NCBI RefSeq assembly: GCF_003472385.1 | Contig: NZ_QRLV01000002.1 | Coordinates: forward strand, 62,001-126,000 | Origin: Sutterella sp. AM11-39 | Lineage (GTDB): Bacteria > Pseudomonadota > Gammaproteobacteria > Burkholderiales > Burkholderiaceae_F | Reading direction: 5' to 3' | Length of the DNA stretch: 64,000 nucleotides | Shown: piece by piece, positions 1 to 64,000 of the stretch | Numbering within the stretch: position 1 is the stretch's first letter | Layout of the letters: each line of letters begins with the position of its first letter | Translations under genes and position numbers: made by a program | Notes under the pieces: model-generated | The model's database searches: none | What the model was told of the DNA's origin: nothing | What the model saw: the letters and a program-made list of their open reading frames with translations, nothing else

Positions 1-809
1 CGATGTTCTTCATCACGATGCCGGTTTTGAGCCCTTCAAAGTAACCGTTGCGAACGTTCAAGGCCGCAGCCACTTCTTCGAGCGACGTATTGCCGGCGCG
101 CTCACCCAAGCCGTTCATGCAGCATTCGATCTGGCGCGCGCCCATCTGCACGGCCGTGAGCGAGTTGGCGGTGGCCATGCCCAAGTCATTGTGGCAATGC
201 ACGGAAAGCACCGCCTTGTCGATGTTGGGAACGCGGTTGAAGATGTTGGTGATGATGCCGCCGAATTCCGTCGGAAGCGTGTAGCCCACTGTATCGGGAA
301 TGTTGATGGTCGTTGCGCCCGCGTCAATGGCGGCTTCCACCATGCGGCAAAGTTCGTCGATCGGAGTGCGGCCTGCGTCTTCGCAAGAGAATTCCACATC
401 ATCGGTGTAGTTGCGCGCAAGCTTCACGGAAGCCTTGGCCATTTCAACGATGTCGTCAAAGGACTTGCGCAACTTATCGCGCACGTGAATCGTGCTCGTG
501 GCAATGAAAGTATGAATGCGGAAGCGTTCCGCGACTCGGAGGGCTTCTCCGGCCGCCTCGATATCCTTTGCAACGCAACGCGACAGGCCGCAGGGGATCG
601 TTTTTTTCAGCGTTGCTGCAATCTGAGAAACACTTTCAAAGTCGCCCTTGGAAGAAATCGGAAAGCCCGCTTCCAATACGTCTACGCCAAGCTCTTCGAG
701 CGCCAGCGCGATCTGCAGCTTCTGACGCGCCGAAAGACTCTGCGGCAGCGCCTGTTCACCATCGCGAAGCGTGGTGTCAAAAATAATGATCCGATTATCG
801 CTCGACATT
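1..809 (-). CDS. leuA: 2-isopropylmalate synthase, 5' part (3' end outside window)
   Basis: Reading the minus strand from the ATG at 809 gives an uninterrupted frame that runs off the window edge (269 codons). It opens with [19 protein letters not shown], the signature of the 2-isopropylmalate synthase/homocitrate synthase family, in which the Asp and Arg of DTTLRDGEQ bind metal and substrate. The metal-binding HCHNDLG motif and the GLGERAGN motif follow at about residues 202-208 and 235-242. LeuA condenses acetyl-CoA with 2-ketoisovalerate as the first committed step of leucine synthesis. Homocitrate or citramalate synthase are alternatives, but the overall pattern is LeuA. The catalytic barrel is mostly present; the C-terminal leucine-feedback domain lies outside. 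Confidence 0.93.
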
Positions 810-874
810 TGCAAAACTCCGTGTATTGAAAATGATCTTCTCTTGCAAAAAGCAAGTTATTGAACGTTCCGATC

Positions 875-903
875 ACTCTACTCTCTTACTGTTTTGCAGT
901 CAA
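875..903 (-). promoter_or_regulatory. Putative sigma70 promoter of leuA
   Basis: On the minus strand a TTGACT hexamer (898-903) and a TAGAGT hexamer (875-880) are separated by exactly 17 bases, about 65 bases before the leuA start. The leader after it contains a small hairpin (CTTGC/GCAAG near 842-856), not followed by a T-run. No leucine-rich leader peptide was recognised. The rest of 904-1039 is AT-rich, and no clear terminator for the operon ending at 1040 is visible. Confidence 0.4.
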
Positions 904-1039
904 GATTCCTTGCAAAAGATCCTCTTATTAATATCTTAAGCTTCTGATTTTTATGGAATTTTAATTTAAAAACTAGCGTTATTACAAAAGTTTCAATCAT
1001 GCAAAAACATGAATTTTGCAAAGCTCCTTCGCTTCGAAA

Positions 1040-1684
1040 TCAGGCAGAATGCAGAGCGGGAACCTCTTCGAAATCTTCTGTTTCGCTGTTCCATAAAGCA
1101 AGACGAGCGCGACCGAGGTCGTAGTAGACGGCATGCAGACACAGGCGACCGGCCTGCACCGGTTCGTGCACCCACTCGTACGAAAGAAGGTTTTCGATCG
1201 AAAGCAGTACGGAACCTTCCTCGCACAAGCGGCAGCGCATTCGCGCGTCAATTCCGGGATTCTCGTGATCAATACGCTGAACGGCAGGCAGCGCCAAGGA
1301 TACCCAGCGCGAAATGAATTCTTCGGAGCGGATCTTGTCAGGATTGAGCAAACCGTGGATGCCGCCGCAGTTAGAGTGTCCCATCACGACGATGTCATGC
1401 ACCTCAAGATGCTTGATGCCGTACTCGATGGCGGCGATCACCGCATCGTGTTTGCCGGCGGAATCCTTGTCCGGAACAATGGCGGCAATGCTACGGACGA
1501 CAAACAAGTCACCAGGCTTACAGCCCAGAATTATGGCCGGGTCGGTGCGGGAGTCGCAACAGGCGATGACAAGCGTCTTAGGACTCTGCCCGTGCGCCAG
1601 CTGCTCGAAAAATTCCTTGTCCTTGAGCAGGTATTCGTTTCTAAAGCCATGAAATCCCGTGATGAGCTCGTGAAATCTCGACAT
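1040..1684 (-). CDS. Beta-class carbonic anhydrase
   Basis: Predicted 214-residue cytoplasmic enzyme interconverting CO2 and bicarbonate. The beta-class zinc site is visible: Cys42-x-Asp44-x-Arg46 in ACCDSR, and the His-x2-Cys pair in GHSNCGG about 55 residues later. The start is the ATG giving MSRFHELITGFHGF. A longer in-frame extension would overlap the preceding gene and is not conserved-looking. It begins 11 bases after the stop of the alpha/beta hydrolase, so it is probably the last gene of the operon starting at 10969. What it contributes there is unclear; supplying bicarbonate to a CO2-dependent anaerobe is one possibility. Can and CynT cannot be separated by eye. Confidence 0.93.
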   Translation of the reverse strand: MSRFHELITGFHGFRNEYLLKDKEFFEQLAHGQSPKTLVIACCDSRTDPAIILGCKPGDLFVVRSIAAIVPDKDSAGKHDAVIAAIEYGIKHLEVHDIVVMGHSNCGGIHGLLNPDKIRSEEFISRWVSLALPAVQRIDHENPGIDARMRCRLCEEGSVLLSIENLLSYEWVHEPVQAGRLCLHAVYYDLGRARLALWNSETEDFEEVPALHSA

Positions 1685-1695
1685 ACCGTCCGTCT

Positions 1696-2628
1696 CTATT
1701 TGTTTCCGTCCAAGAAGGCTTTGACTTCCTTGAGAAATTCCTGAGGACACTCTTCCTGCGGCGAATGCCCGCAATCAAGCGCGCGGCCCGATACAACACT
1801 GGCCTTGTCCCGCCAGGTCTGCACCACGTCGTAAAGCTTTCCAACGGTGCCTCGAGCGCCCCAGAGCAGATGCAAAGGAGCTTGGATACGTTTATCCGCA
1901 TCAGTCTTGTCGTCGACAAGATCTATCGTTGCTGCGGCACGATAGTCCTCACAGATGGCATGGATCGTTTCGGGCTTTCGATAGCTGCGCAGGTACTCTT
2001 CAAAAACCGCTTCCTCAAGTGAACCTTCAATCTTGAGCTGTCCCCGAATGTGGTGTCTCAGAAAATATTCCGGATCAAAGTTGATGAGCTTTTCCGGGAA
2101 CGGTTCGGGCTGAATCAGAAAAAACCACCAGAAATAACGCGTCGCAAATTCTTTGTCAGTGCGCTCGTACATCGTAGCGGTCGGCGCGATGTCGATAAAA
2201 ACAAGCCTGCGCACCCGCTCGGGCCAATCCAGCGCAAAACGATGCCCCACGCGCCCGCCGCGGTCATGTCCCACGAAGTCACATTGCTCAATGCCGAGTG
2301 TCTGCAGCATCAATTGCAAATCGCAAGCCATTTCACGTTTGCTGTAGGGACGATGATCCGGCATGCTCTCGGGCTTCGAGGAATCACCGTAGCCTCGCAA
2401 ATCAACCAGAATCACTTTGCGATCCTTGGCCAATGCCGGCGCCACTTTGCGCCAGATCACATGCGTGTGCGGGTGACCGTGAACCATCAAAACCGGCGTT
2501 TTGTCGCCATCGCCTCCGATTGCTACGCGAAGCGTGATGCCGTTATTTAGTACGACATCAAACAATTTGAAATTATCGACAAAGGCGGACTCGCCACGAA
2601 ACACGATTTTGGGATTTAACATCATCAT
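1696..2628 (-). CDS. Alpha/beta hydrolase of the fluoroacetate/haloacetate dehalogenase family
   Basis: A 310-residue alpha/beta-hydrolase. The oxyanion motif HGHP is at residues 50-53. The nucleophile elbow is GHDRGGR with Asp122 (not Ser), as in haloacetate dehalogenases and epoxide hydrolases. The acid is probably Asp146 and the base His288 in DCGHSPQEE. Arg123 and Arg126 match the carboxylate-binding arginines of fluoroacetate dehalogenases, and Tyr229 in EDYRA matches the halide-site tyrosine. At the site where, from memory, those enzymes carry His-Trp, this protein reads Trp167-Trp168, so dehalogenase activity should not be assumed. The start overlaps the preceding gene by 4 bases (ATGA). 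Three consecutive ATG codons make the exact start uncertain by two residues. Confidence 0.82.
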   Translation of the reverse strand: MMMLNPKIVFRGESAFVDNFKLFDVVLNNGITLRVAIGGDGDKTPVLMVHGHPHTHVIWRKVAPALAKDRKVILVDLRGYGDSSKPESMPDHRPYSKREMACDLQLMLQTLGIEQCDFVGHDRGGRVGHRFALDWPERVRRLVFIDIAPTATMYERTDKEFATRYFWWFFLIQPEPFPEKLINFDPEYFLRHHIRGQLKIEGSLEEAVFEEYLRSYRKPETIHAICEDYRAAATIDLVDDKTDADKRIQAPLHLLWGARGTVGKLYDVVQTWRDKASVVSGRALDCGHSPQEECPQEFLKEVKAFLDGNK

Positions 2629-5495
2629 TGTGCCTGGGTATCCTTTTCCGTCCAGCTCTTGGGATCAAACATGCTGCCGTTGACATGCCAGACACGTTCG
2701 ATCAGATATCCCTCACCGCGCGACTTGCCCAAAATATGGATGCGCGGTTGCGGAGGTTCTACGCCCGTCCAAAGTGCGGCCGCCTTGGCCGCCGTCATAG
2801 GCGCATCGTCAGTCTTGAGTTCTCCTGCTTGTCCTGCTTTTTTCACCAACAACAAAGCATTGGAGCGAGCCGCTCCTGTGCCCATGCCGGCATCGGTAAA
2901 AATCTTGCTGTAGGCAGGATCGTCGCCGGCCGAATGATCACTGGCCAACACCACCGTCGTGTTGTCCCAAACGCCTTCTTTTTTCATCCAGTCGAACCAC
3001 TTGGCAAGTGCCTTGAGCGCACACGTTTCCGTTGCCAGATGCGCAAGCGGCACCCCGTCGGAACTCATCTCACGCTTTGGGTTGGTCTGAATGCGGCAAA
3101 CGCCCGGATCCATAAACCAAGGAAAATGTGTGAGTTCCGTATCAATGAACTTAAATGTACTCTTTTGCCGATTGGCATTGGACAATTCGGGCAATTGATC
3201 GAAAAGCGCCCAGTCCTTGAGAGCGCGCAGCACCAGAACTTCGTTCTTGTTTCCGAGGAAACTTTCAAACCAACGGCCGTCTCGATAGATCAGGTTTTTG
3301 CCGCTCCAGGGCACGGCGGAATAGACCGACACGGCAAGCAAAAACTCGTCGGTGTTGCCGCGGCCGATGGCGATGTCGTTGCGCTTGATGTAACGGTCGG
3401 TATAGGCGTCGCTCAGATAGCGAAGTCCAAGGACATCGTGATCGGTGTACTTTCGCAGGCGCATCTCTTCGAGCCAATTGCGCTCGTATAGCGAAACATC
3501 CCACTTGTCGCCGAGACGGTTGATGAAGTTGCCGTAACTGCGATTGATCTTTTCCGCCACCGATTCGCAGCCCTGCGCGTTGATGGCCAGCGGCGTGCAG
3601 TCATAGCCGCACAGAACCGAAGCAATGCCCGTATTGGTCGATGGACCGGCCGCCAGAGTATCGGGGTACCACACAAATCCGTCAAGATCGCGCTTGAGTT
3701 CCGGTTCGGCCTGCAGAATGCGCTCCATATGCGTACCGGTAAAAGCGTCCATCATGACAACGACAATGTTTTCCCCGGTCTTGGAAAAACCGAAAAGTCG
3801 GTCGTTGTAGTCGGGCAGCTCGTCGGCCGCCGTTTCCCGAGGAGCCGTATCGGTCTGCCACTGACCGCGGCTCTGCCACAGGAGGTATGAGCCGTTGACG
3901 AGCGAACCCACAATACACAGCACGAACACGCTCTTGATCCACCGGGTATGACCGGATCGAATCAGCCAGATATACGCCCCGAAGACCACAACGATGACGG
4001 AAAAGTCGGTAAAGAGATTAGCCGAGCGGAAAAGCGCAGAGGGATTACTGATTTGGAAAGCGTCGATCGTGCCGGTATCAAGCGGAAGCAAGAAGGCATA
4101 TACGGTAAACAGAAGCGTCACCGCCCCCAGAAAATAACCCGCAAAGTTACGCGATCCGACGATACCGGCCAAAAAAGCAAACAACCACACAACAACGCCG
4201 ATGCCGGCGCACCACAAAAGCGACTTAGCCAAAACGACATCAGGTGTGGAGAAAATTTCGACAGCCGTGCAATACGCCTGCACGGGAAGATATGCCGCCA
4301 GCAGCAACGTAATCCAGATACCGGCCGGAGCCAGTAGCGTTTCTGCCGGCTTAGTGGAACGCGCACTGTGCGCTTCGCTGTACAAAAAGCGTCGCAGATC
4401 AATGCCGGCGTGAAGCACGCCCAGAGCCGGAATCAAGAAAAGAAAACCCGAGCTCAAGGCAAAACTCTTGCGGTTGGCCCCGAAGAAATACCACTTGCCC
4501 CAAACGCGCAGACCGTAATACGCAGCTACAACAGTCAGAAGCAAGATAACCCAGTGATGCTTCCAAAGCCGCAACTTCACGGCCAGCACAACGGCGATGA
4601 CAATGCTGGCGATATAGGCAAAGTCAGACGAAAGCGACACGGCGTTTTTGATGCTCTCCGGCACAAAAAAAGCCTGATTGCTCGATAGAAGCGCCAGAAT
4701 GACGGCAACGCCCCAGAACATCAGCGGCACACCGTATAGGCACCCTCCGGGGAAGACTTCCGTTGATTGATGCGCAAAGCGGCCGCGTACCGCGCCAAAA
4801 ATTGCCGCTGCGGGCTTCTGCACGCGCTCGAGCAGACTGTAAACGATGTTCTTTCCCAACGAAAAGATGTTGTTGCATGTCCAATAGAGCACCAGACCGC
4901 TTGCCGCGTCGTATAGCAACACCAGAAAGACCGCTGCCATGCCGTAGAGCTGCATCTTGTCGCGGCGCGTCATGTTATGCGTATAGACGAGCGCGCTTGC
5001 CAGATTGATGACGGTCATGAGAATCGGCAGCACGTTGACTGAAAACGCACCTAGATTGATCATGGCGTCGGGCTTGGACAAGTCAGCGATGCCGAAAAAG
5101 GAAACGCCCGCGAGAGGCTCGAAATGCGACAGGAAGTGATAAGCCGCAAAGAAGAACGGAATCTGAAGGAAAAAGCCCAACGATGAGCGCAGCGACAAAA
5201 ACGGCGAGTAACCCGCTTGACGATGCATCGTCGAAATCATGGCAAAGCGTTCCTGCCCCTTGAAGGTACGCTTGATCATGGCCTCCTTGGCTTCAAAGCT
5301 CTTGCGCAGCGCGCGTTCGCCCTCCTGCCACTTTTCGGCCTTGATGTAGATGGGCAGAATCACCACGTTGACGGCCAGACTCATCACGACAATGGCCGGA
5401 CCCCAGGCTTCGGTGTGCGAGTAGCCCCAAACCAAAGCCGCATGCATCCAGTATTCAAGCGGCGCAATCAAAAGCGTGTAAATGAAATCCAACAT
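2625..5495 (-). CDS. YidC/Oxa1-like insertase domain fused to a sulfatase/phosphoglycerol-transferase domain
   Basis: A 956-residue membrane protein with three parts. Residues 1-225 resemble the YidC/Oxa1 core: several membrane segments, a cytoplasmic loop with a positively charged hairpin, and the hallmark LVLYWTCNNIFSLGKN at 202-216. Residues 255-540 carry about eight more hydrophobic segments. Residues 575-930 are an alkaline-phosphatase/sulfatase-superfamily domain with a metal Asp in VVVMMDAF (about 583), a Ser/Thr-rich nucleophile region GPSTNTG (617-623), THFPWF, and the metal pair ASDHSAGDDP near 855. The C-terminal architecture recalls LtaS/OpgB-type phosphoglycerol transferases. It starts 3 bases after the stop of the CDP-glycerol transferase-like gene, suggesting that both build or modify one polymer. 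Polymer, substrate and any insertase activity are unproven. Confidence 0.8.
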   Translation of the reverse strand: MLDFIYTLLIAPLEYWMHAALVWGYSHTEAWGPAIVVMSLAVNVVILPIYIKAEKWQEGERALRKSFEAKEAMIKRTFKGQERFAMISTMHRQAGYSPFLSLRSSLGFFLQIPFFFAAYHFLSHFEPLAGVSFFGIADLSKPDAMINLGAFSVNVLPILMTVINLASALVYTHNMTRRDKMQLYGMAAVFLVLLYDAASGLVLYWTCNNIFSLGKNIVYSLLERVQKPAAAIFGAVRGRFAHQSTEVFPGGCLYGVPLMFWGVAVILALLSSNQAFFVPESIKNAVSLSSDFAYIASIVIAVVLAVKLRLWKHHWVILLLTVVAAYYGLRVWGKWYFFGANRKSFALSSGFLFLIPALGVLHAGIDLRRFLYSEAHSARSTKPAETLLAPAGIWITLLLAAYLPVQAYCTAVEIFSTPDVVLAKSLLWCAGIGVVVWLFAFLAGIVGSRNFAGYFLGAVTLLFTVYAFLLPLDTGTIDAFQISNPSALFRSANLFTDFSVIVVVFGAYIWLIRSGHTRWIKSVFVLCIVGSLVNGSYLLWQSRGQWQTDTAPRETAADELPDYNDRLFGFSKTGENIVVVMMDAFTGTHMERILQAEPELKRDLDGFVWYPDTLAAGPSTNTGIASVLCGYDCTPLAINAQGCESVAEKINRSYGNFINRLGDKWDVSLYERNWLEEMRLRKYTDHDVLGLRYLSDAYTDRYIKRNDIAIGRGNTDEFLLAVSVYSAVPWSGKNLIYRDGRWFESFLGNKNEVLVLRALKDWALFDQLPELSNANRQKSTFKFIDTELTHFPWFMDPGVCRIQTNPKREMSSDGVPLAHLATETCALKALAKWFDWMKKEGVWDNTTVVLASDHSAGDDPAYSKIFTDAGMGTGAARSNALLLVKKAGQAGELKTDDAPMTAAKAAALWTGVEPPQPRIHILGKSRGEGYLIERVWHVNGSMFDPKSWTEKDTQAQ

Positions 5496-5498
5496 CGC

Positions 5499-6815
5499 TT
5501 ACTGTCCCTTCTTTGCCTGCGTTTTGCGCGTCGATTGATTCTTGAGGCGTTCGACTTCGGCGACCAGAGCACGCGCAATCGGCATGCCGGCCGCACCGAA
5601 ATTGACAACGTTTTCTTCGCGCAAGGCGAGAATTTTTTCGCGCGCACGAGAATCGTCGGCCAAAAGAGCCTGCACGGCCTCGACCACGTTTTTCTCGTCA
5701 CCGGGCAATATGCGTTTACCCAACGTATCGAGCGCACTCACTTCCCAAGCTTCGTGCGGAATTTCCCACGCTTCGAACCCGTCCTTGAGCGGCCCCGCAC
5801 CTACGCTTATCACCGGACGCAGGAAGACGAATGCAAAGTCAAAGATCACGCCCGAAATATCGCTTACCATCAGCTGCGCACGGGACAAAGACGCAAAACC
5901 GTCGGGCTGTCGATCCCATTCGACGTTGTCAAAAGGCAAGAGTTCCTGCGCGAGCTTATCCATCAATTCCGGTTCGGACACAAAACTTTGCGGATGCGGA
6001 CGCAGGATCACGTGATACCCCGCTTGCGCAAGCATCTTCGGAATCATGGCGCCGGTTCGGGTCAGCAGACCGTTGCGGCCCCACGTGGGCGCCACAATGA
6101 CAGTACCCGCTTGCGGAGGAGCCGCTCTCTTTGCCCGCTCCACCAGACCGTCCACATAGGGACAGCCGAGCTGCGTCAACTCTTTGGGGCGAGTTCCACG
6201 CAGCGACTCAAGCGCACGAAGACTCTTAACCTGTCCGGGGCCGGCGCAATAAACGGCGTCGTAGTAGTCGAAACTGAAAAGCTTGTAGGTGTGAATGTCA
6301 CCCACGGCATGCACCACATGCACATAGCGACCGACGCCCGGAGAACGTCGGATCTGCAAGACGTCGATGCCGGGGGTCGTCAGCACAAACACCTTGGTCT
6401 GCAGAAATCCCAGCGCCGTATAGGCTGTGTTGGACTTGCCGATAAAGCGGGGATGCACACACTTAAAACCGGAGGTAAACACCGGATCCTTCTCGTCGCT
6501 CGTAAGATAAGAGCTCTCCACACCCAGCGTCTCGAGTGCCGCCAGAATGGGCTTGAACGTCGACCAATATGCCGCGCTTTCGGCATAGAACGTCAGCGTA
6601 TTGTGCTTGAGGGCATCCGTCTTGCCGGTAAGTCGGAAAAAGAGACTTCTGAGCGTAGAAGGAAGCTTTCGGATCACAAAGTAGGCGCCCGAAATCAACC
6701 CCACAAAAACGGAAAGCAACATGCTGCCCGTACCGGGATCAAGATAGGCGTAGGCGGCCTGCGGCTCGAGCAGGACACTCAAAATAACGAACGTAATGGG
6801 AAGCGTGCGTCGCAT
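5499..6815 (-). CDS. CDP-glycerol glycerophosphotransferase-like protein (TagB/TagF family)
   Basis: A 438-residue protein. The chosen ATG gives MRRTLPITFVILSVLLEPQAAYA, a signal peptide or anchor, followed by YLDPGTGSMLLS and a second hydrophobic segment. The rest resembles the GT-B-like glycerophosphotransferase fold of TagB/TagF: IVAPTWGRNG, then RPHPQS near residue 300, then SDISGVIFDFAF, corresponding to the family's HP and SDxSS..DF motifs. These enzymes normally move glycerol phosphate from CDP-glycerol onto a teichoic acid or capsule chain at the inner membrane. An N-terminal export-like signal is unusual and may be a membrane anchor. It lies between the ABC permease (5-base gap) and the YidC-sulfatase fusion (3-base gap). 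Confidence 0.75.
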   Translation of the reverse strand: MRRTLPITFVILSVLLEPQAAYAYLDPGTGSMLLSVFVGLISGAYFVIRKLPSTLRSLFFRLTGKTDALKHNTLTFYAESAAYWSTFKPILAALETLGVESSYLTSDEKDPVFTSGFKCVHPRFIGKSNTAYTALGFLQTKVFVLTTPGIDVLQIRRSPGVGRYVHVVHAVGDIHTYKLFSFDYYDAVYCAGPGQVKSLRALESLRGTRPKELTQLGCPYVDGLVERAKRAAPPQAGTVIVAPTWGRNGLLTRTGAMIPKMLAQAGYHVILRPHPQSFVSEPELMDKLAQELLPFDNVEWDRQPDGFASLSRAQLMVSDISGVIFDFAFVFLRPVISVGAGPLKDGFEAWEIPHEAWEVSALDTLGKRILPGDEKNVVEAVQALLADDSRAREKILALREENVVNFGAAGMPIARALVAEVERLKNQSTRKTQAKKGQ

Positions 6816-6820
6816 GGCCG

Positions 6821-8427
6821 TTATCGGGAACATCGGTTGGTAAACACAGTACCGGAGGCCACAAGCGAGGCCGCTCGCACTGTCAACGCGCAAACAAAAA
6901 TCAGGCACGACATGGCCGCGCCTTCACTGATAAAGCCGCTGTCGATCATGTCGATGGCTGCCACGGCCGCCACAATGCTCGAAGGGGTGTACAGAAACAC
7001 CACCGCAGAGATTGTCGTCACAGCCGAAGCAAAAAGGTAGGAGAAAATATCGCAAAGTTCGGCACGACTCAAAGGCACAATCACCCGTGTAATCGTCACG
7101 AGCCGACCGGCACCCAACGTTTGACCAACCGTTTCGAACTTGCCGTTCATAGCACTCAGGCCGGCCTTTGCCGTAATGTGAGGTACGCTCCAGAGATGAA
7201 TCACCGTATTGGCGATCACCAGAAAAAGACTGCCGAGCGTCCCCGTAAAAAGCGGCGTACCAGAAAAAGTCATCGCCCAAGCCAAGCCGAGCACCGTCCC
7301 CGGAATGCAGACGGGCAACGAGGCAAGTTTGTCGTAAGCCGCCCTCAAAAGGCCCGGCAACTGCGGCATGCGAACTGTCAGGTAGGCGCCCATCCACGCC
7401 AACATGGTTCCCAATGCCGCCACGGCAAAGCTCACGATCAGGGAATGCAGCCAGGGACTGATTCCGTAGGCTGAATTTCTAAAGGCGTAATTGCCCAACG
7501 TGAGCTGCGTTTCGTACGGCCAGAACGTGATGAAAGAACCATAGATCACAACGCCGATCACCAGCACTTCCGCACCGACCACACACCAGGCAAGAACGCC
7601 GGCCACAGCATCGCGCATCGGCGAAGGCTCGGGTTCTCTGACGTGGAACACCGCCTTCGTCTGTGTCTGAGAAAAGCGTCGCGTCACTTGAAGCGCCAAG
7701 AGCGCCGGAATGAGCAAGCCAAGACTCAAAAGCCCTGCTGCAGCAAAGTTTTGCTCGCCCACCGCCAACGCATAAATTTCGGTAGCAAGCATCGGAAAGT
7801 CGCCCGCAAGCATTTTCGGCACGCCGAAGTCGGTGATCGTCAAAATGAAGGCGATCATGAATGCGTTGGCCAGTCCCGCTCTGGCATGCACCAGCGTCAC
7901 GGTTGCAAAGCGCCGCCAGGGACCGGCGCCGAGACTTCTTGCCGCCGCCAGGAGCTTCACATCCATGGTTGCCAGATTTAACCTCAGCTGCATCACTGTA
8001 TGAGGCAAGGCAAAGACGAGTCCGGCCAAAAAGACGCCCATAGGACCGTAGAGGTCCAGATTGAAAAGCAAGCCGTTGCTGCCCACCAAATAGATGATCC
8101 CGATGGCAGGCATGATGGAGGGCGCAAACAACGGCGCCAAAAAGAGCACCTTGAGTGCACCGCGTCCGCAAGCGCGCGTCACCGTGATGGCATAGGCCAC
8201 CACAAAGCCCAGCACGGTCGCCGTCAGAGCCACGACGGCCCCCATGACAATCGTATTGCCGACGGCCCGCAGGTTGTAAGGCGTTAAAAACGCTGCCGCT
8301 CCCGCCCCTTCTGCCACGACGAGAAGCGCGAGTTCGGCTAACGGCCAGAGAAGTCCTGCAGCCAAAAGAGCCACAAGCCCTCCGAGGAGGAGCTTGGGCA
8401 TCGGGCCGTCGTACGTGCGGCTTAAAC

Positions 8428-8431
<4 letters not shown>
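6821..8431 (-). CDS. ABC transporter double permease, 2-aminoethylphosphonate/iron type
   Basis: A 536-residue inner-membrane protein with two fused permease domains, about twelve hydrophobic segments. Each half has a cytoplasmic coupling loop: AAARSLGAGPWRRF in the first half and VGQTLGAGRLVTITRV in the second. This arrangement is typical of PhnV-like 2-aminoethylphosphonate transporters and of FbpB-type ferric transporters. The ATG used overlaps the TGA of the ATPase gene (ATGA), which is preferred over an upstream in-frame ATG 12 bases earlier. The substrate cannot be read from the permease alone; phosphonate is favoured by the neighbouring cytidylyltransferase. Confidence 0.88.
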
Positions 8432-9453
<1,022 letters not shown>

Positions 9454-9472
9454 ACCTGTCACATCCTTTTCC

Positions 9473-10471
9473 TTAGCGAGTGGCAAGCGCATACCAGCGC
9501 GCCAGAATTACATCTTTGTCCTTTGCAGCGCGGGCAAAATCCATCGGCAGGAAACGCTCGGCAATCCGTTTGCCCTCTTCAGTGCTAAAACCCTCCCGTG
9601 CCGCAATGCCGCTGAAATCAGCCGCAATTTGGCCGACGGCAGGTCCGGCGCAGAAATCCAAAAAGGCTTTCGCCTCCTGCGGATGAGGACACCCCCGCGG
9701 CAGCGCGCAGGCCTCCGCATCCCACGCAATGCCTTCTTCCGGCTGCACCACCGAGACGGGAGTTTTATATTTCAAAAAAGGCTTGAGAAAAGCGGCAGCA
9801 CTCAATCCGATGGGAATTTCCCCCTGTGCCGCCATGGCTGCCGGCCGCGCGCCGCTTGCCGCATAAAAAAGCATGTTGGCGTGCAGCTTTTCGATCACCT
9901 CCCAGCCTTTCTTCTCGCCGAACCCCTGCACAAAACCGTGAAGAAACATCAGTCCCGTGCTCGAGGCTCTCGGGTTGGGCATGACAATCTGGTCCTGAAA
10001 TTCAGATTGCAGCAAATCGGACCAGCTGCGCGGCACCGAAAGTCCTTTTTTCCTGAGAAGATCCGTATTGACACAGACCGATCCTCCCCAAGCGTTGATC
10101 CCGAACCAATGGTTATCCTTTTCCACCATCTTGGGATTGAGCTTTTCGACCTCGTGCGGAGCATAGGGCTCCAAAATACCTTTGGCTCTGAGGTTTTCCA
10201 GAGCAATGGCCGACACCCCCAGCACGGCGTCGGCCTGCACTCGGTCTTTCTCGGCAAGAAGACGAGCGCAGATCGGCCCTCCGGAAGCCCTCACATAGGT
10301 GATTTCGATGTCGGGACGAACGGCGGCAAAGGCGTTACGGTAAACGGCGAGCCACTCCGGCTCCACGGCCGTGTATACCGTGATGCGACGTTTCGCCTCG
10401 GCCGCCCTCACGGGTAGCGCCGACACGAATGGCAAAGCCAGCAAAGCCGCAAAACCGTCTCTGCGCTGCAT
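9473..10471 (-). CDS. Periplasmic substrate-binding protein of the 2-aminoethylphosphonate/Fe3+ ABC family
   Basis: A 332-residue protein with an N-terminal signal (MQRRDGFAALLALPFVSA, cleavage likely after VRA) and a mature part of the type II binding-protein fold: ITVYTAVEPEWL, ADAVLGVSA, FGINAWGG and the NPRASSTG motif shared by PhnS-like and ferric-ion-binding proteins. The start is the ATG 6 bases downstream of an in-frame TTG that directly follows the cytidylyltransferase stop. It should deliver a small anionic ligand to the permease encoded at 6821-8431. 2-Aminoethylphosphonate is the family-based guess; iron or another organophosphorus ligand is possible. Confidence 0.85.
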   Translation of the reverse strand: MQRRDGFAALLALPFVSALPVRAAEAKRRITVYTAVEPEWLAVYRNAFAAVRPDIEITYVRASGGPICARLLAEKDRVQADAVLGVSAIALENLRAKGILEPYAPHEVEKLNPKMVEKDNHWFGINAWGGSVCVNTDLLRKKGLSVPRSWSDLLQSEFQDQIVMPNPRASSTGLMFLHGFVQGFGEKKGWEVIEKLHANMLFYAASGARPAAMAAQGEIPIGLSAAAFLKPFLKYKTPVSVVQPEEGIAWDAEACALPRGCPHPQEAKAFLDFCAGPAVGQIAADFSGIAAREGFSTEEGKRIAERFLPMDFARAAKDKDVILARWYALATR

Positions 10472-10477
10472 CGGCAA

Positions 10478-10969
10478 CTATTCGAGTCTGAATTCTTTCT
10501 TGATGAGCTCAATCATGAAGCGAGCCACCTTATCACCCGTGTTGCCTTTCTTGCTATCGATATTCATCTGAATCAAGCAATCGAGCACGCGCTCGCGCAA
10601 CGTGGAGCTACTCACACCTTCCGTTCTAGGGAAGATGACAAGGCGTTCCGGACGCACATGATTGACATTGTCGGCGCCATGCACCAAGAGGTCACAGTGA
10701 ACACTGTCCATGAATTCATCGTTGATGAGCCAGGGGCCGGCAACCACTTCCTTCACATAACGGATGCTTTCGAGAATTTCCTTGCGTTCCTCGAAGCTCA
10801 ATTCCGGCGTGTAGCCCTTCTTTTTCTTGATTTCTTCGTCCGTGGTCAACACCACGACAACGTCGCCAATCTCGGCTGCTTTTTTCAGAAGCCGAATGTG
10901 GCCGTGGTGAATCAACGTGGCCGACATATCGACCATAACGCGCGGTCGCTCAGCGGTGGAAGCAGTCAT
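10478..10969 (-). CDS. TagD-like nucleotidyltransferase (cytidylyltransferase family)
   Basis: A 163-residue protein of the HxGH nucleotidyltransferase superfamily. The nucleotide-binding HHGH motif lies in MVDMSATLIHHGHIRLL at about residues 13-29, and the C-terminal EGVSSSTLRERV matches the ISSTxL motif of this group. From memory, the sequence is close to the cytidylyltransferase domain that is often fused to PEP mutase in phosphonate biosynthesis, and also to TagD (glycerol-3-phosphate cytidylyltransferase). It is the first gene of the operon and ends 6 bases before the binding-protein ATG. Inference: it makes a CMP- or CDP-activated phosphate or phosphonate used by the downstream transferases. 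No PEP mutase gene is in this window. Confidence 0.85.
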   Translation of the reverse strand: MTASTAERPRVMVDMSATLIHHGHIRLLKKAAEIGDVVVVLTTDEEIKKKKGYTPELSFEERKEILESIRYVKEVVAGPWLINDEFMDSVHCDLLVHGADNVNHVRPERLVIFPRTEGVSSSTLRERVLDCLIQMNIDSKKGNTGDKVARFMIELIKKEFRLE

Positions 10970-11129
10970 AGGACACCAATCTCGTCAAAAGTTCAAAGCG
11001 GCCCAAAACAACAAATAGCCCCACCCGTTCCTCCGAACAGGAGGAAAAGTGTACGGCTGAAGAATTTTCGGGCAAAAACGTTTGACAGGAATTTTACGCC
11101 GTTGGTTTAAGTCGTTCGACTTTTTCGAT

Positions 11130-12467
11130 TCAGAGAAGCGTTGCCATGTAGTAGGGCAAGTACCACACATCGTCCTGACACTTGATTTCACCGTGATGCA
11201 AGACGATAGCCTGTCCGATACGTTTGCCGAATTTCTCTTTGAATCGCTGCAACGATTTGATGCTCGAAGCCCCCGAAGACTTGACTTCAATGGGAATTAT
11301 CTTCTTTGCTTGCCGAATCAAAAAATCAATCTCCATCGTCGTCTTTCTGGTTGCAGGATTTCGCTCCACGTAGAAGTAAGCCCGATGTCCATTCGCTTTC
11401 AGGCACTGCGCGACAACGTTTTCCACCAACATGCCTTCGTTGACTTGAAGCTGATCCCGCAGGACAGCTCTGTAGAGCTCATTTTCCAAATACAGCCGAT
11501 CCGAGAAAGCCAGTGACACCAGAAGTCCGGTATCAGAGAGATAGCATTTGAATGCCGGGTCGGTAACGCCCAAATTGAACGCCGCGCTTGGATCGTCCAC
11601 CTTGCTGGCAAGATTGACAATCATGGCTTCATCCAACCAACGTATTGGTCCTTGATAGTTACGAATCCTTGCACTGGAATCAATGTGAGATAGCACATAA
11701 CGTTTGTCGTGCTTGGACAGTTCAGATGGAATTCGGTCGAAGAAATTTCTGACATAAACTGAATTTTCTTCGTTCTGTTCTTGCATATCGTTTTTGTACA
11801 GCGTAATGATCTGCTGCTTAACGAAATCCGCCTTTCCAAAATCCTTTCCATTGACAAATGCCTGAACAACTTGTGGCATGCCGCCCACCAGCATGTACTC
11901 GCTAAACGACCGCATCATGCCCTGATGCAGAGCCCCCATTGGTTTTCTATTGGCAAAGTGCTCCCGCATGAGCGGCATAGTAAATGTGTCTTCGCTCGCC
12001 CACAAAAATTCCTCAAAATCAAGAGGTTGCACCTCGAGCGTGTATTCCTCAGACGGAATCAGAATATCTTTGCTTCGTTTTGTGATGCCGGCAAGCGATC
12101 CGGTTTCGAGGTAGTCGTACCGCCCGTCTTCCAGAAGCGTTTTAAGCGCCTGCCGCGCCTGCGGAAAAAGCTGTATCTCATCTAGCACGATCAGAGACTT
12201 GCGGCGATGCAATTGTGTTTTGTATTCGAACTGAAGCTGAGCAAAGAAACCATCCAGATCGCGCAACCCATTGACGAACAAGTCTTTGACAACCTGATCA
12301 GCTTGGTCAAAGCGAATCAGAATGTAGCTTTCGTATGCTTCGCGTCCCAACTTTTCCGCAAGCGTTGTTTTGCCTACACGCCGAGCTCCTTTGAGAAACA
12401 GAGCGTAGTGAGGAGCGTACTTTTCCTTCCATTTGAGCATTTCCTGAAAAACTTTTCGCTCAAACAT
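11130..12467 (-). CDS. AAA-type ATPase with DUF4143 domain
   Basis: A 445-residue protein of the DUF4143 ATPase group, common and multi-copy in gut bacteria, function unknown. Visible: Walker A LKGARRVGKTTLAEK near residue 28, Walker B SLIVLDEIQ near residue 95, a sensor-like ETGSLAG, and a C-terminal PD-(D/E)xK-like segment, METIDFLIR-type followed by IIPIEVKSS (around residues 375-395). The start is ATG at 12467 with AGGAG about ten bases upstream; an in-frame TTG 9 bases earlier sits too close to that site. The leader consists of 33-bp repeats (12487-12597). It stands alone between the phosphonate-type operon and the AOR cluster and may be an acquired gene. Confidence 0.85.
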   Translation of the reverse strand: MFERKVFQEMLKWKEKYAPHYALFLKGARRVGKTTLAEKLGREAYESYILIRFDQADQVVKDLFVNGLRDLDGFFAQLQFEYKTQLHRRKSLIVLDEIQLFPQARQALKTLLEDGRYDYLETGSLAGITKRSKDILIPSEEYTLEVQPLDFEEFLWASEDTFTMPLMREHFANRKPMGALHQGMMRSFSEYMLVGGMPQVVQAFVNGKDFGKADFVKQQIITLYKNDMQEQNEENSVYVRNFFDRIPSELSKHDKRYVLSHIDSSARIRNYQGPIRWLDEAMIVNLASKVDDPSAAFNLGVTDPAFKCYLSDTGLLVSLAFSDRLYLENELYRAVLRDQLQVNEGMLVENVVAQCLKANGHRAYFYVERNPATRKTTMEIDFLIRQAKKIIPIEVKSSGASSIKSLQRFKEKFGKRIGQAIVLHHGEIKCQDDVWYLPYYMATLL

Positions 12468-12486
12468 TGTTCGCAAATCTCCTTTT

Positions 12487-12597
12487 TCACAAATGCGCAG
12501 CAGTTTTCTGAGTCACTTTTCACAATTGCGCCACCATTTTTAGGCTCAATTATCACAAATGCGCAACAGTTTTTCGAGTAAATTTTCACAATTGCGC
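12487..12597. repeat. Four-copy tandem array with exact 33-bp period in the ATPase leader
   Basis: TCACAA(A/T)TGCGC occurs at 12487, 12520, 12553 and 12586, always 33 bases apart. Copies 1 and 3 read TCACAAATGCGC; copies 2 and 4 read TCACAATTGCGC, so the array is also a 66-bp duplication. On the minus strand each unit reads GCGCA(A/T)TTGTGA(A/T)AA. In the copy nearest the gene this continues as AAGGAG, the ribosome-binding site of the ATPase. The 33-base unit equals 11 codons, and the array is open in one minus-strand frame, but no convincing ATG starts it. Confidence 0.85.
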
Positions 12598-12621
12598 CAA
12601 TTAACAATTCCTCCCTAACGC

Positions 12622-12654
12622 AAAAAAGGCCCGATCCCCTAGGGAACCGAGCCT
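12622..12654 (-). terminator. Rho-independent terminator of the AOR respiratory cluster
   Basis: On the minus strand the sequence AGGCTCGG, then a CCCTAGGGG-containing centre, then a closing arm ending GGGCCT is followed by six T residues. It lies 28 bases after the stop of the NrfD gene, the last gene of the unit running from 19214 to 12682. Confidence 0.8.
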
Positions 12655-12681
12655 GTATTTAAATCCTTGTTTAGCGACTGC

Positions 12682-13626
12682 TTAACCGCCGATGGAGTTG
12701 AGCTGTCCCGCGTAAAGGATAAAGAAGCGCAGGCACATCATGCCGACTACGCTGCACAGTGCCGAAATGACCACGGTAGCAAACGACTTCTTGAAGAAGG
12801 CGAACAACACGGGGCAAATAAAGCCTACGCACACAACGCCCACCCAAAATTCGGTTGCCCAGAAGCCGTCAACAAAAGCCTTTGCTGCCATCTGAGACGA
12901 TTCGATACCTGTCATCAGAGCAAAAGCGATCATAAAGATGCACAGCGCTTCGGCAGCCATCACCGGCCACTCGGCCACGTGCAAAACATGCACATCGTGG
13001 CTTTCGTGCGATTCACCCAGCAGCACAGCGCCGAGCTGATTGCAGGCAATGCCCGCTGACAGCCCCGAAGCCACGAAAAGAGCCGGAAGAACAGCCGTGT
13101 TGATCAGCGGGAAACGCACCAAAGCACTGATCAGAAAGCCCGTGTAGGCGCAAACGGTAAGCGCAAACACCAGACCGATCCATGTGAGTACCGGCAGGAT
13201 CTTTCGCAGCACGCTCAAAAGAGCGGCACCGCACGGAATGCCGTCCACAAGGCGCTTGACCGGTTCAAACTCGTAAAAGCTCACGAGCGTGACCAAGAAC
13301 ATCGTCGGGATGAACACCAAAAGAGCCATCACGCCGACACTCATCACCGAAGTCGGGTTGTAGAAGATAAGAATCTTCCAGAAATCCAACGGTTTGGTGA
13401 GGTCAAACACCAGACAGATCATGCCCAACAGAATCGTCACGAGCGCAATGAAGCTTGCCGCCTGAAAGAGCGGTGTGATCTGCGTCTGCTTTCTGAAGAT
13501 GCGCACCAGAGCGGCCGCTGCAAACGCACCACCCGAAATGCCGGCCAGAAAGAGGTACACGGCAATCGGCCAGGGCCAGGCCACGTTTTCAGAAAAGCCG
13601 ATCGTGAAATCAATGACTTGTTCCAT
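12682..13626 (-). CDS. NrfD/PsrC-family quinone-interacting membrane subunit
   Basis: A 314-residue polytopic protein with about eight to nine hydrophobic segments, matching the NrfD/PsrC/TtrC family: MEQVIDFTIGFSENVAWPWPIAVYLFLAGISGG at the N-terminus, with the family's LFLAGISGGAF motif. Such subunits exchange electrons between the quinone pool and a periplasm-facing Fe-S subunit. The start codon directly follows the TAA of the Fe-S gene, so the pair is translationally coupled. It probably replaces the b-type cytochrome YdhU of the E. coli ydh operon in this AOR cluster. Confidence 0.9.
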   Translation of the reverse strand: MEQVIDFTIGFSENVAWPWPIAVYLFLAGISGGAFAAAALVRIFRKQTQITPLFQAASFIALVTILLGMICLVFDLTKPLDFWKILIFYNPTSVMSVGVMALLVFIPTMFLVTLVSFYEFEPVKRLVDGIPCGAALLSVLRKILPVLTWIGLVFALTVCAYTGFLISALVRFPLINTAVLPALFVASGLSAGIACNQLGAVLLGESHESHDVHVLHVAEWPVMAAEALCIFMIAFALMTGIESSQMAAKAFVDGFWATEFWVGVVCVGFICPVLFAFFKKSFATVVISALCSVVGMMCLRFFILYAGQLNSIGG

Positions 13627-14298
13627 TTACGACTCCTTCTTCAACGGGATGTAGCGCAGGCTGGGCTTGGTACCCAACTGCGGACGCACACGCACCGAGT
13701 CCTTGAAATCAAGAAGCTTGGTAACGAAAGCATTGGGATCGTTAACGTCACCAAACACCAGCGCGTCATATCGGCAGGCCGAAACGCAAGCCGGATCTTC
13801 GCCCTTGTGCAGGCGTGTATCCAAGCAGAAATTGCAGTGATCGGCCGCCCCCGTATCTTCGCGGATGTAGCGCACGTTGTAAGGGCAAGCCACGATGCAG
13901 TACTTGCAGCCGATGCAAAGATCCGCATCCACCGTCACAATTCCCGTTTCCTTGTCGCGATGAGCCGCCCCCGTCGGGCAGACACGAATGCAGGGCGCTT
14001 CCTCGCACTGCTGACACGACACGCGGGTATAGTGGCGATCCTTTTTATTGCTGCCGTCGGGCTTGACGCCGTTGAGCTGCATCAAGAGGCGAGATCGCCC
14101 TTTCGGAAGCTTGTTGGTCTCATTGCAGGCAATCTTGCATTCGCCGCAGCCGACACACTTGTTCTGGTCAAAGACCATCACGTAATGCGGCTGACTGTCC
14201 TGTCGGGAGACGCCGGTGCAGCCTGCCAAAGGCACTGCCGCAATACCCAACGCTGCCGTCCCGAGCAGTTGTCTGCGGTTAATTGTCGGTTTAGTCAC
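13627..14298 (-). CDS. Exported four-cluster ferredoxin-like subunit (NrfC/TtrB type)
   Basis: A 223-residue protein. Four cysteine groups: CVGCGECKIAC, CQQCEEAPCIRVC, CIGCKYCIVAC, and a split set with CNFC and CVSAC, fitting four [4Fe-4S] clusters. The N-terminus has NRRQLLGTAALGIAA, a Tat-type signal, ending in the lipobox PLAGC (Cys27), so it may be a Tat-exported lipoprotein. The start is a GTG with AGGAG seven bases upstream; a longer in-frame extension has no such site. It wires the neighbouring multihaem cytochrome and AOR proteins to the NrfD subunit. It occupies the position of YdhX in the E. coli ydhYVWXUT operon. Confidence 0.9.
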   Translation of the reverse strand: MTKPTINRRQLLGTAALGIAAVPLAGCTGVSRQDSQPHYVMVFDQNKCVGCGECKIACNETNKLPKGRSRLLMQLNGVKPDGSNKKDRHYTRVSCQQCEEAPCIRVCPTGAAHRDKETGIVTVDADLCIGCKYCIVACPYNVRYIREDTGAADHCNFCLDTRLHKGEDPACVSACRYDALVFGDVNDPNAFVTKLLDFKDSVRVRPQLGTKPSLRYIPLKKES

Positions 14299-14387
14299 AG
14301 TTTTTCTCCTGATCTGCAGACGCACGCCGAAGTCCGTTGTTTACAGACCATTGACGTGCGTCCTGCGTTATCCAAGTCCCCTTCGAG

Positions 14388-15419
14388 TTACTTGGTCGCG
14401 TGGCGATAGCCGCCGTTGTCGATCAGAACCTGTGCCTTGGCAAGGTAGCTCTCTGCCGCTGCCAACCGATCCTTGGTGTAATGCGAAGCGTGAGCGCCCC
14501 AACTGCCGTCCTTCTTGATCAGATCGGCAATTTCCGCAGCCTTATCCAGAAGCAGGCGAGCTTCAGTTTGATCAGCCGGCGTCATCTTCGTGATTTCCAA
14601 AAGCTTCGTGATGCGATCCACCCCCTTGACGACACGGTCCCAGCTTTCCTTCACAGGACGCTGAACCTTCTGCACCTCATAGGCAATTTCCTGCTGCGAC
14701 TTGTAGATCAGCCCCTTGTCGAGTTCGGAAGTCGCAGGGCTGTGGCAGCCGCGGCCTTCGCAAACCGTCCAATCGGCCGGAGCGGGACGACCGCAGCTCC
14801 ACTGCAGATCAACAAAACCGTGATCTTCTTTGTCGCGGCTGTACACCCATCCCTTTTCAGGATCCTTGGTCACCATGGAAGCCTGAGCATCCGTGTTGAT
14901 CTTGTAGAGGTGCGCACGGCGGACAGCCGCAAAGCGATCCGTTCCCTTAAGCGCCTCCTCAAACTTGCTCACCACCGGGATGTTGGGCATGTGGCAACCG
15001 ATGCAGTCGACATCCTTGTGAGAGCGCGTATGGCTTTGCATGTCAGCCTGCACCGTATGGCAGTCCTGGCAGGTTTTTTTCATGGGCGGATTGGTGACCT
15101 TAGCCATCCAATCGGGGCCGCCCTGACGCTGCTGATCGTGGCAGGTCACGCAGGTCAAGCCCTTTTCGAAATGCTTGCTCATGGCATGCTGCTCGAGCTT
15201 GTCGTTGTATACCTCAGCGATCAGTCGCTTGGTCTCCTCCGTACTACGTTCGATCTTGGTATTGGCGGCGTCACCGAGAGACTTCACGAAATCGGGCTTG
15301 CCCTGAATGTCGAATTCAGGCGCGGGCGTCGCGGCTGCAACGGTAAAACTCAATGCCGAACCCAAAGCCAGCACGCTCAAGGCGCTGATCGGGCGAAGCA
15401 GTTTTTTGAACGTTGTCAT
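14388..15419 (-). CDS. Periplasmic multihaem c-type cytochrome
   Basis: A 343-residue protein with an N-terminal signal peptide (cleavage near residue 30, VAAA/TPAP). Three canonical haem c motifs: C90VTCH, C117QDCH and C139IGCH. A fourth candidate is C220EGRGCH, a CX4CH site just after WSCGRPAPADW. Residues 230-343 are helical and contain no further haem motif. The start has AAGGAAACAGGA upstream. It lies between the unknown 288-residue protein and the exported Fe-S subunit, so it is probably an electron-transfer subunit or terminal haem protein of the AOR cluster. The closest named family is uncertain. Confidence 0.85.
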   Translation of the reverse strand: MTTFKKLLRPISALSVLALGSALSFTVAAATPAPEFDIQGKPDFVKSLGDAANTKIERSTEETKRLIAEVYNDKLEQHAMSKHFEKGLTCVTCHDQQRQGGPDWMAKVTNPPMKKTCQDCHTVQADMQSHTRSHKDVDCIGCHMPNIPVVSKFEEALKGTDRFAAVRRAHLYKINTDAQASMVTKDPEKGWVYSRDKEDHGFVDLQWSCGRPAPADWTVCEGRGCHSPATSELDKGLIYKSQQEIAYEVQKVQRPVKESWDRVVKGVDRITKLLEITKMTPADQTEARLLLDKAAEIADLIKKDGSWGAHASHYTKDRLAAAESYLAKAQVLIDNGGYRHATK

Positions 15420-15478
15420 TCCTGTTTCCTTTCAATAGCGGTATTCACAACCGGTCTCTTTGCATGAGACCGCATCGA

Positions 15479-16345
15479 TTAGGGATTCATCGCAGCTTCC
15501 AGCGCGACGTCGGCAAGGGCGTCGGCGTAGTCGTCTTCGATGTAGCGGTTCGAATAAAGAAACACCGCATCAACGCTGTTGGTTGTGAATCGAATGTCTT
15601 TTTTGTCGGGATCTTCCGAGATCTGTTTCAGAACCTGCTGAAGGTCTTCCGGCTTCATGTCAAAAGGCGGAGCCTGAAAGACATCAATCGGCGTCAGAGC
15701 CGGATAGATGCGTGAGGTTTCGCGCACCATGTCCACCACGGCTTCGATCGGGTTGTTTTTCGTCGAAAGCATGCGGGCGTAAGAACCCGACAAAAGCGGA
15801 CGGAAATGGAAAAACTCCTTGTTGTCCCAGCTCTCGATTCGCCCGATGCCGTAGTCGCCGGCGAGTACTTCGTCCAAGACCTTATCGAAGTATTCGGGCG
15901 TGATTTCTCGTTCCTCGCCCTGCACTTCGTTCTCAGACTTTTCCTGAGCCTCGGCTGCGGCAAGCGCCTCGGTGACGCGCCCGGAAAGCAATGTGGCAAT
16001 GAGTTCGCGGCGCGAGAAAGCTTCGCGCTGCGCCGCCATCGTCGGCACCTTGCCGGCATCGGCCTTCATTTCCTTTTTGGAGCGGAAATGCATGGGATGC
16101 TCGTTTTCAGGGTTGTGCAGCACCTTGTCGAACTTCGCCTGCGTCTGATCTACCAACTCCTGAGCCGTCGGCACGGGAGCCTTGGCGGCCGTCTTGCAAA
16201 ACGCCTCATAGAGAGCATCGCGGTCAATCAACTCGACGCGCTTGGACGATTGCGTCACGATATCGATCAGCGTGAGCATGTCGGCCTGCATCTGCAGGAT
16301 CGGTTCGGCCTTTTTCTCAACCGTAGTGATGTCGTTGTCTTTCAT
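15479..16345 (-). CDS. Unknown acidic protein of the AOR cluster
   Basis: A 288-residue soluble protein with no signal peptide, membrane segment or cysteine-rich motif. It is rich in Glu and Ala, with a charged helical stretch around residues 125-150, and its C-terminal third includes FSTNSVDAVFLYSN-like segments (FTTNSVDAVF). I do not recognise the family. Its position, directly after the AOR gene, corresponds to ydhW in E. coli ydhYVWXUT, so it may be an assembly factor or chaperone for the tungsto/molybdoenzyme. This assignment rests on context only. Confidence 0.8.
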   Translation of the reverse strand: MKDNDITTVEKKAEPILQMQADMLTLIDIVTQSSKRVELIDRDALYEAFCKTAAKAPVPTAQELVDQTQAKFDKVLHNPENEHPMHFRSKKEMKADAGKVPTMAAQREAFSRRELIATLLSGRVTEALAAAEAQEKSENEVQGEEREITPEYFDKVLDEVLAGDYGIGRIESWDNKEFFHFRPLLSGSYARMLSTKNNPIEAVVDMVRETSRIYPALTPIDVFQAPPFDMKPEDLQQVLKQISEDPDKKDIRFTTNSVDAVFLYSNRYIEDDYADALADVALEAAMNP

Positions 16346-16379
16346 TTTTCAGAAGATTCTTTGGCTATATCTCGGTTGA

Positions 16380-18488
16380 TCAGTACAGACCTTCCTTCTT
16401 GAGCGCCGGAAGCATCCAATCAAGACCGTAGGACTTGATGCAGCGTTCCGTCGGAGCACCGGTTTTCTGATCGAAATCCATCACATCGAAGAAGAGGTCG
16501 AAACTCTTTTCAATATCGGCGCGATCCATCACAATGGTTCCCTTCGTGAAAGGCTTGCGGCCCTTGGCGTCGTGGAAGATCCATTCCGGATAGCGGTCGT
16601 GCACGTGACGCATGTCGCGGTTCTTCAACTGACGCATCGTGTAGAGACGCTGCATCAGGAAGGCTCGCAGGCCGGCCTTATCGAGCTCGTCCTGAGTCAT
16701 CTTGATTCCGGTAACGGCACTAAAGACCTTGCTTTCCATTTCGATGTCGCCGATGTAGCCCTTTTCGCGCAACGGAGAGAGTTCCCACGGTGCCGTCCAC
16801 GAGCAAATGCCGAGCATGTCGTGCAATTCCTTACGCGCAATGCACCAGCGCAGGCGAACCATTTTTGCTCGCGAAGTCGGACGGTAGTCCTTGATGCCAT
16901 CGACAGCGCTTTCATCACCCCAGAACTTGGCGGCAATCTTCTTTTGCAGCTCAAGAGGCAGACCTGATGTCGAGAAGTTGATGTGTGCATGGCACATCGG
17001 GTCGCGGTTGTACATGCAGTTCAACACCACGCCGATCTGACCGTCGTTTTCGTTGGAATGGTGCTTGGTGTGACCGATTGCCCAATAAAGTGCCTTTCCT
17101 TCCTTCTGCCATTCCTCTTCAGTCATGCCGAAATGCTTGAGCCAGACCGGCGTCGTTTCACCGAGCCAGCGACCGAATTCGCCCTTGCGGTATGCAATGC
17201 GCGGCAAAATATCCAGGAAAATCGACGGATCCGGATTTTCGATCTTGTTCCAATCGATGCTTTCATATTCTTCCTTCGGAAGCACCTTCTTCCAAAGGCC
17301 CTTTTCGTACATGACGCGGAAGTCGCGATGCAACTGACCGTAGTTGCACCAAATGCCCATATCGTCGATGGTTTGAACCCCCACGAGGTTGGCTTCGCGA
17401 GCAACGTCGCTCTTCAAATCCGACACGAGCTTCGGGAACCACCAGCGACCATAGAGCGGCATGCAGGTTTGTTCGGTAATTTTCTGAATGCCATACTTCT
17501 GCGCCGTGTGATCGTCACGAATAACCGAGTAGCAGCGAATCGGGCAGGCATAGCAGCCGGTGCTGCGCACTGTGTACTGCCACATGCCTTTGCCGAGATA
17601 GAACTCGGAAGAGCAGGTACGGTAGCCGATGTGGTTGAGATCGTGCGGATCCATCGCCTTTTCGGTGATGGTCACGGGCGGATTGGCTGCGCCCCAGACA
17701 GCACCCGGATAGGCCGACCAACGGCTCGCGGGCGTGTAGTACTCATGCAGCGGAGAGGGATTACGCGGAACGATGGACTGAGTATGAGCACCCAGGATGC
17801 TGCGGTGTTGATCCACGAGCTCTTCCCATTGCTTCGGGCTTGCCGCAATGTGCACGGCACCGTCGCCCCAGACAACGAGAGCCTTGAGCTTCTTTTTGCC
17901 CATGATGGAGCCGATGCCGCCGGCGCTGTGCGAGCGATCAACCATCATGTTGGACATCGGAACACCGTTTTCACCGGCCGGCCCGATCGTGCCGATGCTG
18001 ACGTCGGGACGGGTTTCCTGAGCGAGCATTGAAGCCGAGCGGTAGGTACCCTGACCCCAGATGGCGCTGGCATCACGGAATTCAACCTTGTCGTTGTTGA
18101 TGTAAAGATAGATGGGTTTGGCCGACTCGCCTTCGATGATCACGAAGTCCCAACCGGCAAACTTGAGCTTGTGTGCCAGTTCACCGCCCACATGAGCGCT
18201 CGAAATCAGCGACTGCGGATAAGCTGTAGGCCAAAGCGTCGTAATGGCGGTACGGCCCGAGCAGATGGCGCCCGTACCGGACAAGGGGCCCGGAGCGATC
18301 ACGAGCTTGTTTTCAGGGTCATAGCAAGAGGTTTTGGGATCGACTTCTTCCCAAAAGACCTTGTAACCGATGGCGGTGCCGCCGATGTCGTCCTTAAAGC
18401 GGGGGAATGTGGCTTCAACCTTGACTTCTTGAGTCGTCAGATTGATGCGGAGACCTTTTCCCGTGTAGCCGCAAACTTTTTTCGTCAT
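16380..18488 (-). CDS. Aldehyde ferredoxin oxidoreductase-family enzyme (YdhV-like)
   Basis: A 702-residue W/Mo-pterin enzyme of the AOR family. The [4Fe-4S] ligands are Cys312-x2-Cys315-x3-Cys319 (GCYACPIRC) and Cys562 (LGICSW). The N-terminal domain opens with GYTGKGLRINLTT and has the family's IAPGPLSGTGAICSGR. These enzymes oxidise aldehydes or reduce carboxylates using a bis-pyranopterin metal centre; the substrate of the YdhV branch is not known to me. There is no Tat signal, whereas the partner ferredoxin upstream has one, so AOR is either cytoplasmic or co-exported with it. The start has AGGAAAGG upstream. MoeA and ModD homologues nearby fit a metal-pterin enzyme. Confidence 0.92.
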   Translation of the reverse strand: MTKKVCGYTGKGLRINLTTQEVKVEATFPRFKDDIGGTAIGYKVFWEEVDPKTSCYDPENKLVIAPGPLSGTGAICSGRTAITTLWPTAYPQSLISSAHVGGELAHKLKFAGWDFVIIEGESAKPIYLYINNDKVEFRDASAIWGQGTYRSASMLAQETRPDVSIGTIGPAGENGVPMSNMMVDRSHSAGGIGSIMGKKKLKALVVWGDGAVHIAASPKQWEELVDQHRSILGAHTQSIVPRNPSPLHEYYTPASRWSAYPGAVWGAANPPVTITEKAMDPHDLNHIGYRTCSSEFYLGKGMWQYTVRSTGCYACPIRCYSVIRDDHTAQKYGIQKITEQTCMPLYGRWWFPKLVSDLKSDVAREANLVGVQTIDDMGIWCNYGQLHRDFRVMYEKGLWKKVLPKEEYESIDWNKIENPDPSIFLDILPRIAYRKGEFGRWLGETTPVWLKHFGMTEEEWQKEGKALYWAIGHTKHHSNENDGQIGVVLNCMYNRDPMCHAHINFSTSGLPLELQKKIAAKFWGDESAVDGIKDYRPTSRAKMVRLRWCIARKELHDMLGICSWTAPWELSPLREKGYIGDIEMESKVFSAVTGIKMTQDELDKAGLRAFLMQRLYTMRQLKNRDMRHVHDRYPEWIFHDAKGRKPFTKGTIVMDRADIEKSFDLFFDVMDFDQKTGAPTERCIKSYGLDWMLPALKKEGLY

Positions 18489-18509
18489 AGCAAGAAACCT
18501 TTCCTCTGA

Positions 18510-19214
18510 TTAGCGGTGGCAGATCGAGCACTGCGCGTTGTTTTCCTGGGCGTAGTAGCCGTGCGTGGTGCGACGCGGACGATCTTCGGTACGGTCGATC
18601 CACGGGATGTAACGGATGGCGGCCGCCGGGCAGGCCTTCACACACTTCGGATCACCGTCACAAAGGAAACACTTGCTGGCTTTCTTCTCTTCGACGTCGA
18701 AGCTCATCATTCCCCACGGGCAGGCCTTTTCGCAGAGGTGGCAGCCGATGCAAAGCTTGGTATCGACCTTGCGGGCACCGGTCTTGGGATCCACGCGGAT
18801 GGCCCCCTGGGGACAGGCGTTGGCGCACGGAACCGGGTGAGCACACTGTCGGCACGTTTCCTGAACCACCACGCCGTTGCCCCAAACGCCCTGCGTCATG
18901 GGCAGGCTCTGCGTACCTTCCGGTCCGAAGAACACATTGCGGGTGACCTTGATGCGGGCAAGTCTTGGCGAAGCCTTGCCTTCGTTGAATTCCGTGCAGG
19001 CTAGCTCACAGCGATGGCAGGCCACGCACAAATTGGGATCGGCAATCAAAACACCTTTGGCTGTCTCAAGCACAATGTAGGGACGCACGCCCTGCTTGGC
19101 TCTGGCCTCGTTGATCATCGTCAAAACAGCGGCCATGCTGGTTGCTTTGAGAAAGCCGCGGCGCGTGATGTCCTGAGGAAGCTCAAGGCTTTTGAGAAGT
19201 TCCTTAAGACCCAT
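18510..19214 (-). CDS. Tat-exported four-cluster ferredoxin with C-terminal CXXCH (YdhY-like)
   Basis: A 234-residue Fe-S protein and first gene of the AOR operon. Sixteen cysteines in four sets (63-73, 121-134, 155-165, 182-195) fit four [4Fe-4S] clusters. A twin-arginine signal TRRGFLKATSMAA lies at residues 17-29. The last residues read CSICHR, a CXXCH haem c motif at the extreme C-terminus (229-233). The start at 19214 is chosen because GGAG sits six bases upstream, within the codons of an earlier in-frame ATG (19226) that itself lacks a site. It is likely the electron partner of the AOR enzyme, with the order matching ydhY-ydhV in E. coli. Confidence 0.88.
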   Translation of the reverse strand: MGLKELLKSLELPQDITRRGFLKATSMAAVLTMINEARAKQGVRPYIVLETAKGVLIADPNLCVACHRCELACTEFNEGKASPRLARIKVTRNVFFGPEGTQSLPMTQGVWGNGVVVQETCRQCAHPVPCANACPQGAIRVDPKTGARKVDTKLCIGCHLCEKACPWGMMSFDVEEKKASKCFLCDGDPKCVKACPAAAIRYIPWIDRTEDRPRRTTHGYYAQENNAQCSICHR

Positions 19215-19386
19215 TTTTTTCTCCATTTTGATTTTTCGTTCTTTGCGCTTTTCGCATGATCGAAACGGGTCATCCCGATCACGCAAAAAGCGGCCGCCTG
19301 TTTAGGGGTAAACCGCGGCGCATCAAGCAAACACATCTCCCCTGGGAGCAGTCATCGGTTTGCCAGCAGAAATTCTTTCGAGCGAA

Positions 19387-19398
19387 TTACTCGAGTAA
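19387..19398. promoter_or_regulatory. Palindrome in the AOR/moeA divergent intergenic region
   Basis: TTACTCGAGTAA is a perfect 12-base palindrome. Just before it AATTC and GAATT form a second, overlapping inverted repeat (near 19370-19388). The 401-base region 19215-19615 separates the AOR operon from the moeA-like gene and holds no credible gene. It is a candidate binding site for the response regulator encoded at 22729 or another regulator. No convincing FNR box was found here. Confidence 0.4.
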
Positions 19399-19615
19399 GT
19401 CGACCTGCATCAAGAAACACTCAAATCGCTTTTTTGGCCAACCCTTTGATTTTGTTCCGTTATTCATTCATGTAACAGCGAAATAGGCATTTTGCTTACC
19501 CGGAGAAAAGTCGGCTCGCGGGCACAATCTCTCCAACCGCACAAGCGGAGGTTTGCGCCTGCCCGCAAACCGGCGGAAACCTTGCCGTTTGAACGCTCTT
19601 TTCTCGGACATCCTC

Positions 19616-20764
19616 ATGGACTACTTCGTTTTGAAATCGGTGTGCATGCCTTCCGACTGGATGCGCGCCATCTGTTGCTCGGTACCGACCGAAAAAGCGC
19701 TCGGCATGGTCACGGCGAACGACGTGCGCTGCGTCTGCGACGTTCCCTGCTACACGAGCGCCCTGCGTGACGGCTGGGCCGTCCGCTCGTCTGACAACGG
19801 GAAAACAAGAACAGCTGCCGCCTGGAGCGTGGAAAACGGACGCTCTCACGCGCAGCTTGAGATCGGTCAGGCCATCTGGGTCAACACCGGCGGCACGGTG
19901 CCGCAAGGCGCCGATGCCGTGATTGCGTCCCGCAACAGCATGGATCTTCAAAAGATTCAGTCCTGCGTGGTTCCGGGCGACAACATCGAGCAACAAGGAA
20001 GCGACTGGAAGCTCGGAGAAGTGATCGTGCCGGCGGGCACTCGTGTCGGAGCCCGCGAAATGGCGCTCTTGTTTGAAGCCGGCGTCAAACGCGTGGCAGG
20101 CTGGGCCTCGCCTCGCGTAGCGGTCGTCGCCACCGGAAGCGAAATCACTCAAGAAGCCGATGGATTGTCAAGCGGCTTTCGACGTTGCAGCAACGCCTCT
20201 TACATTGCTGCTCTGATGTCACGCATCGGCGTGACGGACATCCGAACGATTGTGGTACCCGACGATATTCGGCAGCTCACGCGCACCCTGGTCGAACTCG
20301 ATGCCGTCTGCGACGTGATCATTACCGTCGGCGGCACAGGAAAAGGTAAGCGAGACTACACGCGACAGGCCGTAAGCGATGCGGGCGGCGTCTTCGTCGG
20401 CCACGACACTCAGCTCGACTCGCCCTTTGTGACGGCGCGTCTGCCTCACGCGGGTCTTATCGGGCTTCCCGGCAATCCGTTAGCAGTTATGATGATCGTG
20501 CAGTGCGTTCTTCTGGAAAGTGTGCGATCCGTCTTTCATCTGCCCGAAGCACCGGCGCAAACCGTTGAAGCGGTCATGACCGAAGACATCGAAGCGGGAA
20601 TCTGCGGGGAACTGTGCGTGAACGTAAACGAGTCCGCAGCGAAACCTCTGATCAAAGGCACAGGACGCATGCGCGTCTTTGATTCGGCACGCGGTTTTGT
20701 TCGCCTCAACGGGCAAGGCATCAAACGAGGCGAACGCGTGAGGGTCGAACTCTTTCGCAACTAA
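19616..20764 (+). CDS. MoeA-like molybdopterin molybdenumtransferase
   Basis: About 382 residues of the MoeA/gephyrin-E family, which inserts molybdate (or tungstate) into adenylylated molybdopterin. Visible: the YTSALRDGWAVRS substrate motif near residue 45, VAVVATGSEI, VGGTGKGKRDYTRQ (the family GG-S-G-DYT region, with TGKGK where VSVG is usual, the Asp retained), and LIGLPGNPLAVM near residue 290. The start is uncertain: ATG 19616 is chosen, but a TTG at 19553 and an ATG at 19646 are in frame. It is somewhat shorter and more divergent than housekeeping MoeA, and it sits divergent from the AOR operon, suggesting a dedicated cofactor-maturation role. Confidence 0.85.
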   Translation: MDYFVLKSVCMPSDWMRAICCSVPTEKALGMVTANDVRCVCDVPCYTSALRDGWAVRSSDNGKTRTAAAWSVENGRSHAQLEIGQAIWVNTGGTVPQGADAVIASRNSMDLQKIQSCVVPGDNIEQQGSDWKLGEVIVPAGTRVGAREMALLFEAGVKRVAGWASPRVAVVATGSEITQEADGLSSGFRRCSNASYIAALMSRIGVTDIRTIVVPDDIRQLTRTLVELDAVCDVIITVGGTGKGKRDYTRQAVSDAGGVFVGHDTQLDSPFVTARLPHAGLIGLPGNPLAVMMIVQCVLLESVRSVFHLPEAPAQTVEAVMTEDIEAGICGELCVNVNESAAKPLIKGTGRMRVFDSARGFVRLNGQGIKRGERVRVELFRN

Positions 20765-20810
20765 AGAAAGTTCTATATCCTGTCGTCCTTTTGCCGCGAT
20801 CTTTCAGCAT

Positions 20811-22727
20811 ATGCGCATAACTTTCCGGAAACAGCTTCTCTGGCTTATCTCTGTCGCAGCCCTGGCGGTTGCGTCGGCCTCCTTTGCTTCCGTTTTCGGA
20901 CCACAGTCAGAAAAAAAATCCCCTGCTTCGTCCTTCGACGAAACCATGCTCCCCGGCCCCGACATCATCACAGGCGCCTCACTTGTTGCGCTTCCCAATC
21001 GTCCGGTTCGCATCGCCCGCATCGTGCTGCCTGAACTACCATCGACACTGCAAGCCACTCAGGTAACTGCCGATCTTTTAAAAAAAGCGTTTTGGCCGCA
21101 TTCGGTGGAATTTGAAACGCTCACGTCAGGCGCACTCACGGAACGCATCCGCGAGGGGAGCGTCGACGCCTTCGTCGCGAGTTCCGGCTATTACTGGCGA
21201 ATGACGCAGTACGGTGCCACAGCCGTGGGAACGCTGATTTCCGATCGTCAGCCTGATCCGAACAACGCCACGGCACTCGCATTCCTCGTGCGCGCCAAAG
21301 ACGAGCGCTTCAACGAACTCTATGACCTGAAGGGATATTCCGTCGGGTCGACCTTCGCAACGGCCTTCATGACCTATCGCATCGGCTTGGCAGAGATCGC
21401 CAAGCTCGGAGAAGACCCAGAAAACTTCTTTGCTCAGACAGTTTTTACGCAGCGAACCGACAACAGTGAAGTCGTCTCTCTTCTCGATCGCGGCCTGGTC
21501 GACGCCGTCATGGTAAAAGCCTGTTGGCTGGAAGCTCAACCCACGGAAGTTCAGAGCCGTTATCGAGTTCTGGCGCCCCGCTTCGGTGGCATCGGCTGCA
21601 AACATTCCACCGACACGTACCCGGGCATCATGATGGCCGTCACACAAGGTGCGCATCCGATCATCGCGCACGTCATCGCCCGTACCATTCTCTCGCATCC
21701 CCTGTTGCCCGACGGTCACCGCTGGGCAGTCACCACGGACATGCGAGCCGTCGACAACGTCTATCGACTGCTCAAAATCGAAAACTACGCCTACCTTCGG
21801 GAAATGACGCTGCATCGGTGGCTCATCACTCACTGGCAAGTGCCGGCGTTCGTCGCTTTGCTGTTGTTGGGCCTTCTGCTTCACAGCTGGCGTACATCCG
21901 TGCTGGTCAGAAAGCGTACTGCTCAATTGTCTTCAGCACTCACCGAACGGGAAAACGCTCAGGCGGAAATTCAGTCGCTTTCCGAACGTATGGAAAGCCT
22001 GCACAAGGTCACGGTCGTCGGACAGCTCTCGAGCATGGTCGCGCACGAACTCGCGCAACCGCTTTCCGTCATCCAGTACTACTGCGAAAGCCAGCGGGAC
22101 ATTCTCAAGAACAAACCCATCAACGAGCGGCTGCTTGATATCAGTCGCGTCGGAATCGAAAAAGCGCTTGCCCGAACGCGGAGTATCGTTGACAAGGTGC
22201 GCTCCTACAACCGCGGGAACACGTCACGAGACGATTCGGTTGACGTGGAAGCCTCGGTCAAACGCGTCTGTGCCACACTCAATGCCGAACTTCTTCGTAA
22301 AACATCCTTCAACGTTCTGTGCAAACCGGCTTTGAGTGTCCGAGCCGACAAACTTGAGCTCGAACTGATTCTTTCCAACCTGCTTAAAAACGCACTGGAA
22401 GCAAGCAACGAGGCCTCGCACCCCGTAGTGATCATCGAAACCTTTCCCTGCGCCGATCAAGTGGTCGTACGCGTGGAAAACTCCGGCAAAGTGCTCAGCG
22501 AAGAAGACTTCCATCGACTCAAAACACCGCTTCTGTCGAGCAAGGCCACCGGACTCGGTCTGGGCGTCACCATCGCGAGCGCTCTTGCCGAGGCCAACGG
22601 CGGCCAAATTCAATTTAAAGCCCGCCCTGAGGGCGGACTCATTGCCGTTGTGACGCTTCTGAGCGCTGCGAGCCTGCCCGAAAACGCTTCCCGCACCCCG
22701 ACAGACATTTCCCGCAAGGAGTTCTGA
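20811..22727 (+). CDS. TtrS-like sensor histidine kinase with PhnD-type periplasmic domain
   Basis: A 638-residue inner-membrane kinase. N-terminal membrane segment/signal (residues 8-28); periplasmic PhnD-like ligand-binding domain (about 65-335, with RIARIVLPELPS, GSVDAFVASSG and LKGYSVGSTFATAF); membrane helix at 345-358; short coiled-coil; phospho-acceptor His412 in MVAHELAQPLSV; HATPase domain with N-box NLLKNALEAS and G-box TGLGLGVTIAS. This is the layout of the tetrathionate sensor TtrS. It starts 47 bases after the moeA-like gene and is followed at one base by its response regulator. With the AOR operon divergent nearby, the likely regulon is that operon rather than tetrathionate reduction; this is inference. 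Confidence 0.9.
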   Translation: MRITFRKQLLWLISVAALAVASASFASVFGPQSEKKSPASSFDETMLPGPDIITGASLVALPNRPVRIARIVLPELPSTLQATQVTADLLKKAFWPHSVEFETLTSGALTERIREGSVDAFVASSGYYWRMTQYGATAVGTLISDRQPDPNNATALAFLVRAKDERFNELYDLKGYSVGSTFATAFMTYRIGLAEIAKLGEDPENFFAQTVFTQRTDNSEVVSLLDRGLVDAVMVKACWLEAQPTEVQSRYRVLAPRFGGIGCKHSTDTYPGIMMAVTQGAHPIIAHVIARTILSHPLLPDGHRWAVTTDMRAVDNVYRLLKIENYAYLREMTLHRWLITHWQVPAFVALLLLGLLLHSWRTSVLVRKRTAQLSSALTERENAQAEIQSLSERMESLHKVTVVGQLSSMVAHELAQPLSVIQYYCESQRDILKNKPINERLLDISRVGIEKALARTRSIVDKVRSYNRGNTSRDDSVDVEASVKRVCATLNAELLRKTSFNVLCKPALSVRADKLELELILSNLLKNALEASNEASHPVVIIETFPCADQVVVRVENSGKVLSEEDFHRLKTPLLSSKATGLGLGVTIASALAEANGGQIQFKARPEGGLIAVVTLLSAASLPENASRTPTDISRKEF

Positions 22728-22728
22728 G

Positions 22729-23367
22729 ATGGCCAACGCAACAGACATACGCCAAGGCACCATTATCCGCATCGTTGACGACGATGACGACATCCGCGAC
22801 GCCCTGGGCTTCATGCTCGAATGCAAAGGATGGCAGGTGCGAGCCTATGCCTCGGCTCGGGATTTCCTCACGCAGGATTCGCCGAGCATCCCGGGCTGTC
22901 TGCTTTTGGACATCCGAATGCCCGACATGAGCGGCGTGCAGCTGCAGACTCTCATGAAGGAACAACGCATACAGCTGCCCATCATTTTCATCACCGGACA
23001 CGCCGACGTAGAAACAGCCGTCGCCACGTTAAAAGCGGGAGCCTTGGACTTCCTGCAAAAGCCCGTTAACACGATTGCGCTCATCGAAGCCATTGAGCCG
23101 GCTGTGCGCATCAGCTTGGCGCATTCCTGCGGCCAGTTGTCTCCCGAAAAAGTCACCGAAGTACTTCTGGAAATGAGTCCGCGCGAAAAGGAAATCACTC
23201 AGTTGCTGCTTCTTGGCGTTTCAAACAAAGAAATCGCTGAACGTCTGTCGCTTTCGCAACGCACCGTGCACGGTCACCGCAACAATGTGTACCGAAAACT
23301 GCGTGTGCACAACCTGCATGACTTTCTGCAATGCGTACGCGGTGCCGATCTCTCGATTCTGTCCTGA
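22729..23367 (+). CDS. FixJ/TtrR-family response regulator
   Basis: A 212-residue DNA-binding response regulator. The receiver domain has the acidic pocket VDDDDD (residues 16-21), phospho-acceptor Asp61 in LLLDIRMPDMSG, and Lys in DFLQKPV. A LuxR-type helix-turn-helix follows, SPREKEITQLLLLGVSNKEI, with RTVHGHRNNVYRKL as recognition helix. It starts one base after the sensor's stop codon (overlapping translational context), so the two are a cognate pair. Sigma70- or sigma54-independent activation is expected for this family. Confidence 0.93.
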   Translation: MANATDIRQGTIIRIVDDDDDIRDALGFMLECKGWQVRAYASARDFLTQDSPSIPGCLLLDIRMPDMSGVQLQTLMKEQRIQLPIIFITGHADVETAVATLKAGALDFLQKPVNTIALIEAIEPAVRISLAHSCGQLSPEKVTEVLLEMSPREKEITQLLLLGVSNKEIAERLSLSQRTVHGHRNNVYRKLRVHNLHDFLQCVRGADLSILS

Positions 23368-23474
23368 ACTGATTTTTTCGAAAAAAAAACGACTCGATCG
23401 CCCACTTTCGTCTCCGTTTGCGCTAGTTTTCCGCTATTGCGAAATGGAATTGCGCATCTCAAAAGGATCGAAAA

Positions 23475-23975
23475 GTGAACCACCCGATCATTCGCCCGGC
23501 CCTTGAGACCGACCTGCCGCGACTGCTTGAGATCTACAACGAGGAAGTCGAGCACGGTACAGCTACGTTTGACACCAAACCGCTCAGTCTCGAAGAGCGC
23601 CTCGTTTGGTTCAAAGCTCACAACAAAGACAACCACCCATTGATCGTCTTGGAGCAAGACCACACCGTCTGGGGCTACGCATCGCTTTCGACCTTCAACC
23701 CCAAGCCGGCTTACGCTTCAAGTACGGAGCTGTCGGTCTATGTTCACAAAAATGCGCGCGGCTTGGGCTACGGTCAGCTTCTCACGGAGGCTATCCTGCA
23801 GATGGCCGTTGCCGACTCCGCCACCCATCGCGTTTACTCGCTTATCACCGCAGAAAATCAGGCCAGCATTGCACTGCACCGCAAACTGGGCTTTCGACTC
23901 GTCGGAACCATCACGCAAGCCGGAATCAAATTCGGCCGCTGGCTGGACGTGACCTACTGGGAGAAAGCTGTTTGA
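23475..23975 (+). CDS. GNAT N-acetyltransferase, phosphinothricin acetyltransferase-like
   Basis: A 166-residue GNAT protein. The start is a GTG with AAGGA seven bases upstream. Motifs: IRPALETDLPRLLEIYNEEVEHGTA at the N-terminus (typical of the PAT/YncA group), YASLSTF beta strand, ELSVYVHKNARGLGYGQLL (acetyl-CoA pyrophosphate loop), and ENQASIALHRKLGF. YncA-type enzymes acetylate methionine sulphone/sulphoximine and phosphinothricin analogues. It lies 20 bases before modD and may be co-transcribed with it. Substrate unknown. Confidence 0.9.
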   Translation: MNHPIIRPALETDLPRLLEIYNEEVEHGTATFDTKPLSLEERLVWFKAHNKDNHPLIVLEQDHTVWGYASLSTFNPKPAYASSTELSVYVHKNARGLGYGQLLTEAILQMAVADSATHRVYSLITAENQASIALHRKLGFRLVGTITQAGIKFGRWLDVTYWEKAV

Positions 23976-23995
23976 TCTTGAATAGGATTGCCGCC

Positions 23996-24838
23996 ATGTT
24001 TTTTGTCTCAGACGCTCTTTTGGATCAGATTCTTACCGACGACATTCCCTATGGGGATGCCACAACAGCACTATTTGGTATCGAAAAGATTCCCGGCATC
24101 GTTCGTTGCCGTCCCAAAGCCGAAACAACGATTGCGGGCGTCGCACTGGCCGAACGGCTCTTTGCCCGTGTGGGATTGCAAACGACACTTTTTCACGAGG
24201 AAGGCGATACCGTTGCCGCCGGTACCGTCATTTTGGAAGGTCGCGGACCGGCCGGCGCCATCCACGCCGTCTACAAAACAGCTCAGAACATTTTGGAGTA
24301 CGCCTCAGGCATAGCCACGCGCACGCATCAAATGGTCGAAGAAGCTCGAGCAGGCAATCCCCTTTGTCGTGTTGCCGTGACACGCAAGCATTTTCCGGGT
24401 ACCAAGACATTGTCTCTATACGCTGCCATGTCGGGCGGCGCCGTTGTGCACCGCATGGGATTATCCGAATCTGTTCTCGTGTTCGATCAACACCGCGTCT
24501 TCATTCCGGACTTTGAAAAGCGGCTTACCGAAGCCAAAAAGGCGGATCCCGAACGCAAAATCGCCGTTGAAACCGCCGATATTCGCGAGGGCCTTGCCTT
24601 TGCCGCAGCCGGCGCCGACATCATCCAGTGTGAAAAGTTCTCCGTCGAAGCGTTGTCCGAATTCGTGAGTCAGGCCAAGCGAGAATTTCCGCCACTCATC
24701 ATCTCGGCCGCCGGCGGCATCAATGCGGCAAACGCTCGCGCCTATGCGCAGACGGGCGTCGACTTCCTTGTGACGACATGGCCTTACTTCGGGAAACCAG
24801 CCGACGTCAAGATGCAGATTCTCGCTGAGGATTCTTGA
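23996..24838 (+). CDS. modD: ModD-like NadC-family phosphoribosyltransferase homologue
   Basis: A 280-residue protein of the quinolinate phosphoribosyltransferase fold, opening with MFFVSDALLDQILTDDIPYGDATT, characteristic of ModD. The family's TRKHFPGTK (residues 124-132), VQCEK-like IIQCEKF and ISAAGGINAANA motifs are visible. ModD is found with molybdate transport genes and its reaction is not established. Here no modABC is present, but MoeA-like and AOR genes are near, which supports a link to metal-pterin enzymes. The start ATG has AGGA eight bases upstream; upstream in-frame codons overlap the acetyltransferase gene and are rejected. A genuine NadC is a less likely alternative. Confidence 0.82.
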   Translation: MFFVSDALLDQILTDDIPYGDATTALFGIEKIPGIVRCRPKAETTIAGVALAERLFARVGLQTTLFHEEGDTVAAGTVILEGRGPAGAIHAVYKTAQNILEYASGIATRTHQMVEEARAGNPLCRVAVTRKHFPGTKTLSLYAAMSGGAVVHRMGLSESVLVFDQHRVFIPDFEKRLTEAKKADPERKIAVETADIREGLAFAAAGADIIQCEKFSVEALSEFVSQAKREFPPLIISAAGGINAANARAYAQTGVDFLVTTWPYFGKPADVKMQILAEDS

Positions 24839-24867
24839 GCGAAACGATACCGCAGGCCGGCGACCGT

Positions 24868-25617
24868 TCAGAGCAGGCCGGCCTTGCGGCAGGCTTCCTT
24901 CACAAAGGGATTTTCGTTTCCCTGAATGCGCTCGATACGCTTGGCTCGCAGGCACTCCCAGGCATCAACGGGGTACATTTTGTCCCATGCCGTCATGAGC
25001 TTCATCTGTGCGCTCGAAAGTTTGTACTTAGGATAGGCGTCCTGCATATAGAGCATCGTGCGGGCGATCGCTCCGCGTGTGTACTCGGGCGGTTCCACGG
25101 CACGGCCGCTGACCTTCATCGGACAGCTGCCAAAGCTTGAGGCCACATCGGGCAGCACCGTGAATCGGTAATTGGAGCGAACGGCATTCACGGCACCGAT
25201 GGCCGGATAAAGGTTGTAAAGATCGGCCTGCATGTAGCGGAATTCCTGGTTGACCTTTTCCGCGCAAGCGCGACCTTTGAACGGCTTGCCGTTGCTGCGC
25301 ACACACGCCTCATCACCGTCTCGCCACTCCGAAAATGCACGCCCGAAGTTTTCCGCCGGCACCACATGTTCCCATTCCACACGATGTGCACGCTTTTCAT
25401 GCTTTTGTGTTGTAAAGCCTTCGGGTAGCTTCACGTTCTTTTTGCTGTCAAACGTCGCCCGACAATAAAACGTTTCCCGATGATCGAAATAGACCTTTTG
25501 TTCCAGCAATTTTTTGGCCTGATTAAACGACTCGATGCGCGTGTTGCCGGCAGCCCAGCCTTGGACGGTGGTGAGTCCGATGGAAGCAACAAGAATGGCG
25601 GATAAAAGCTTTTTCAC
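24868..25617 (-). CDS. endA: Periplasmic endonuclease I
   Basis: About 249 residues with a signal peptide (KKLLSAILVASIGLTTVQGWA). The endonuclease I family motif is clear: RVEWEHVVPAENFGR (His-Asn-type metal site), then QADLYNLYPAIGAVNAVRSNYRF, and paired cysteines (CVRS/CAEK, and SCPM). The enzyme cleaves double-stranded DNA non-specifically in the periplasm. Start choice: GTG at 25617 has GGAG seven bases upstream; an ATG five codons earlier (25632) lacks a site. Both give an exported protein. It converges on modD with 29 bases between stops. Confidence 0.9.
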   Translation of the reverse strand: MKKLLSAILVASIGLTTVQGWAAGNTRIESFNQAKKLLEQKVYFDHRETFYCRATFDSKKNVKLPEGFTTQKHEKRAHRVEWEHVVPAENFGRAFSEWRDGDEACVRSNGKPFKGRACAEKVNQEFRYMQADLYNLYPAIGAVNAVRSNYRFTVLPDVASSFGSCPMKVSGRAVEPPEYTRGAIARTMLYMQDAYPKYKLSSAQMKLMTAWDKMYPVDAWECLRAKRIERIQGNENPFVKEACRKAGLL

Positions 25618-26203
25618 AACGAATCTCCACATTGTCGATGAACAAAACAGCAGTGCCTTTGATTCTATCCAGCTTGCAACCCATATCTGCTTTCAAGAGA
25701 CAGAACCAAGCGATGAGTTTTGTCATTCGATCATTATTTTCAGGCTACTTGGACCATATTCTTACGACAGGCTTGACCATCATTTTCCGACAGACTTCAG
25801 AAGCAAATTGTTCTTTGATTTCATTTGAAAAATACAGCTTCCAACTGACTGCAAGTAATCTTTTCTCAGACAATGATCCATTCCTGACATCTGATAGCGT
25901 CAATCCTTTGCATTCGGCAATATTTGCGCAAGGCGCCGCTTTGGAGCAGCGGATTTGCACGCAAACCGCAATATACCCCTCAAGGAGTAAAGGTTAGCCA
26001 CACCCTTTTTCACGCCGTCGCCTCATTACTCATACTTTCCTTTGATATATGTGGAGAAGCCCTCTTGTCTTTACGCTTTTCCCCTCCCGAAGACGTATCA
26101 CTCTGGGAGTAGAATTTTTCAGCTAGAAAATGCGCTCCGACTGTATTGATCGTGAGCGCTGGTTGCTTATTGATCCCCAAAAAATCAGGAGAGGAATTCA
26201 CAA
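25618..26203. other. AT-rich intergenic region before fumarase
   Basis: A 586-base stretch without a supported gene. A plus-strand frame (25632-25997) has no ribosome-binding site or recognisable sequence and is not called. The part nearest the fumarase has two TATTGATC-like half sites (26142-26149 region and 26168-26175 region) about 25 bases apart. They could be regulator half sites, but no complete FNR or LysR box is present. The fumarase Shine-Dalgarno AGGAG ends the region. Confidence 0.5.
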
Positions 26204-27862
26204 ATGGCTCAGAACCCTGAATTCAAGTACGCGCCGATGTTCCAGCTCGGCGAAGACAAGACGGAGTACTACCTGCTCACCAAAGACTATGTGTCCGAAG
26301 GTGAATTCGAGGGCCATAAGATCGTCAAGGTGCAGCCTGAAGCACTGACGATGCTTTCCAAGCAGTGCTTCCACGACGCCAACTTCCTGTTGCGTCGCGC
26401 ACACAACGAACAGGTTGCCAAGATTCTTAAGGATCCGGAAGCCAGCGAAAACGACAAGTATGTCGCTCTGACCTTCCTGCGCAACGCCGAGTCCGCCGCC
26501 AAGGGCATCCTGCCGCTGTGCCAGGACACCGGTACGGCCATCATCCACGGCGAAAAGGGTCAGAACGTTTGGACCGGCTTCTGCGATGAAGAAGCTCTTT
26601 CCCGCGGCGTTTACGAAACCTACACGGAAGATGCCCTGCGTTATTCCCAGAACGCACCTCTTTCGATGTACGAAGAAAAGAACACCCGTTGCAACCTGCC
26701 GGCTCAAATCGACATCGAAGCAACCGAAGGCGGCGAATACAAGTTCCTGTGCGTGGTCAAGGGCGGCGGCTCTGCCAACAAGTCCTACCTCTTCCAGGAA
26801 ACCAAGGCCATTTTGAATCCGGCCACGCTCGTGCCCTACCTCGTCAACAAGATGAAGACGTTGGGTACGGCTGCCTGCCCGCCCTATCACATCGCTTTTG
26901 TGATCGGCGGCACGACGGCCGAGCGCACGATGCTTACCGTCAAGCTCGCTTCCACGCACTACTACGACGAGCTGCCCACCACGGGCGACGAAACCGGCCG
27001 CGCCTTCCGCGACCTCGAACTCGAACAGAAGCTCTTTGAAGAAGCCTGCAACATCGGCTTGGGTGCTCAGTTCGGCGGCAAGTATATGGCTCACGACATC
27101 CGCGTGATCCGCCTGCCGCGTCACGGTGCCAGCTGCCCGGTCGGCATGGGCGTAAGCTGCTCGGCTGACCGCAACATCAAGGCCAAGATCAACAAGGACG
27201 GCGTCTGGATTGAAAAACTCGACACCAACCCGGGAGAGTTGATCCCCGAAGAACTTCGCCGTCCGGGCGAAGGCGGCCAGATCAACATTGATCTGAACCG
27301 TCCGATGGCCGAAGTGTGCAAGGAACTCTCGAAGTACCCGGTTTCCACCCGCGTGAACCTCTCCGGCACGATCATCGTCGCCCGCGACATCGCTCACGCC
27401 CGCATGAAGGAACTCATCGAAGCCGGTAAGGGTCTGCCGCAGTACGTCAAGGATCACCCGATCCTCTACGCAGGTCCCGCCAAGACGCCGGAAGGCTACG
27501 CTTGCGGCTCCATGGGCCCGACCACGGCTCAGCGCATGGACCCCTACGTTGACCTCTTCCAGGAAAACGGCGGCTCGCTGGTGATGATTGCTAAGGGCAA
27601 CCGCACCCAGGCCGTAACGGACGCCTGCAAGAAGCACGGCGGCTTCTACCTGGGCACGATCGGCGGCGTGGCTGCTGTTCTGTCGGCAAGCTCGATCAAG
27701 AGCATCGAATGTGTCGAATGGCCCGAACTCGGCATGGAAGCCGTCTATAAGATCGAAGTGGTCGACTTCCCGGCCTTCATCCTCGTTGACGACAAGGGCA
27801 ACGACTTCTTCAAGCAGTTGAAGCCGCGCAACGAAATCAAGTGCGAATGCTGCAAGAAGTAA
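26204..27862 (+). CDS. Class I (iron-sulfur) fumarate hydratase
   Basis: A 552-residue enzyme interconverting fumarate and malate. It covers both the N-terminal catalytic half and the C-terminal beta half of FumA/FumB-type class I fumarases. The [4Fe-4S] ligands are probably Cys in [10 protein letters not shown] (about 106), in [17 protein letters not shown] (about 311-318), and a later Cys. Substrate motif [15 protein letters not shown] lies near residue 425. Strong Shine-Dalgarno AGGAG. Monocistronic, ending in a row of three hairpins. Together with the DcuA-type carrier downstream it fits anaerobic malate/aspartate to fumarate respiration. Confidence 0.95.
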
Positions 27863-27872
27863 TTCGCTGACT

Positions 27873-27979
27873 GTGCGGCACCGGTAAAAAACGGCGCCGC
27901 ACGTACAAGCAGGTCACGGCCCAAGAGCCGTGCTTCAAGCCCCGCCGGATGGTCCCTTTCGTCCGCGCGGGGATTTTTT
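27873..27979 (+). terminator. Triple hairpin with terminator after fumarase
   Basis: Three stems follow one another: GTGCGGC/GCCGCAC (27873-27902), CACGGC/GCCGTG (27915-27932), and CCCCGC/GCGGGG (27940-27972), the last followed by ATTTTTT. The third is a rho-independent terminator. The first two may protect the transcript 3' end. Confidence 0.8.
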
Positions 27980-28025
27980 CGTGTGCAGGCTACAATGCAT
28001 TGTTAACCGTAAACAAACGCTTGCC

Positions 28026-28340
28026 ATGACCTACGAAAACATTTCTCCGTCCGAAGCCAAGTCCCGCATGGATGCCGACCCTGAAGCCGTCATCGTTGAC
28101 GTTCGTCGCCCCGACGAGTTTGTCACGGGACATATCCCGGGCGCCCTCAACGTGCCGCTTGCCGACATTCAGGACGGCAACATTCCACCTTGCTTGGCCG
28201 ACAAAAACGCCGTCTACCTCATCTATTGCCGCAGCGGAGTGCGCAGCGTGACGGCTGCCGTTGCTCTCGAGAAAATGGGCTACACACATCTGGCCAACTT
28301 CGGAGGTATCCTCGATTGGCCGTACGAAATCGAGCACTAA
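28026..28340 (+). CDS. Single-domain rhodanese
   Basis: A 104-residue rhodanese-like sulfurtransferase. The active-site loop is YCRSGVRS (Cys near residue 68), preceded by the fold motifs VIVDVRRPDEFVTGHIPGALNVPL. It has no signal peptide, so cytoplasmic. Such proteins move sulfane sulfur from thiosulfate or persulfides to cyanide or thiol acceptors. The start is ATG 28026; it is a lone gene between two terminators. Specific sulfur partner unknown. Confidence 0.92.
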   Translation: MTYENISPSEAKSRMDADPEAVIVDVRRPDEFVTGHIPGALNVPLADIQDGNIPPCLADKNAVYLIYCRSGVRSVTAAVALEKMGYTHLANFGGILDWPYEIEH

Positions 28341-28402
28341 GAAGGCGTTTGCGAACTACTTCCTAAGGAGTAATCCTTATTCTCCGTTTCACCTTGCAGA
28401 AA

Positions 28403-28437
28403 AGGCACCGGTTGTTACATTTCCGGTGTCTTTTTTG
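28403..28437 (+). terminator. Terminator after the rhodanese gene
   Basis: AGGCACCGG (28403-28411) and CCGGTGTCT (28423-28431) form a nine-pair stem with one G-T pair, followed by a T-run. Confidence 0.8.
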
Positions 28438-28579
28438 CCTCTGTCAGCCACCGACAGTTACAAATTCAGAGTCACTGTCGGATTCTCGTAAACCCGCAAT
28501 CTTTCAGGGTTTTTCACGATTTTTTAACGTCGTGGAGTACAAAATTCTTCAAACTTTTCTTAACAATTAGACAAAGATC

Positions 28580-28597
28580 AAATGTTGTTCAACATTT
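28580..28597. promoter_or_regulatory. Palindromic operator candidate before the C4-dicarboxylate transporter
   Basis: AAATGTTG TT CAACATTT is a perfect inverted repeat with eight-base arms, 63 bases before the transporter ATG. An FNR-like right half (ATCAA) overlaps its left edge (28577-28581), with a weak left half TAGAC. The region 28341-28660 otherwise holds only the rhodanese terminator and AT-rich promoter-like sequence. Confidence 0.5.
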
Positions 28598-28660
28598 ACA
28601 CCTTAGTTGTACCTCCAAAGAGGATAATTCCACCGTCCCAAAATATCTAGGAGACAAACA

Positions 28661-30004
28661 ATGATTGGATTTGACTTCTGGGTGCAGCTGTTTGTGCTGC
28701 TCGCCTGCTTGTTCTACGCTGCACCTCGCGGCGGTATGACCCTCGGTTTGATGGGCGGTATCGGCCTCATCATCTTCATCTTCGGCTTCGGCCTCAAGCC
28801 CGGTAAGCCTCCGGTTGACGTTATTCTGACCATTATGGCTGTGGTCTGCGCGGGCGCTACCCTTCAGGCTGCCGGCGGTCTTGACTGCCTGCTGTCGATC
28901 GCTGAAAAGATTCTTCGTAATCATCCGCGCTTCGTTTGCTACCTCGCTCCGTATCTTTGCTGGTTCCTGACGGTTCTCTGCGGTACGGGTCACGTTGTTT
29001 ACACGATGCTGCCCATTATTTATGACGTGGCCATCAAGAACAACATCCGTCCGGAACGCCCGATGGCTGCTTCCACGATCGCCGCTCAAATGGGCGTGAT
29101 CTGCTCGCCGGCTGCTGTGGCTGCTGTGTCGATAGTGGCTTTGCTTGACGGCCAGTTGGTCGGCGGCCAGCCCTTCAGCTTCCCGCAGTTGTTCGCCATC
29201 GTGATCCCGGCCGCTATCGTCGGTCTGTTCATGGTTGGCACCTTCTCCGTGTTCCGCGGCAAGGACCTCGACAAGGACGAAAAGTTCCAGGCCTTGATTG
29301 CTGATCCGGAACAGCGCAAGTATGTCTATGGTGAAACCACCACTCTGATCGGTGTTAAGTTCACCAAGCAGCAGTGGGCTAGCCTCTGGATCTTCCTCTG
29401 CACCGTGGCTGTCGTGGCCGTTCTCGGCTCCGTTCCCGAACTCCGCCCGATGGTTGGCAAGAAGCGCCTGTCGATGACCCTCGTCATCCAGATGTTCATG
29501 TTGCTGGCCGGTATCCTGATGGTCATGTTCTGCGGCGCTAAGCAGATCAACAAGACCAACGTGTTCAACGCCGGTATGGTTGCTATCGTTTCCGTGTACG
29601 GCGTTGCCTGGATGTCCGACACGATGTTCTCGAACCACCTGCCCGACCTGAAGGCTGCTCTGACCGGCTGGATGCAGTCCGCTCCCTGGACCTTCGGTAT
29701 CGTGCTGCTGTTGGTTTCCAAGCTCGTGAACTCTCAGGCTGCCGCTGTGGCCATCGTGGTTCCGGTTGCTATCGGTATTGGTACGCCTCCCGGTGTGATC
29801 GTTGCCATGGCCTCCGCCGCCTACGGTTACTACATCCTGCCGACCTACCCGTCTGACCTTGCTGCTCTGACGTTCGACCGCTCCGGTACGACCCACATCG
29901 GCAAGTTCGTGATCAACCACTCCTTCATCCTTCCGGGTCTGATTGGTGTGATCACCGCCGTGATCGTTGGCTGGTGCCTCGGCTTGGCATACGGCTACAT
30001 CTAA
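28661..30004 (+). CDS. Anaerobic C4-dicarboxylate transporter (DcuA/DcuB family)
   Basis: A 447-residue inner-membrane carrier with about ten to twelve hydrophobic segments. It begins [25 protein letters not shown] and carries the Dcu family stretch [20 protein letters not shown]. Dcu carriers exchange external fumarate, malate or aspartate for succinate during fumarate respiration. The Shine-Dalgarno AGGAGA is clear and usage of frequent codons suggests high expression. It is preceded by a palindromic operator candidate and followed by two hairpins. DcuA versus DcuB cannot be decided by eye. Confidence 0.92.
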
Positions 30005-30048
30005 AAAAACAACAACATCTACCTGTAGAGTTTTGGGACAGGGGATGA

Positions 30049-30113
30049 GCAGGTTCGGGGTCTTCCCGAACCTGCCAAAACAAAAAAACGGAGTCTTCGG
30101 ACTCCGTTTTTTT
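30049..30113 (+). terminator. Two tandem hairpins, the second a strong terminator
   Basis: GCAGGTTCGGG/CCCGAACCTGC (30049-30075) forms an 11-pair stem. ACGGAGTC-TTCG-GACTCCGT (30088-30107) follows with a TTCG tetraloop and seven T residues; A residues on the other side make it potentially bidirectional. Confidence 0.88.
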
Positions 30114-30195
30114 GTATCTATTGATCCGTACAGCGTTATTCCTTTTGAGGAACAAATGGCCTGCTGACAGACCAGGCCAATTTACGCGCACAGGC

Positions 30196-30209
30196 TTGAT
30201 TTGACTCAA
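30196..30209. promoter_or_regulatory. FNR-like box upstream of napD
   Basis: TTGATttgaCTCAA matches the FNR consensus TTGATnnnnATCAA at nine of ten conserved positions. It lies 104 bases before the napD ATG, compatible with a class II position if the transcript starts near 30245. The rest of 30114-30312 shows no gene. Confidence 0.5.
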
Positions 30210-30312
30210 AATTTCTTTACTTATTGAACTTCTCCGATCTTCAAAAATCAGTAAATTAGCAGTTACTGTGCGTAGAACAAAACACAACGTCGCAGCAAGG
30301 AGAGACCCCCCG

Positions 30313-30558
30313 ATGTTTTATTCCGGTCTGGTGGTGACCTGCAAGCCCGGTCAGTTCGAATCTGTCGGCGAAGCGCTCAAATCGCTTCCCGTCGAAGTTC
30401 ATCAATCCGATGCGGCTTCCGGCCGCTATGTCGTCGTTCTTGAAGAACCCTCGGTCGAAGCTGAAACCGAACGGTTCCGCGCCATTCAAATGTTGCCGTT
30501 CGTTGCTGATGTCAGTCTCATCGTTCACCGCAACGAACCGGACGATGACACAAACTGA
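30313..30558 (+). CDS. napD: NapD chaperone for periplasmic nitrate reductase
   Basis: An 81-residue protein with the NapD ferredoxin-like fold pattern: FYSGLVVTCKPG at the start, SGRYVVVLEEPS in the middle, and PFVADVSLIVHR near the end. NapD binds the Tat signal of NapA and delays its export until the cofactor is loaded. AGGAG is about eleven bases before the ATG. It heads the nap gene group, 152 bases before napA. Confidence 0.9.
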   Translation: MFYSGLVVTCKPGQFESVGEALKSLPVEVHQSDAASGRYVVVLEEPSVEAETERFRAIQMLPFVADVSLIVHRNEPDDDTN

Positions 30559-30710
30559 TTTCTTTCTTCAATTTTTTCAACCGGCGCCGAGTTCAACAAC
30601 CACAATAAAACTTCGGTGCTCCTCAAAAAAAGCTGTTCTTCATAAGTCACCGATCGGTCTTCGGATCGAAATCTGAGATTGCTTCGGTGCATCTGCCCAG
30701 GAGAGAAAAT

Positions 30711-33452
30711 ATGGCTCAAAAGAAAGTCATTCCCATCTCAAGACGAGAACTCTTAAAAACGGGGGTTGCTGCCACCGCCGCCATGTCGGTGGGCTTGCCC
30801 GTGACGCAGGCGTGCGCGCAGGCCGCTCAGGCCGCTGATGCCGGGATTGAATGGCACAAGGGCGTCTGCCGCTTCTGCGGTACCGGCTGCGGTCTGCAAG
30901 TCGGCACGATGAACGGCCGCATCGTCGCCACGAAAGGCGACCCGGATGCTCCCGTCAATCGCGGCCTGAACTGCATCAAGGGCTACTTCAACGCCAAGAT
31001 CCTCTACGGTCAGGATCGTCTGACGCGCCCGCTCATGCGCATGAAGGACGGCAAGTTCGACAAGAACGGTCAGTTCGTGGCCGTGAGCTGGGAACAGGCC
31101 TTCGACGAAATGGAACGCCAGTTCCGCCGTATCTACCAAACCAAGGGACCGGAAGGCGTAGCCATCATCGGTTCGGGGCAGTACACGATTCCCGAAGCCT
31201 ACACGGCTTCCAAGCTCCTGAAGGCCGGCTTCCGCTCCAACAACATCGACCCCAACGCTCGTCTTTGCATGGCTTCCGCCGTGGTGGGCTTCTACCAGAC
31301 CTTCGGCGTGGACGAACCGATGAACGTCTACGATGACATCGAAAAATGCAACGCGATGGTTCTCTGGGGCAACAACATGGCCGAAGCGCACCCGGTTCTC
31401 TGGAGCCGCGTGACCGACCGCAAGCTCACGCATAAAGACACCCGTATCGTCAACGTGACGACGCACTCGAACCTGTCCTCGGGCATGGCCGATATCGAAA
31501 TCATCTTCAAGCCCAATACGGACCTCGCGATCCTCAACTACCTGGCTCGCGAAATCGTCCGCCGCAAGGCTTATAACGAAAAGTTCGTGAAAGACCACTG
31601 CGTCTTTGCCACCGGTACGGTCGACATCGGTTACGGCATGCGTCCGACCGACAAGTTCGCCTTTGAAGCCGAAAAGGACATTCAGGCCAAGCAAAAGAAG
31701 ATCATTCTGACCGAAGCCGAAGCGATCGGCCAGCGCCGCAAGGCCGGTATTGAAGTCGAACAAAAGCAAGTTGCTGCCGCCGGCGGCCACTGGCACATCT
31801 CATTTGAAGAATTCAAGCGCGGACTTGAACCCTATACGCTTGACTTCGTTGCCAAGCTCGCCAAAGGTGATCCGGACGAATCCCTCGAAAGTTTCAAGAA
31901 GAAGCTCGTTGCTCTGGCAGACATCTATTGCGACGCCAAGCGCGACATCCTCTCCTTCTGGTGCATGGGTGTCAACCAGCACGTGCGCGGCGTGTGGGTG
32001 AACGAACAGATCTACGCTCTGCATCTGCTCACCGCCAAGCAGGGCCGTCCCGGCAATGGCGCCTTCTCGCTCACCGGCCAACCCTCGGCCTGTGGTTCAG
32101 CCCGTGAAGTCGGCGCTTTCTCGCACCGTCTGCCCTCCGACATGCTCGTGGGCAATCCCGCTCATCACAAGAAGACCGAAAAACTCTGGCGTGTTCCCGA
32201 GGGCACGCTCAACCCCGTGCTCGGCAAGCCCATTATGGGGCTGTTGCGCGGTCTTGAAGACGGTTCGGTCAACTTCCTGTGGACGCAAGTGGTCAATGTC
32301 TTTCAGTCGGCACCGAACTCCAACCATTGGCTCAAGGCCGCCCGCAAGCCCGAGAATTTCGTCGTTGTCTCCGACGTCTATCCGACCCTTTCGGCCAAGG
32401 TTGCTGACCTGATTCTTCCCACCGCCATGATCTTCGAAAAGTGGGGGCTGTACGGCAACGCCGAACGCCGCACGCAGGGTTGGGCTCAGATGGTCGAACC
32501 TGTGGGCGAAGCCATGAGCGACGTGGCCACCATGCTCGAATTCTCCAAACGCTTCAAGATCTCCGAGTGTTGGGGCGAAAAGCAGGTCGCCGGCGGCAAG
32601 AAGACACTGCCTGACGTGCTCGGCAAAGCCAAGGAAATGGGCATCAATCCGGATGCTTCCCTCTTTGACGTGCTCTTTGCCGGCATGCCCGAAACCAAGC
32701 AGTGCCCGTGGCCCGATCCGAAGTATCCGGGCAAACAATGCTGCACGGCAAAGGCTCTGGGTCTCGATTGGTTCCCGGAAAAGGCTCTCTTTACCGAATA
32801 CCGTCAGTTCACGCTCGGCGACGGTCACGATCTGGCCGACTTCGACACGTATCTCGATCCGAAGATCCGCGGTCTCACCTGGCCGGTTGTCAACGGCAAG
32901 CCCACGACGTACCGCTTCAACGCCGAATACGATCCGTATGTGAAAAACGGCGACTTCGAGTTCTACGGCAAGCTCATGAAGGCCATTCCTCAAGGCAACT
33001 TGGACGGCATCACCGACAAGACGCCCAAGCCCTTGCCCGGCCGCGCGAAGATCTTCTTCCGTCCGTTTGCCGAACCGGTTGAAAAGCCTGATTCCAACTA
33101 CGACCTGATGCTTTGCACGGGACGTATCCTGGAACACTGGCACACTGGCTCGATGACCCGTCGCGTGCCCGAACTGCACCGCGCTGCTCCGTCGGCCGTG
33201 CTCTATATGCACCCGACCGACGCTCAGAAGCGGGGGCTCAAGCGCAACGACGTTGCACAGATCACCAGCCGCCGCGGCAGCATCAAGGCTCTTGTTGAAA
33301 CACAAGGCCGCATGAAGATGCCGCGCGGCACGGTCTGGATGGCCTTCTTCGACGAATCGGTTCAAGTCAACAAGCTTTGCATTGACGCAACCGACCCGAT
33401 TTCGGCCGAACCCGACTTCAAGAAGTCCGCGGTTCGAGTCACGAAGGCCTAA
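30711..33452 (+). CDS. napA: Periplasmic nitrate reductase catalytic subunit
   Basis: A 913-residue molybdopterin enzyme reducing nitrate to nitrite in the periplasm. Tat signal SRRELLKTGVAATAAM at residues 9-24. [4Fe-4S] ligands in CRFCGTGCGL and NRGLNCIKG. The molybdenum ligand is the Cys of NARLCMASAVVGF (near residue 188). Length is within the usual NapA range; Epsilonproteobacterial NapA is similarly long (over 900), and an insert near residues 330-365 (rich in Lys/Glu/Gln) is also present here. ATG has AGGAGA upstream. It works with NapB and the NapGH quinol dehydrogenase downstream. Confidence 0.96.
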   Translation: MAQKKVIPISRRELLKTGVAATAAMSVGLPVTQACAQAAQAADAGIEWHKGVCRFCGTGCGLQVGTMNGRIVATKGDPDAPVNRGLNCIKGYFNAKILYGQDRLTRPLMRMKDGKFDKNGQFVAVSWEQAFDEMERQFRRIYQTKGPEGVAIIGSGQYTIPEAYTASKLLKAGFRSNNIDPNARLCMASAVVGFYQTFGVDEPMNVYDDIEKCNAMVLWGNNMAEAHPVLWSRVTDRKLTHKDTRIVNVTTHSNLSSGMADIEIIFKPNTDLAILNYLAREIVRRKAYNEKFVKDHCVFATGTVDIGYGMRPTDKFAFEAEKDIQAKQKKIILTEAEAIGQRRKAGIEVEQKQVAAAGGHWHISFEEFKRGLEPYTLDFVAKLAKGDPDESLESFKKKLVALADIYCDAKRDILSFWCMGVNQHVRGVWVNEQIYALHLLTAKQGRPGNGAFSLTGQPSACGSAREVGAFSHRLPSDMLVGNPAHHKKTEKLWRVPEGTLNPVLGKPIMGLLRGLEDGSVNFLWTQVVNVFQSAPNSNHWLKAARKPENFVVVSDVYPTLSAKVADLILPTAMIFEKWGLYGNAERRTQGWAQMVEPVGEAMSDVATMLEFSKRFKISECWGEKQVAGGKKTLPDVLGKAKEMGINPDASLFDVLFAGMPETKQCPWPDPKYPGKQCCTAKALGLDWFPEKALFTEYRQFTLGDGHDLADFDTYLDPKIRGLTWPVVNGKPTTYRFNAEYDPYVKNGDFEFYGKLMKAIPQGNLDGITDKTPKPLPGRAKIFFRPFAEPVEKPDSNYDLMLCTGRILEHWHTGSMTRRVPELHRAAPSAVLYMHPTDAQKRGLKRNDVAQITSRRGSIKALVETQGRMKMPRGTVWMAFFDESVQVNKLCIDATDPISAEPDFKKSAVRVTKA

Positions 33453-33566
33453 TCGGGCAACTTCGACACACGCGCTTATCTCTCTGAAGCCGTCTTGCTC
33501 ACGGCAGGACGGCTTCGGGAGAAAACTTCGGACAACAAGGCTTTTACGAAAACCCTCACTGACACG

Positions 33567-34334
33567 ATGACGATCAAAGCGACAAGACGTCAGGCTCTCG
33601 GCCTTCTTTTGGAAGGCGCAGGCGTAGCGGCTGCCGCAGGCGCCGGTCTTACGGCGTTCGTGGGAACCGCTAAGTCCAAGGGCTTTGAACCTCTGCCACC
33701 GGGCGCCGACGATGCCTTCTATGACAAATGCATCCGCTGCGGCCTGTGCGTCAAGGCCTGCCCCTACGACACGCTCAAGCTTGCCAAGCTCGCAGCCAAG
33801 GTTCCCTACGGAACCCCCTACTTCGAGCCTCGGAAGATTCCCTGCTACATGTGCGAGGACATCCCTTGCGTCAAGGTGTGCCCGTCGGGAGCGCTCGACC
33901 GAAAGCTCGGTTCGATCCGCAAGGCCCGCATGGGCATTGCCGCAATCGACCCCAACTCGTGCTTGAGCTGGCAAGGTCTGCGCTGCGAAGTCTGCTACCG
34001 CGACTGTCCGCTTCGAAACGAGGCGCTGCTCTTAAAGCCCCATCCGCGCGAATTGAGCAAACATGCCGTGTTCGTGCCCGTGATCGATCCCGATCACTGC
34101 ACCGGTTGCGGCTTGTGCGTCTACGGGTGTCCGACTCAGGTTCCGGCCATCAACATCATCGATCCAAAGACGTTCCTGGGCCGCATCGGCGAGCACTACC
34201 GTCTGGGTTGGCGTGAGGATCAGCCGCACCATCCGGGCAATCCGGCCGACAAACCCGAACTCAAGAAGCCGACTGCGCCGGCTGAGCCCGGCGGGCTTGA
34301 TTTTCTCAACAACATGGACGATCCGCTGCTATGA
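33567..34334 (+). CDS. napG: NapG ferredoxin-type quinol dehydrogenase subunit
   Basis: A 255-residue exported Fe-S protein. Tat-like signal ATRRQALGLLLEGAGVAAAAG. Four cysteine groups: CIRCGLCVKAC, CYMCEDIPCVKVC, CLSWQGLRCEVCYRDC and CTGCGLCVYGC, fitting four [4Fe-4S] clusters. With NapH it passes electrons from menaquinol toward NapA/NapB. ATG 33567 is chosen since it begins directly before the Tat motif, although no strong Shine-Dalgarno is seen. It overlaps napH by four bases. Confidence 0.93.
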   Translation: MTIKATRRQALGLLLEGAGVAAAAGAGLTAFVGTAKSKGFEPLPPGADDAFYDKCIRCGLCVKACPYDTLKLAKLAAKVPYGTPYFEPRKIPCYMCEDIPCVKVCPSGALDRKLGSIRKARMGIAAIDPNSCLSWQGLRCEVCYRDCPLRNEALLLKPHPRELSKHAVFVPVIDPDHCTGCGLCVYGCPTQVPAINIIDPKTFLGRIGEHYRLGWREDQPHHPGNPADKPELKKPTAPAEPGGLDFLNNMDDPLL

Positions 34335-35218
34335 GTCAAAAGACCTCTTTACCTGCGGTTTCGCCGCAGAAAATCAAGTCGCGCATGTTGGCGCTCAGTA
34401 TGGCTCGCCGCTTCGTGCAGCTAGCCGTGCTCGCGCTTTTCATCGGTACTGTTCGGCTGGGCTGGACGCTACTGGGCGAACCGCTTTTAAACGGTACGCT
34501 CACAAGTTCGCTCATTGCCGGCTCCGTTCCCATGTCAGACCCGTTTGCGCTCCTGCAAAAGCTTTTTGCCGGGCACAAACCGGAACTCACCATGGTGACG
34601 GGCGCACTCATCGTGCTGGCGATCTACGTGATTGCCGGCGGTCGCGCGTTTTGCGCCTGGGTCTGCCCGATGAACATCGTCACCGACGCCGCCTACAGTG
34701 CGCGCAAGTCGCTCAACGTCCCGGCCTCGAGCCTGCGTCTGTCTCGCCACGCACGCTACGCGCTTGCCGCGGCAGCGCTGCTTGCTTCGGCCGTCTCCGG
34801 CACTGCTGCCTTTGAATGGGTAAGTCCTCAAGCCTTCCTGTGGCGCGAACTTATCTGGGGCGTCGGAGCGGGACTTATCGCGGCCGTCACGGGCGTCTTT
34901 GCGCTGGATCTTCTGCTTCTTGAACGCGGCTGGTGCGGTCATCTGTGTCCGCTCGGCGCCTTCTGGTCCGTCGTCGGCAAGGTTGGCGTCGTAAAGCCGA
35001 TCTTTGACAACGACCGCTGCACCAAATGCGGCGATTGTCTGCGCGTGTGTCCCGAAGCCCACGTACTCAATTTCAAGCTCGCGGCTCAACGAGGCTTCAT
35101 CGCCTCGGGCGAGTGCACCAACTGCGGTCGGTGCGCTGCCGTGTGCCCCGAAAACGCCATTCGATTCGCCACGCGTTTTCAAGCCAAGCCGCAAGCAACA
35201 GAACCGAACAACGAGTAA
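34331..35218 (+). CDS. napH: NapH membrane quinol dehydrogenase subunit
   Basis: A 295-residue inner-membrane protein: four hydrophobic segments, two CxxxCP motifs (FCAWVCPMN and WCGHLCPLG), and C-terminal clusters CTKCGDCLRVC and CTNCGRCAAVC. These are the hallmarks of NapH. ATGA overlap with napG. It probably oxidises menaquinol and feeds NapG; no NapC gene is present here to provide the alternative route. Confidence 0.94.
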   Translation: MSQKTSLPAVSPQKIKSRMLALSMARRFVQLAVLALFIGTVRLGWTLLGEPLLNGTLTSSLIAGSVPMSDPFALLQKLFAGHKPELTMVTGALIVLAIYVIAGGRAFCAWVCPMNIVTDAAYSARKSLNVPASSLRLSRHARYALAAAALLASAVSGTAAFEWVSPQAFLWRELIWGVGAGLIAAVTGVFALDLLLLERGWCGHLCPLGAFWSVVGKVGVVKPIFDNDRCTKCGDCLRVCPEAHVLNFKLAAQRGFIASGECTNCGRCAAVCPENAIRFATRFQAKPQATEPNNE

Positions 35219-35237
35219 AGAATTTTTGGAGTGAGCC

Positions 35238-35669
35238 ATGAAAAAATTGATTTTGACAGCCGTCCTTTCCGTCGCCGCAGGCGTTGCCATCACGGCCTGC
35301 GCCGTGCAGCAGCCCGTCGACATCAACAAGATGAGTCTGGAAAAGACGAGCCCCTTTGAAACGCCGACGCCGAAAGCCTACGGCGAAAACGCGGGGCTTT
35401 ACCGTGAAACTCAGATGGGCATGCCGGCGATGATTCCGCACGCAATCAACAACTTCAAGATCACGCGCGAAAACAACCCCTGCATCATGTGCCACGGCAA
35501 TCAGGCAAAGATCGGCGCGGCTAAGGTAAAGGGCGAAGCCACCGCCATGCCTGCCACCCACTGGACGAAGGTCGACGGCAAACTCGTCGTGTCTGCCTCG
35601 CGCCACGAATGCCTGCTGTGCCACGCTACGCAGGCCGATGTGCAGCCGCTCGTGGGTACTGTCCACTAA
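35238..35669 (+). CDS. napB: NapB dihaem cytochrome c subunit
   Basis: A 143-residue exported cytochrome with two haem motifs, CIMCH (near residue 83) and CLLCH (near 126). The signal peptide MKKLILTAVLSVAAGVAITAC ends in Cys, so a lipobox-like cleavage is possible but weak. Conserved NapB stretch PFETPTPKAYGENAGLYRETQMGMPAMIPH lies between. It delivers electrons to the Fe-S cluster of NapA. It is the last gene of the nap group, 20 bases after napH. Confidence 0.94.
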   Translation: MKKLILTAVLSVAAGVAITACAVQQPVDINKMSLEKTSPFETPTPKAYGENAGLYRETQMGMPAMIPHAINNFKITRENNPCIMCHGNQAKIGAAKVKGEATAMPATHWTKVDGKLVVSASRHECLLCHATQADVQPLVGTVH

Positions 35670-35825
35670 AATTCGATCTCAGATGATCTGACGGTGCCGC
35701 AAGATTGCGGCACCCGTTTGCACATCGCGGCATCAAACCCGCCGTTAACGGCTTTTCTCAAGGTCGGCGGAGGGTTTGGGGCCGCGAGTTTCATTTTGTC
35801 TTCCCTTTTTTCAAGGATTTTTGCG

Positions 35826-36938
35826 ATGGCAGTCAAAGTGGTACTGGGCATGAGCGGCGGCGTTGACAGCGCCGTGAGCGCCTGGCTTCTCAAGGAACAG
35901 GGATACGACGTCACCGGCGTATTCATGAAAAACTGGGAAGACGACGATGACAGCGAATATTGCTCGAGTCGACAGGACTTTCTCGATGCGGCCAGTGCGG
36001 CTGAAAAGATCGGCATTGATCTGGAGGCTGTGAACTTCGCCAAAGAATACAAAGAACGCGTATTTTCCGAATTCCTGCGCGAGTACCAAGCCGGCCGCAC
36101 TCCCAACCCGGACGTACTGTGCAATTCGGAAATCAAGTTCAACGCTTTTTTGGACTATGCGATGGAATTGGGCGCCGAGAAGATTGCCACCGGCCACTAT
36201 GCGCGCGTGCGTCAGACCGACAACGGCGTGGAGCTTCTGCGCGGTCTCGACGGCAGCAAGGATCAAAGCTACTTCCTGCATCGTCTCAATCAAAAGCAGT
36301 TGGAAAAGGCCATTTTCCCCGTGGGAGAACTGCCGAAAACCAAGGTGCGTGAAATCGCACGCATGCTCGATTTGTCGGTTGCAGGCAAAAAGGATTCCAC
36401 CGGCATTTGCTTTATCGGCGAGCGGCCTTTCCGCGAATTTCTCTCACGTTACCTTCCAACGCATCCCGGTCCGATTCGAACCGATACAGGCAAGATCGTG
36501 GGTGAACACGTGGGCTTGAGTTTTTATACGCTCGGCCAGCGCAAGGGAATCGGCGTGGGCGGCAGCCGCGAGGGCACGGGAGAGCCCTGGTTCGTGGCCC
36601 GCAAGGATCTTGCCACCAATACGCTTTGGATCGTGCAGGGGCATGAACACCCGTGGCTCAACACGCATACGCTCAAAGCGGTGCGCACAAGTTGGGTATC
36701 GGGACACGCTCCCGAACCCGGCACCCCCGTGACGGTCAAAACCCGCTATCGTGCGCCCGACGGCGCATGCGAGGTCGCATCGGTTGATTCCGAAAGTATC
36801 GACCTTTCGTTCCCCGTCCCGCAGTGGGCCGCCACCCCGGGACAGTCTGCTGTGCTGTATCAAGGCGAAGTTTGCCTGGGCGGCGGCTTCATCGACACGA
36901 TTGACAACGCCGACATCCCGAAACTCAAAAAGGCTTAA
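35826..36938 (+). CDS. mnmA: tRNA-specific 2-thiouridylase
   Basis: A 370-residue enzyme that puts sulfur on uridine 34 of Lys, Glu and Gln tRNAs. PP-loop [16 protein letters not shown] at the start; catalytic Cys pair in [12 protein letters not shown] and [12 protein letters not shown]; the GHYAR segment and C-terminal beta domain are present. ATG 35826 is preferred; longer in-frame extensions lack similarity. Housekeeping gene following napB by 156 bases. Confidence 0.96.
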
Positions 36939-36994
36939 CGGTTTTCTCAGTTTTGTTTTCTAACATCTCTTTGTCTTTCTTTTTGGTGTGACCC

Positions 36995-37654
36995 ATGTCG
37001 CTTTTTGACTCCGCACGTTTTCTGACTTCGGCCGCCGCCGTGAGCCAACTGCCCGGCGCGGGCCTACCTGAAATCGCCTTTGCCGGCCGCTCCAACGCCG
37101 GCAAAAGCACGACCATCAACGTGCTCACCCGTCAAGGGCGCCTCGCTTTTGCGTCCAAGACACCGGGCCGCACGCAACTCATCAACTTCTTTACGCTTTC
37201 TCGCAAAATTCCCGACAGCAAGGAGCGCGAGCAGATTGCACATCTGGTGGATCTGCCGGGCTACGGCTACGCCAAGGCCGCTCCGGAAATCCGCGAAACC
37301 TGGAGCCGACTGATCGGCGGTTACCTTTCCGATCGTCCGTCGCTGACCGGCATCGTGATCGTCATGGACGCTCGTCGTCCCTTTATGCCGGCCGACGAGT
37401 GGCTCATTGACTTTTTCTCGTCACGCAGTCACGTGCGCCAGCTCTGGCTCATCAATAAGTGCGACCAGATCAAGCGCGCCGAACGCAATACGGTGCTTGC
37501 CAAAGCCCGCGCCCGCGCTCAGCAGCTCGGCGATCATGTGGAAGTGCAGCTTTTCTCAGGACTGAAAAAAGAAGGCGTCGAAGAACTTCAGCAACGACTT
37601 CTAACCTGGATTGATCCGGAAGGGCGCCTGTCGGCAGACACGCAGTCGGCGTAA
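36995..37654 (+). CDS. engB: Ribosome biogenesis GTPase EngB/YihA
   Basis: A 219-residue TRAFAC GTPase. G1 AGRSNAGKST, G2 TPGRTQLINFF, G3 DLPGYGYAK, G4 NKCDQ are in order. EngB helps assemble the 50S subunit. It lies 56 bases after mnmA and 39 before hemB, all on the same strand. Confidence 0.95.
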   Translation: MSLFDSARFLTSAAAVSQLPGAGLPEIAFAGRSNAGKSTTINVLTRQGRLAFASKTPGRTQLINFFTLSRKIPDSKEREQIAHLVDLPGYGYAKAAPEIRETWSRLIGGYLSDRPSLTGIVIVMDARRPFMPADEWLIDFFSSRSHVRQLWLINKCDQIKRAERNTVLAKARARAQQLGDHVEVQLFSGLKKEGVEELQQRLLTWIDPEGRLSADTQSA

Positions 37655-37690
37655 CCTTTCAGCATTCTTTATTTTCACGGGGACTTTTGA

Positions 37691-38707
<1,017 letters not shown>

Positions 38708-38740
38708 TCCAAGCCACGACGGCTAATCTCATAGCCCCAA

Positions 38741-38768
38741 GCCCGGTGCCTTCGGCGCCGGGCTTTTT
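38741..38768 (+). terminator. Terminator after hemB
   Basis: A GC-rich hairpin GCCCGGTGCC-TTC-GGCGCCGGGC is followed by TTTTT. Confidence 0.9.
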
Positions 38769-38925
38769 GACCTTGATCCGTTTGGCGCTACAGGCAAAAC
38801 GAGCGTAGGTACTCAAATACCCGCTTTTTGCCCAATCCGTGCAAATTCCGTTTGCGGGCTGCTTTCGAGCTTCTCGACAAGGTAAAGTACGACAAGCAGA
38901 TTTTGTTGGTTGTGATCCCAAAAAC

Positions 38926-40044
38926 ATGCAACGCCGTACCATTTTGACTTCCGCCGCTTTTCTGGCCGCTGCCGCCGCAGGCCCCTTGCGTGCCGCCGTT
39001 CAGGAAAGTTCGCGGGCATTTTCCGCGCTGGGAGCCAAGCCGAGCGGAGCTCGCTTGGAGCGTATGCAGGCTTCGCCGCATTTCAGCAACGGCACGTTTC
39101 ACAACCTCACGCCGGTCATCGATCCGATCGATCGGGAACGCTCTTCAGGGATGCTACGGTTTCTCACCGAAGACAAGACAGGGCGTCGTCCGCTTGAGCG
39201 CATTCCTTCGATCAAAACCGATCTCTCTACGCTAGCAGACGGCCAAATGGTTTGGTTCGGACACTCAGGCTTTTACCTGAAACTTGCCGGTCTCTCGATT
39301 GCCGTCGACCCCGCTCTGCACGCCTGTTTCCCATTGGGCGGCTTTTTCAAGCCTTTCGCAGGAGCCGACCTCTATCAGCCCCGCGACATTCCGGCGCTCG
39401 ATCTGCTCATTCTCACGCACGACCATTACGACCATCTGGACATGCTCACGATGCGTGACCTGAAGAATCGCACGGCGCATGTCGTCTGCCCACTCGGCGT
39501 GGGAGCCCATCTCGAATACTGGGGATGGGAAGCCGAGCGCATCACGGAAATGGACTGGGGCGAAAAAATCGCTCTGCCGCACAAGGGAACTCTCACCTGC
39601 GTGCCGAGCCAACATTTCTCGGGTCGAACGCTCGAGCGCAATACGACGCTGTGGGCGGGCTTTGTGATGGATCTCGACGGAGTAACGTTGTACCTCTCGG
39701 GCGACGGTGGCTACGGACGCCATTTCCGCCAAATCGCCACGGATTTTCGACGCATTGACTTTGCCATCGTCGAGGACGGCCAATACAACACCGACTGGGC
39801 CGGCATTCATCTGATGCCGCCTGCGTGGAAAGCGGCCGTTGCCGAACTGCATCCCCGCTTTGTCATGCCGTGCCACAACGCCAAGTTCGATCTGAGCCGC
39901 CACACTTGGAAGGCGCCGTTGGAAGCGGCACTTGCCAATGCAAAAGCTCTTGGCGTTGCGCTTTCCACGCCACTGATCGGGCAAGTCGTTGCGATTGACA
40001 ACCCGGCTCGCGACACCGGCCCGTGGTGGCAGAATCTGCGTTAA
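38926..40044 (+). CDS. Exported metallo-beta-lactamase-fold hydrolase (NAPE-PLD/UlaG-like)
   Basis: A 372-residue protein with an N-terminal signal (MQRRTILTSAAFLAAAAAG, Arg pair at 3-4, so possibly Tat). The metallo-hydrolase metal motif is LTHDHYDHLD, later DGGYGRHF and PCHNAKFD supply further ligands. VWFGHSGFYLKLAG precedes it, as in NAPE-hydrolysing phospholipase D-like and UlaG-like proteins. Substrate unknown; a phospholipid headgroup hydrolase or lactonase is possible. ATG 38926 starts directly at the signal. Single gene between hemB and sbcD. Confidence 0.85.
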   Translation: MQRRTILTSAAFLAAAAAGPLRAAVQESSRAFSALGAKPSGARLERMQASPHFSNGTFHNLTPVIDPIDRERSSGMLRFLTEDKTGRRPLERIPSIKTDLSTLADGQMVWFGHSGFYLKLAGLSIAVDPALHACFPLGGFFKPFAGADLYQPRDIPALDLLILTHDHYDHLDMLTMRDLKNRTAHVVCPLGVGAHLEYWGWEAERITEMDWGEKIALPHKGTLTCVPSQHFSGRTLERNTTLWAGFVMDLDGVTLYLSGDGGYGRHFRQIATDFRRIDFAIVEDGQYNTDWAGIHLMPPAWKAAVAELHPRFVMPCHNAKFDLSRHTWKAPLEAALANAKALGVALSTPLIGQVVAIDNPARDTGPWWQNLR

Positions 40045-40114
40045 AAAAGTCGCGAGTCTGGCATCAGACGGCTATAGTGCGCTATTGCCATTGTTCGACC
40101 GGCTTGTGACTTTC

Positions 40115-41347
40115 ATGCGTTTTCTTCACACTTCCGATTTGCATCTCGGCCGCAGTCTCTACGGCGTCAACCGAGACGCAACCTTCGAGAAATTTCTCAC
40201 CTGGCTCACCGAAACGATCCGCACCGAGGCAATTGACTGCCTGATCATCGCAGGCGACGTTTTCGACAACGCAACCCCCTCGCACCGCATGCAGCGGGCT
40301 TACTACCGGTTTCTGGCGTCTGTGGCAACGTCCACTGACTGTCGTCACGTCATCGTCACCGGAGGCAATCACGACTCGCCTTCACTTTTGAACGCCCCCG
40401 ACACTCTTCTCGAAGCGCTCAACATCATCGTCGTCGGGCAAGCGACGGCCGATCCGGCCGACGAAGTCGTGCTGCTGCGCGATGCGGCCGGAACACCTCT
40501 GGCAGTCGTTGCGGCCGTGCCCTATCTACGCGAACGTGATCTGCGCACAAGCACCGAAAACGAAACACAGCAGGACAAAGAAGAAAAGATTCGCTCGGCA
40601 ACAGCAGAGCACTATCGCCATGTGACGCAAACCGCGCTCGAGCTGCGAGGCGAAAACGACATTCCCTATATCGCCACCGGCCATCTTTTTGCCGCCGACT
40701 GCGATCCGTCCGACGAAGAACGCAATCTTTACATCGGTTCGCTCGGCCTCATTCCCGCCTCGGCCTTTCCGACGGAGATCGACTATCTGGCGCTTGGGCA
40801 CCTACACAAGGCGCAACGCCTGGCCGGAGACGACACGCGTCGCTATAGCGGCAGTCCCGTGGCACTGGACTTTTCCGAGCGCAGAGCCGACAAAAGCGTC
40901 TGCATCGTGGAAACGCAGGGCAAAGCCTGTACGGTTCGTACGGTCCCTATTCCCGCTTTCGACACCTTGGTGCAGATCACGGGAGACGCCGCATCCGTCC
41001 TCGAAGAACTCGGCAAACTGGTTGCGGCTCAAGAGCCGGTTCTCTGTGAAGTGCTGCACACCGAGGGTATCTTTGCTCCGGATCTCGCTGCCAAATGTCG
41101 CGACGCCGTGCAAGAGAGCGTCGTCACGCTGGTGCGTGTTGTAAGCCGCACGGTTGCCGAAGCGCAATTGTCCGTCGACGACGTCGTGAGCGACGTCGAA
41201 GCAATCTCGCCCGAAAAAATGTTTGAGCTGTGTCTGCAAAAGCAGGAAGCCTGCGGCACGACATTTACTGCCGAACAGAAAAAAGCACTCATTGAGGCCT
41301 ACGACGAGATTCTCGCAGTCGTGCGCAACGAAGGAGTCGCAGCATGA
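40115..41347 (+). CDS. sbcD: SbcD exonuclease subunit
   Basis: A 410-residue Mre11-type nuclease. Metal motifs in order: HTSDLHLG, IAGDVFDNA, TGGNHDSP, and GHLFA/LALGHLHKAQ. With SbcC it forms the ATP-dependent double-strand nuclease that opens hairpins and blocked ends. ATG 40115 is the standard family start (MRFLHTSDLHLGR). ATGA overlap with sbcC. Confidence 0.95.
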   Translation: MRFLHTSDLHLGRSLYGVNRDATFEKFLTWLTETIRTEAIDCLIIAGDVFDNATPSHRMQRAYYRFLASVATSTDCRHVIVTGGNHDSPSLLNAPDTLLEALNIIVVGQATADPADEVVLLRDAAGTPLAVVAAVPYLRERDLRTSTENETQQDKEEKIRSATAEHYRHVTQTALELRGENDIPYIATGHLFAADCDPSDEERNLYIGSLGLIPASAFPTEIDYLALGHLHKAQRLAGDDTRRYSGSPVALDFSERRADKSVCIVETQGKACTVRTVPIPAFDTLVQITGDAASVLEELGKLVAAQEPVLCEVLHTEGIFAPDLAAKCRDAVQESVVTLVRVVSRTVAEAQLSVDDVVSDVEAISPEKMFELCLQKQEACGTTFTAEQKKALIEAYDEILAVVRNEGVAA

Positions 41348-44300
41348 GAATCCTCAAGGTACGAGTCCAAAACATCAACTCCCTCAAGGGAAACTGGTCA
41401 ATCAATTTCGAAGATCCAGCGTATGCCGCAGGCGGCCTATTTGCGATCTGCGGCCCTACGGGCGCGGGCAAATCGTCACTGCTTGACGCCATCTGCATTG
41501 CGCTTTACGGCAGTACGCCACGCCTGGGTTACCTGACGGGCAGCACCAACGAAGCCATGACGCGCGGCACGGGGATCATGGAAAGCGAAGTCACCTTCCT
41601 TGCCAAAGGCGTGCGCTACCGCGCTCTTTATTCGCAACGGCGAGCCCGCAATCAGGCCGATGGTCGCCTGCAGAGCGCCAACATTGAACTGAGCCGCTGG
41701 AACGATGAGATCAACAACTGGGAAATTCTGGAAGGCAAATACAAGCAGCGCTTCAGCGAGCGAATTGAAGAAATCACGGGACTCACGTTCAGTCAATTCA
41801 CGCGCTCGGCGCTGTTGGCTCAAGGCAACTTCTCGGTTTTTCTGAAAGCCAAGGAAGACGAGCGTTCCAACGCACTGGAAGCCATCACCGGCACCGAAAT
41901 CTATTCGCAAATTTCGCAGGCCGTCTATGAACGCTACCGCACCGAAAGCACTGCTCTTGCCGATCTGCAATCCGAAGCGCGCGGTGTGGGCGTGATGGCC
42001 GACGAAGAACGGCAGCAAACCCTTTCAGAGCTAACTTCCGTCAAAACTCGAATCGAAGAAGTCGAACAATCCCTCAAAACCAAGGAGGGCATGCGCGACC
42101 TCGTGCGCGAGCGTGACACGACGGCTGAAACGCTAGCCGCCACGCAAAAGGAACTGGTTTCTGTCAAAGAAACGATCAATGCGTTGCAAGACGAGCGACG
42201 TGCTACGGAAGTGGCCCGCAGAGCGCTCAAAATCAAGCCCTCCTACGCGACACTGCAAAATGCTCAAGCGCGCGTACAAAGCAGCAGGCAACAGCGAGAA
42301 ACTCTATCGAACTCTTTAGTGACCGTTGACAAAAACGCTACCGAGGCCCAGCGACTTTTACAGGAAGCGCAGGCCGCTGCCGAACAGCTCAACAAAGATT
42401 ACGAGGCACTTTTGCCCGTCACGCAAGTCGTACGTACGATTGACGCGACCCTCTCCGAACTGGCCAAGCGAATCAACGAGAAAACCGACGAAAGGACACG
42501 CGAAGCGACGCGTCTGGATAAGAGCCGTGCCGCAACACAGGCGGCCCTCTCGGAAATTCAAAAGCTAGCCGAAGAAGCCGCCAAGCTGGAAGCCGAAACA
42601 GCTCCCGACTCCCGACCTGCTCGCCTATTCGCCAAACAAGCCGAAATTTCAATGGCTCTGGCGCAATTTGCCGATGCCGACGCAAACCGCGAAAAACGCG
42701 AACAAGCCCTGCAAAAAGCAAATTTCGACCTTGTAGCTGCTGCGCAAGCAACCGATACCGCGTTACAAGCTCTGGCACCCACACAAGCGCATATCCAGTC
42801 GTTGCAGGAAAAGCTTTCGAGTGTTGAGACCGCTCGCAACGAAAGCGCCGCCGGCAAAACCCTGCAGGAATGGACACAGCTCAAAGCTCAAGTCGATGCT
42901 CTGAGGACGGCTTTAGAGAAAATTTTGCAGCATTTAGCAGCAAAAGAAGAAAAATCTCGTCAAATCGACACTAAAAAGAAGCATTTGCTCGAACTGGAAG
43001 CCGACCTTGCCGCCCACAGCCAGCGCTACGAGACGCAGCTCAAGCTGACGGAATCGCTCACTGTTGCTTTGGAAGCGATGGAGCAAGCCTCCGCCATGCG
43101 TTCTCTGGTGGAACGTCTCAGCGACGAGCGCGCCAAGCTTGTCGACGGTTCGCCCTGCCCGCTGTGCGGCGCCGTGCATCACCCTTATGCCGAAACGCAG
43201 CCCGCGATTCTTTCGGACGACTCGCACAAACTCGAGCGTACCCGAAAGGACTTGAAGGCCGCTCAAACAACCGTTGCCTCGCTTGCCCGGGAAGTTGCCA
43301 AACTCGACGGTACGATCAAGGCTGAACGCGGGACACTCAATGAGTTGCAAACGCTTTTCCTGCTAGAAACCCAGACCATCCGCGAACTGACGACCGAATG
43401 GTCAATCGAAGAGGGTCCTGTTTCGGACATTCGCGCCACACAGCTGGAGGCTCTTGAAAAAGCCGCTGTACTCACCGATCGGATCAAGCAAATCGTGACG
43501 CTCGACGACGAGCGCAACAAACTTTTGAAGGCACTTGAAAGGGCTAAAGCGCAACTCGAAGCACAGTCGCAGACCGCCAAGACGTGCGAAGCCAAGCGCA
43601 CCCAAGCGCAAGCGGCTTTGCTGAGCGCCGTAACCGAAAGCCGGGACGCCGCCCAACGTCTGACCTCGGCTCAGATACAACTTACCGCAGTTTGTACGGG
43701 GCTACTGAAAATTCCGACCACGGCCGTGCAAGCCAAAACGTGGACGATGCGCCTGCAATCGGAAGTAGAGACGTATCAAGCCAAACGTACGCGGCTGTCG
43801 GCAATCGAACAGCAAACGGCCGTTTTGAAAACAACCGAGAAAGAGCAACGCCTGCAACAGGAAGCCTTTGAAGTCAAATGCGAGGAGTTGGCAAAGTCCA
43901 TTGCCGCATTGCAAGAAGAGCGCTCACATAAACACGCCGAGCGCTTCCGGCTGTTCGGCAACAAGTCGCCCGAAGCCGAAGAAGCCGCACTCAAAAAACG
44001 CCGCGATACGGCGCTTGCTCTTGCCGAAATACGAACGGCAGAAGCACTGCGCCTCAAAGAGCTCGTCAATGTCACGAAAGGGCAGCTTGAGGCTGCCGAC
44101 AAACAGATCGCGATTGATGCCAACGCCCTGCTAGCGGCCCAATCGGCATGGGCTCGAGAACGTGGGGCCGCCGGCTTTGCCGACGATACCCTGTGGCTTG
44201 CGGCGCTTCTCACGGACGAAGAAATCAACAGTCGCCATCAAAAGTACGCTCGTCTGGACGCCCGTGCAGAGGAACTTGCCAAGAGTGCCGCACTGGCTCA

Positions 44301-45036
44301 GGAAAAAATCGCACTGCTGACAGCCAAAATCGATCCGGCGCTTGAATTAACGACTCTGCTCGGCGAGATTGCCGCGTTGCGCGAAACAATGAACAATCTT
44401 TCCGCCGCCAAAGGGCGCCTGCAGGGGCTCATCGAGACCGACGACGCACAGAAAAAACGCCTTGCCGACAAACTTGAAGCCATCCGATCGCAGGGAAAGA
44501 AGCTCTGCGTGTGGACACAGCTCAACGCATTGATCGGATCGGCCGATGGCAAGCGCTACCGCACGTTTGTGCAATCAATGACGTTTGAGACGTTACTTCA
44601 TCACGCCAACCGAGCTTTGGCCAAAATTTCGCAACGCTACATTCTCAAGAAAGACGCGACAGAGCCTTTGAAGCTTAACGTGATCGACACCTTCCAGGGC
44701 GGCGTCGAGCGCAGCGCGGACAATCTTTCAGGCGGCGAATCCTTCCTGGTGAGTCTGTCACTCGCTCTAGGCCTCTCCGAGATGGCAAGCCGCAACGTGC
44801 GCGTCGAATCGCTCTTTTTGGACGAAGGTTTCGGCTCGCTTGACCCCGATACGCTCGAAGACGCCATGAATGCGCTTGCGGCGCTTCAAAGCGAAGGCAA
44901 GATGATCGGCATCATTTCTCACGTGGGCGAAGTGCGCGAACGCATTGCCACCTTGATCGACGTGACGCCGGTCTCGGGAGGCAGAAGCGAACTGTCGGGG
45001 CCGGGCGTCGAACGACTCGAAGAAAAGAAAAAATAG
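41344..45036 (+). CDS. sbcC: SbcC ATPase subunit
   Basis: A 1230-residue Rad50-type ATPase. N-terminal Walker A GPTGAGKSSLLDAI near residue 38; long coiled-coils at about 175-580 and 620-1060; a zinc-hook CPLC in GSPCPLCGAVHHP near residue 605; C-terminal signature LSGGESFLVSLSLALGLSEMA and Walker B ESLFLDEGFGSLD. Coupled to sbcD by a four-base overlap. Length is typical of Burkholderiales SbcC. Confidence 0.96.
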   Translation: MRILKVRVQNINSLKGNWSINFEDPAYAAGGLFAICGPTGAGKSSLLDAICIALYGSTPRLGYLTGSTNEAMTRGTGIMESEVTFLAKGVRYRALYSQRRARNQADGRLQSANIELSRWNDEINNWEILEGKYKQRFSERIEEITGLTFSQFTRSALLAQGNFSVFLKAKEDERSNALEAITGTEIYSQISQAVYERYRTESTALADLQSEARGVGVMADEERQQTLSELTSVKTRIEEVEQSLKTKEGMRDLVRERDTTAETLAATQKELVSVKETINALQDERRATEVARRALKIKPSYATLQNAQARVQSSRQQRETLSNSLVTVDKNATEAQRLLQEAQAAAEQLNKDYEALLPVTQVVRTIDATLSELAKRINEKTDERTREATRLDKSRAATQAALSEIQKLAEEAAKLEAETAPDSRPARLFAKQAEISMALAQFADADANREKREQALQKANFDLVAAAQATDTALQALAPTQAHIQSLQEKLSSVETARNESAAGKTLQEWTQLKAQVDALRTALEKILQHLAAKEEKSRQIDTKKKHLLELEADLAAHSQRYETQLKLTESLTVALEAMEQASAMRSLVERLSDERAKLVDGSPCPLCGAVHHPYAETQPAILSDDSHKLERTRKDLKAAQTTVASLAREVAKLDGTIKAERGTLNELQTLFLLETQTIRELTTEWSIEEGPVSDIRATQLEALEKAAVLTDRIKQIVTLDDERNKLLKALERAKAQLEAQSQTAKTCEAKRTQAQAALLSAVTESRDAAQRLTSAQIQLTAVCTGLLKIPTTAVQAKTWTMRLQSEVETYQAKRTRLSAIEQQTAVLKTTEKEQRLQQEAFEVKCEELAKSIAALQEERSHKHAERFRLFGNKSPEAEEAALKKRRDTALALAEIRTAEALRLKELVNVTKGQLEAADKQIAIDANALLAAQSAWARERGAAGFADDTLWLAALLTDEEINSRHQKYARLDARAEELAKSAALAQEKIALLTAKIDPALELTTLLGEIAALRETMNNLSAAKGRLQGLIETDDAQKKRLADKLEAIRSQGKKLCVWTQLNALIGSADGKRYRTFVQSMTFETLLHHANRALAKISQRYILKKDATEPLKLNVIDTFQGGVERSADNLSGGESFLVSLSLALGLSEMASRNVRVESLFLDEGFGSLDPDTLEDAMNALAALQSEGKMIGIISHVGEVRERIATLIDVTPVSGGRSELSGPGVERLEEKKK

Positions 45037-45047
45037 GAGAGCCCAAA

Positions 45048-45536
45048 ATGGCTTTGGAAATCGAACGCAAATTTTTAGTGATCTCGGACAACTGGCAGCG
45101 GCTCGGTACCCCTGAAGTCGTCCGTCAAGGTTATCTGTCGCGCGACATCGAGCGCACGGTTCGCGTGCGCATCAAGGGCGATAAAGCATTCCTCACCATC
45201 AAGGGACGCAATGAGGGGGCTGTACGCACCGAGTTCGAGTACGCCATCCCGACCGATGAAGGGGCCGTTCTGCTCGACACTCTGGCGCTCAAGCCGCTCA
45301 TTGAAAAGACCCGAACCAAGGTTGCGTATGCGGGCAAGATCTGGGAAATCGATCGTTTCTTCGGCGAAAACGAAGGTCTGGTTCTCGCTGAAGTGGAACT
45401 CGCCTCGGAAAACGAGACCGTGCAACTGCCGCCCTGGATCGGACAAGAAGTCACACATCTGACGCGCTACTACAACTCGGCCTTATCTGAGAGACCCTAT
45501 TGCGAATGGACGGAGGAAGAAAAAGCCGGCCTCTGA
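45048..45536 (+). CDS. CYTH-domain triphosphatase-like protein
   Basis: A 162-residue CYTH fold protein with the defining ExExK motif as LEIERKFL at residues 3-10. Further conserved charged strands: RTVRVRIKGDKAFLTIKG, TEFEYAIP, WEIDRFFGENEGLVLAEVEL. CYTH proteins hydrolyse inorganic triphosphate or act as adenylate cyclases; short bacterial members like this one are usually triphosphatases. It follows sbcC by 11 bases with GGAG upstream. Confidence 0.9.
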   Translation: MALEIERKFLVISDNWQRLGTPEVVRQGYLSRDIERTVRVRIKGDKAFLTIKGRNEGAVRTEFEYAIPTDEGAVLLDTLALKPLIEKTRTKVAYAGKIWEIDRFFGENEGLVLAEVELASENETVQLPPWIGQEVTHLTRYYNSALSERPYCEWTEEEKAGL

Positions 45537-45549
45537 TCGCAACGTCCGA

Positions 45550-45933
45550 TTACTTATCGCGTCCCTGATAACGGCCCTGCGAGTCGTAGTAACGGCCGTT
45601 GGCATCGCGCCGCCCTTGGTAGCGTCCCTGCGAATCGTAGTAGCGCCCCCTAACGTCCTGTTTGCCTTGGTAGCGGCCTTGCGAGTCATAGTAGCGGCCG
45701 TTGCCGTCTTGCCTGCCTTGGTAGCGTCCCCGGGAGTCGTAATAACGTCCGTTGGCGTCCACCTTTCCTTGATACCGACCTTGAGAGTCGTAGTATCGAC
45801 CGCTTGCATCCTGTCGGCCCTGATAACGCCCCTGCGAATCGTAAAAACGCTTGTCAGCCGCGAATGCGTTGGCTGCGGCCATCAATCCGAGAAACGCCGA
45901 AAGCACGGCGACAATCAGAGAACGCAAACGCAT
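45550..45933 (-). CDS. Secreted protein of 16-residue tandem repeats
   Basis: A 127-residue protein: signal peptide MRLRSLIVAVLSAFLGLMAAANAFA, then six copies of a 16-residue unit (R)YYDSQGRYQGxxDxNG plus a final partial unit. The repeats vary only at a few positions (QDAS, VDAN, QDGN, QDVR, RDAN). They are rich in Tyr, Arg, Gly and Gln and probably form an exposed beta-strand or disordered chain. AAGGAG precedes the ATG. No partner gene is obvious. Similar YYDSQGR repeats occur in small proteobacterial proteins of unknown function. Confidence 0.85.
   Translation of the reverse strand: MRLRSLIVAVLSAFLGLMAAANAFAADKRFYDSQGRYQGRQDASGRYYDSQGRYQGKVDANGRYYDSRGRYQGRQDGNGRYYDSQGRYQGKQDVRGRYYDSQGRYQGRRDANGRYYDSQGRYQGRDK
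45556..45858 (-). repeat. 48-bp tandem repeat inside the secreted protein gene
   Basis: Six roughly 48-base units encode the 16-residue repeats, with high identity between units (each contains TACGACTC(G/C/T)C-type cores and a GGCCGTTACTA-like segment). Unit number may vary by slippage. Approximate limits. Confidence 0.75.
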
Positions 45934-45952
45934 GTGTCAACTCCTTGAGTGC

Positions 45953-45996
45953 TAAAAACACAAACGGCGCAACACCTTTGGTTCAGGCGAGCGCCG
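45953..45996 (-). terminator. Terminator after the Tat-type thioredoxin-fold gene
   Basis: On the minus strand GGCGC... arms CGGCGC (45991-45996 side) and GCGCCG (45965-45970 side) pair, followed by TTTGTGTTTTT. It lies 28 bases after the stop of the gene at 46024. Confidence 0.55.
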
Positions 45997-46023
45997 CTTG
46001 ACTTTTTCCAACAAGAACCGCTA

Positions 46024-46608
46024 TTAGAGTTCGAAAATCTTGGCCAGTTCGTCCGTGGTCAGGTTTTCATCGAACGGCACGTATTCGCCCTTGGAATTGA
46101 GGTACACGCCGTAGGGAACGGCACGGCAGCCGCTGCGGCGGTGCAGCTTGGTGTTGATCCACACCTTGTTGCGCAGTTCGTACGGCAGATCAGCACCCTC
46201 ATAGCGAAGGCCGCGGAAATCCTTGTCACGGAAATGTTCGTGATGCTTGATAAGCATCGCGTACGGATCCTTGGAGCCGAGAATCAACGCACCCTGCGGT
46301 TCGCAATGCGGGTTGAGCAACGCGATCGGGTAGTAGACCACGGCGATGCGATCCTGCAACGGCATGATGCGATCCATCAGACGGATGCAGTCCGGGCACT
46401 GCGTGTCAAAAAAGACATGCGCCGTCTTCTTGACGCTTGCCGGCGTCGGCGAGCGGAAACCCACACCGTCCTTGGTCATCGTTTCATACATCTTCTTGCC
46501 GTCCCAGCCTTCGGGAACTTTGGCGGGCTTTGCCTGAGCCGCCGTGGTGCTCAACGCCAATGCGGCTGCAGCCAGGCCGAGAGCGCTGCGACGAGTGAGT
46601 TTGGTCAT
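46024..46608 (-). CDS. Exported thioredoxin-fold protein with CPDC active site
   Basis: A 194-residue protein related to DsbC/DsbG-like thiol oxidoreductases. Signal TRRSALGLAAAALALSTTAAQA has a twin-arginine pair, suggesting Tat export. The active site is CPDC (71-74) in VFFDTQCPDCIRLMD; the cis-proline loop is GCRAVPYGVY. Two further cysteines (NPHC, SGC) are present. It lacks the N-terminal dimerisation domain of DsbC/DsbG. A role in periplasmic disulfide handling or cytochrome maturation is plausible. AAGGAG precedes the ATG. Confidence 0.82.
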   Translation of the reverse strand: MTKLTRRSALGLAAAALALSTTAAQAKPAKVPEGWDGKKMYETMTKDGVGFRSPTPASVKKTAHVFFDTQCPDCIRLMDRIMPLQDRIAVVYYPIALLNPHCEPQGALILGSKDPYAMLIKHHEHFRDKDFRGLRYEGADLPYELRNKVWINTKLHRRSGCRAVPYGVYLNSKGEYVPFDENLTTDELAKIFEL

Positions 46609-46700
46609 GGGTAGAACTCCTTTCAGTCCACTGGGTCACTGCATCTTTGCCGATTGCAAAGACTTGCGTTGATTATGGCGCATCTAACCATTCGCACACC

Positions 46701-47627
46701 TTAAGAACGCGCACGCAATTGTGAAGAGTTTTTATGTTCGCGAACCTGGCCAGCCAAAAAGACCGCGATGCCAAGCCAAATAAAGGAAAGCGGAAGTATC
46801 TCCCTGGCTCCGAACGGCTCGCCGAAGACGAAAACGCCGAGCGCCACGATAAGAATCGGCGCCAGATACTGGATAAAACCCAAAACGCTCAACGACAAAC
46901 GCATGGCACCGATCGTAAAAGCCACCAGAGGAACAGCCGCCATCACGCCGGTTGCAACAAAGGCCGCGGCAAGCCCGGGATCGGCCGTCGGCGAAAAATG
47001 TGAGGCTCCCATTGCCGTCAAATAAGCGACATAGCCGACAGCCAGCGGCATCATCAGGAATGTTTCAACGGCAAGCGACAAAACGGCGTCAACCATCAAG
47101 GCTTTTTTCAGCGCTCCGTATGCCGCCCACGTTGACGAAACCATCAACGCATAGAAAGGAAAGTGGCCGAACTGAACAATCATGACCGCTACACCGGCCA
47201 ACGCTGCTGCAATGGCAATCCACGTGAGCAAAGGCGGCCGTTCACGGAAAAAAACAATTCCCAAAGCAATGGTCAGAAGCGGCGTCAGAAACGTACCGAT
47301 GCCAAGCTCCACCACGTGTCCGGCAATGACACCTGCCACATTGACCCAGAAATTCAATGCTGAAACGACGGCCGCGCACAAAAGCAAAACGGTTTGTCGA
47401 TGTGATTGCCGGATTGTTCTGACGAAATCATCGAAACGTGCCCATCCGACCGCAATGGCAATCCAAACCGTCAACAGCAGGCCCGTCCAGAATATGCGGT
47501 GCGCAATAACCTCCCAGCCGTTACCGACCGGATCAAAGATCGCCCAAAACAAAGGTAGGAACCCCCACCACACATAGGCGGCAGTCGCATAAAGCACCCC
47601 CTGCGCCGAGTCTGAGAGCTTCACCAT
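46701..47627 (-). CDS. rarD: RarD/EamA-family membrane transporter
   Basis: A 308-residue inner-membrane protein of the drug/metabolite transporter superfamily with ten hydrophobic segments. The N-terminus VLYATAAYVWWGFLPLFWAIF and the later FLQYLAPIL-like GFIQYLAPILIVALGVFVFGEPF are typical of RarD. ATG 47627 has AAGGAGG three bases off the start codon. Substrate unknown. It is divergent from the MarR gene, which could control it. Confidence 0.9.
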   Translation of the reverse strand: MVKLSDSAQGVLYATAAYVWWGFLPLFWAIFDPVGNGWEVIAHRIFWTGLLLTVWIAIAVGWARFDDFVRTIRQSHRQTVLLLCAAVVSALNFWVNVAGVIAGHVVELGIGTFLTPLLTIALGIVFFRERPPLLTWIAIAAALAGVAVMIVQFGHFPFYALMVSSTWAAYGALKKALMVDAVLSLAVETFLMMPLAVGYVAYLTAMGASHFSPTADPGLAAAFVATGVMAAVPLVAFTIGAMRLSLSVLGFIQYLAPILIVALGVFVFGEPFGAREILPLSFIWLGIAVFLAGQVREHKNSSQLRARS

Positions 47628-47796
47628 CGCCTCCTTCCGATGCTCGTCGATTCTAACGCCGCAAAACGCTGTCGAAATCAGAGTTACACCAACAGTGAAA
47701 CGCCTTCCATCTTTTCCTAAAACGAATTGCCCCTCAGTTAAGGGCTTGTCTTTCCAAAGAGGTCTACAATTAGTCGGCAAAACTTTGAGAAACGAT

Positions 47797-48288
47797 ATGA
47801 AACCACGTCAACGTCTTTTGCGCACCAATCCGCAAACTGCCGGCCAAGAGAATCTGTCCGCTGTTGATCTTCTGTTGCATCTGACCTGTGCCGCCGATAT
47901 CGCACGCGAAGAAATCTATCGCCCCCTGCAGGACACGGCTCGTCTTTCGGAAGGCAAGCTTTCCCTTCTGATGACACTCAAGGACGCAGGCGGCGAAATG
48001 TCCATCGGCATGCTCGCGCAACACCTCGGCGTGACGGATGCAACCACCTCCATCATGATCTCCCGCATGCTCAAAGAGGCCCAACCTCTGGTCGAACGCA
48101 ACTCCAGCACGCTGGATCGCCGTGCCGTGATGGTCCGCATCACCGCTCGGGGTGAACAGGTTCTCGCCTCAGTGCTTCCGGAACACTACCGCAAAGTTCT
48201 GGCTTTTTCCGAAGCCCTGACTCAAGCTGAACAACTGTTGCTTGTTGGGCTTTTGAAAAAACTGATCGCCGAACGGAAACCCAAGTAG
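47797..48288 (+). CDS. MarR-family transcriptional regulator
   Basis: A 163-residue winged-helix regulator: MSIGMLAQHLGVTDATTSIMISRML is the helix-turn-helix, followed by LDRRAVMVRITARGEQVL, the wing. The N-terminus is 30 residues longer than minimal MarR. Divergent from rarD across a 169-base region, so rarD and its own gene are the likely targets. Ligand unknown. Confidence 0.88.
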   Translation: MKPRQRLLRTNPQTAGQENLSAVDLLLHLTCAADIAREEIYRPLQDTARLSEGKLSLLMTLKDAGGEMSIGMLAQHLGVTDATTSIMISRMLKEAQPLVERNSSTLDRRAVMVRITARGEQVLASVLPEHYRKVLAFSEALTQAEQLLLVGLLKKLIAERKPK

Positions 48289-48362
48289 CTCCAGTTGCCT
48301 TTTCCCGGATTTTTTCAAAAGCTCTCTTCAGTCATTTTTTGCCATTTTATATAGCTAGCTAA

Positions 48363-49347
48363 ATAATCCGATCCAAAGCCGCCTTCGGAAAAGAAGCCAA
48401 TATCCAGACTTGGAACACAATCGCGGTCAATTTCTGCCTTACCGTCCACAAGTTCACACCGTTTATCAAAGGCAAAAACGTCACGGATTTTCGCCTGATG
48501 TTGGCTGTGTTCGACGAAATGCAGAATGACGACATCGTCGCCATTGCCTCAGCCGACACCGACTATCTGACGTTGATCGAGTTTCTGAAAGCCAAAGAAA
48601 AAACCGTTCTTGGGTTTGCGCAATACCAGCCTTCGCTTTCTCCGCTCTTAAGCAAGTTCTATGGCACGTTATGCGTCGTCAAGAACGGTTGTGTGTACAT
48701 TGTGCATCCGGAAACGCGCGGTGACTACCGCTCCTAAGGCTCAGCCTGAACTGCCGCCTCCGCTACCCGTTATCTCGGAAGCGCTTTTTGGCACCGTTCC
48801 CATTCGGCGAGGTCCGGTTCTCGGCGATGGCGGTCATTTGCACATGGATAATGCAACAAAGCTCGAATGGTGCAAAGACTTTCCGAAGCTTGCAAAGCGC
48901 ATCAAGCCGATCGTGAGCTGAGTTCCGCCGACTCAAACATTCTTGAGCTTGACGCTGTCGTCCGGCGTCGGCAGGCAGTGCGCGCATTTCGCGCTTTGAA
49001 GTTGCTTCATTGCCAACGGCCGTCCGCTTTCACCCGTGATCCTTCAGCAGGCTCTCACCAGTTTCTGCTGGCCATTTGTGTCGCCAAAGCGCATCAAGCC
49101 GTTACCTGCAGTGGCATGCAAATTGTCACCCTTCCTGCATTTGTACGAGTACAAAGACTTGGACACTCCCAAGATTCTGGCGCATTGGAAAACATTCACC
49201 TCGCAACTCACGGTCGTTGTCGACAAGCTCTATGATCTGCCTGTTGACAGCAACGACCTCATGCATCAGCGATTTCTCCATCGGCAGGCCTACCTCGAAC
49301 TCATCAGGACGGAACAAAAAAAAGCGCAGCCTAACCGCCCAGCTTAA
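48363..49347 (+). pseudogene. Decayed NYN-domain (LabA/DUF88-like) gene
   Basis: Three reading-frame pieces together resemble one NYN-domain RNase-like gene. Piece 1 (48363-48737) has no start codon and reads KGKNVTDFRLMLAVFDEM, then DDIVAIASADTDYLTLIEFL, the Asp-rich core of NYN domains (from KGxD..lmi.. and SaDsDf motifs). Piece 2 (about 48725-48921) is in another frame and ends KLAKRIKPIVS. Piece 3 (about 48985-49347) starts ANGRPLSPVILQQAL and ends in KKAQPNRPA. The 5' end is missing and at least two frame changes or stops interrupt it. Upstream TAGCTAGCTA and AT-rich sequence mark a different base composition. Confidence 0.6.
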
Positions 49348-49384
49348 GCGGCCGTTCGACTTTTCCTGATCGAATTCCAAACGC

Positions 49385-49431
49385 AAAAAAGGCAGACTGC
49401 CTTCCCTGAATCATCAGTTCAGCAGTCTGCC
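49385..49431 (-). terminator. Terminator of the molybdopterin oxidoreductase operon
   Basis: On the minus strand GGCAGACTGC (49422-49431 side) and GCAGTCTGCC (49391-49400 side) form a perfect ten-pair stem followed by TTTTTT. Lies downstream of the NrfD-like gene ending at 49509. A further GC-rich hairpin GCCGGGAG/CTCCCGGC (49441-49490) precedes it. Confidence 0.9.
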
Positions 49432-49440
49432 GTAAAGGGT

Positions 49441-49490
49441 GCCGGGAGCTAAGAGAGACTCACCCGGACCCAGGCTCCGGGACTCCCGGC
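49441..49490. other. GC-rich hairpin between NrfD gene and its terminator
   Basis: GCCGGGAG (49441-49448) pairs perfectly with CTCCCGGC (49483-49490), with an inner CCGG/CCGG pair. No T-run follows, so it is not itself a terminator. It may stabilise the 3' end of the transcript. Confidence 0.7.
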
Positions 49491-49508
49491 ATATGGCAGA
49501 TGTCGTTA

Positions 49509-50387
49509 TTAGAACAAGATCGGCTCGTAATACCCCGCAAAGAGCACGCTCGCACGCAGCATCAGGGCGCCGGCCAGGCCGAGCACAGCCGAAATGGCCA
49601 ATGCAACATGCTTGCGGGTAATCAGGTTAATCGACAACGGTACGATCGAACCGAAGAGAATGACGCCCAACCAGAACATCATCGAATACGGGCCATCGAT
49701 CAGAGACTCGGCACCGACGCGGGCGGCTGCCGACGACGAACTCAAAGCCACGTGCACAAAGGCAAAGATCGTGAAAAGTTCAGCCGCTTCCGTCCACAGA
49801 GCCGTACGGCGACTCCAGAGCACTTTGTGTGCCGGAATCTTTCCCGAGACCATCATCAGTTCGATGGAACTGATGGCCGAGGCCATACCGGACATGATCC
49901 ACAGCAAAGGAATCAAAGCGGTGTTCCAGAGCGTGACACCAACGGCTTGCGTAAGCAGAAAGCCCGAGTAGATCGTAACAATGACACCCAGTGCCATCGT
50001 GATGTGGTTAAAGAAGTTGCTCAGCACGAAGTCTTCGCAGCTCTTGAACACACCGGCCAGAGACAGGGCGTAGAACACTGTTGCGCAGCACTGCAGCGTG
50101 AGCAGCACCATGCCGATCATCATCCAGCTGCCGAAGTTGAAGCTGCCGCTCGTGAGCGCGTAGAACGCTGCTACAGGCAGATTCGTGAGGCGAGCCAAGT
50201 GACTCACCACCAACAGCGTACCGAGGATGCTCGCTATGGCGCACAGGTACACAAGCGCCTTTTCGCGCACCCAGCCGTTGAGGAACATCCCCATGCCGGA
50301 CAAGCCGATGAACCAAAGGAAGAATGCAATCGACCAACCCCAATTCGCGGATTGAAGCTGCATCGTGAGATTTGTGAATTCCATCAT
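49509..50387 (-). CDS. NrfD/PsrC-family membrane anchor of the second molybdopterin module
   Basis: A 292-residue polytopic protein with eight to nine hydrophobic segments, in the NrfD/PsrC/PhsC group: WGWSIAFFLWFIGLSGMGMFLNGW at the N-terminus and FWLGVILFGSIVPLSINLI near the C-terminus. It exchanges electrons with quinones for the Fe-S and catalytic subunits encoded upstream. ATGA overlap with the Fe-S gene. Confidence 0.9.
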   Translation of the reverse strand: MMEFTNLTMQLQSANWGWSIAFFLWFIGLSGMGMFLNGWVREKALVYLCAIASILGTLLVVSHLARLTNLPVAAFYALTSGSFNFGSWMMIGMVLLTLQCCATVFYALSLAGVFKSCEDFVLSNFFNHITMALGVIVTIYSGFLLTQAVGVTLWNTALIPLLWIMSGMASAISSIELMMVSGKIPAHKVLWSRRTALWTEAAELFTIFAFVHVALSSSSAAARVGAESLIDGPYSMMFWLGVILFGSIVPLSINLITRKHVALAISAVLGLAGALMLRASVLFAGYYEPILF

Positions 50388-50959
50388 TTCTGCACCACCA
50401 CGAAGAAGTTAGGTTTCGTTCCGTGACTTTCAAGAAGCTTCTGCGTCTTGGCGACGCGAATCTTCTGCGAAATGTCGCTTTCCGGATCGTTGACATCACC
50501 GAAAAGGCGTGCGCTAACCGGGCAAACGCTCACGCAGGCCGGCTGCAGTCCGTCTTCGATGCGCTCCAGACAGCCGCTGCCCATGCACTTGGAGGGCAGT
50601 CCCGTAATCGGGTGCGACCAACGCGCGTCGTAGGGGCACGATGCGATGCAGTAGTTACAGCCGATGCAACGCTTCGGATCATTGCGAACCAGACCGTTCT
50701 CATCGTAGTAGTTAGCACCGAACGGGCAGGTTTCCACACAGGGTGCTTCCGAGCAGTGCTGGCACTGCACGAGAAGCTGCACCGGACGCTTGGCCAGATT
50801 GGCCGTGTAGCGACGGATGTTGGAAGCCAGCCAGTTCTTGCCTTCGATATGACGGCCGACCATTTCAGGATAATTTGTTTCGACGCAGCTCACGATGCAA
50901 GCTTGGCAGCCGATACATTTCGTCGCATCAAAAAGATGCGCAAGTTGTTTTTTCGCCAT
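50384..50959 (-). CDS. Four-cluster Fe-S subunit (PhsB/PsrB/TtrB type)
   Basis: A 191-residue ferredoxin-like subunit without signal peptide: CIGCQACIVSC, CQHCSEAPCVETC, CIGCNYCIASC, and CMGSGC with CVSVC at the end, fitting four [4Fe-4S] clusters. It would travel with the Tat-exported catalytic subunit and pass electrons from the NrfD subunit. AAGGAG precedes the ATG, 11 bases after the catalytic gene. Confidence 0.92.
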   Translation of the reverse strand: MAKKQLAHLFDATKCIGCQACIVSCVETNYPEMVGRHIEGKNWLASNIRRYTANLAKRPVQLLVQCQHCSEAPCVETCPFGANYYDENGLVRNDPKRCIGCNYCIASCPYDARWSHPITGLPSKCMGSGCLERIEDGLQPACVSVCPVSARLFGDVNDPESDISQKIRVAKTQKLLESHGTKPNFFVVVQK

Positions 50960-50970
50960 CTTTTGACTCC

Positions 50971-53538
50971 TTACACGCGCTTGATGCGAACAGTGACGTT
51001 ATTGCTCATGTTGCCGCAATCCGCCTGGCTCTTGCCGGTGGCAAACCAGTTGGTGTTGACGCCTTCGCGAACCCATTCGTATTCCGGAAGGAGCTTCTTG
51101 GTGCGAACGCCGCCCGAGAAGCCGTAAGCAAAGAGAGAGCCAGCGATCACGCGGTTGGTAACCGTCACCTGAGCACGTCCCTTCACAGGCAAATCGAGGC
51201 CTTCGAGTTCGATCGTGTCACCCTGATTGATGCCCAAACGCGCGGCGTCAATCGGATTCATCCAGATCGTACGATCGCCCGTAAAGCGAGTCGGATACGT
51301 AAAGAGCGTCACGCCGCAGCACGAAGCGGAGTCTTTACCCGAAGCAATGATGAATTCGTTGTCGGCCTTCGGATGCGTGTAAGCCTTCGTCGGCTGATAT
51401 TCCGGCATCGGACTGGTGTTCTTAGCCGAAGGTTGATACACCGCGTAGAAGCTGATGATTTCGCCCTTGCCCGTCGGCGTCGTAAACGGAGTCTTGTAAG
51501 GCGTCTGGTCATACTTCTTGGCGTTGACCAGAGCAAAGCCCTTTTCTTCGACTTCCTTGGCAATACGATCGCCTTCACCGGGCTTGGCCTTGTTTTTGTT
51601 AGCAATGAACTTCTTCCAAGCTCCGTCCACGAGCTGTTCGTTGAACCACTTCTTCCAACCGGCGCGGTCCTTGATTTCTTCGTTGTAGCCCAAACGAGCG
51701 GCCAAGGCCGGATCAATGCGGCGAAGAATTTCACAGAACTGCCAGATGTCGTGGCGCGCTTCAACGCCTTCGGGCGGATCGATCATGGCGTCGGACTTGT
51801 GCGCCCAGCCGTCGCGAGCGTAATTCACGCCCATGTATTCATGGTTTTCCAGGAAGAAAGTGCTCGGCAGAACATAATCGGCCCAATCATTGGATTCCTG
51901 CGGCAGGATATCCTGACTAACAATAAGTTCCATGGCCTTGAAGCCTTCGATGAGACGCGCGGAGTTGGCTTCGCGATGGAACATCGAGCAGCCAGTCATA
52001 ATGAGCGCGCGCACCGGATAGGGCTTACCGGTCTTGGCCGCTTCAAGTGCAGGCCACAGCGTACCGATGCCTTCAGGATAAAAGAGCTTGTCCATGGGCT
52101 TGCCTGGTTTGACTTCCCAGGTGACGCCAGTCGGTCCCGTGCACTTTGTGCCGGCCTTCTTGACGCCCGGGCCGCCCACACCGGCACCCTGCGTAACGAT
52201 AAAGCCGCCTTTGCGGTCCATCTGACCGGTAAAGAGATTGATGAGGCTCATCAACTCGTAGGCTTCGACGTCATTGCCGTTGCGAGACGAATACCAGCCG
52301 TCGTCGCACACGCCGCCGAGATTAAAGAAGTCGCGTGCCGTTTCGATGATTCGCTTGGCCGGGATGCCGGTTTGCTTGGCGACAAATTCGGGTGTGTACT
52401 TGGCGTTGGCTTCCTTGAAGGCAACGAACACGGTACGGGCATGCACGCGCTTGCCGTCGGCAAGGTTCACTTCGCCGTGCCAATCCATGGCGGGCAGTAC
52501 GTCGGGCGATTCGTCAAAACCGATCGGCTGTCCCTTTTCGTTGAGCTTGGGACCTTGGAAGGCGATGTTGCCGGTGTGTTCGTCAATGACGGCAAAGTAG
52601 CGCTTGCGGCCGCCTTGCTTGACCATGTCTTCGGTAATCGGCGTGTAGTCATCCGTCACGAGACACGGAGAATTCGTCCACTTGCGCATCCATTCCAGAT
52701 TGCAGAGGTTTTCACGCAAGCCTACGAAAATCAGACCGTGCAGGAAAGCGGCGTCGGTACCGGGCTTGATCGGAATCCATTCGGATTCGCCCAGTGCACC
52801 TTCGGGCATGCGCGGGTCAACGAACACCAGGCGAGCGCCGTTTTCACGCGCCTGTGCAGCCGTCGAGAACACACCCATGGCGCAGTTCAGAGTACGCCCC
52901 ACGAGAAGCAGATAACGAACGTTGAGGTAATCGGGCTCAACTTTTCCCAAACCCGAGAAAGTCGGACCGAAAATGAGGCGACGCGCAAACGTGGAAGCCG
53001 AGTTGCAGGTTGCCGAGTGATTGATCACATTGGGCGTGCCGAAGGCAGGCGCAAACCAGTTCTGATAGGCCGTGAAGTTGTGACTCGTGAGAACCACACT
53101 CTGTTCGCCGTCCTTGGCGATGATGGCCTTGAGTTTGGCTGCGATTTCGTTGAGCGCCTGATCCCAAGAAATTTCTTCGAACTCACCGCTGCCGCGCTCG
53201 CCCTTTCGCTTTAAGGGTTTGCGAATGCGCATCGGATGATCCCATGCCCAGAGCGCGGACGCGCCGCGGCCGCAATAGCCGCGCTGGGGATGATCGGGAT
53301 TGGGAAGGATGCGAATGCTTGCACGCGAGGGCTTCTCTCCTTCCTTGTGCATGGCAAGCATGCCGCAGCGGGCGCCGCACATGCAGCAACCGACCGGATA
53401 GGCCTTCCAGCCTTTTTTCTTGAGAGTCTCTACCTCTTTCTTAACCGCCGCCCAGCCCATTGAGGAAGTTGCAGCAGTGGCCCCGGCCGCACCCAGCAGA
53501 GCGCGTCTGGAAATGTGAGGAAGTTTGACGTCTGCCAT
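50971..53538 (-). CDS. Tat-exported molybdopterin oxidoreductase (PsrA/PhsA/TtrA-like)
   Basis: An 855-residue catalytic subunit. Tat signal SRRALLGAAGATAATSS at residues 10-26. [4Fe-4S] ligands Cys51-x2-Cys54-x3-Cys58 and Cys89 (YPVGCCMCGARCG and GYCGRG). The molybdenum ligand is probably Cys178 in INHSATCNSAST, as in the polysulfide/thiosulfate reductase group. C-terminal pterin-binding domain from about 700. The three-gene order catalytic-FeS-NrfD matches PsrABC/PhsABC and TtrABC-like enzymes; the substrate, probably a sulfur oxyanion, polysulfide or similar, cannot be fixed by sequence reading. Divergent from the HxlR regulator, which likely controls it. Confidence 0.9.
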   Translation of the reverse strand: MADVKLPHISRRALLGAAGATAATSSMGWAAVKKEVETLKKKGWKAYPVGCCMCGARCGMLAMHKEGEKPSRASIRILPNPDHPQRGYCGRGASALWAWDHPMRIRKPLKRKGERGSGEFEEISWDQALNEIAAKLKAIIAKDGEQSVVLTSHNFTAYQNWFAPAFGTPNVINHSATCNSASTFARRLIFGPTFSGLGKVEPDYLNVRYLLLVGRTLNCAMGVFSTAAQARENGARLVFVDPRMPEGALGESEWIPIKPGTDAAFLHGLIFVGLRENLCNLEWMRKWTNSPCLVTDDYTPITEDMVKQGGRKRYFAVIDEHTGNIAFQGPKLNEKGQPIGFDESPDVLPAMDWHGEVNLADGKRVHARTVFVAFKEANAKYTPEFVAKQTGIPAKRIIETARDFFNLGGVCDDGWYSSRNGNDVEAYELMSLINLFTGQMDRKGGFIVTQGAGVGGPGVKKAGTKCTGPTGVTWEVKPGKPMDKLFYPEGIGTLWPALEAAKTGKPYPVRALIMTGCSMFHREANSARLIEGFKAMELIVSQDILPQESNDWADYVLPSTFFLENHEYMGVNYARDGWAHKSDAMIDPPEGVEARHDIWQFCEILRRIDPALAARLGYNEEIKDRAGWKKWFNEQLVDGAWKKFIANKNKAKPGEGDRIAKEVEEKGFALVNAKKYDQTPYKTPFTTPTGKGEIISFYAVYQPSAKNTSPMPEYQPTKAYTHPKADNEFIIASGKDSASCCGVTLFTYPTRFTGDRTIWMNPIDAARLGINQGDTIELEGLDLPVKGRAQVTVTNRVIAGSLFAYGFSGGVRTKKLLPEYEWVREGVNTNWFATGKSQADCGNMSNNVTVRIKRV

Positions 53539-53840
53539 CTTCTTCTCCTGTTTCTTATCGTATATGCGGTGTTCCGATGCGTGTCTCCCGCACCGTTTCC
53601 GTCTCTTTATTCCTGGTGCCTCAGCGGGTCGTAGAGCTTGAAAAAAGCCGTGCCGAGACGACGGAAAGCGACACCTAGGTTCGATTGTATGAATTTGAAG
53701 AAAACAGCAAAGACCTTAAGTAAACAATGATTGACTAAGTAATTTCTGAGTAATTGCTCCTACGCCGTTTGATCTAATCTGGATTAGACAAAAATCGGGG
53801 GTTATACTTTTTGCAACTTTTTAGATTTTGTGTTTTCGTC
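53539..53840. promoter_or_regulatory. Divergent regulatory region with palindromic operator and promoter for the HxlR gene
   Basis: A 302-base region without a gene. TCTAATC-TG-GATTAGA (53773-53788) is a perfect inverted repeat, extendable outward by TTTG and CAAA. A TATACT -10-like hexamer (53803-53808) lies 17 bases after TGGATT (53780-53785), so the palindrome overlaps the -35 position of the HxlR promoter. This is a good candidate for self-regulation. The promoter for the reductase on the other strand is not evident. Confidence 0.6.
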
Positions 53841-54299
53841 ATGTATCAACCTAAACTCCCCAAGGATTTGCGTTGCCCGTTGGAATTCGCTCTCGAATTC
53901 TTCAGCGGCCGCTGGAAGTCCCGCATTTTGTGCCTGCTCTATTCCGAAAACAGCGTCCGTTATAACGACATCAAAAAGGCGCTCGACAGCGTATCGGACA
54001 CTGTCCTTGCCAACACTTTGAAGGAACTCATCGGCCACGGTTTGATCGAGCGACACCAGTTCCCGGAAATTCCTCCGCGCGTGGAATATTCCCTCACGGA
54101 AAAAGGTCGCAGTCTTGTTCCGTTCCTGCGCAACATCTGCCGCTGGTCCGGCCAGTACCACGATTTTGAACAGCTGTCGGAAGACGCGCTTGCTCACTGC
54201 AAAAACTGTGTGATCAGCAAGTATCACGCAACTGATCGCTCTTGCGACGAATGCTCGCAGCCTGCAACATGCAACTCCTGCGACCAAGCGTCGTCATAA
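53841..54299 (+). CDS. HxlR-family regulator with a cysteine-rich tail
   Basis: A 152-residue winged-helix regulator. The HxlR core is CPLEFALEFFSGRWKSRILCLL, then RYNDIKKAL, SDTVLANTLKEL and the wing RVEYSLTEKG. After it come three CxxC motifs at 120-123, 135-138 and 144-147 (CKNC, CDEC, CNSC), nine Cys in total. Such a tail could bind zinc or Fe-S or form redox disulfides. Divergent from the molybdopterin reductase operon, with a palindromic operator between them. ATG 53841 follows a suitable promoter; an upstream in-frame TTG-type codon is less likely. Confidence 0.88.
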   Translation: MYQPKLPKDLRCPLEFALEFFSGRWKSRILCLLYSENSVRYNDIKKALDSVSDTVLANTLKELIGHGLIERHQFPEIPPRVEYSLTEKGRSLVPFLRNICRWSGQYHDFEQLSEDALAHCKNCVISKYHATDRSCDECSQPATCNSCDQASS

Positions 54300-54429
54300 C
54301 AAACGGCGGTGATTGCTCTTTAGTGGAACTCCGGTCACAATCGGCACCTTGGCCCCCACCAAAAACGGGCTGAAAAGTCACTAAAAAACAGGGTTCTGAA
54401 CACTCACGGATTGCTCAGTGAACTCAGTC

Positions 54430-54469
54430 AGGCGACCAACGGTTCAATCAATACCGGCGTCGCCTTTTT
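54430..54469 (+). terminator. Terminator after the HxlR gene
   Basis: AGGCGAC (54430-54436) pairs with GTCGCCT (54459-54465), followed by TTTTT. Confidence 0.75.
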
Positions 54470-54568
54470 CTTTCAGCACCTCACTGTCTTCCTCAGCAAA
54501 GTTCGTTAACTCGCACCTTTGATTTTCAACGCTACCTATTCGACATCATTTCGCGAAAAACGAAAATA

Positions 54569-54595
54569 GCAAGTTGAGTGAAATGGTTAACTTGC
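54569..54595. promoter_or_regulatory. Inverted repeat upstream of the broken porin gene
   Basis: GCAAGTT (54569-54575) and AACTTGC (54589-54595) are perfect arms with a 13-base spacer, about 150 bases before the porin ATG. The remaining 54300-54745 stretch holds the HxlR terminator and no gene. Confidence 0.4.
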
Positions 54596-54745
54596 ATCGA
54601 AAATGCCCATGGACTGTTAGAAGGCCTGCCCATAGAATCGATTGCAGATCAATAGGATCGGCGATCTTGGAAGCTTCATGCAAGGCTTGTTCCGTGCGGT
54701 TGCTTGTCTGAGTGTCGAGCATTTCAACCAACCGGGCAAATACAA

Positions 54746-55888
54746 ATGGACAGGAAACATTTACCGGCAGTCGCAGCAATCCTCTGCGCCACCATGACAT
54801 GCACCGCCCAAGCGGCGGCAGACGTTAAAATCTACGGCAATGTAGCAACAGGCCTTTATTTCAGTCACCAAGAAGGCGGGAAGGATAGTCTGGCGGTTGC
54901 CGCTTTCAAACAAACTCCCATGGATACCTACTTTGGTCTCCAAACAAAGGAAACATTTGGAAACGGATGGTATGCGGGGGCCCAACTTGAAACGGGCTAC
55001 CACGTTGATACCGGCAAGCTAACCGCAGAAGACGGAATTGCCGACCGCGTTGCCTGTGTATTCATCGGCAATGAAATTCTTGAAGTGTCAGCAGGTTGAT
55101 TGCCTAACTTTACCTGCGCAACTGCCCCCTATTCTTTCTATGGGCGCATGCGTGCCAATCAGACCCGTTCCGGTATGCTGGGACCGGCTCCTGCTTTCAT
55201 AAGCTACAACACTGGCAGCCTGGATAACACGATTGCGATGTCATCCAATAATTCTTCCGGTTTCGTTTACCAGGCCATGTACTCCAACGGCAACGAGGAA
55301 GAAGAAACTGCATACGATTGGGCTGACAACCGTCATGTCGGCCAAGTCGCTCTCGGCTGGGTTGGAGAACGTCTACGCCTCGGTACAGTGCTTTCCTATG
55401 AACGTTTCAGTCATGTGGTCGAAGGCAAAGACCGCAAAGACGATGCAATGGGTATTCACCTGATTGCCAGTTACGACATGTCTCCGCTCACGATTTCCGG
55501 CATTGTCTACCTGGCAACCAATGAACGCCGTATCGGCAACAAAACCGGGCTGGACGGGCTGCTGGACCTCGGTCCAAATCACAAGTTCGATGACAGATCC
55601 GAAGGCCTCGATATGCAAACCGTCTATCTGAGTGCCGGCTATACAATGGGGCCGCATTACTTCGCCGGCTCTATCGGGTGGCTAAACGCAGAACTTAACG
55701 GTTCGGCAGAAGGATATCCTCAAGACGATGGGGCTGCTTTTCTCGGGGCGTTGGTCTACTACTACAGTCTGAGTAAACGCACCCAGCTTTATGCCTTCAC
55801 ATCGTTTATGGACGGCAAACAACTTTTGGATGCCGGCACAGATTTCAATCAGACAACAGGTGGCTTTGGCCTGATGCATAAATTCTGA
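54746..55888 (+). pseudogene. Outer-membrane porin interrupted by one in-frame stop
   Basis: One frame of 381 codons encodes a Burkholderiales-type porin with a single TGA at 55097-55099. N-terminal signal MDRKHLPAVAAILCATMTCTAQAAA, then beta-strands starting DVKIYGNVATGLYFS; the last residue is Phe in GGFGLMHKF, the outer-membrane beta-barrel signature. At the stop the sequence would read EVSAG-stop-LPNF; the family usually has G-R-(L/M) here, so the TGA is probably a CGA (Arg) to TGA transition. All else is intact, so the break is recent, or a sequencing error, or read through. No gene symbol is supported. Confidence 0.75.
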
Positions 55889-55933
55889 GGCCGACACTTA
55901 CCGACACCATTGTTAGAAATTTTTGAGCCTTGG

Positions 55934-55979
55934 AGAATCCTGCATTTTTCTGACGGAAAGGTGCAGGATTCTTTGTTTT
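55934..55979 (+). terminator. Terminator after the porin
   Basis: AGAATCCTGCA (55934-55944) pairs with TGCAGGATTCT (55962-55972), a perfect eleven-pair stem, followed by TTGTTTT. The rest of 55980-56106 contains no gene. Confidence 0.85.
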
Positions 55980-56106
55980 CACTAATCCAAAGCAGACTTC
56001 TCGATATACAGCTATTTCGCCTCAAATAATCGATAATCCCTGCATTCTTGATTTTGGATGTCCTGTTCTCAGGCTCAAGCATGACTTATTGGATTTGCTG
56101 AGAATA

Positions 56107-56151
56107 GAAAAACTCCCGGACTACCTTAATGATCCGGCAGACCGGGAGTTT
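56107..56151 (-). terminator. Terminator after the first arylsulfotransferase gene
   Basis: On the minus strand AACTCCCGG and CCGGGAGTT (arms at 56142-56150 and 56111-56119) form a stem followed by TTTTTC. Nearer the gene, GGAGCGG/CCGCTCC (56164-56184) forms an extra hairpin. Confidence 0.8.
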
Positions 56152-56214
56152 GAGACACGAACAGGAGCGGCTGTGAACCGCTCCCGTTTTAATCGCTGTT
56201 AAACAACTATCTGA

Positions 56215-58005
56215 TTACTTTCCGAAGGCTTGCTTGAGGTCAACAATGTGGCCCTGATAGTGCGGAGCAGAAGCCTTGTTGTTATAGACGTCAATTTCAA
56301 CCTTCACGTCCTTGGTCTTGTAATCAACTTCCTGCAAGCGACCGATCGTACCCTTGGTCTGATCGAACAAGCCGACGGAGCCGTAGAAACCGAACATCGT
56401 GTCCTTGTCAGCCTGATAGGCGGCGTTGGACGTGATCGGAGCAAAGCTCTCGTAGCCGCGTTCCTTACCATATTCCCAAGTCTGCTGAACCGTCATCTTT
56501 TTCGGGTCAATCTTGTATTCGACCAAGCGAGAGTAGTTCATTTCGGGCAAAGCGGGCTGCTCGTAGTGGCGAACCTGGCCGTTATCAAAGACAACGATCG
56601 AGCCCTTCTTGGAAGCGCGCGGCCAAGCGGCGTGCTGCGTGTACGTGAAGTCAAAGCCGCCTTCGCAGTCGCCCGTGGGCGAGCACTTGATGGCCTTGCC
56701 GTTGGCGTCAACCGGCTTGAGCAGCTTCTTTTCCAGACCGTTCTTCCAGCCCACGGACGGAGCAAGAATCCACTTCACCTGCTTGTCGCGGCCGATCTTC
56801 ATCACGCCCTGGTGGCGAGCGGAAATGATGATCGAATCATCCGTCGGATCGTATGCAACCGAGTTGACGTGCGCCCAGTTGCGGCCCGTACCGACGCCTG
56901 CAGCGTCACCGAACGGTGCGAGCGGTTCGGAACCCACACTCTGACCCTGAGCATCCAGGTCAACGTTCATGCAAACGGCGCCGAGGTCGAGATTCTTGAT
57001 CAAAGCGTCGCGCGTCGGATCCAAAATGGTGTTCAGATCCCATTCGTCAATCACGTTGCCGGAACGGTCGACTTCGATGATGAAGTCGCGCACGGTCTGA
57101 ACGACCTGACCGTCAGGACGATGGTAGCGGTACTTGGCAGCACGCAGCAACACATGACCGTTGGGCATTTCCCAGGAAGCATGGCTCAAATCAATATAGC
57201 CCGGCGGCAGTTCGTGCTTGGCCACGACGCGACCGGCCAGATTAAGTTCGATCCAGCGTTGGCCCTGAACGAACGTGTAGGTGCCGACCTTGGTCGGGAA
57301 GAAACCCATCGCGTAGCCGCGATCGGCAATGTTGTAGTTGATGCCGTCGTAGATGGCTTCGGGTTCGAGCCACCAACGGAATTCGCCCTGCGTGTCAACC
57401 ACGTAATTCAGAGGAATCGTTTCGAAAGCGAGAGAACCGCCGGAGGGATTAGCCGCACTCTTACTCATCTTGGGCGTCTTGGGCATGATCCAGTTGACTT
57501 CGGAGCCCTTGGGAGGACGCGTGCCGGAGTTAACGAGATACAGACGGTTCTTGAACTTGGGATCAAGCTTGGTGACCTTGGGCTGCGGCAGAGCCGTGAT
57601 GTTGCGGTTGTCCATGTAGGGCATCGTGAGCGCCGGCGTCAGGATGCTGTACGTGTCGGTAATCTTCTTGCCATCAAGCTTGTAGCTCACGACAACCGTG
57701 TTGCGATAGTCGGGATAGAGGCCAAACACGGGAATACCGTCGTTGGAAAGCAACGTCGAGCGACCGACGTCGTAGGTGATGTCGATGCCTCCGTTGGGCT
57801 TGCCCTTAACAGTCACTTTGATATCCGTCGGCTGCTTGGTGTTGCGATTGATAACAGCCGTCAAAGGCGAGTAGCCGTAGGGGTTGACGATCACATTGCC
57901 CAAATGCGTTCCTTTCGGAGTGGGAGCGGGCGCCATGGATTCGGCACTGGCAGCCATTGAGAAGGCAACAGCAGCGGCGGCAATCGTCAAGTGAAGAATC
58001 TTCAT
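56215..58005 (-). CDS. assT: Arylsulfate sulfotransferase with Sec signal and cysteine pair
   Basis: A 596-residue periplasmic enzyme moving sulfate groups between phenols without PAPS. Signal MKILHLTIAAAAVAFSMAASA. Catalytic residues align well with the uropathogenic E. coli enzyme: His275, His379 (NWAHVNS), Arg397 (SARHQ), and His458 (TQHAAW, the sulfated histidine). A C-x5-C pair (Cys441, Cys447) lies just before the catalytic His, as the disulfide known in that enzyme. Divergent from the LysR gene at 58222. AGGAG precedes the ATG. It should need DsbL/DsbI for its disulfide. Confidence 0.93.
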   Translation of the reverse strand: MKILHLTIAAAAVAFSMAASAESMAPAPTPKGTHLGNVIVNPYGYSPLTAVINRNTKQPTDIKVTVKGKPNGGIDITYDVGRSTLLSNDGIPVFGLYPDYRNTVVVSYKLDGKKITDTYSILTPALTMPYMDNRNITALPQPKVTKLDPKFKNRLYLVNSGTRPPKGSEVNWIMPKTPKMSKSAANPSGGSLAFETIPLNYVVDTQGEFRWWLEPEAIYDGINYNIADRGYAMGFFPTKVGTYTFVQGQRWIELNLAGRVVAKHELPPGYIDLSHASWEMPNGHVLLRAAKYRYHRPDGQVVQTVRDFIIEVDRSGNVIDEWDLNTILDPTRDALIKNLDLGAVCMNVDLDAQGQSVGSEPLAPFGDAAGVGTGRNWAHVNSVAYDPTDDSIIISARHQGVMKIGRDKQVKWILAPSVGWKNGLEKKLLKPVDANGKAIKCSPTGDCEGGFDFTYTQHAAWPRASKKGSIVVFDNGQVRHYEQPALPEMNYSRLVEYKIDPKKMTVQQTWEYGKERGYESFAPITSNAAYQADKDTMFGFYGSVGLFDQTKGTIGRLQEVDYKTKDVKVEIDVYNNKASAPHYQGHIVDLKQAFGK

Positions 58006-58087
58006 TTGTCTTTCTCCTCGTGGTCTAGTCGACGCACCGGCTCATTGTTTTTATTGAACCGGTTCCTTGCAAATCAGTCTATAGAGA

Positions 58088-58100
58088 CTTGAATTTCAAG
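58088..58100. promoter_or_regulatory. Palindrome between the first assT and its LysR gene
   Basis: CTTGAA-T-TTCAAG is a perfect six-base inverted repeat with a one-base centre, 82 bases before the assT start. Candidate LysR operator in the 216-base divergent region; no other clear site found. Confidence 0.4.
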
Positions 58101-58221
58101 GAAATCGGCTCATACCCAGATTGGATCGCCACGGGTCGCAACGCGCGGTTGCAGGATTTGCAAAGACGCTTAAGATGGAAACTGTTCCTCCTCAAGAACG
58201 GCTAAAACAAGGCGGAGTTTT

Positions 58222-59175
58222 ATGCACAATCAAAGCCACCACAATTACCCTGACAACACTGTTCTTCTGGTTCTCTCTTCGCTTTTTAAAACGATGAGTC
58301 TCACACTTACCGGAAACGAACTCGGTACTTCCACGGCCACCATCAGCCGTGCCCTGTCAACGGCACGCGAGTTTTTTGCCGACGAACTTTTTGTCAGAAG
58401 CGGACCGCGCATGGTACCCACGGCCCGCATGCGTGAGTTATTGCCCGACATTAACGATGTGTTGCGACGGCTCGAGAAGCTTTCGGCGCCGACCGTGTTC
58501 GATCCGGCTGATTTATCTCGAACCTTTCGAATTGCGGCAGCGGATAACGGCGTACTCGCCTTTCTTTTCCCTGCTTTCAAACGAATCTTGAAGCAAGCTC
58601 CACAAGTCAAGCTTGACGTCATCGGCCTCAACGGCGACCTTTTTGAGGATCTTCGCAACGGACGCCTTGATCTGGCCATGTTCCCGTTTGACCCGATTCC
58701 GCCCGAATGCCGCAGCGTTGTACTTGTTGACGAACCCGATGTGTTACTCGTTAAAAAAGGACATCCTTTGGTCGCCATCTACAAGGAAAAGGGAGAATTG
58801 TCGCTATCTGATATCCAGGCCTATCCAAAAGTCAAAATCAGCAACGTCACGCACAATTTCTCGGCAGCTGTCGTGCGTTACCATGCCAGCCTCATGGCAC
58901 ATGAAAGCGATGGAGCGAGCATCTCGATGCCCTACTTTTTGGCAGCCCCCTGGATGGTTTTGGAAACCGAAGCCACCGTGAAAATTCTCGAAAAAAACGG
59001 CAGGTTGCTTGCTCGCTACCTGCCGTTGGAGGTTTTACCGCTTCCGCCTAGCATTGCCGGCCATTATGAACGCCGCGTAATCTGGCACGAAAACGCTTCG
59101 GGCGATCCGGCTTTGAGATGGTTCATCGCCATGCTTCGAGCTTCGTGCCAAGAGCAGGCGCAGCAGTCAACATAA
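58222..59175 (+). CDS. LysR-family regulator adjacent to the first assT
   Basis: A 317-residue LysR-type regulator. HTH segment TLTGNELGTSTATISRALSTAREFFADELFVRSG lies near residues 32-67. The effector domain follows from about 95, with FRIAAADNGVL and the second subdomain ending GHYERRVIWHENASGDPALRWF. CGGAG precedes the ATG. It shares general layout with the LysR at 62944 (FRIAAADN versus LSIAAADN), suggesting duplication with the assT genes. Confidence 0.9.
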   Translation: MHNQSHHNYPDNTVLLVLSSLFKTMSLTLTGNELGTSTATISRALSTAREFFADELFVRSGPRMVPTARMRELLPDINDVLRRLEKLSAPTVFDPADLSRTFRIAAADNGVLAFLFPAFKRILKQAPQVKLDVIGLNGDLFEDLRNGRLDLAMFPFDPIPPECRSVVLVDEPDVLLVKKGHPLVAIYKEKGELSLSDIQAYPKVKISNVTHNFSAAVVRYHASLMAHESDGASISMPYFLAAPWMVLETEATVKILEKNGRLLARYLPLEVLPLPPSIAGHYERRVIWHENASGDPALRWFIAMLRASCQEQAQQST

Positions 59176-59188
59176 CAACCGTCGGAAA

Positions 59189-59860
59189 TTAGGCTTTTTT
59201 CACAAAATCACGCATCACCCAGCCGAAGATCATGGCGGCAAGGAAGATGGCCGCAACGATGCAAGCGAGCAGGCAGCAGGAAGCCATGTCCATGAACTTC
59301 CACTGCGGAATCAGGTACCAGCCGTCGGAAGACTGATAGAGCTCGATGAACCAGCGCTGCAGATCGCTCAATACGGCGCCGTCAGGAACGACGGGAGCGT
59401 CGTAGCCGCAGTCGCCTGTGGGCTGGAACCAGGCCGGAGCCCACTTTTCAAGCGGCAGACCAAACGGAAAGTGCGGTTCCGTCGAGCAACCCTGCATGCC
59501 GAACATGGCCATCGGATCGTCGGAATGCACGGCATCGTGAATGCCGATGAGCTTCCACGAGCACATGATTGTGTAAACGAGACCGTAGAGCGAAATCACG
59601 TAACCCACAACCTTGGCCCAGAGCGCCTTCGGGTTGATCATTGCGATGATGCAACCCAAGGCCATTACCAGATTGCCGTAGCGAATGTAGACACACTGCT
59701 CGCACGGCAGCATGTGCATCCAATCCTGAAACACGTAGTGAGCCAGCAGCACCATGGCGATCATGGCAAAGGCGATGATGCCCCAAGGCCAGCGCGAATC
59801 CTGCCAGTCGGCAAGCGTATTGACAGGATCTGTCTTCAGACCACTAAAAAATTTTTTCAT
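59189..59860 (-). CDS. dsbI: DsbI-type membrane oxidase partner of DsbL
   Basis: A 223-residue DsbB-like inner-membrane protein with four or more hydrophobic segments. Quinone-side pair Cys53-x2-Cys56 (CEQC), and the periplasmic pair Cys125 and Cys151 (GCSTEPHF and TGDCGYD). It reoxidises DsbL using quinone. It lies downstream of dsbL, the order assT-dsbL-dsbI known in uropathogenic E. coli. A terminator lies in the gap between dsbL and dsbI, so readthrough or a separate promoter is needed. Confidence 0.9.
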   Translation of the reverse strand: MKKFFSGLKTDPVNTLADWQDSRWPWGIIAFAMIAMVLLAHYVFQDWMHMLPCEQCVYIRYGNLVMALGCIIAMINPKALWAKVVGYVISLYGLVYTIMCSWKLIGIHDAVHSDDPMAMFGMQGCSTEPHFPFGLPLEKWAPAWFQPTGDCGYDAPVVPDGAVLSDLQRWFIELYQSSDGWYLIPQWKFMDMASCCLLACIVAAIFLAAMIFGWVMRDFVKKA

Positions 59861-59931
59861 CGCAAAAATCCCCCGCCTGCCGCGCTGAAAATTTGGCTTC
59901 GGGCTTCAGTGCCGGCTCGGTGTAGAAATCG

Positions 59932-59983
59932 AAAAAAATACCGGGAGAGACAACCGCGCTTGCAGCCTGCCGCCGTCCCTCCC
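59932..59983 (-). terminator. Terminator-like hairpin between dsbL and dsbI
   Basis: On the minus strand GGGAGGGA and TCTCTCCC pair with one G-T wobble, followed by GGTATTTTTTT. Located 30 bases after the dsbL stop. May be a partial (attenuating) terminator that lowers dsbI expression relative to dsbL. Confidence 0.65.
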
Positions 59984-60013
59984 GCTAGGAGAGAAACAAG
60001 AAACTTGTCGGAG

Positions 60014-60664
60014 TTACTTCATTTCCTTGAGTTCTTTGACCAGATTGACCATACCGTCGAAGTTGCGGATGCTCTTGGTCATGATCAGATACTTGCCGTT
60101 GACGACATAAGCCGGGATACCCTGGATCTTGGCCACGTCGTAGGAGGTCTTCCATTCGGCGCACAGAGCCTTGACTGCTTCGTCGTTCTTGGCCTTGTTG
60201 AATTCGTCAAGGCTAATGCCCGTTGCGTCCGTCAGGGTCTTCAGGAACGCGGCTTCACCGGACGTCCAGCGTTCGCCCTTCTTGTGATAAGCCTGATAGA
60301 TGGCGTCCTTGGCCTTCTTAAAGAGCGAATCCTTGGATTCGATCGACACGCCGGCGGCCTTGTCCTTCAGCATGCACATGGCGAGGAATTCGCTCGCAAC
60401 ACGGCCGTACTTGCCCTTGGTTTCCAGATGCACCGGATTGAAAGCAAGGCCCAGTTCCTTTTCGATACGCGGCAGAACCTTCGGATCCACGCCGACGTCG
60501 TACTTGAAGCAGAACGGGCAGTCGTAACTGAAGATCTTGGTGAGCTTGCCTTCGGCGTTGACCATGGGCTTGTCGAGTTTCACATAGTCGGTACCTTCGG
60601 TAGCGGCCATCGCGGTGGCGGCGATAACCGAAAGACCGAGAGCAAACAAAGTCTTTTTGAACAT
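60014..60664 (-). CDS. dsbL: DsbL-type thiol-disulfide oxidoreductase
   Basis: A 216-residue DsbA-family protein. Signal MFKKTLFALGLSVIAATAMA; after cleavage the active site CPFC is at mature 29-32, matching the CPFC I recall for DsbL rather than the CPHC of DsbA. cis-Proline in GIPAYVVNG. AGGAG precedes ATG 60664. Neighbours: assT upstream in the transcription direction, dsbI downstream. Probably dedicated to arylsulfotransferase or cytochrome folding. Confidence 0.92.
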   Translation of the reverse strand: MFKKTLFALGLSVIAATAMAATEGTDYVKLDKPMVNAEGKLTKIFSYDCPFCFKYDVGVDPKVLPRIEKELGLAFNPVHLETKGKYGRVASEFLAMCMLKDKAAGVSIESKDSLFKKAKDAIYQAYHKKGERWTSGEAAFLKTLTDATGISLDEFNKAKNDEAVKALCAEWKTSYDVAKIQGIPAYVVNGKYLIMTKSIRNFDGMVNLVKELKEMK

Positions 60665-60841
60665 TTTGAATTTCTCCTCGCTAACTTCAGCCGATGCCCA
60701 GTCAGAAAATCGTGCAGGCAATCGCGCTCAATTCTTAACACTCAGTTTAGAAACAAGATGCCTGCAGAACAATCGAGATTTGCCAAAGGGCACCTGCGTG
60801 TTCGTGCAATGTCTAGTTGCAGAAATTAAAAAATCCTTCCC

Positions 60842-60885
60842 GACCGGGCAAAAACAGCTGCAAAACGCCGCCGTTTTTGCCGGTC
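60842..60885 (-). terminator. Terminator after the second arylsulfotransferase gene
   Basis: On the minus strand GACCGGCAAAAAC and GTTTTTGCCCGGTC pair, one base bulged, then GGGAAGGATTTTTTAA. It suggests that dsbL is transcribed mostly from its own promoter within 60665-60841. Confidence 0.65.
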
Positions 60886-60901
60886 TCATGCCGTTACGGA
60901 G

Positions 60902-62743
60902 TTACTTGGAGAAAGCCTTGGCCACCGAAACCGGAAGCGCCTGGTAACCCATCGAACCCACGATCACGATCTCAACGGACGGTTCCTTTTCGCCCCACTT
61001 GAATTCGTTGATAACAGGCGAAGCGATGCCGGCCTTTTCACCGGGTTTCAGTTCGGACGGACGGCGTCCCATGCCGGCCGTAGCCGAGTAGACCATGATG
61101 GAGTTCTTGTCGGCCTCGTAGCGGGTAAGCGACGTCACCGGGCTGTACCACGCAAAGCCGCGTTCCTTGCCGTATTCCCAAACCTGTTCGGCCGTCATCT
61201 TCTTCTGGTCGATCTTGTAGACCACGGCGCGGCTGTACTTCATTTCAGGCAGGGCGGGCTGTTCCATACCGCGGGCGTCGCCGTTGTCGAACACCGTAAT
61301 GTAGATGACGTTCTTGTCAGACTTTTCATCAATACGGAAGGCCGTATGCTGCGTCCACGAGAAGTCAAAGTCACCTTCTACCTGGCTACCTTCGATCTTG
61401 AGCTTCTTGCCGTTGGCGTCAACCGGAGCAAGGAGCTTGTCGGCCCAGGGCTTCTTCCAGCCTTCAGGCGAAGCGAGAATCCACTTCACCTTCTTGTCTC
61501 GACCGATCTTGATGATGGCCGACTGGTGACGGGACGACAAAATGATCGAGTCATCGGTCGGGTCGTAGTCAACAGAGTTAACGTGCGCCCAGTTGCGGCC
61601 CGGACCCGTGCCAACGATATCGCCGAAATGATCACTTGCGTCAAGCTTGGCCAATTCCTCGGCAGACAGCGTCTTACCGGCCTGACTTGCGTCAATGTTC
61701 AGGCACACCGCACCCTGATCGAGTACCTTCATCACGTTGTCGCGGTACGGATCGAGAATTTCCCACAGACGCCATTCATCGACCACCTGACCGTTGCCGT
61801 CAACTTCGACAATCACGTCGCGCACGGTGCGAACACGCTTGTTGTCGGCGCGACGCAAATCGGCGCTCGCCGCACGGATAAAGGTGTGGCCGTTCTGCGC
61901 GTTATCAAGCGAATGCGAGAAGTCGATGTAGCCCACCGGCAGACGGCGGTTGTAAATTTCGCGGCCCATCAGGTCGTACTTGACGTAACGCTGACCGTAA
62001 CCCCAGGTGATGTTGCCGTCTTCATCCTGCTGGAAGCCCATCATCACGCCCGAGCGATACATCTGCTCGACGTCGTAGATCGGTTCAACGTGCATATACC
62101 AGCGCACTTCACCCTTGGTGTCAATGATGGCGTTCATCGGATAGAAGTTCCATTCCATCGCGCCGCCCATCGGGTTGTTCCAAACCATGCGAGTGGCCTT
62201 GGCGTACTGCTGCATCAAATTGTTGACAAGGTACAGACGGTCGGAGAACTTCGGATCCATCTTGACGACCTTGGTTTCGAACATATTGTGCGAAAGCGTC
62301 GGGTTGCCGCTCACTTCGTGATAAACGGGGGCGGTGTAGATCGAATAGGTTTCCGAAATCTTTTCGGTCTTGCCGTGGAACTTGCGCGTGTAGCTCACCT
62401 CAACCTTGTTGTTGTAGTCGGCATAAAGGCCGAAAACAGGAATGCCGGCGTGGGTGAGAAGCTGCTTGCGACCCACCTTGTATTTGATTTCTTGACCGTC
62501 TTTCTTGGGCACGATGCGCACTGTAGCTTCGGTGAGTTCGTAACCGCCGTTTTTGATGATGGCGGTAAGCGGAGCAATCTTGTACGGATTGACGACGATT
62601 TCGCCGAGCTTGCCTTGTGCGGCAAACGTCACGCGCGGGCCCGACGAGCCGCCGGCTGCGGCAGCCGTCCCCGAGAAAGTGCCCGCAACAAGTGCGGCAA
62701 TGGTGCCCATGAACAAAGAACGACGACCGATGGTGACAGCCAT
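60902..62743 (-). CDS. assT: Arylsulfate sulfotransferase with Tat-like signal, lacking the disulfide pair
   Basis: A 613-residue AssT. Signal region TIGRRSLFMGTIAALVAGTFSG has a twin-arginine pair. Catalytic stretches match the other AssT: YIDFSHS, NWAHVNSVDYDPTDD, SSRHQ, and FSWTQHTAF. It has no C-x5-C pair before the catalytic His (sequence KIEGSQVEG), and only one cysteine overall (GAVC), so it cannot form the known disulfide. GGGAGAG precedes ATG 62743; an earlier in-frame start is less likely. Divergent from the LysR at 62944 across a region with an inverted repeat. Confidence 0.9.
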   Translation of the reverse strand: MAVTIGRRSLFMGTIAALVAGTFSGTAAAAGGSSGPRVTFAAQGKLGEIVVNPYKIAPLTAIIKNGGYELTEATVRIVPKKDGQEIKYKVGRKQLLTHAGIPVFGLYADYNNKVEVSYTRKFHGKTEKISETYSIYTAPVYHEVSGNPTLSHNMFETKVVKMDPKFSDRLYLVNNLMQQYAKATRMVWNNPMGGAMEWNFYPMNAIIDTKGEVRWYMHVEPIYDVEQMYRSGVMMGFQQDEDGNITWGYGQRYVKYDLMGREIYNRRLPVGYIDFSHSLDNAQNGHTFIRAASADLRRADNKRVRTVRDVIVEVDGNGQVVDEWRLWEILDPYRDNVMKVLDQGAVCLNIDASQAGKTLSAEELAKLDASDHFGDIVGTGPGRNWAHVNSVDYDPTDDSIILSSRHQSAIIKIGRDKKVKWILASPEGWKKPWADKLLAPVDANGKKLKIEGSQVEGDFDFSWTQHTAFRIDEKSDKNVIYITVFDNGDARGMEQPALPEMKYSRAVVYKIDQKKMTAEQVWEYGKERGFAWYSPVTSLTRYEADKNSIMVYSATAGMGRRPSELKPGEKAGIASPVINEFKWGEKEPSVEIVIVGSMGYQALPVSVAKAFSK

Positions 62744-62858
62744 GATTATCTCTCCCAACAAACAGTTCAAAAACCAAAAAGCCCGAATGAGCTTTCGCCT
62801 CTTTGTTCATCGTAAGCAAGGATCGTTTTTGCCGAAATGGCGATTTTCCTTTCCTTTT

Positions 62859-62887
62859 TCGACAAAAATGACATAAGCTTTTGTCGA
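62859..62887. promoter_or_regulatory. Inverted repeat between the second assT and its LysR gene
   Basis: TCGACAAAA (62859-62867) and TTTTGTCGA (62879-62887) are perfect nine-base arms with an 11-base spacer, a LysR-type operator pattern, roughly in the middle of the 200-base divergent region. Confidence 0.6.
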
Positions 62888-62943
62888 TAATCGAAAGTCA
62901 AACCAAAGAGAACGTCCCAATCATTCTCCGACGGTTCCTACGT

Positions 62944-63903
62944 ATGCTTTCCTTGCGATTCAACCACTTGCTGGTCGTTCTCAAAATTTACGACACAGGG
63001 TCGCTTTCCGAAACGGCCCGGCAGCTGAATCTGACAATTTCGGCCGCGAGCCGCTCGCTTCGTAAGTGTCAGGAGGAGTTCGGCGACGAGCTTTTCGTGC
63101 GCAACTACCAAGGCATGGCCCCCACCGAAAAGTGTCGTGCGGTTGTACCCATCATCCGCAAGTTGCTGGCAAACTTCAACGATCTGACCGATACCAAAAC
63201 ATTTGCGCCGGCTGACATCACCCGCACGCTTTCGATTGCCGCCGCCGACAATGCCGTCGTGATGATCCTGCGTCCCGTACTGCGGGCGCTTTTGCGTGAA
63301 GCACCGCAAATGAACTTCCGCTTGTTGCCTTTGTCGGAGAATGTCTTTCGCGAGCTCGCCGAAGGCAGTGTTGATCTGGCACTTTTCCCGACCTCACTGG
63401 GCGAAACGCTTCCCGAACATTTCCACGGTCTCAAACTTTTCGACATTCATCGCGTCTGTTTGCTCCGCAAGGAGCACCCGCTTGCAACAAGTTATGCCCA
63501 AGGCAAAAAACTCACACGAAAAGCATTTCTTAAATACCCGAAAATTGCCGTCGAACTGCGTCAGAATGCTCGGGGCCCCGTGTTTGACATTGATACGTCA
63601 TCCACACACGACCAACGAAAAATCATTGAGGTGCCGCATTTCCTGGGTGCCCCCTATTTTCTCGAGGACACCAACGCTACGCTTGTGTTGCCGCACACCA
63701 CCGCAGAGTTTTTCGCCCGAATGCTGCCCACGCTCACCGTGATCCCAATTCCTGGCGAAAAGCGCGTCTATTCCACCCGTCTCATCTGGCACGAGCGCAA
63801 TCACGCCTCTTCGGAAATGCAGTGGATCCGCAGTGTCTTTGTCTCGACTCTGCGCAAAAACGCATCCGAAGAAAACCAAACTGCCCGCTCGGAGGACCTC
63901 TGA
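62944..63903 (+). CDS. LysR-family regulator adjacent to the second assT
   Basis: A 319-residue LysR-type regulator: N-terminal HTH in FNHLLVVLKIYDTGSLSETARQLNLTISAASRSLRK (residues 7-42). The effector domain follows, starting LSIAAADNAVVM. ATG 62944 is chosen; an upstream in-frame TTG (62881) would fall inside the operator. Probably controls the divergent assT and possibly dsbLI. Effector unknown, a phenolic sulfate or derived metabolite is a guess. Confidence 0.9.
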   Translation: MLSLRFNHLLVVLKIYDTGSLSETARQLNLTISAASRSLRKCQEEFGDELFVRNYQGMAPTEKCRAVVPIIRKLLANFNDLTDTKTFAPADITRTLSIAAADNAVVMILRPVLRALLREAPQMNFRLLPLSENVFRELAEGSVDLALFPTSLGETLPEHFHGLKLFDIHRVCLLRKEHPLATSYAQGKKLTRKAFLKYPKIAVELRQNARGPVFDIDTSSTHDQRKIIEVPHFLGAPYFLEDTNATLVLPHTTAEFFARMLPTLTVIPIPGEKRVYSTRLIWHERNHASSEMQWIRSVFVSTLRKNASEENQTARSEDL

Positions 63904-63906
63904 GCC

Positions 63907-64000
63907 ATGACGGCGCTTTGGATTCTTTTTTCGTCGTTCTGCAGCGCATGCATTCTCGCAAGCATTCAATGCCTACGGGAAACACTTGCGTTCATTGATG
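63907..64000 (+). CDS. 5' fragment of a possible membrane protein gene
   Basis: An ATG at 63907, three bases after the LysR stop with GGAGG about ten bases upstream, opens a frame that runs to the window edge (31 codons): hydrophobic start MTALWILFSSFCSACILAS. Too short to assign. It could be an exported or membrane protein co-transcribed with the LysR gene. Confidence 0.4.
   Translation, partial: MTALWILFSSFCSACILASIQCLRETLAFID

Follow-up and report, generated by a model that had tools for sequence, protein, structure and literature searches.

In LicABC-LicD salvage of phosphocholine, a ready-made head group is taken up by the cell, activated with CTP and moved to surface glycans. For phosphonates, most of the bacterial capacity is reported to serve the tailoring of cell surfaces, and the tailoring steps after PEP mutase are described as having been enigmatic in PMC6697681. 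That work adds a nucleotidyl activation step by PntC, a licC-like cytidylyltransferase (CTase) which is located with PEP mutase and has LicD-like phosphotransferases or glycosyltransferases as neighbours, and its main text makes no mention of YidC, sulfatase or glycerophosphotransferase (PMC6697681). Importers of 2-aminoethylphosphonate (AEP), including AepXVW, are also already known (PMC8316502); the text of that paper carries no model names, and we infer that AepXVW belongs to the PhnS2-T2-U2 family.

Here we describe a six-gene operon of Sutterella sp. AM11-39 which we read, with moderate confidence, as a phosphonyl-tailoring pathway working on scavenged phosphonate, with a TagF-like transferase and a YidC-LtaS-like fusion as its transfer step. 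Like the Pnt pathways, it would direct a CTase-activated phosphonate to the cell surface. Its CTase, however, is related to Fom1, Pcyt2 and TagD instead of being licC-like, and the place of PEP mutase is taken by an importer. As for AepXVW-type, or PhnS2-T2-U2, importers, the best models of its three transport subunits are PhnS2, PhnT2 and PhnU2, but the subunits score under the equivalog cut-offs, and they are flanked by genes for activation and transfer rather than for degradation. As in LicABC-LicD, a polar head group would be imported ready-made, activated with CTP and placed on surface glycans; however, the operon lacks a kinase, an enzyme required for choline that AEP could do without, and its transferases are TagF-like and LtaS-like instead of LicD. 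PntC-type phosphonyl tailoring and AEP importers are known, and the YidC-LtaS/TagF-like pair and the salvage input appear to be new: in the open-access literature, no paper was found which joins phosphonyl tailoring or AEP import with a YidC-LtaS fusion, and no description was found of phosphonate salvage for surface decoration.

The analyzed window is a stretch of 64,000 nucleotides. The preliminary description had placed a six-gene operon on its minus strand, from 10969 to 2625, and all six reading frames are indeed open there, with successive genes overlapping or leaving gaps of not more than 3 bases (Table 1). The start of the TagF-like gene was taken at the ATG at 6833 and not at that of the longer GTG frame of the ORF list; P0121, a relative of 444 residues, has 99% identity across the query. 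Two further co-directional genes follow the core. An alpha/beta hydrolase gene is found downstream of the core in only one of six Sutterellaceae loci (L001, 77%), and the carbonic anhydrase, with a counterpart in the same locus (73%), is probably outside the core pathway. Upstream of the operon, an AAA_14/DUF4143 ATPase gene lies on the same strand (11130-12476), and the region 12682-15419 encodes an NrfD-type membrane subunit, a 4Fe-4S ferredoxin-like protein and a protein with several CxxCH motifs, which probably form a respiratory reductase operon.

Table 1. Features of the operon and of the genes which follow it, in window coordinates
Feature	Position	Strand	Residues	Observation
Cytidylyltransferase (CTase)	10478..10969	-	163 aa	PF01467 1.4e-16; first operon gene
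Substrate-binding protein	9473..10477	-		TTG start; best model PhnS2 (TIGR03261); gap 0 after CTase
ABC ATPase	8428..9492	-		Best model PhnT2 (TIGR03265); 20-base overlap with binding-protein gene
ABC permease	6821..8443	-		Best model PhnU2 (TIGR03262); 16-base overlap with ATPase gene
Membrane-anchored TagF-like transferase	5499..6833	-		TagF fold (Foldseek); 13-base overlap with permease gene
YidC-LtaS-like (YidC-sulfatase) fusion	2625..5495	-	956 aa	Gap 3 after TagF-like gene
Fusion, YidC domain	5495-4821	-	about 1-225	
Fusion, transmembrane linker		-	about 250-550	
Fusion, alkaline-phosphatase-superfamily domain	3803-2625	-	565-956	
Alpha/beta hydrolase	1696..2628	-		PF00561 2e-27; co-directional, 4-base overlap with fusion gene
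Carbonic anhydrase	1040..1774 (from first start)	-		PF00484 1.5e-41; last co-directional gene

Among the solved structures of the PDB, the nearest relatives of the CTase are Pcyt2, the human ethanolamine-phosphate CTase (5e-22), the CTase of Fom1 (1.8e-16) and TagD (1.6e-14), and its identity is 42.6% over 94 columns with Fom1, 41.1% over 90 with the first Pcyt2 domain and 37.8% over 111 with one TagD. In an alignment of 10 of the 120 CTase relatives listed and 7 PEP-mutase fusions, the window CTase, Fom1 and the PEP-mutase-fused CTases have in common a strand that lacks one residue relative to TagD and Pcyt2; the window CTase is without the Trp just past the conserved GD, which is present in Fom1, TagD and the PEP-mutase-fused CTases, and it keeps a TagD-like RTEGxSSSxxR stretch. 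On account of the Fom1 identity and the shorter strand we favour, short of proof, a CTase of phosphonate type, while the absence of the Trp and the near-equal Pcyt2 identity weigh on the other side. It had been claimed that the enzyme is close both to the CTases found with PEP mutase and to TagD. With respect to the first kinship, the protein matches PF01467 and shares the shorter strand with Fom1 and the PEP-mutase-fused CTases; identity as TagD was rejected, with 63.4 bits for TIGR01518 against an equivalog cut-off of 165.4. With regard to the PntC-type (LicC-like) family, the CTase matches PF01467 and none of the NTP-transferase families, to which LicC presumably belongs, among the Pfam and NCBIfam models. 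Stand-alone CTases about 70% identical to the window CTase were also seen in proteins labelled Desulfovibrio (P0313, P0316), a genus of another phylum, which may point to gene transfer between bacteria of the gut.

The three importer genes had been assigned to an AEP-type transporter, and this stands for the choice of best NCBIfam models but falls short of the curated level, since each subunit scores under the equivalog cut-off of its model: 283.4 against 392.75 bits for the binding protein, 345.1 against 457.7 for the ATPase and 398.5 against 593.25 for the permease. The 15 solved relatives of the binding protein are headed by 4r72, titled as an Fe3+ system, which we take to be AfuA, a sugar-phosphate binder, followed by 6wce, a pyridoxal-phosphate binder; among the others one is titled as an AEP binder and several as iron or polyamine systems. 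AEP is most likely the cargo of the importer, and the binding protein may bind iron instead.

For the next gene, the TagB/TagF-like assignment is borne out by the fold and by the relatives, but not by the Pfam score of the window copy. Its best Foldseek matches are TagF 3l7k (E 3e-12) and 3l7i (E 3e-11), with a GT-B fold, and three Clostridiales relatives reach 44.7-54.6 bits for PF04464, above the gathering cut-off of 22.1 bits under which the window protein remains with 16.8 bits. These fold matches and the conserved His-Pro and SD-S motifs are shared with the CDP-polyol transferases TagF, TarL and TagB (H174, RPHPQ and the SD-S motif are present in 50 of 50 aligned rows, in the numbering of the 443-residue piece from 6830), whereas the operon enzyme differs from them by a conserved membrane segment, Y-[LI]-DPGTG-x-ML, and by its place under the Pfam cut-off. 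In the VIA list of fold matches epimerases outrank TagF, and when the TagF-like alignment was used as a profile against solved structures, all matches had E >1. We propose that the protein may act as a CMP-phosphonate-dependent transferase at the inner face of the membrane.

The YidC-sulfatase fusion was recovered as it had been reported, with both a YidC/Oxa1 model (TIGR03592, 85.9 bits, cut-off 84.3) and an alkaline-phosphatase-superfamily domain, and the latter has the Thr nucleophile and the His/Asp-His metal site of the LtaS/EptA type. In an alignment of 92 fusion rows, which includes near-duplicate stretches from the same genomes, D583, T620 and H790 are kept in all rows and D853/H854 in 91, with one gap. 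The groove position at which insertases carry a positive residue, presumably Arg366 in E. coli YidC, is Asn in 22 of 23 fusions and Ser in the remaining one, in contrast to Lys in 17 of 18 supposed canonical YidC rows, the 18th of which (L029) is a wrong reading frame; over the 92 fusion rows it is Asn in 82, Ser in 9 and a gap in 1, and none of them has the positively charged residue. With this residue missing, the YidC domain of the fusion may be an anchor or a lipid-handling part, and not an insertase. The C-terminal domain has its fold and its His and Asp-His positions in common with LtaS, EptA, BcsG and the YejM family, from which the fusion is set apart by the N-terminal YidC domain, the long transmembrane linker and the TagF-like partner gene. 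Plain sulfatases outrank LtaS among its fold matches and, as epimerases stand above TagF for its partner, neither function is settled by fold alone. With the fusion alignment as a profile, no solved structure was matched, and EptA is a weak match (22.3 bits) of a Clostridiales fusion. Fusions of about 850 residues (P0116, P0117, P0118 and P0120) are 72-75% identical to the window fusion in the first quarter and strongly diverged in the remainder, so that the YidC domain looks like the more constrained part.

Six Sutterellaceae loci (L001-L006, from four Duodenibacillus MAGs and two Parasutterella secunda) were compared with the window. CTase, TagF-like gene and fusion are together in all six, with the importer between CTase and TagF-like gene in four; in L001 and L003 the importer is absent from the locus and the CTase directly adjoins the TagF-like gene. 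In a set of 150 genomes around G001, nine carry the fusion (E 1e-60 or better), and these nine and no others carry the CTase (Fisher 1e-14, without correction for relatedness). The earlier view that these genes belong together is thus upheld by the order and by the co-occurrence, and the conserved order itself has exceptions in two genomes, G045 and G066, where the CTase-importer block is apart from the TagF-like-fusion block, on separate contigs in the former and at about 56 kb in the latter, both blocks being kept. In G061 the CTase adjoins the end of a fusion which runs off the contig. Importer orthologues (>50% identity) were found in six of the nine genomes, in each case beside the CTase, and the other three (G001, G003 and G061) have importer paralogues of 23-31% identity only.

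PEP mutase is over the PF13714 cut-off in none of the nine fusion-bearing Sutterellaceae genomes (six of them have sub-cut-off matches of 20-26.5 bits), none was recognised beside the loci in the reading frames of L001-L006, and the C-P lyase PhnJ was found in none of the nine. In Sutterellaceae a phosphonate would therefore be salvaged and not made. PhnW is over its cut-off in all nine CTase/fusion genomes and in 32 of 141 other relatives (Fisher 4e-6), and each of the nine has a separate operon of ATPase, permease, binding protein, PhnW and PhnX, in which PhnX is at the level of the phosphonoacetaldehyde hydrolase equivalog in both loci tested (L158 and L166). From this gene content, the nine Sutterellaceae appear to import AEP and break it down through a second system, from which the window importer is distinct; the PhnS2 score is 283 bits for the window binding protein against 112 bits for the one degradative binding protein tested (L166). 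In the three genomes without the operon importer, the degradative importer could supply the CTase. Within the 64-kb window, queries with PhnW, PhnX and Ppd found no match, and a CTase-PEP mutase query matched the CTase region (10915-10301) only.

The counterpart of this situation was found in 198 genomes around a rumen MAG (L007, G007), called Clostridiales here after the title of that centre MAG. With a fusion counted at E 1e-30 or better, 83 genomes have both fusion and PEP mutase, 15 the fusion only, 13 PEP mutase only and 87 neither, giving a genome-level odds ratio of 37. Among the 65 genomes with both genes listed, the distance between a fusion and PEP mutase is at most 10 kb in at least 25 (0.86 expected by random placement of PEP mutase) and at most 15 kb in at least 29 (1.22 expected), which are lower bounds because they come from the 150 fusion and 100 PEP mutase matches listed, with about four fusion candidates per genome at most. 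The phosphonate theme of the preliminary description is therefore favoured through the linkage of the TagF-like/fusion pair to PEP mutase in Clostridiales, and not through PEP mutase in the Sutterellaceae themselves.

PEP mutase operon genes are present in 6 of the 20 loci L080-L099, which were chosen from the best fusion matches, several of them for multiple copies. In a first arrangement (L086), PhnW, CTase-PEP mutase and Ppd (phosphonopyruvate decarboxylase), at equivalog level, are next to the pair but encoded on the opposite strand. In a second arrangement (L142, L143, L148, L152 and L153), the fusion, a nucleotidyltransferase-CTase-PEP mutase chain, an iron alcohol dehydrogenase (FeADH), Ppd and the TagF-like gene all read in the same direction, with short overlaps or gaps between them; domain checks cover PEP mutase in L142 and L153 and the dehydrogenase in L142 and L148, and the loci L142-L157 were chosen for linkage, so they give an arrangement and not a frequency, and their gene lists may be incomplete. 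This second arrangement points to hydroxyethylphosphonate as a possible product, with the dehydrogenase under the cut-off of its model. The three-domain chains of NTP-transferase, CTase and PEP mutase which adjoin fusions are at L142:7961-9976 (671 aa) and L153:8542-10662 (706 aa). Just upstream of the fusions of L153, an NTP-transferase-aminotransferase (L153:1534-3336), nearest to threonine-phosphate decarboxylase but below cut-off, perhaps makes another activated head group.

The fusion is expanded in the Clostridiales set, with up to 41 first-look candidates (unconfirmed genes) in one genome, and its copies often stand in tandem next to a TagF-like gene. In L084, L085, L087 and L097, three to about seven fusion genes, some of them cut or split, form tandem or near-tandem arrays; L089 and L090 were covered in part. 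A single TagF-like gene with several fusions next to it, as in L084, would fit one donor serving several acceptors. PEP mutase is absent from 15 of the 98 fusion-bearing genomes around G007, and a CTase of this family is present in only 3 of those 15, so the pair can exist without a CMP-phosphonate made by these genes; in the same search no CTase was found in five further genomes which have neither fusion nor PEP mutase. In a quick tree of 50 TagF-like rows of 380-480 aa from chosen loci (the G061 copy is outside the length limit), four changes of PEP mutase linkage are required, and well-supported branches force three or more of them. This tree gives no support to a recent transfer of the gene from one group to the other, as the split between Clostridiales and Sutterellaceae is long and fully supported.

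The output end, that is the TagF-like enzyme and the fusion, and the CTase are common to Sutterellaceae and Clostridiales, and the input differs, by import in the former and by PEP mutase synthesis in the latter. On this basis we infer, for the operon, the import of AEP, the formation of CMP-AEP and a transfer first at the inner face and then outside, and with these the cargo, the order of the two transfers and the acceptor. In the proposed pathway the PhnS2-T2-U2-type ABC importer would bring in a small phosphonate, most likely AEP, which the CTase would join to CTP to give CMP-AEP. At the inner face, the TagF-like enzyme would use CMP-AEP as donor and place its phosphonyl group on an acceptor that is a lipid or linked to one, and the fusion, with its LtaS/EptA-like Thr nucleophile outside, would pass it from the lipid to an envelope glycan. 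LtaS and EptA take phospholipid donors and, by this analogy, a phosphonolipid intermediate is suggested as a guess. A polymer and a single-unit decoration are equally open as products. The pathway is limited by the importer and CTase scores, which are under curated cut-offs, and by the absence of the importer in three of the nine genomes.

The best surviving alternative, which we regard as unlikely, is a glycerol-phosphate (teichoic-acid-like) pathway. The substrate of the CTase would be endogenous glycerol 3-phosphate and its product CDP-glycerol, the TagF-like enzyme and the fusion would build or transfer glycerol-phosphate units, and the importer would serve phosphate-containing nutrients. 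TagD is indeed among the CTase relatives, the RTEGxSSSxxR stretch is TagD-like, and TagF and LtaS are the relatives of the pair in fold and sequence; the three genomes without the importer also agree with it, as an endogenous substrate would need none. The CTase, however, is under the TagD equivalog cut-off, the importer is of AEP type, and in Clostridiales there is the linkage between the pair and PEP mutase. This linkage also stands against a salvage of phosphoethanolamine or phosphocholine, to which we give a low probability as well, and in which a phospho-amine from gut lipids would be imported, converted by the CTase to CDP-ethanolamine or CDP-choline and transferred by the pair to the surface. 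It would agree with the human ethanolamine-phosphate CTase as best solved CTase relative by E-value, with the pyridoxal-phosphate binder as second-best solved relative of the binding protein and with the weak EptA match, but the AEP catabolism of all nine genomes suggests that these bacteria meet AEP. That the importer is a plain nutrient system among envelope genes, with CTase, TagF-like enzyme and fusion unrelated to its cargo, is very improbable, because the CTase-importer adjacency is kept in G045 and G066 despite the pair being elsewhere and a separate AEP-nutrient operon exists in all nine genomes, even though the orthologue is lacking in three of them and the CTase directly adjoins the TagF-like gene in L001 and L003.

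Phosphonyl tailoring on scavenged phosphonate thus remains the reading that we prefer for the operon. A wider proposal, which we put forward tentatively and with less confidence, is that the TagF-like/YidC-LtaS pair is a general and so far undescribed machinery by which gut bacteria from two phyla transfer CMP-activated phosphonates, tandem-duplicated in Clostridiales, and that Sutterellaceae without synthesis would wear phosphonates which come from other bacteria or from the diet. The pair provides a conserved two-gene candidate for the phosphonate transfer step after activation. If the proposal is true, the absence of PEP mutase would no longer imply the absence of surface phosphonates, and surveys based on PEP mutase would undercount them; a C-P group made by one gut bacterium would be worn by another, as a surface trait cross-fed in the gut community.
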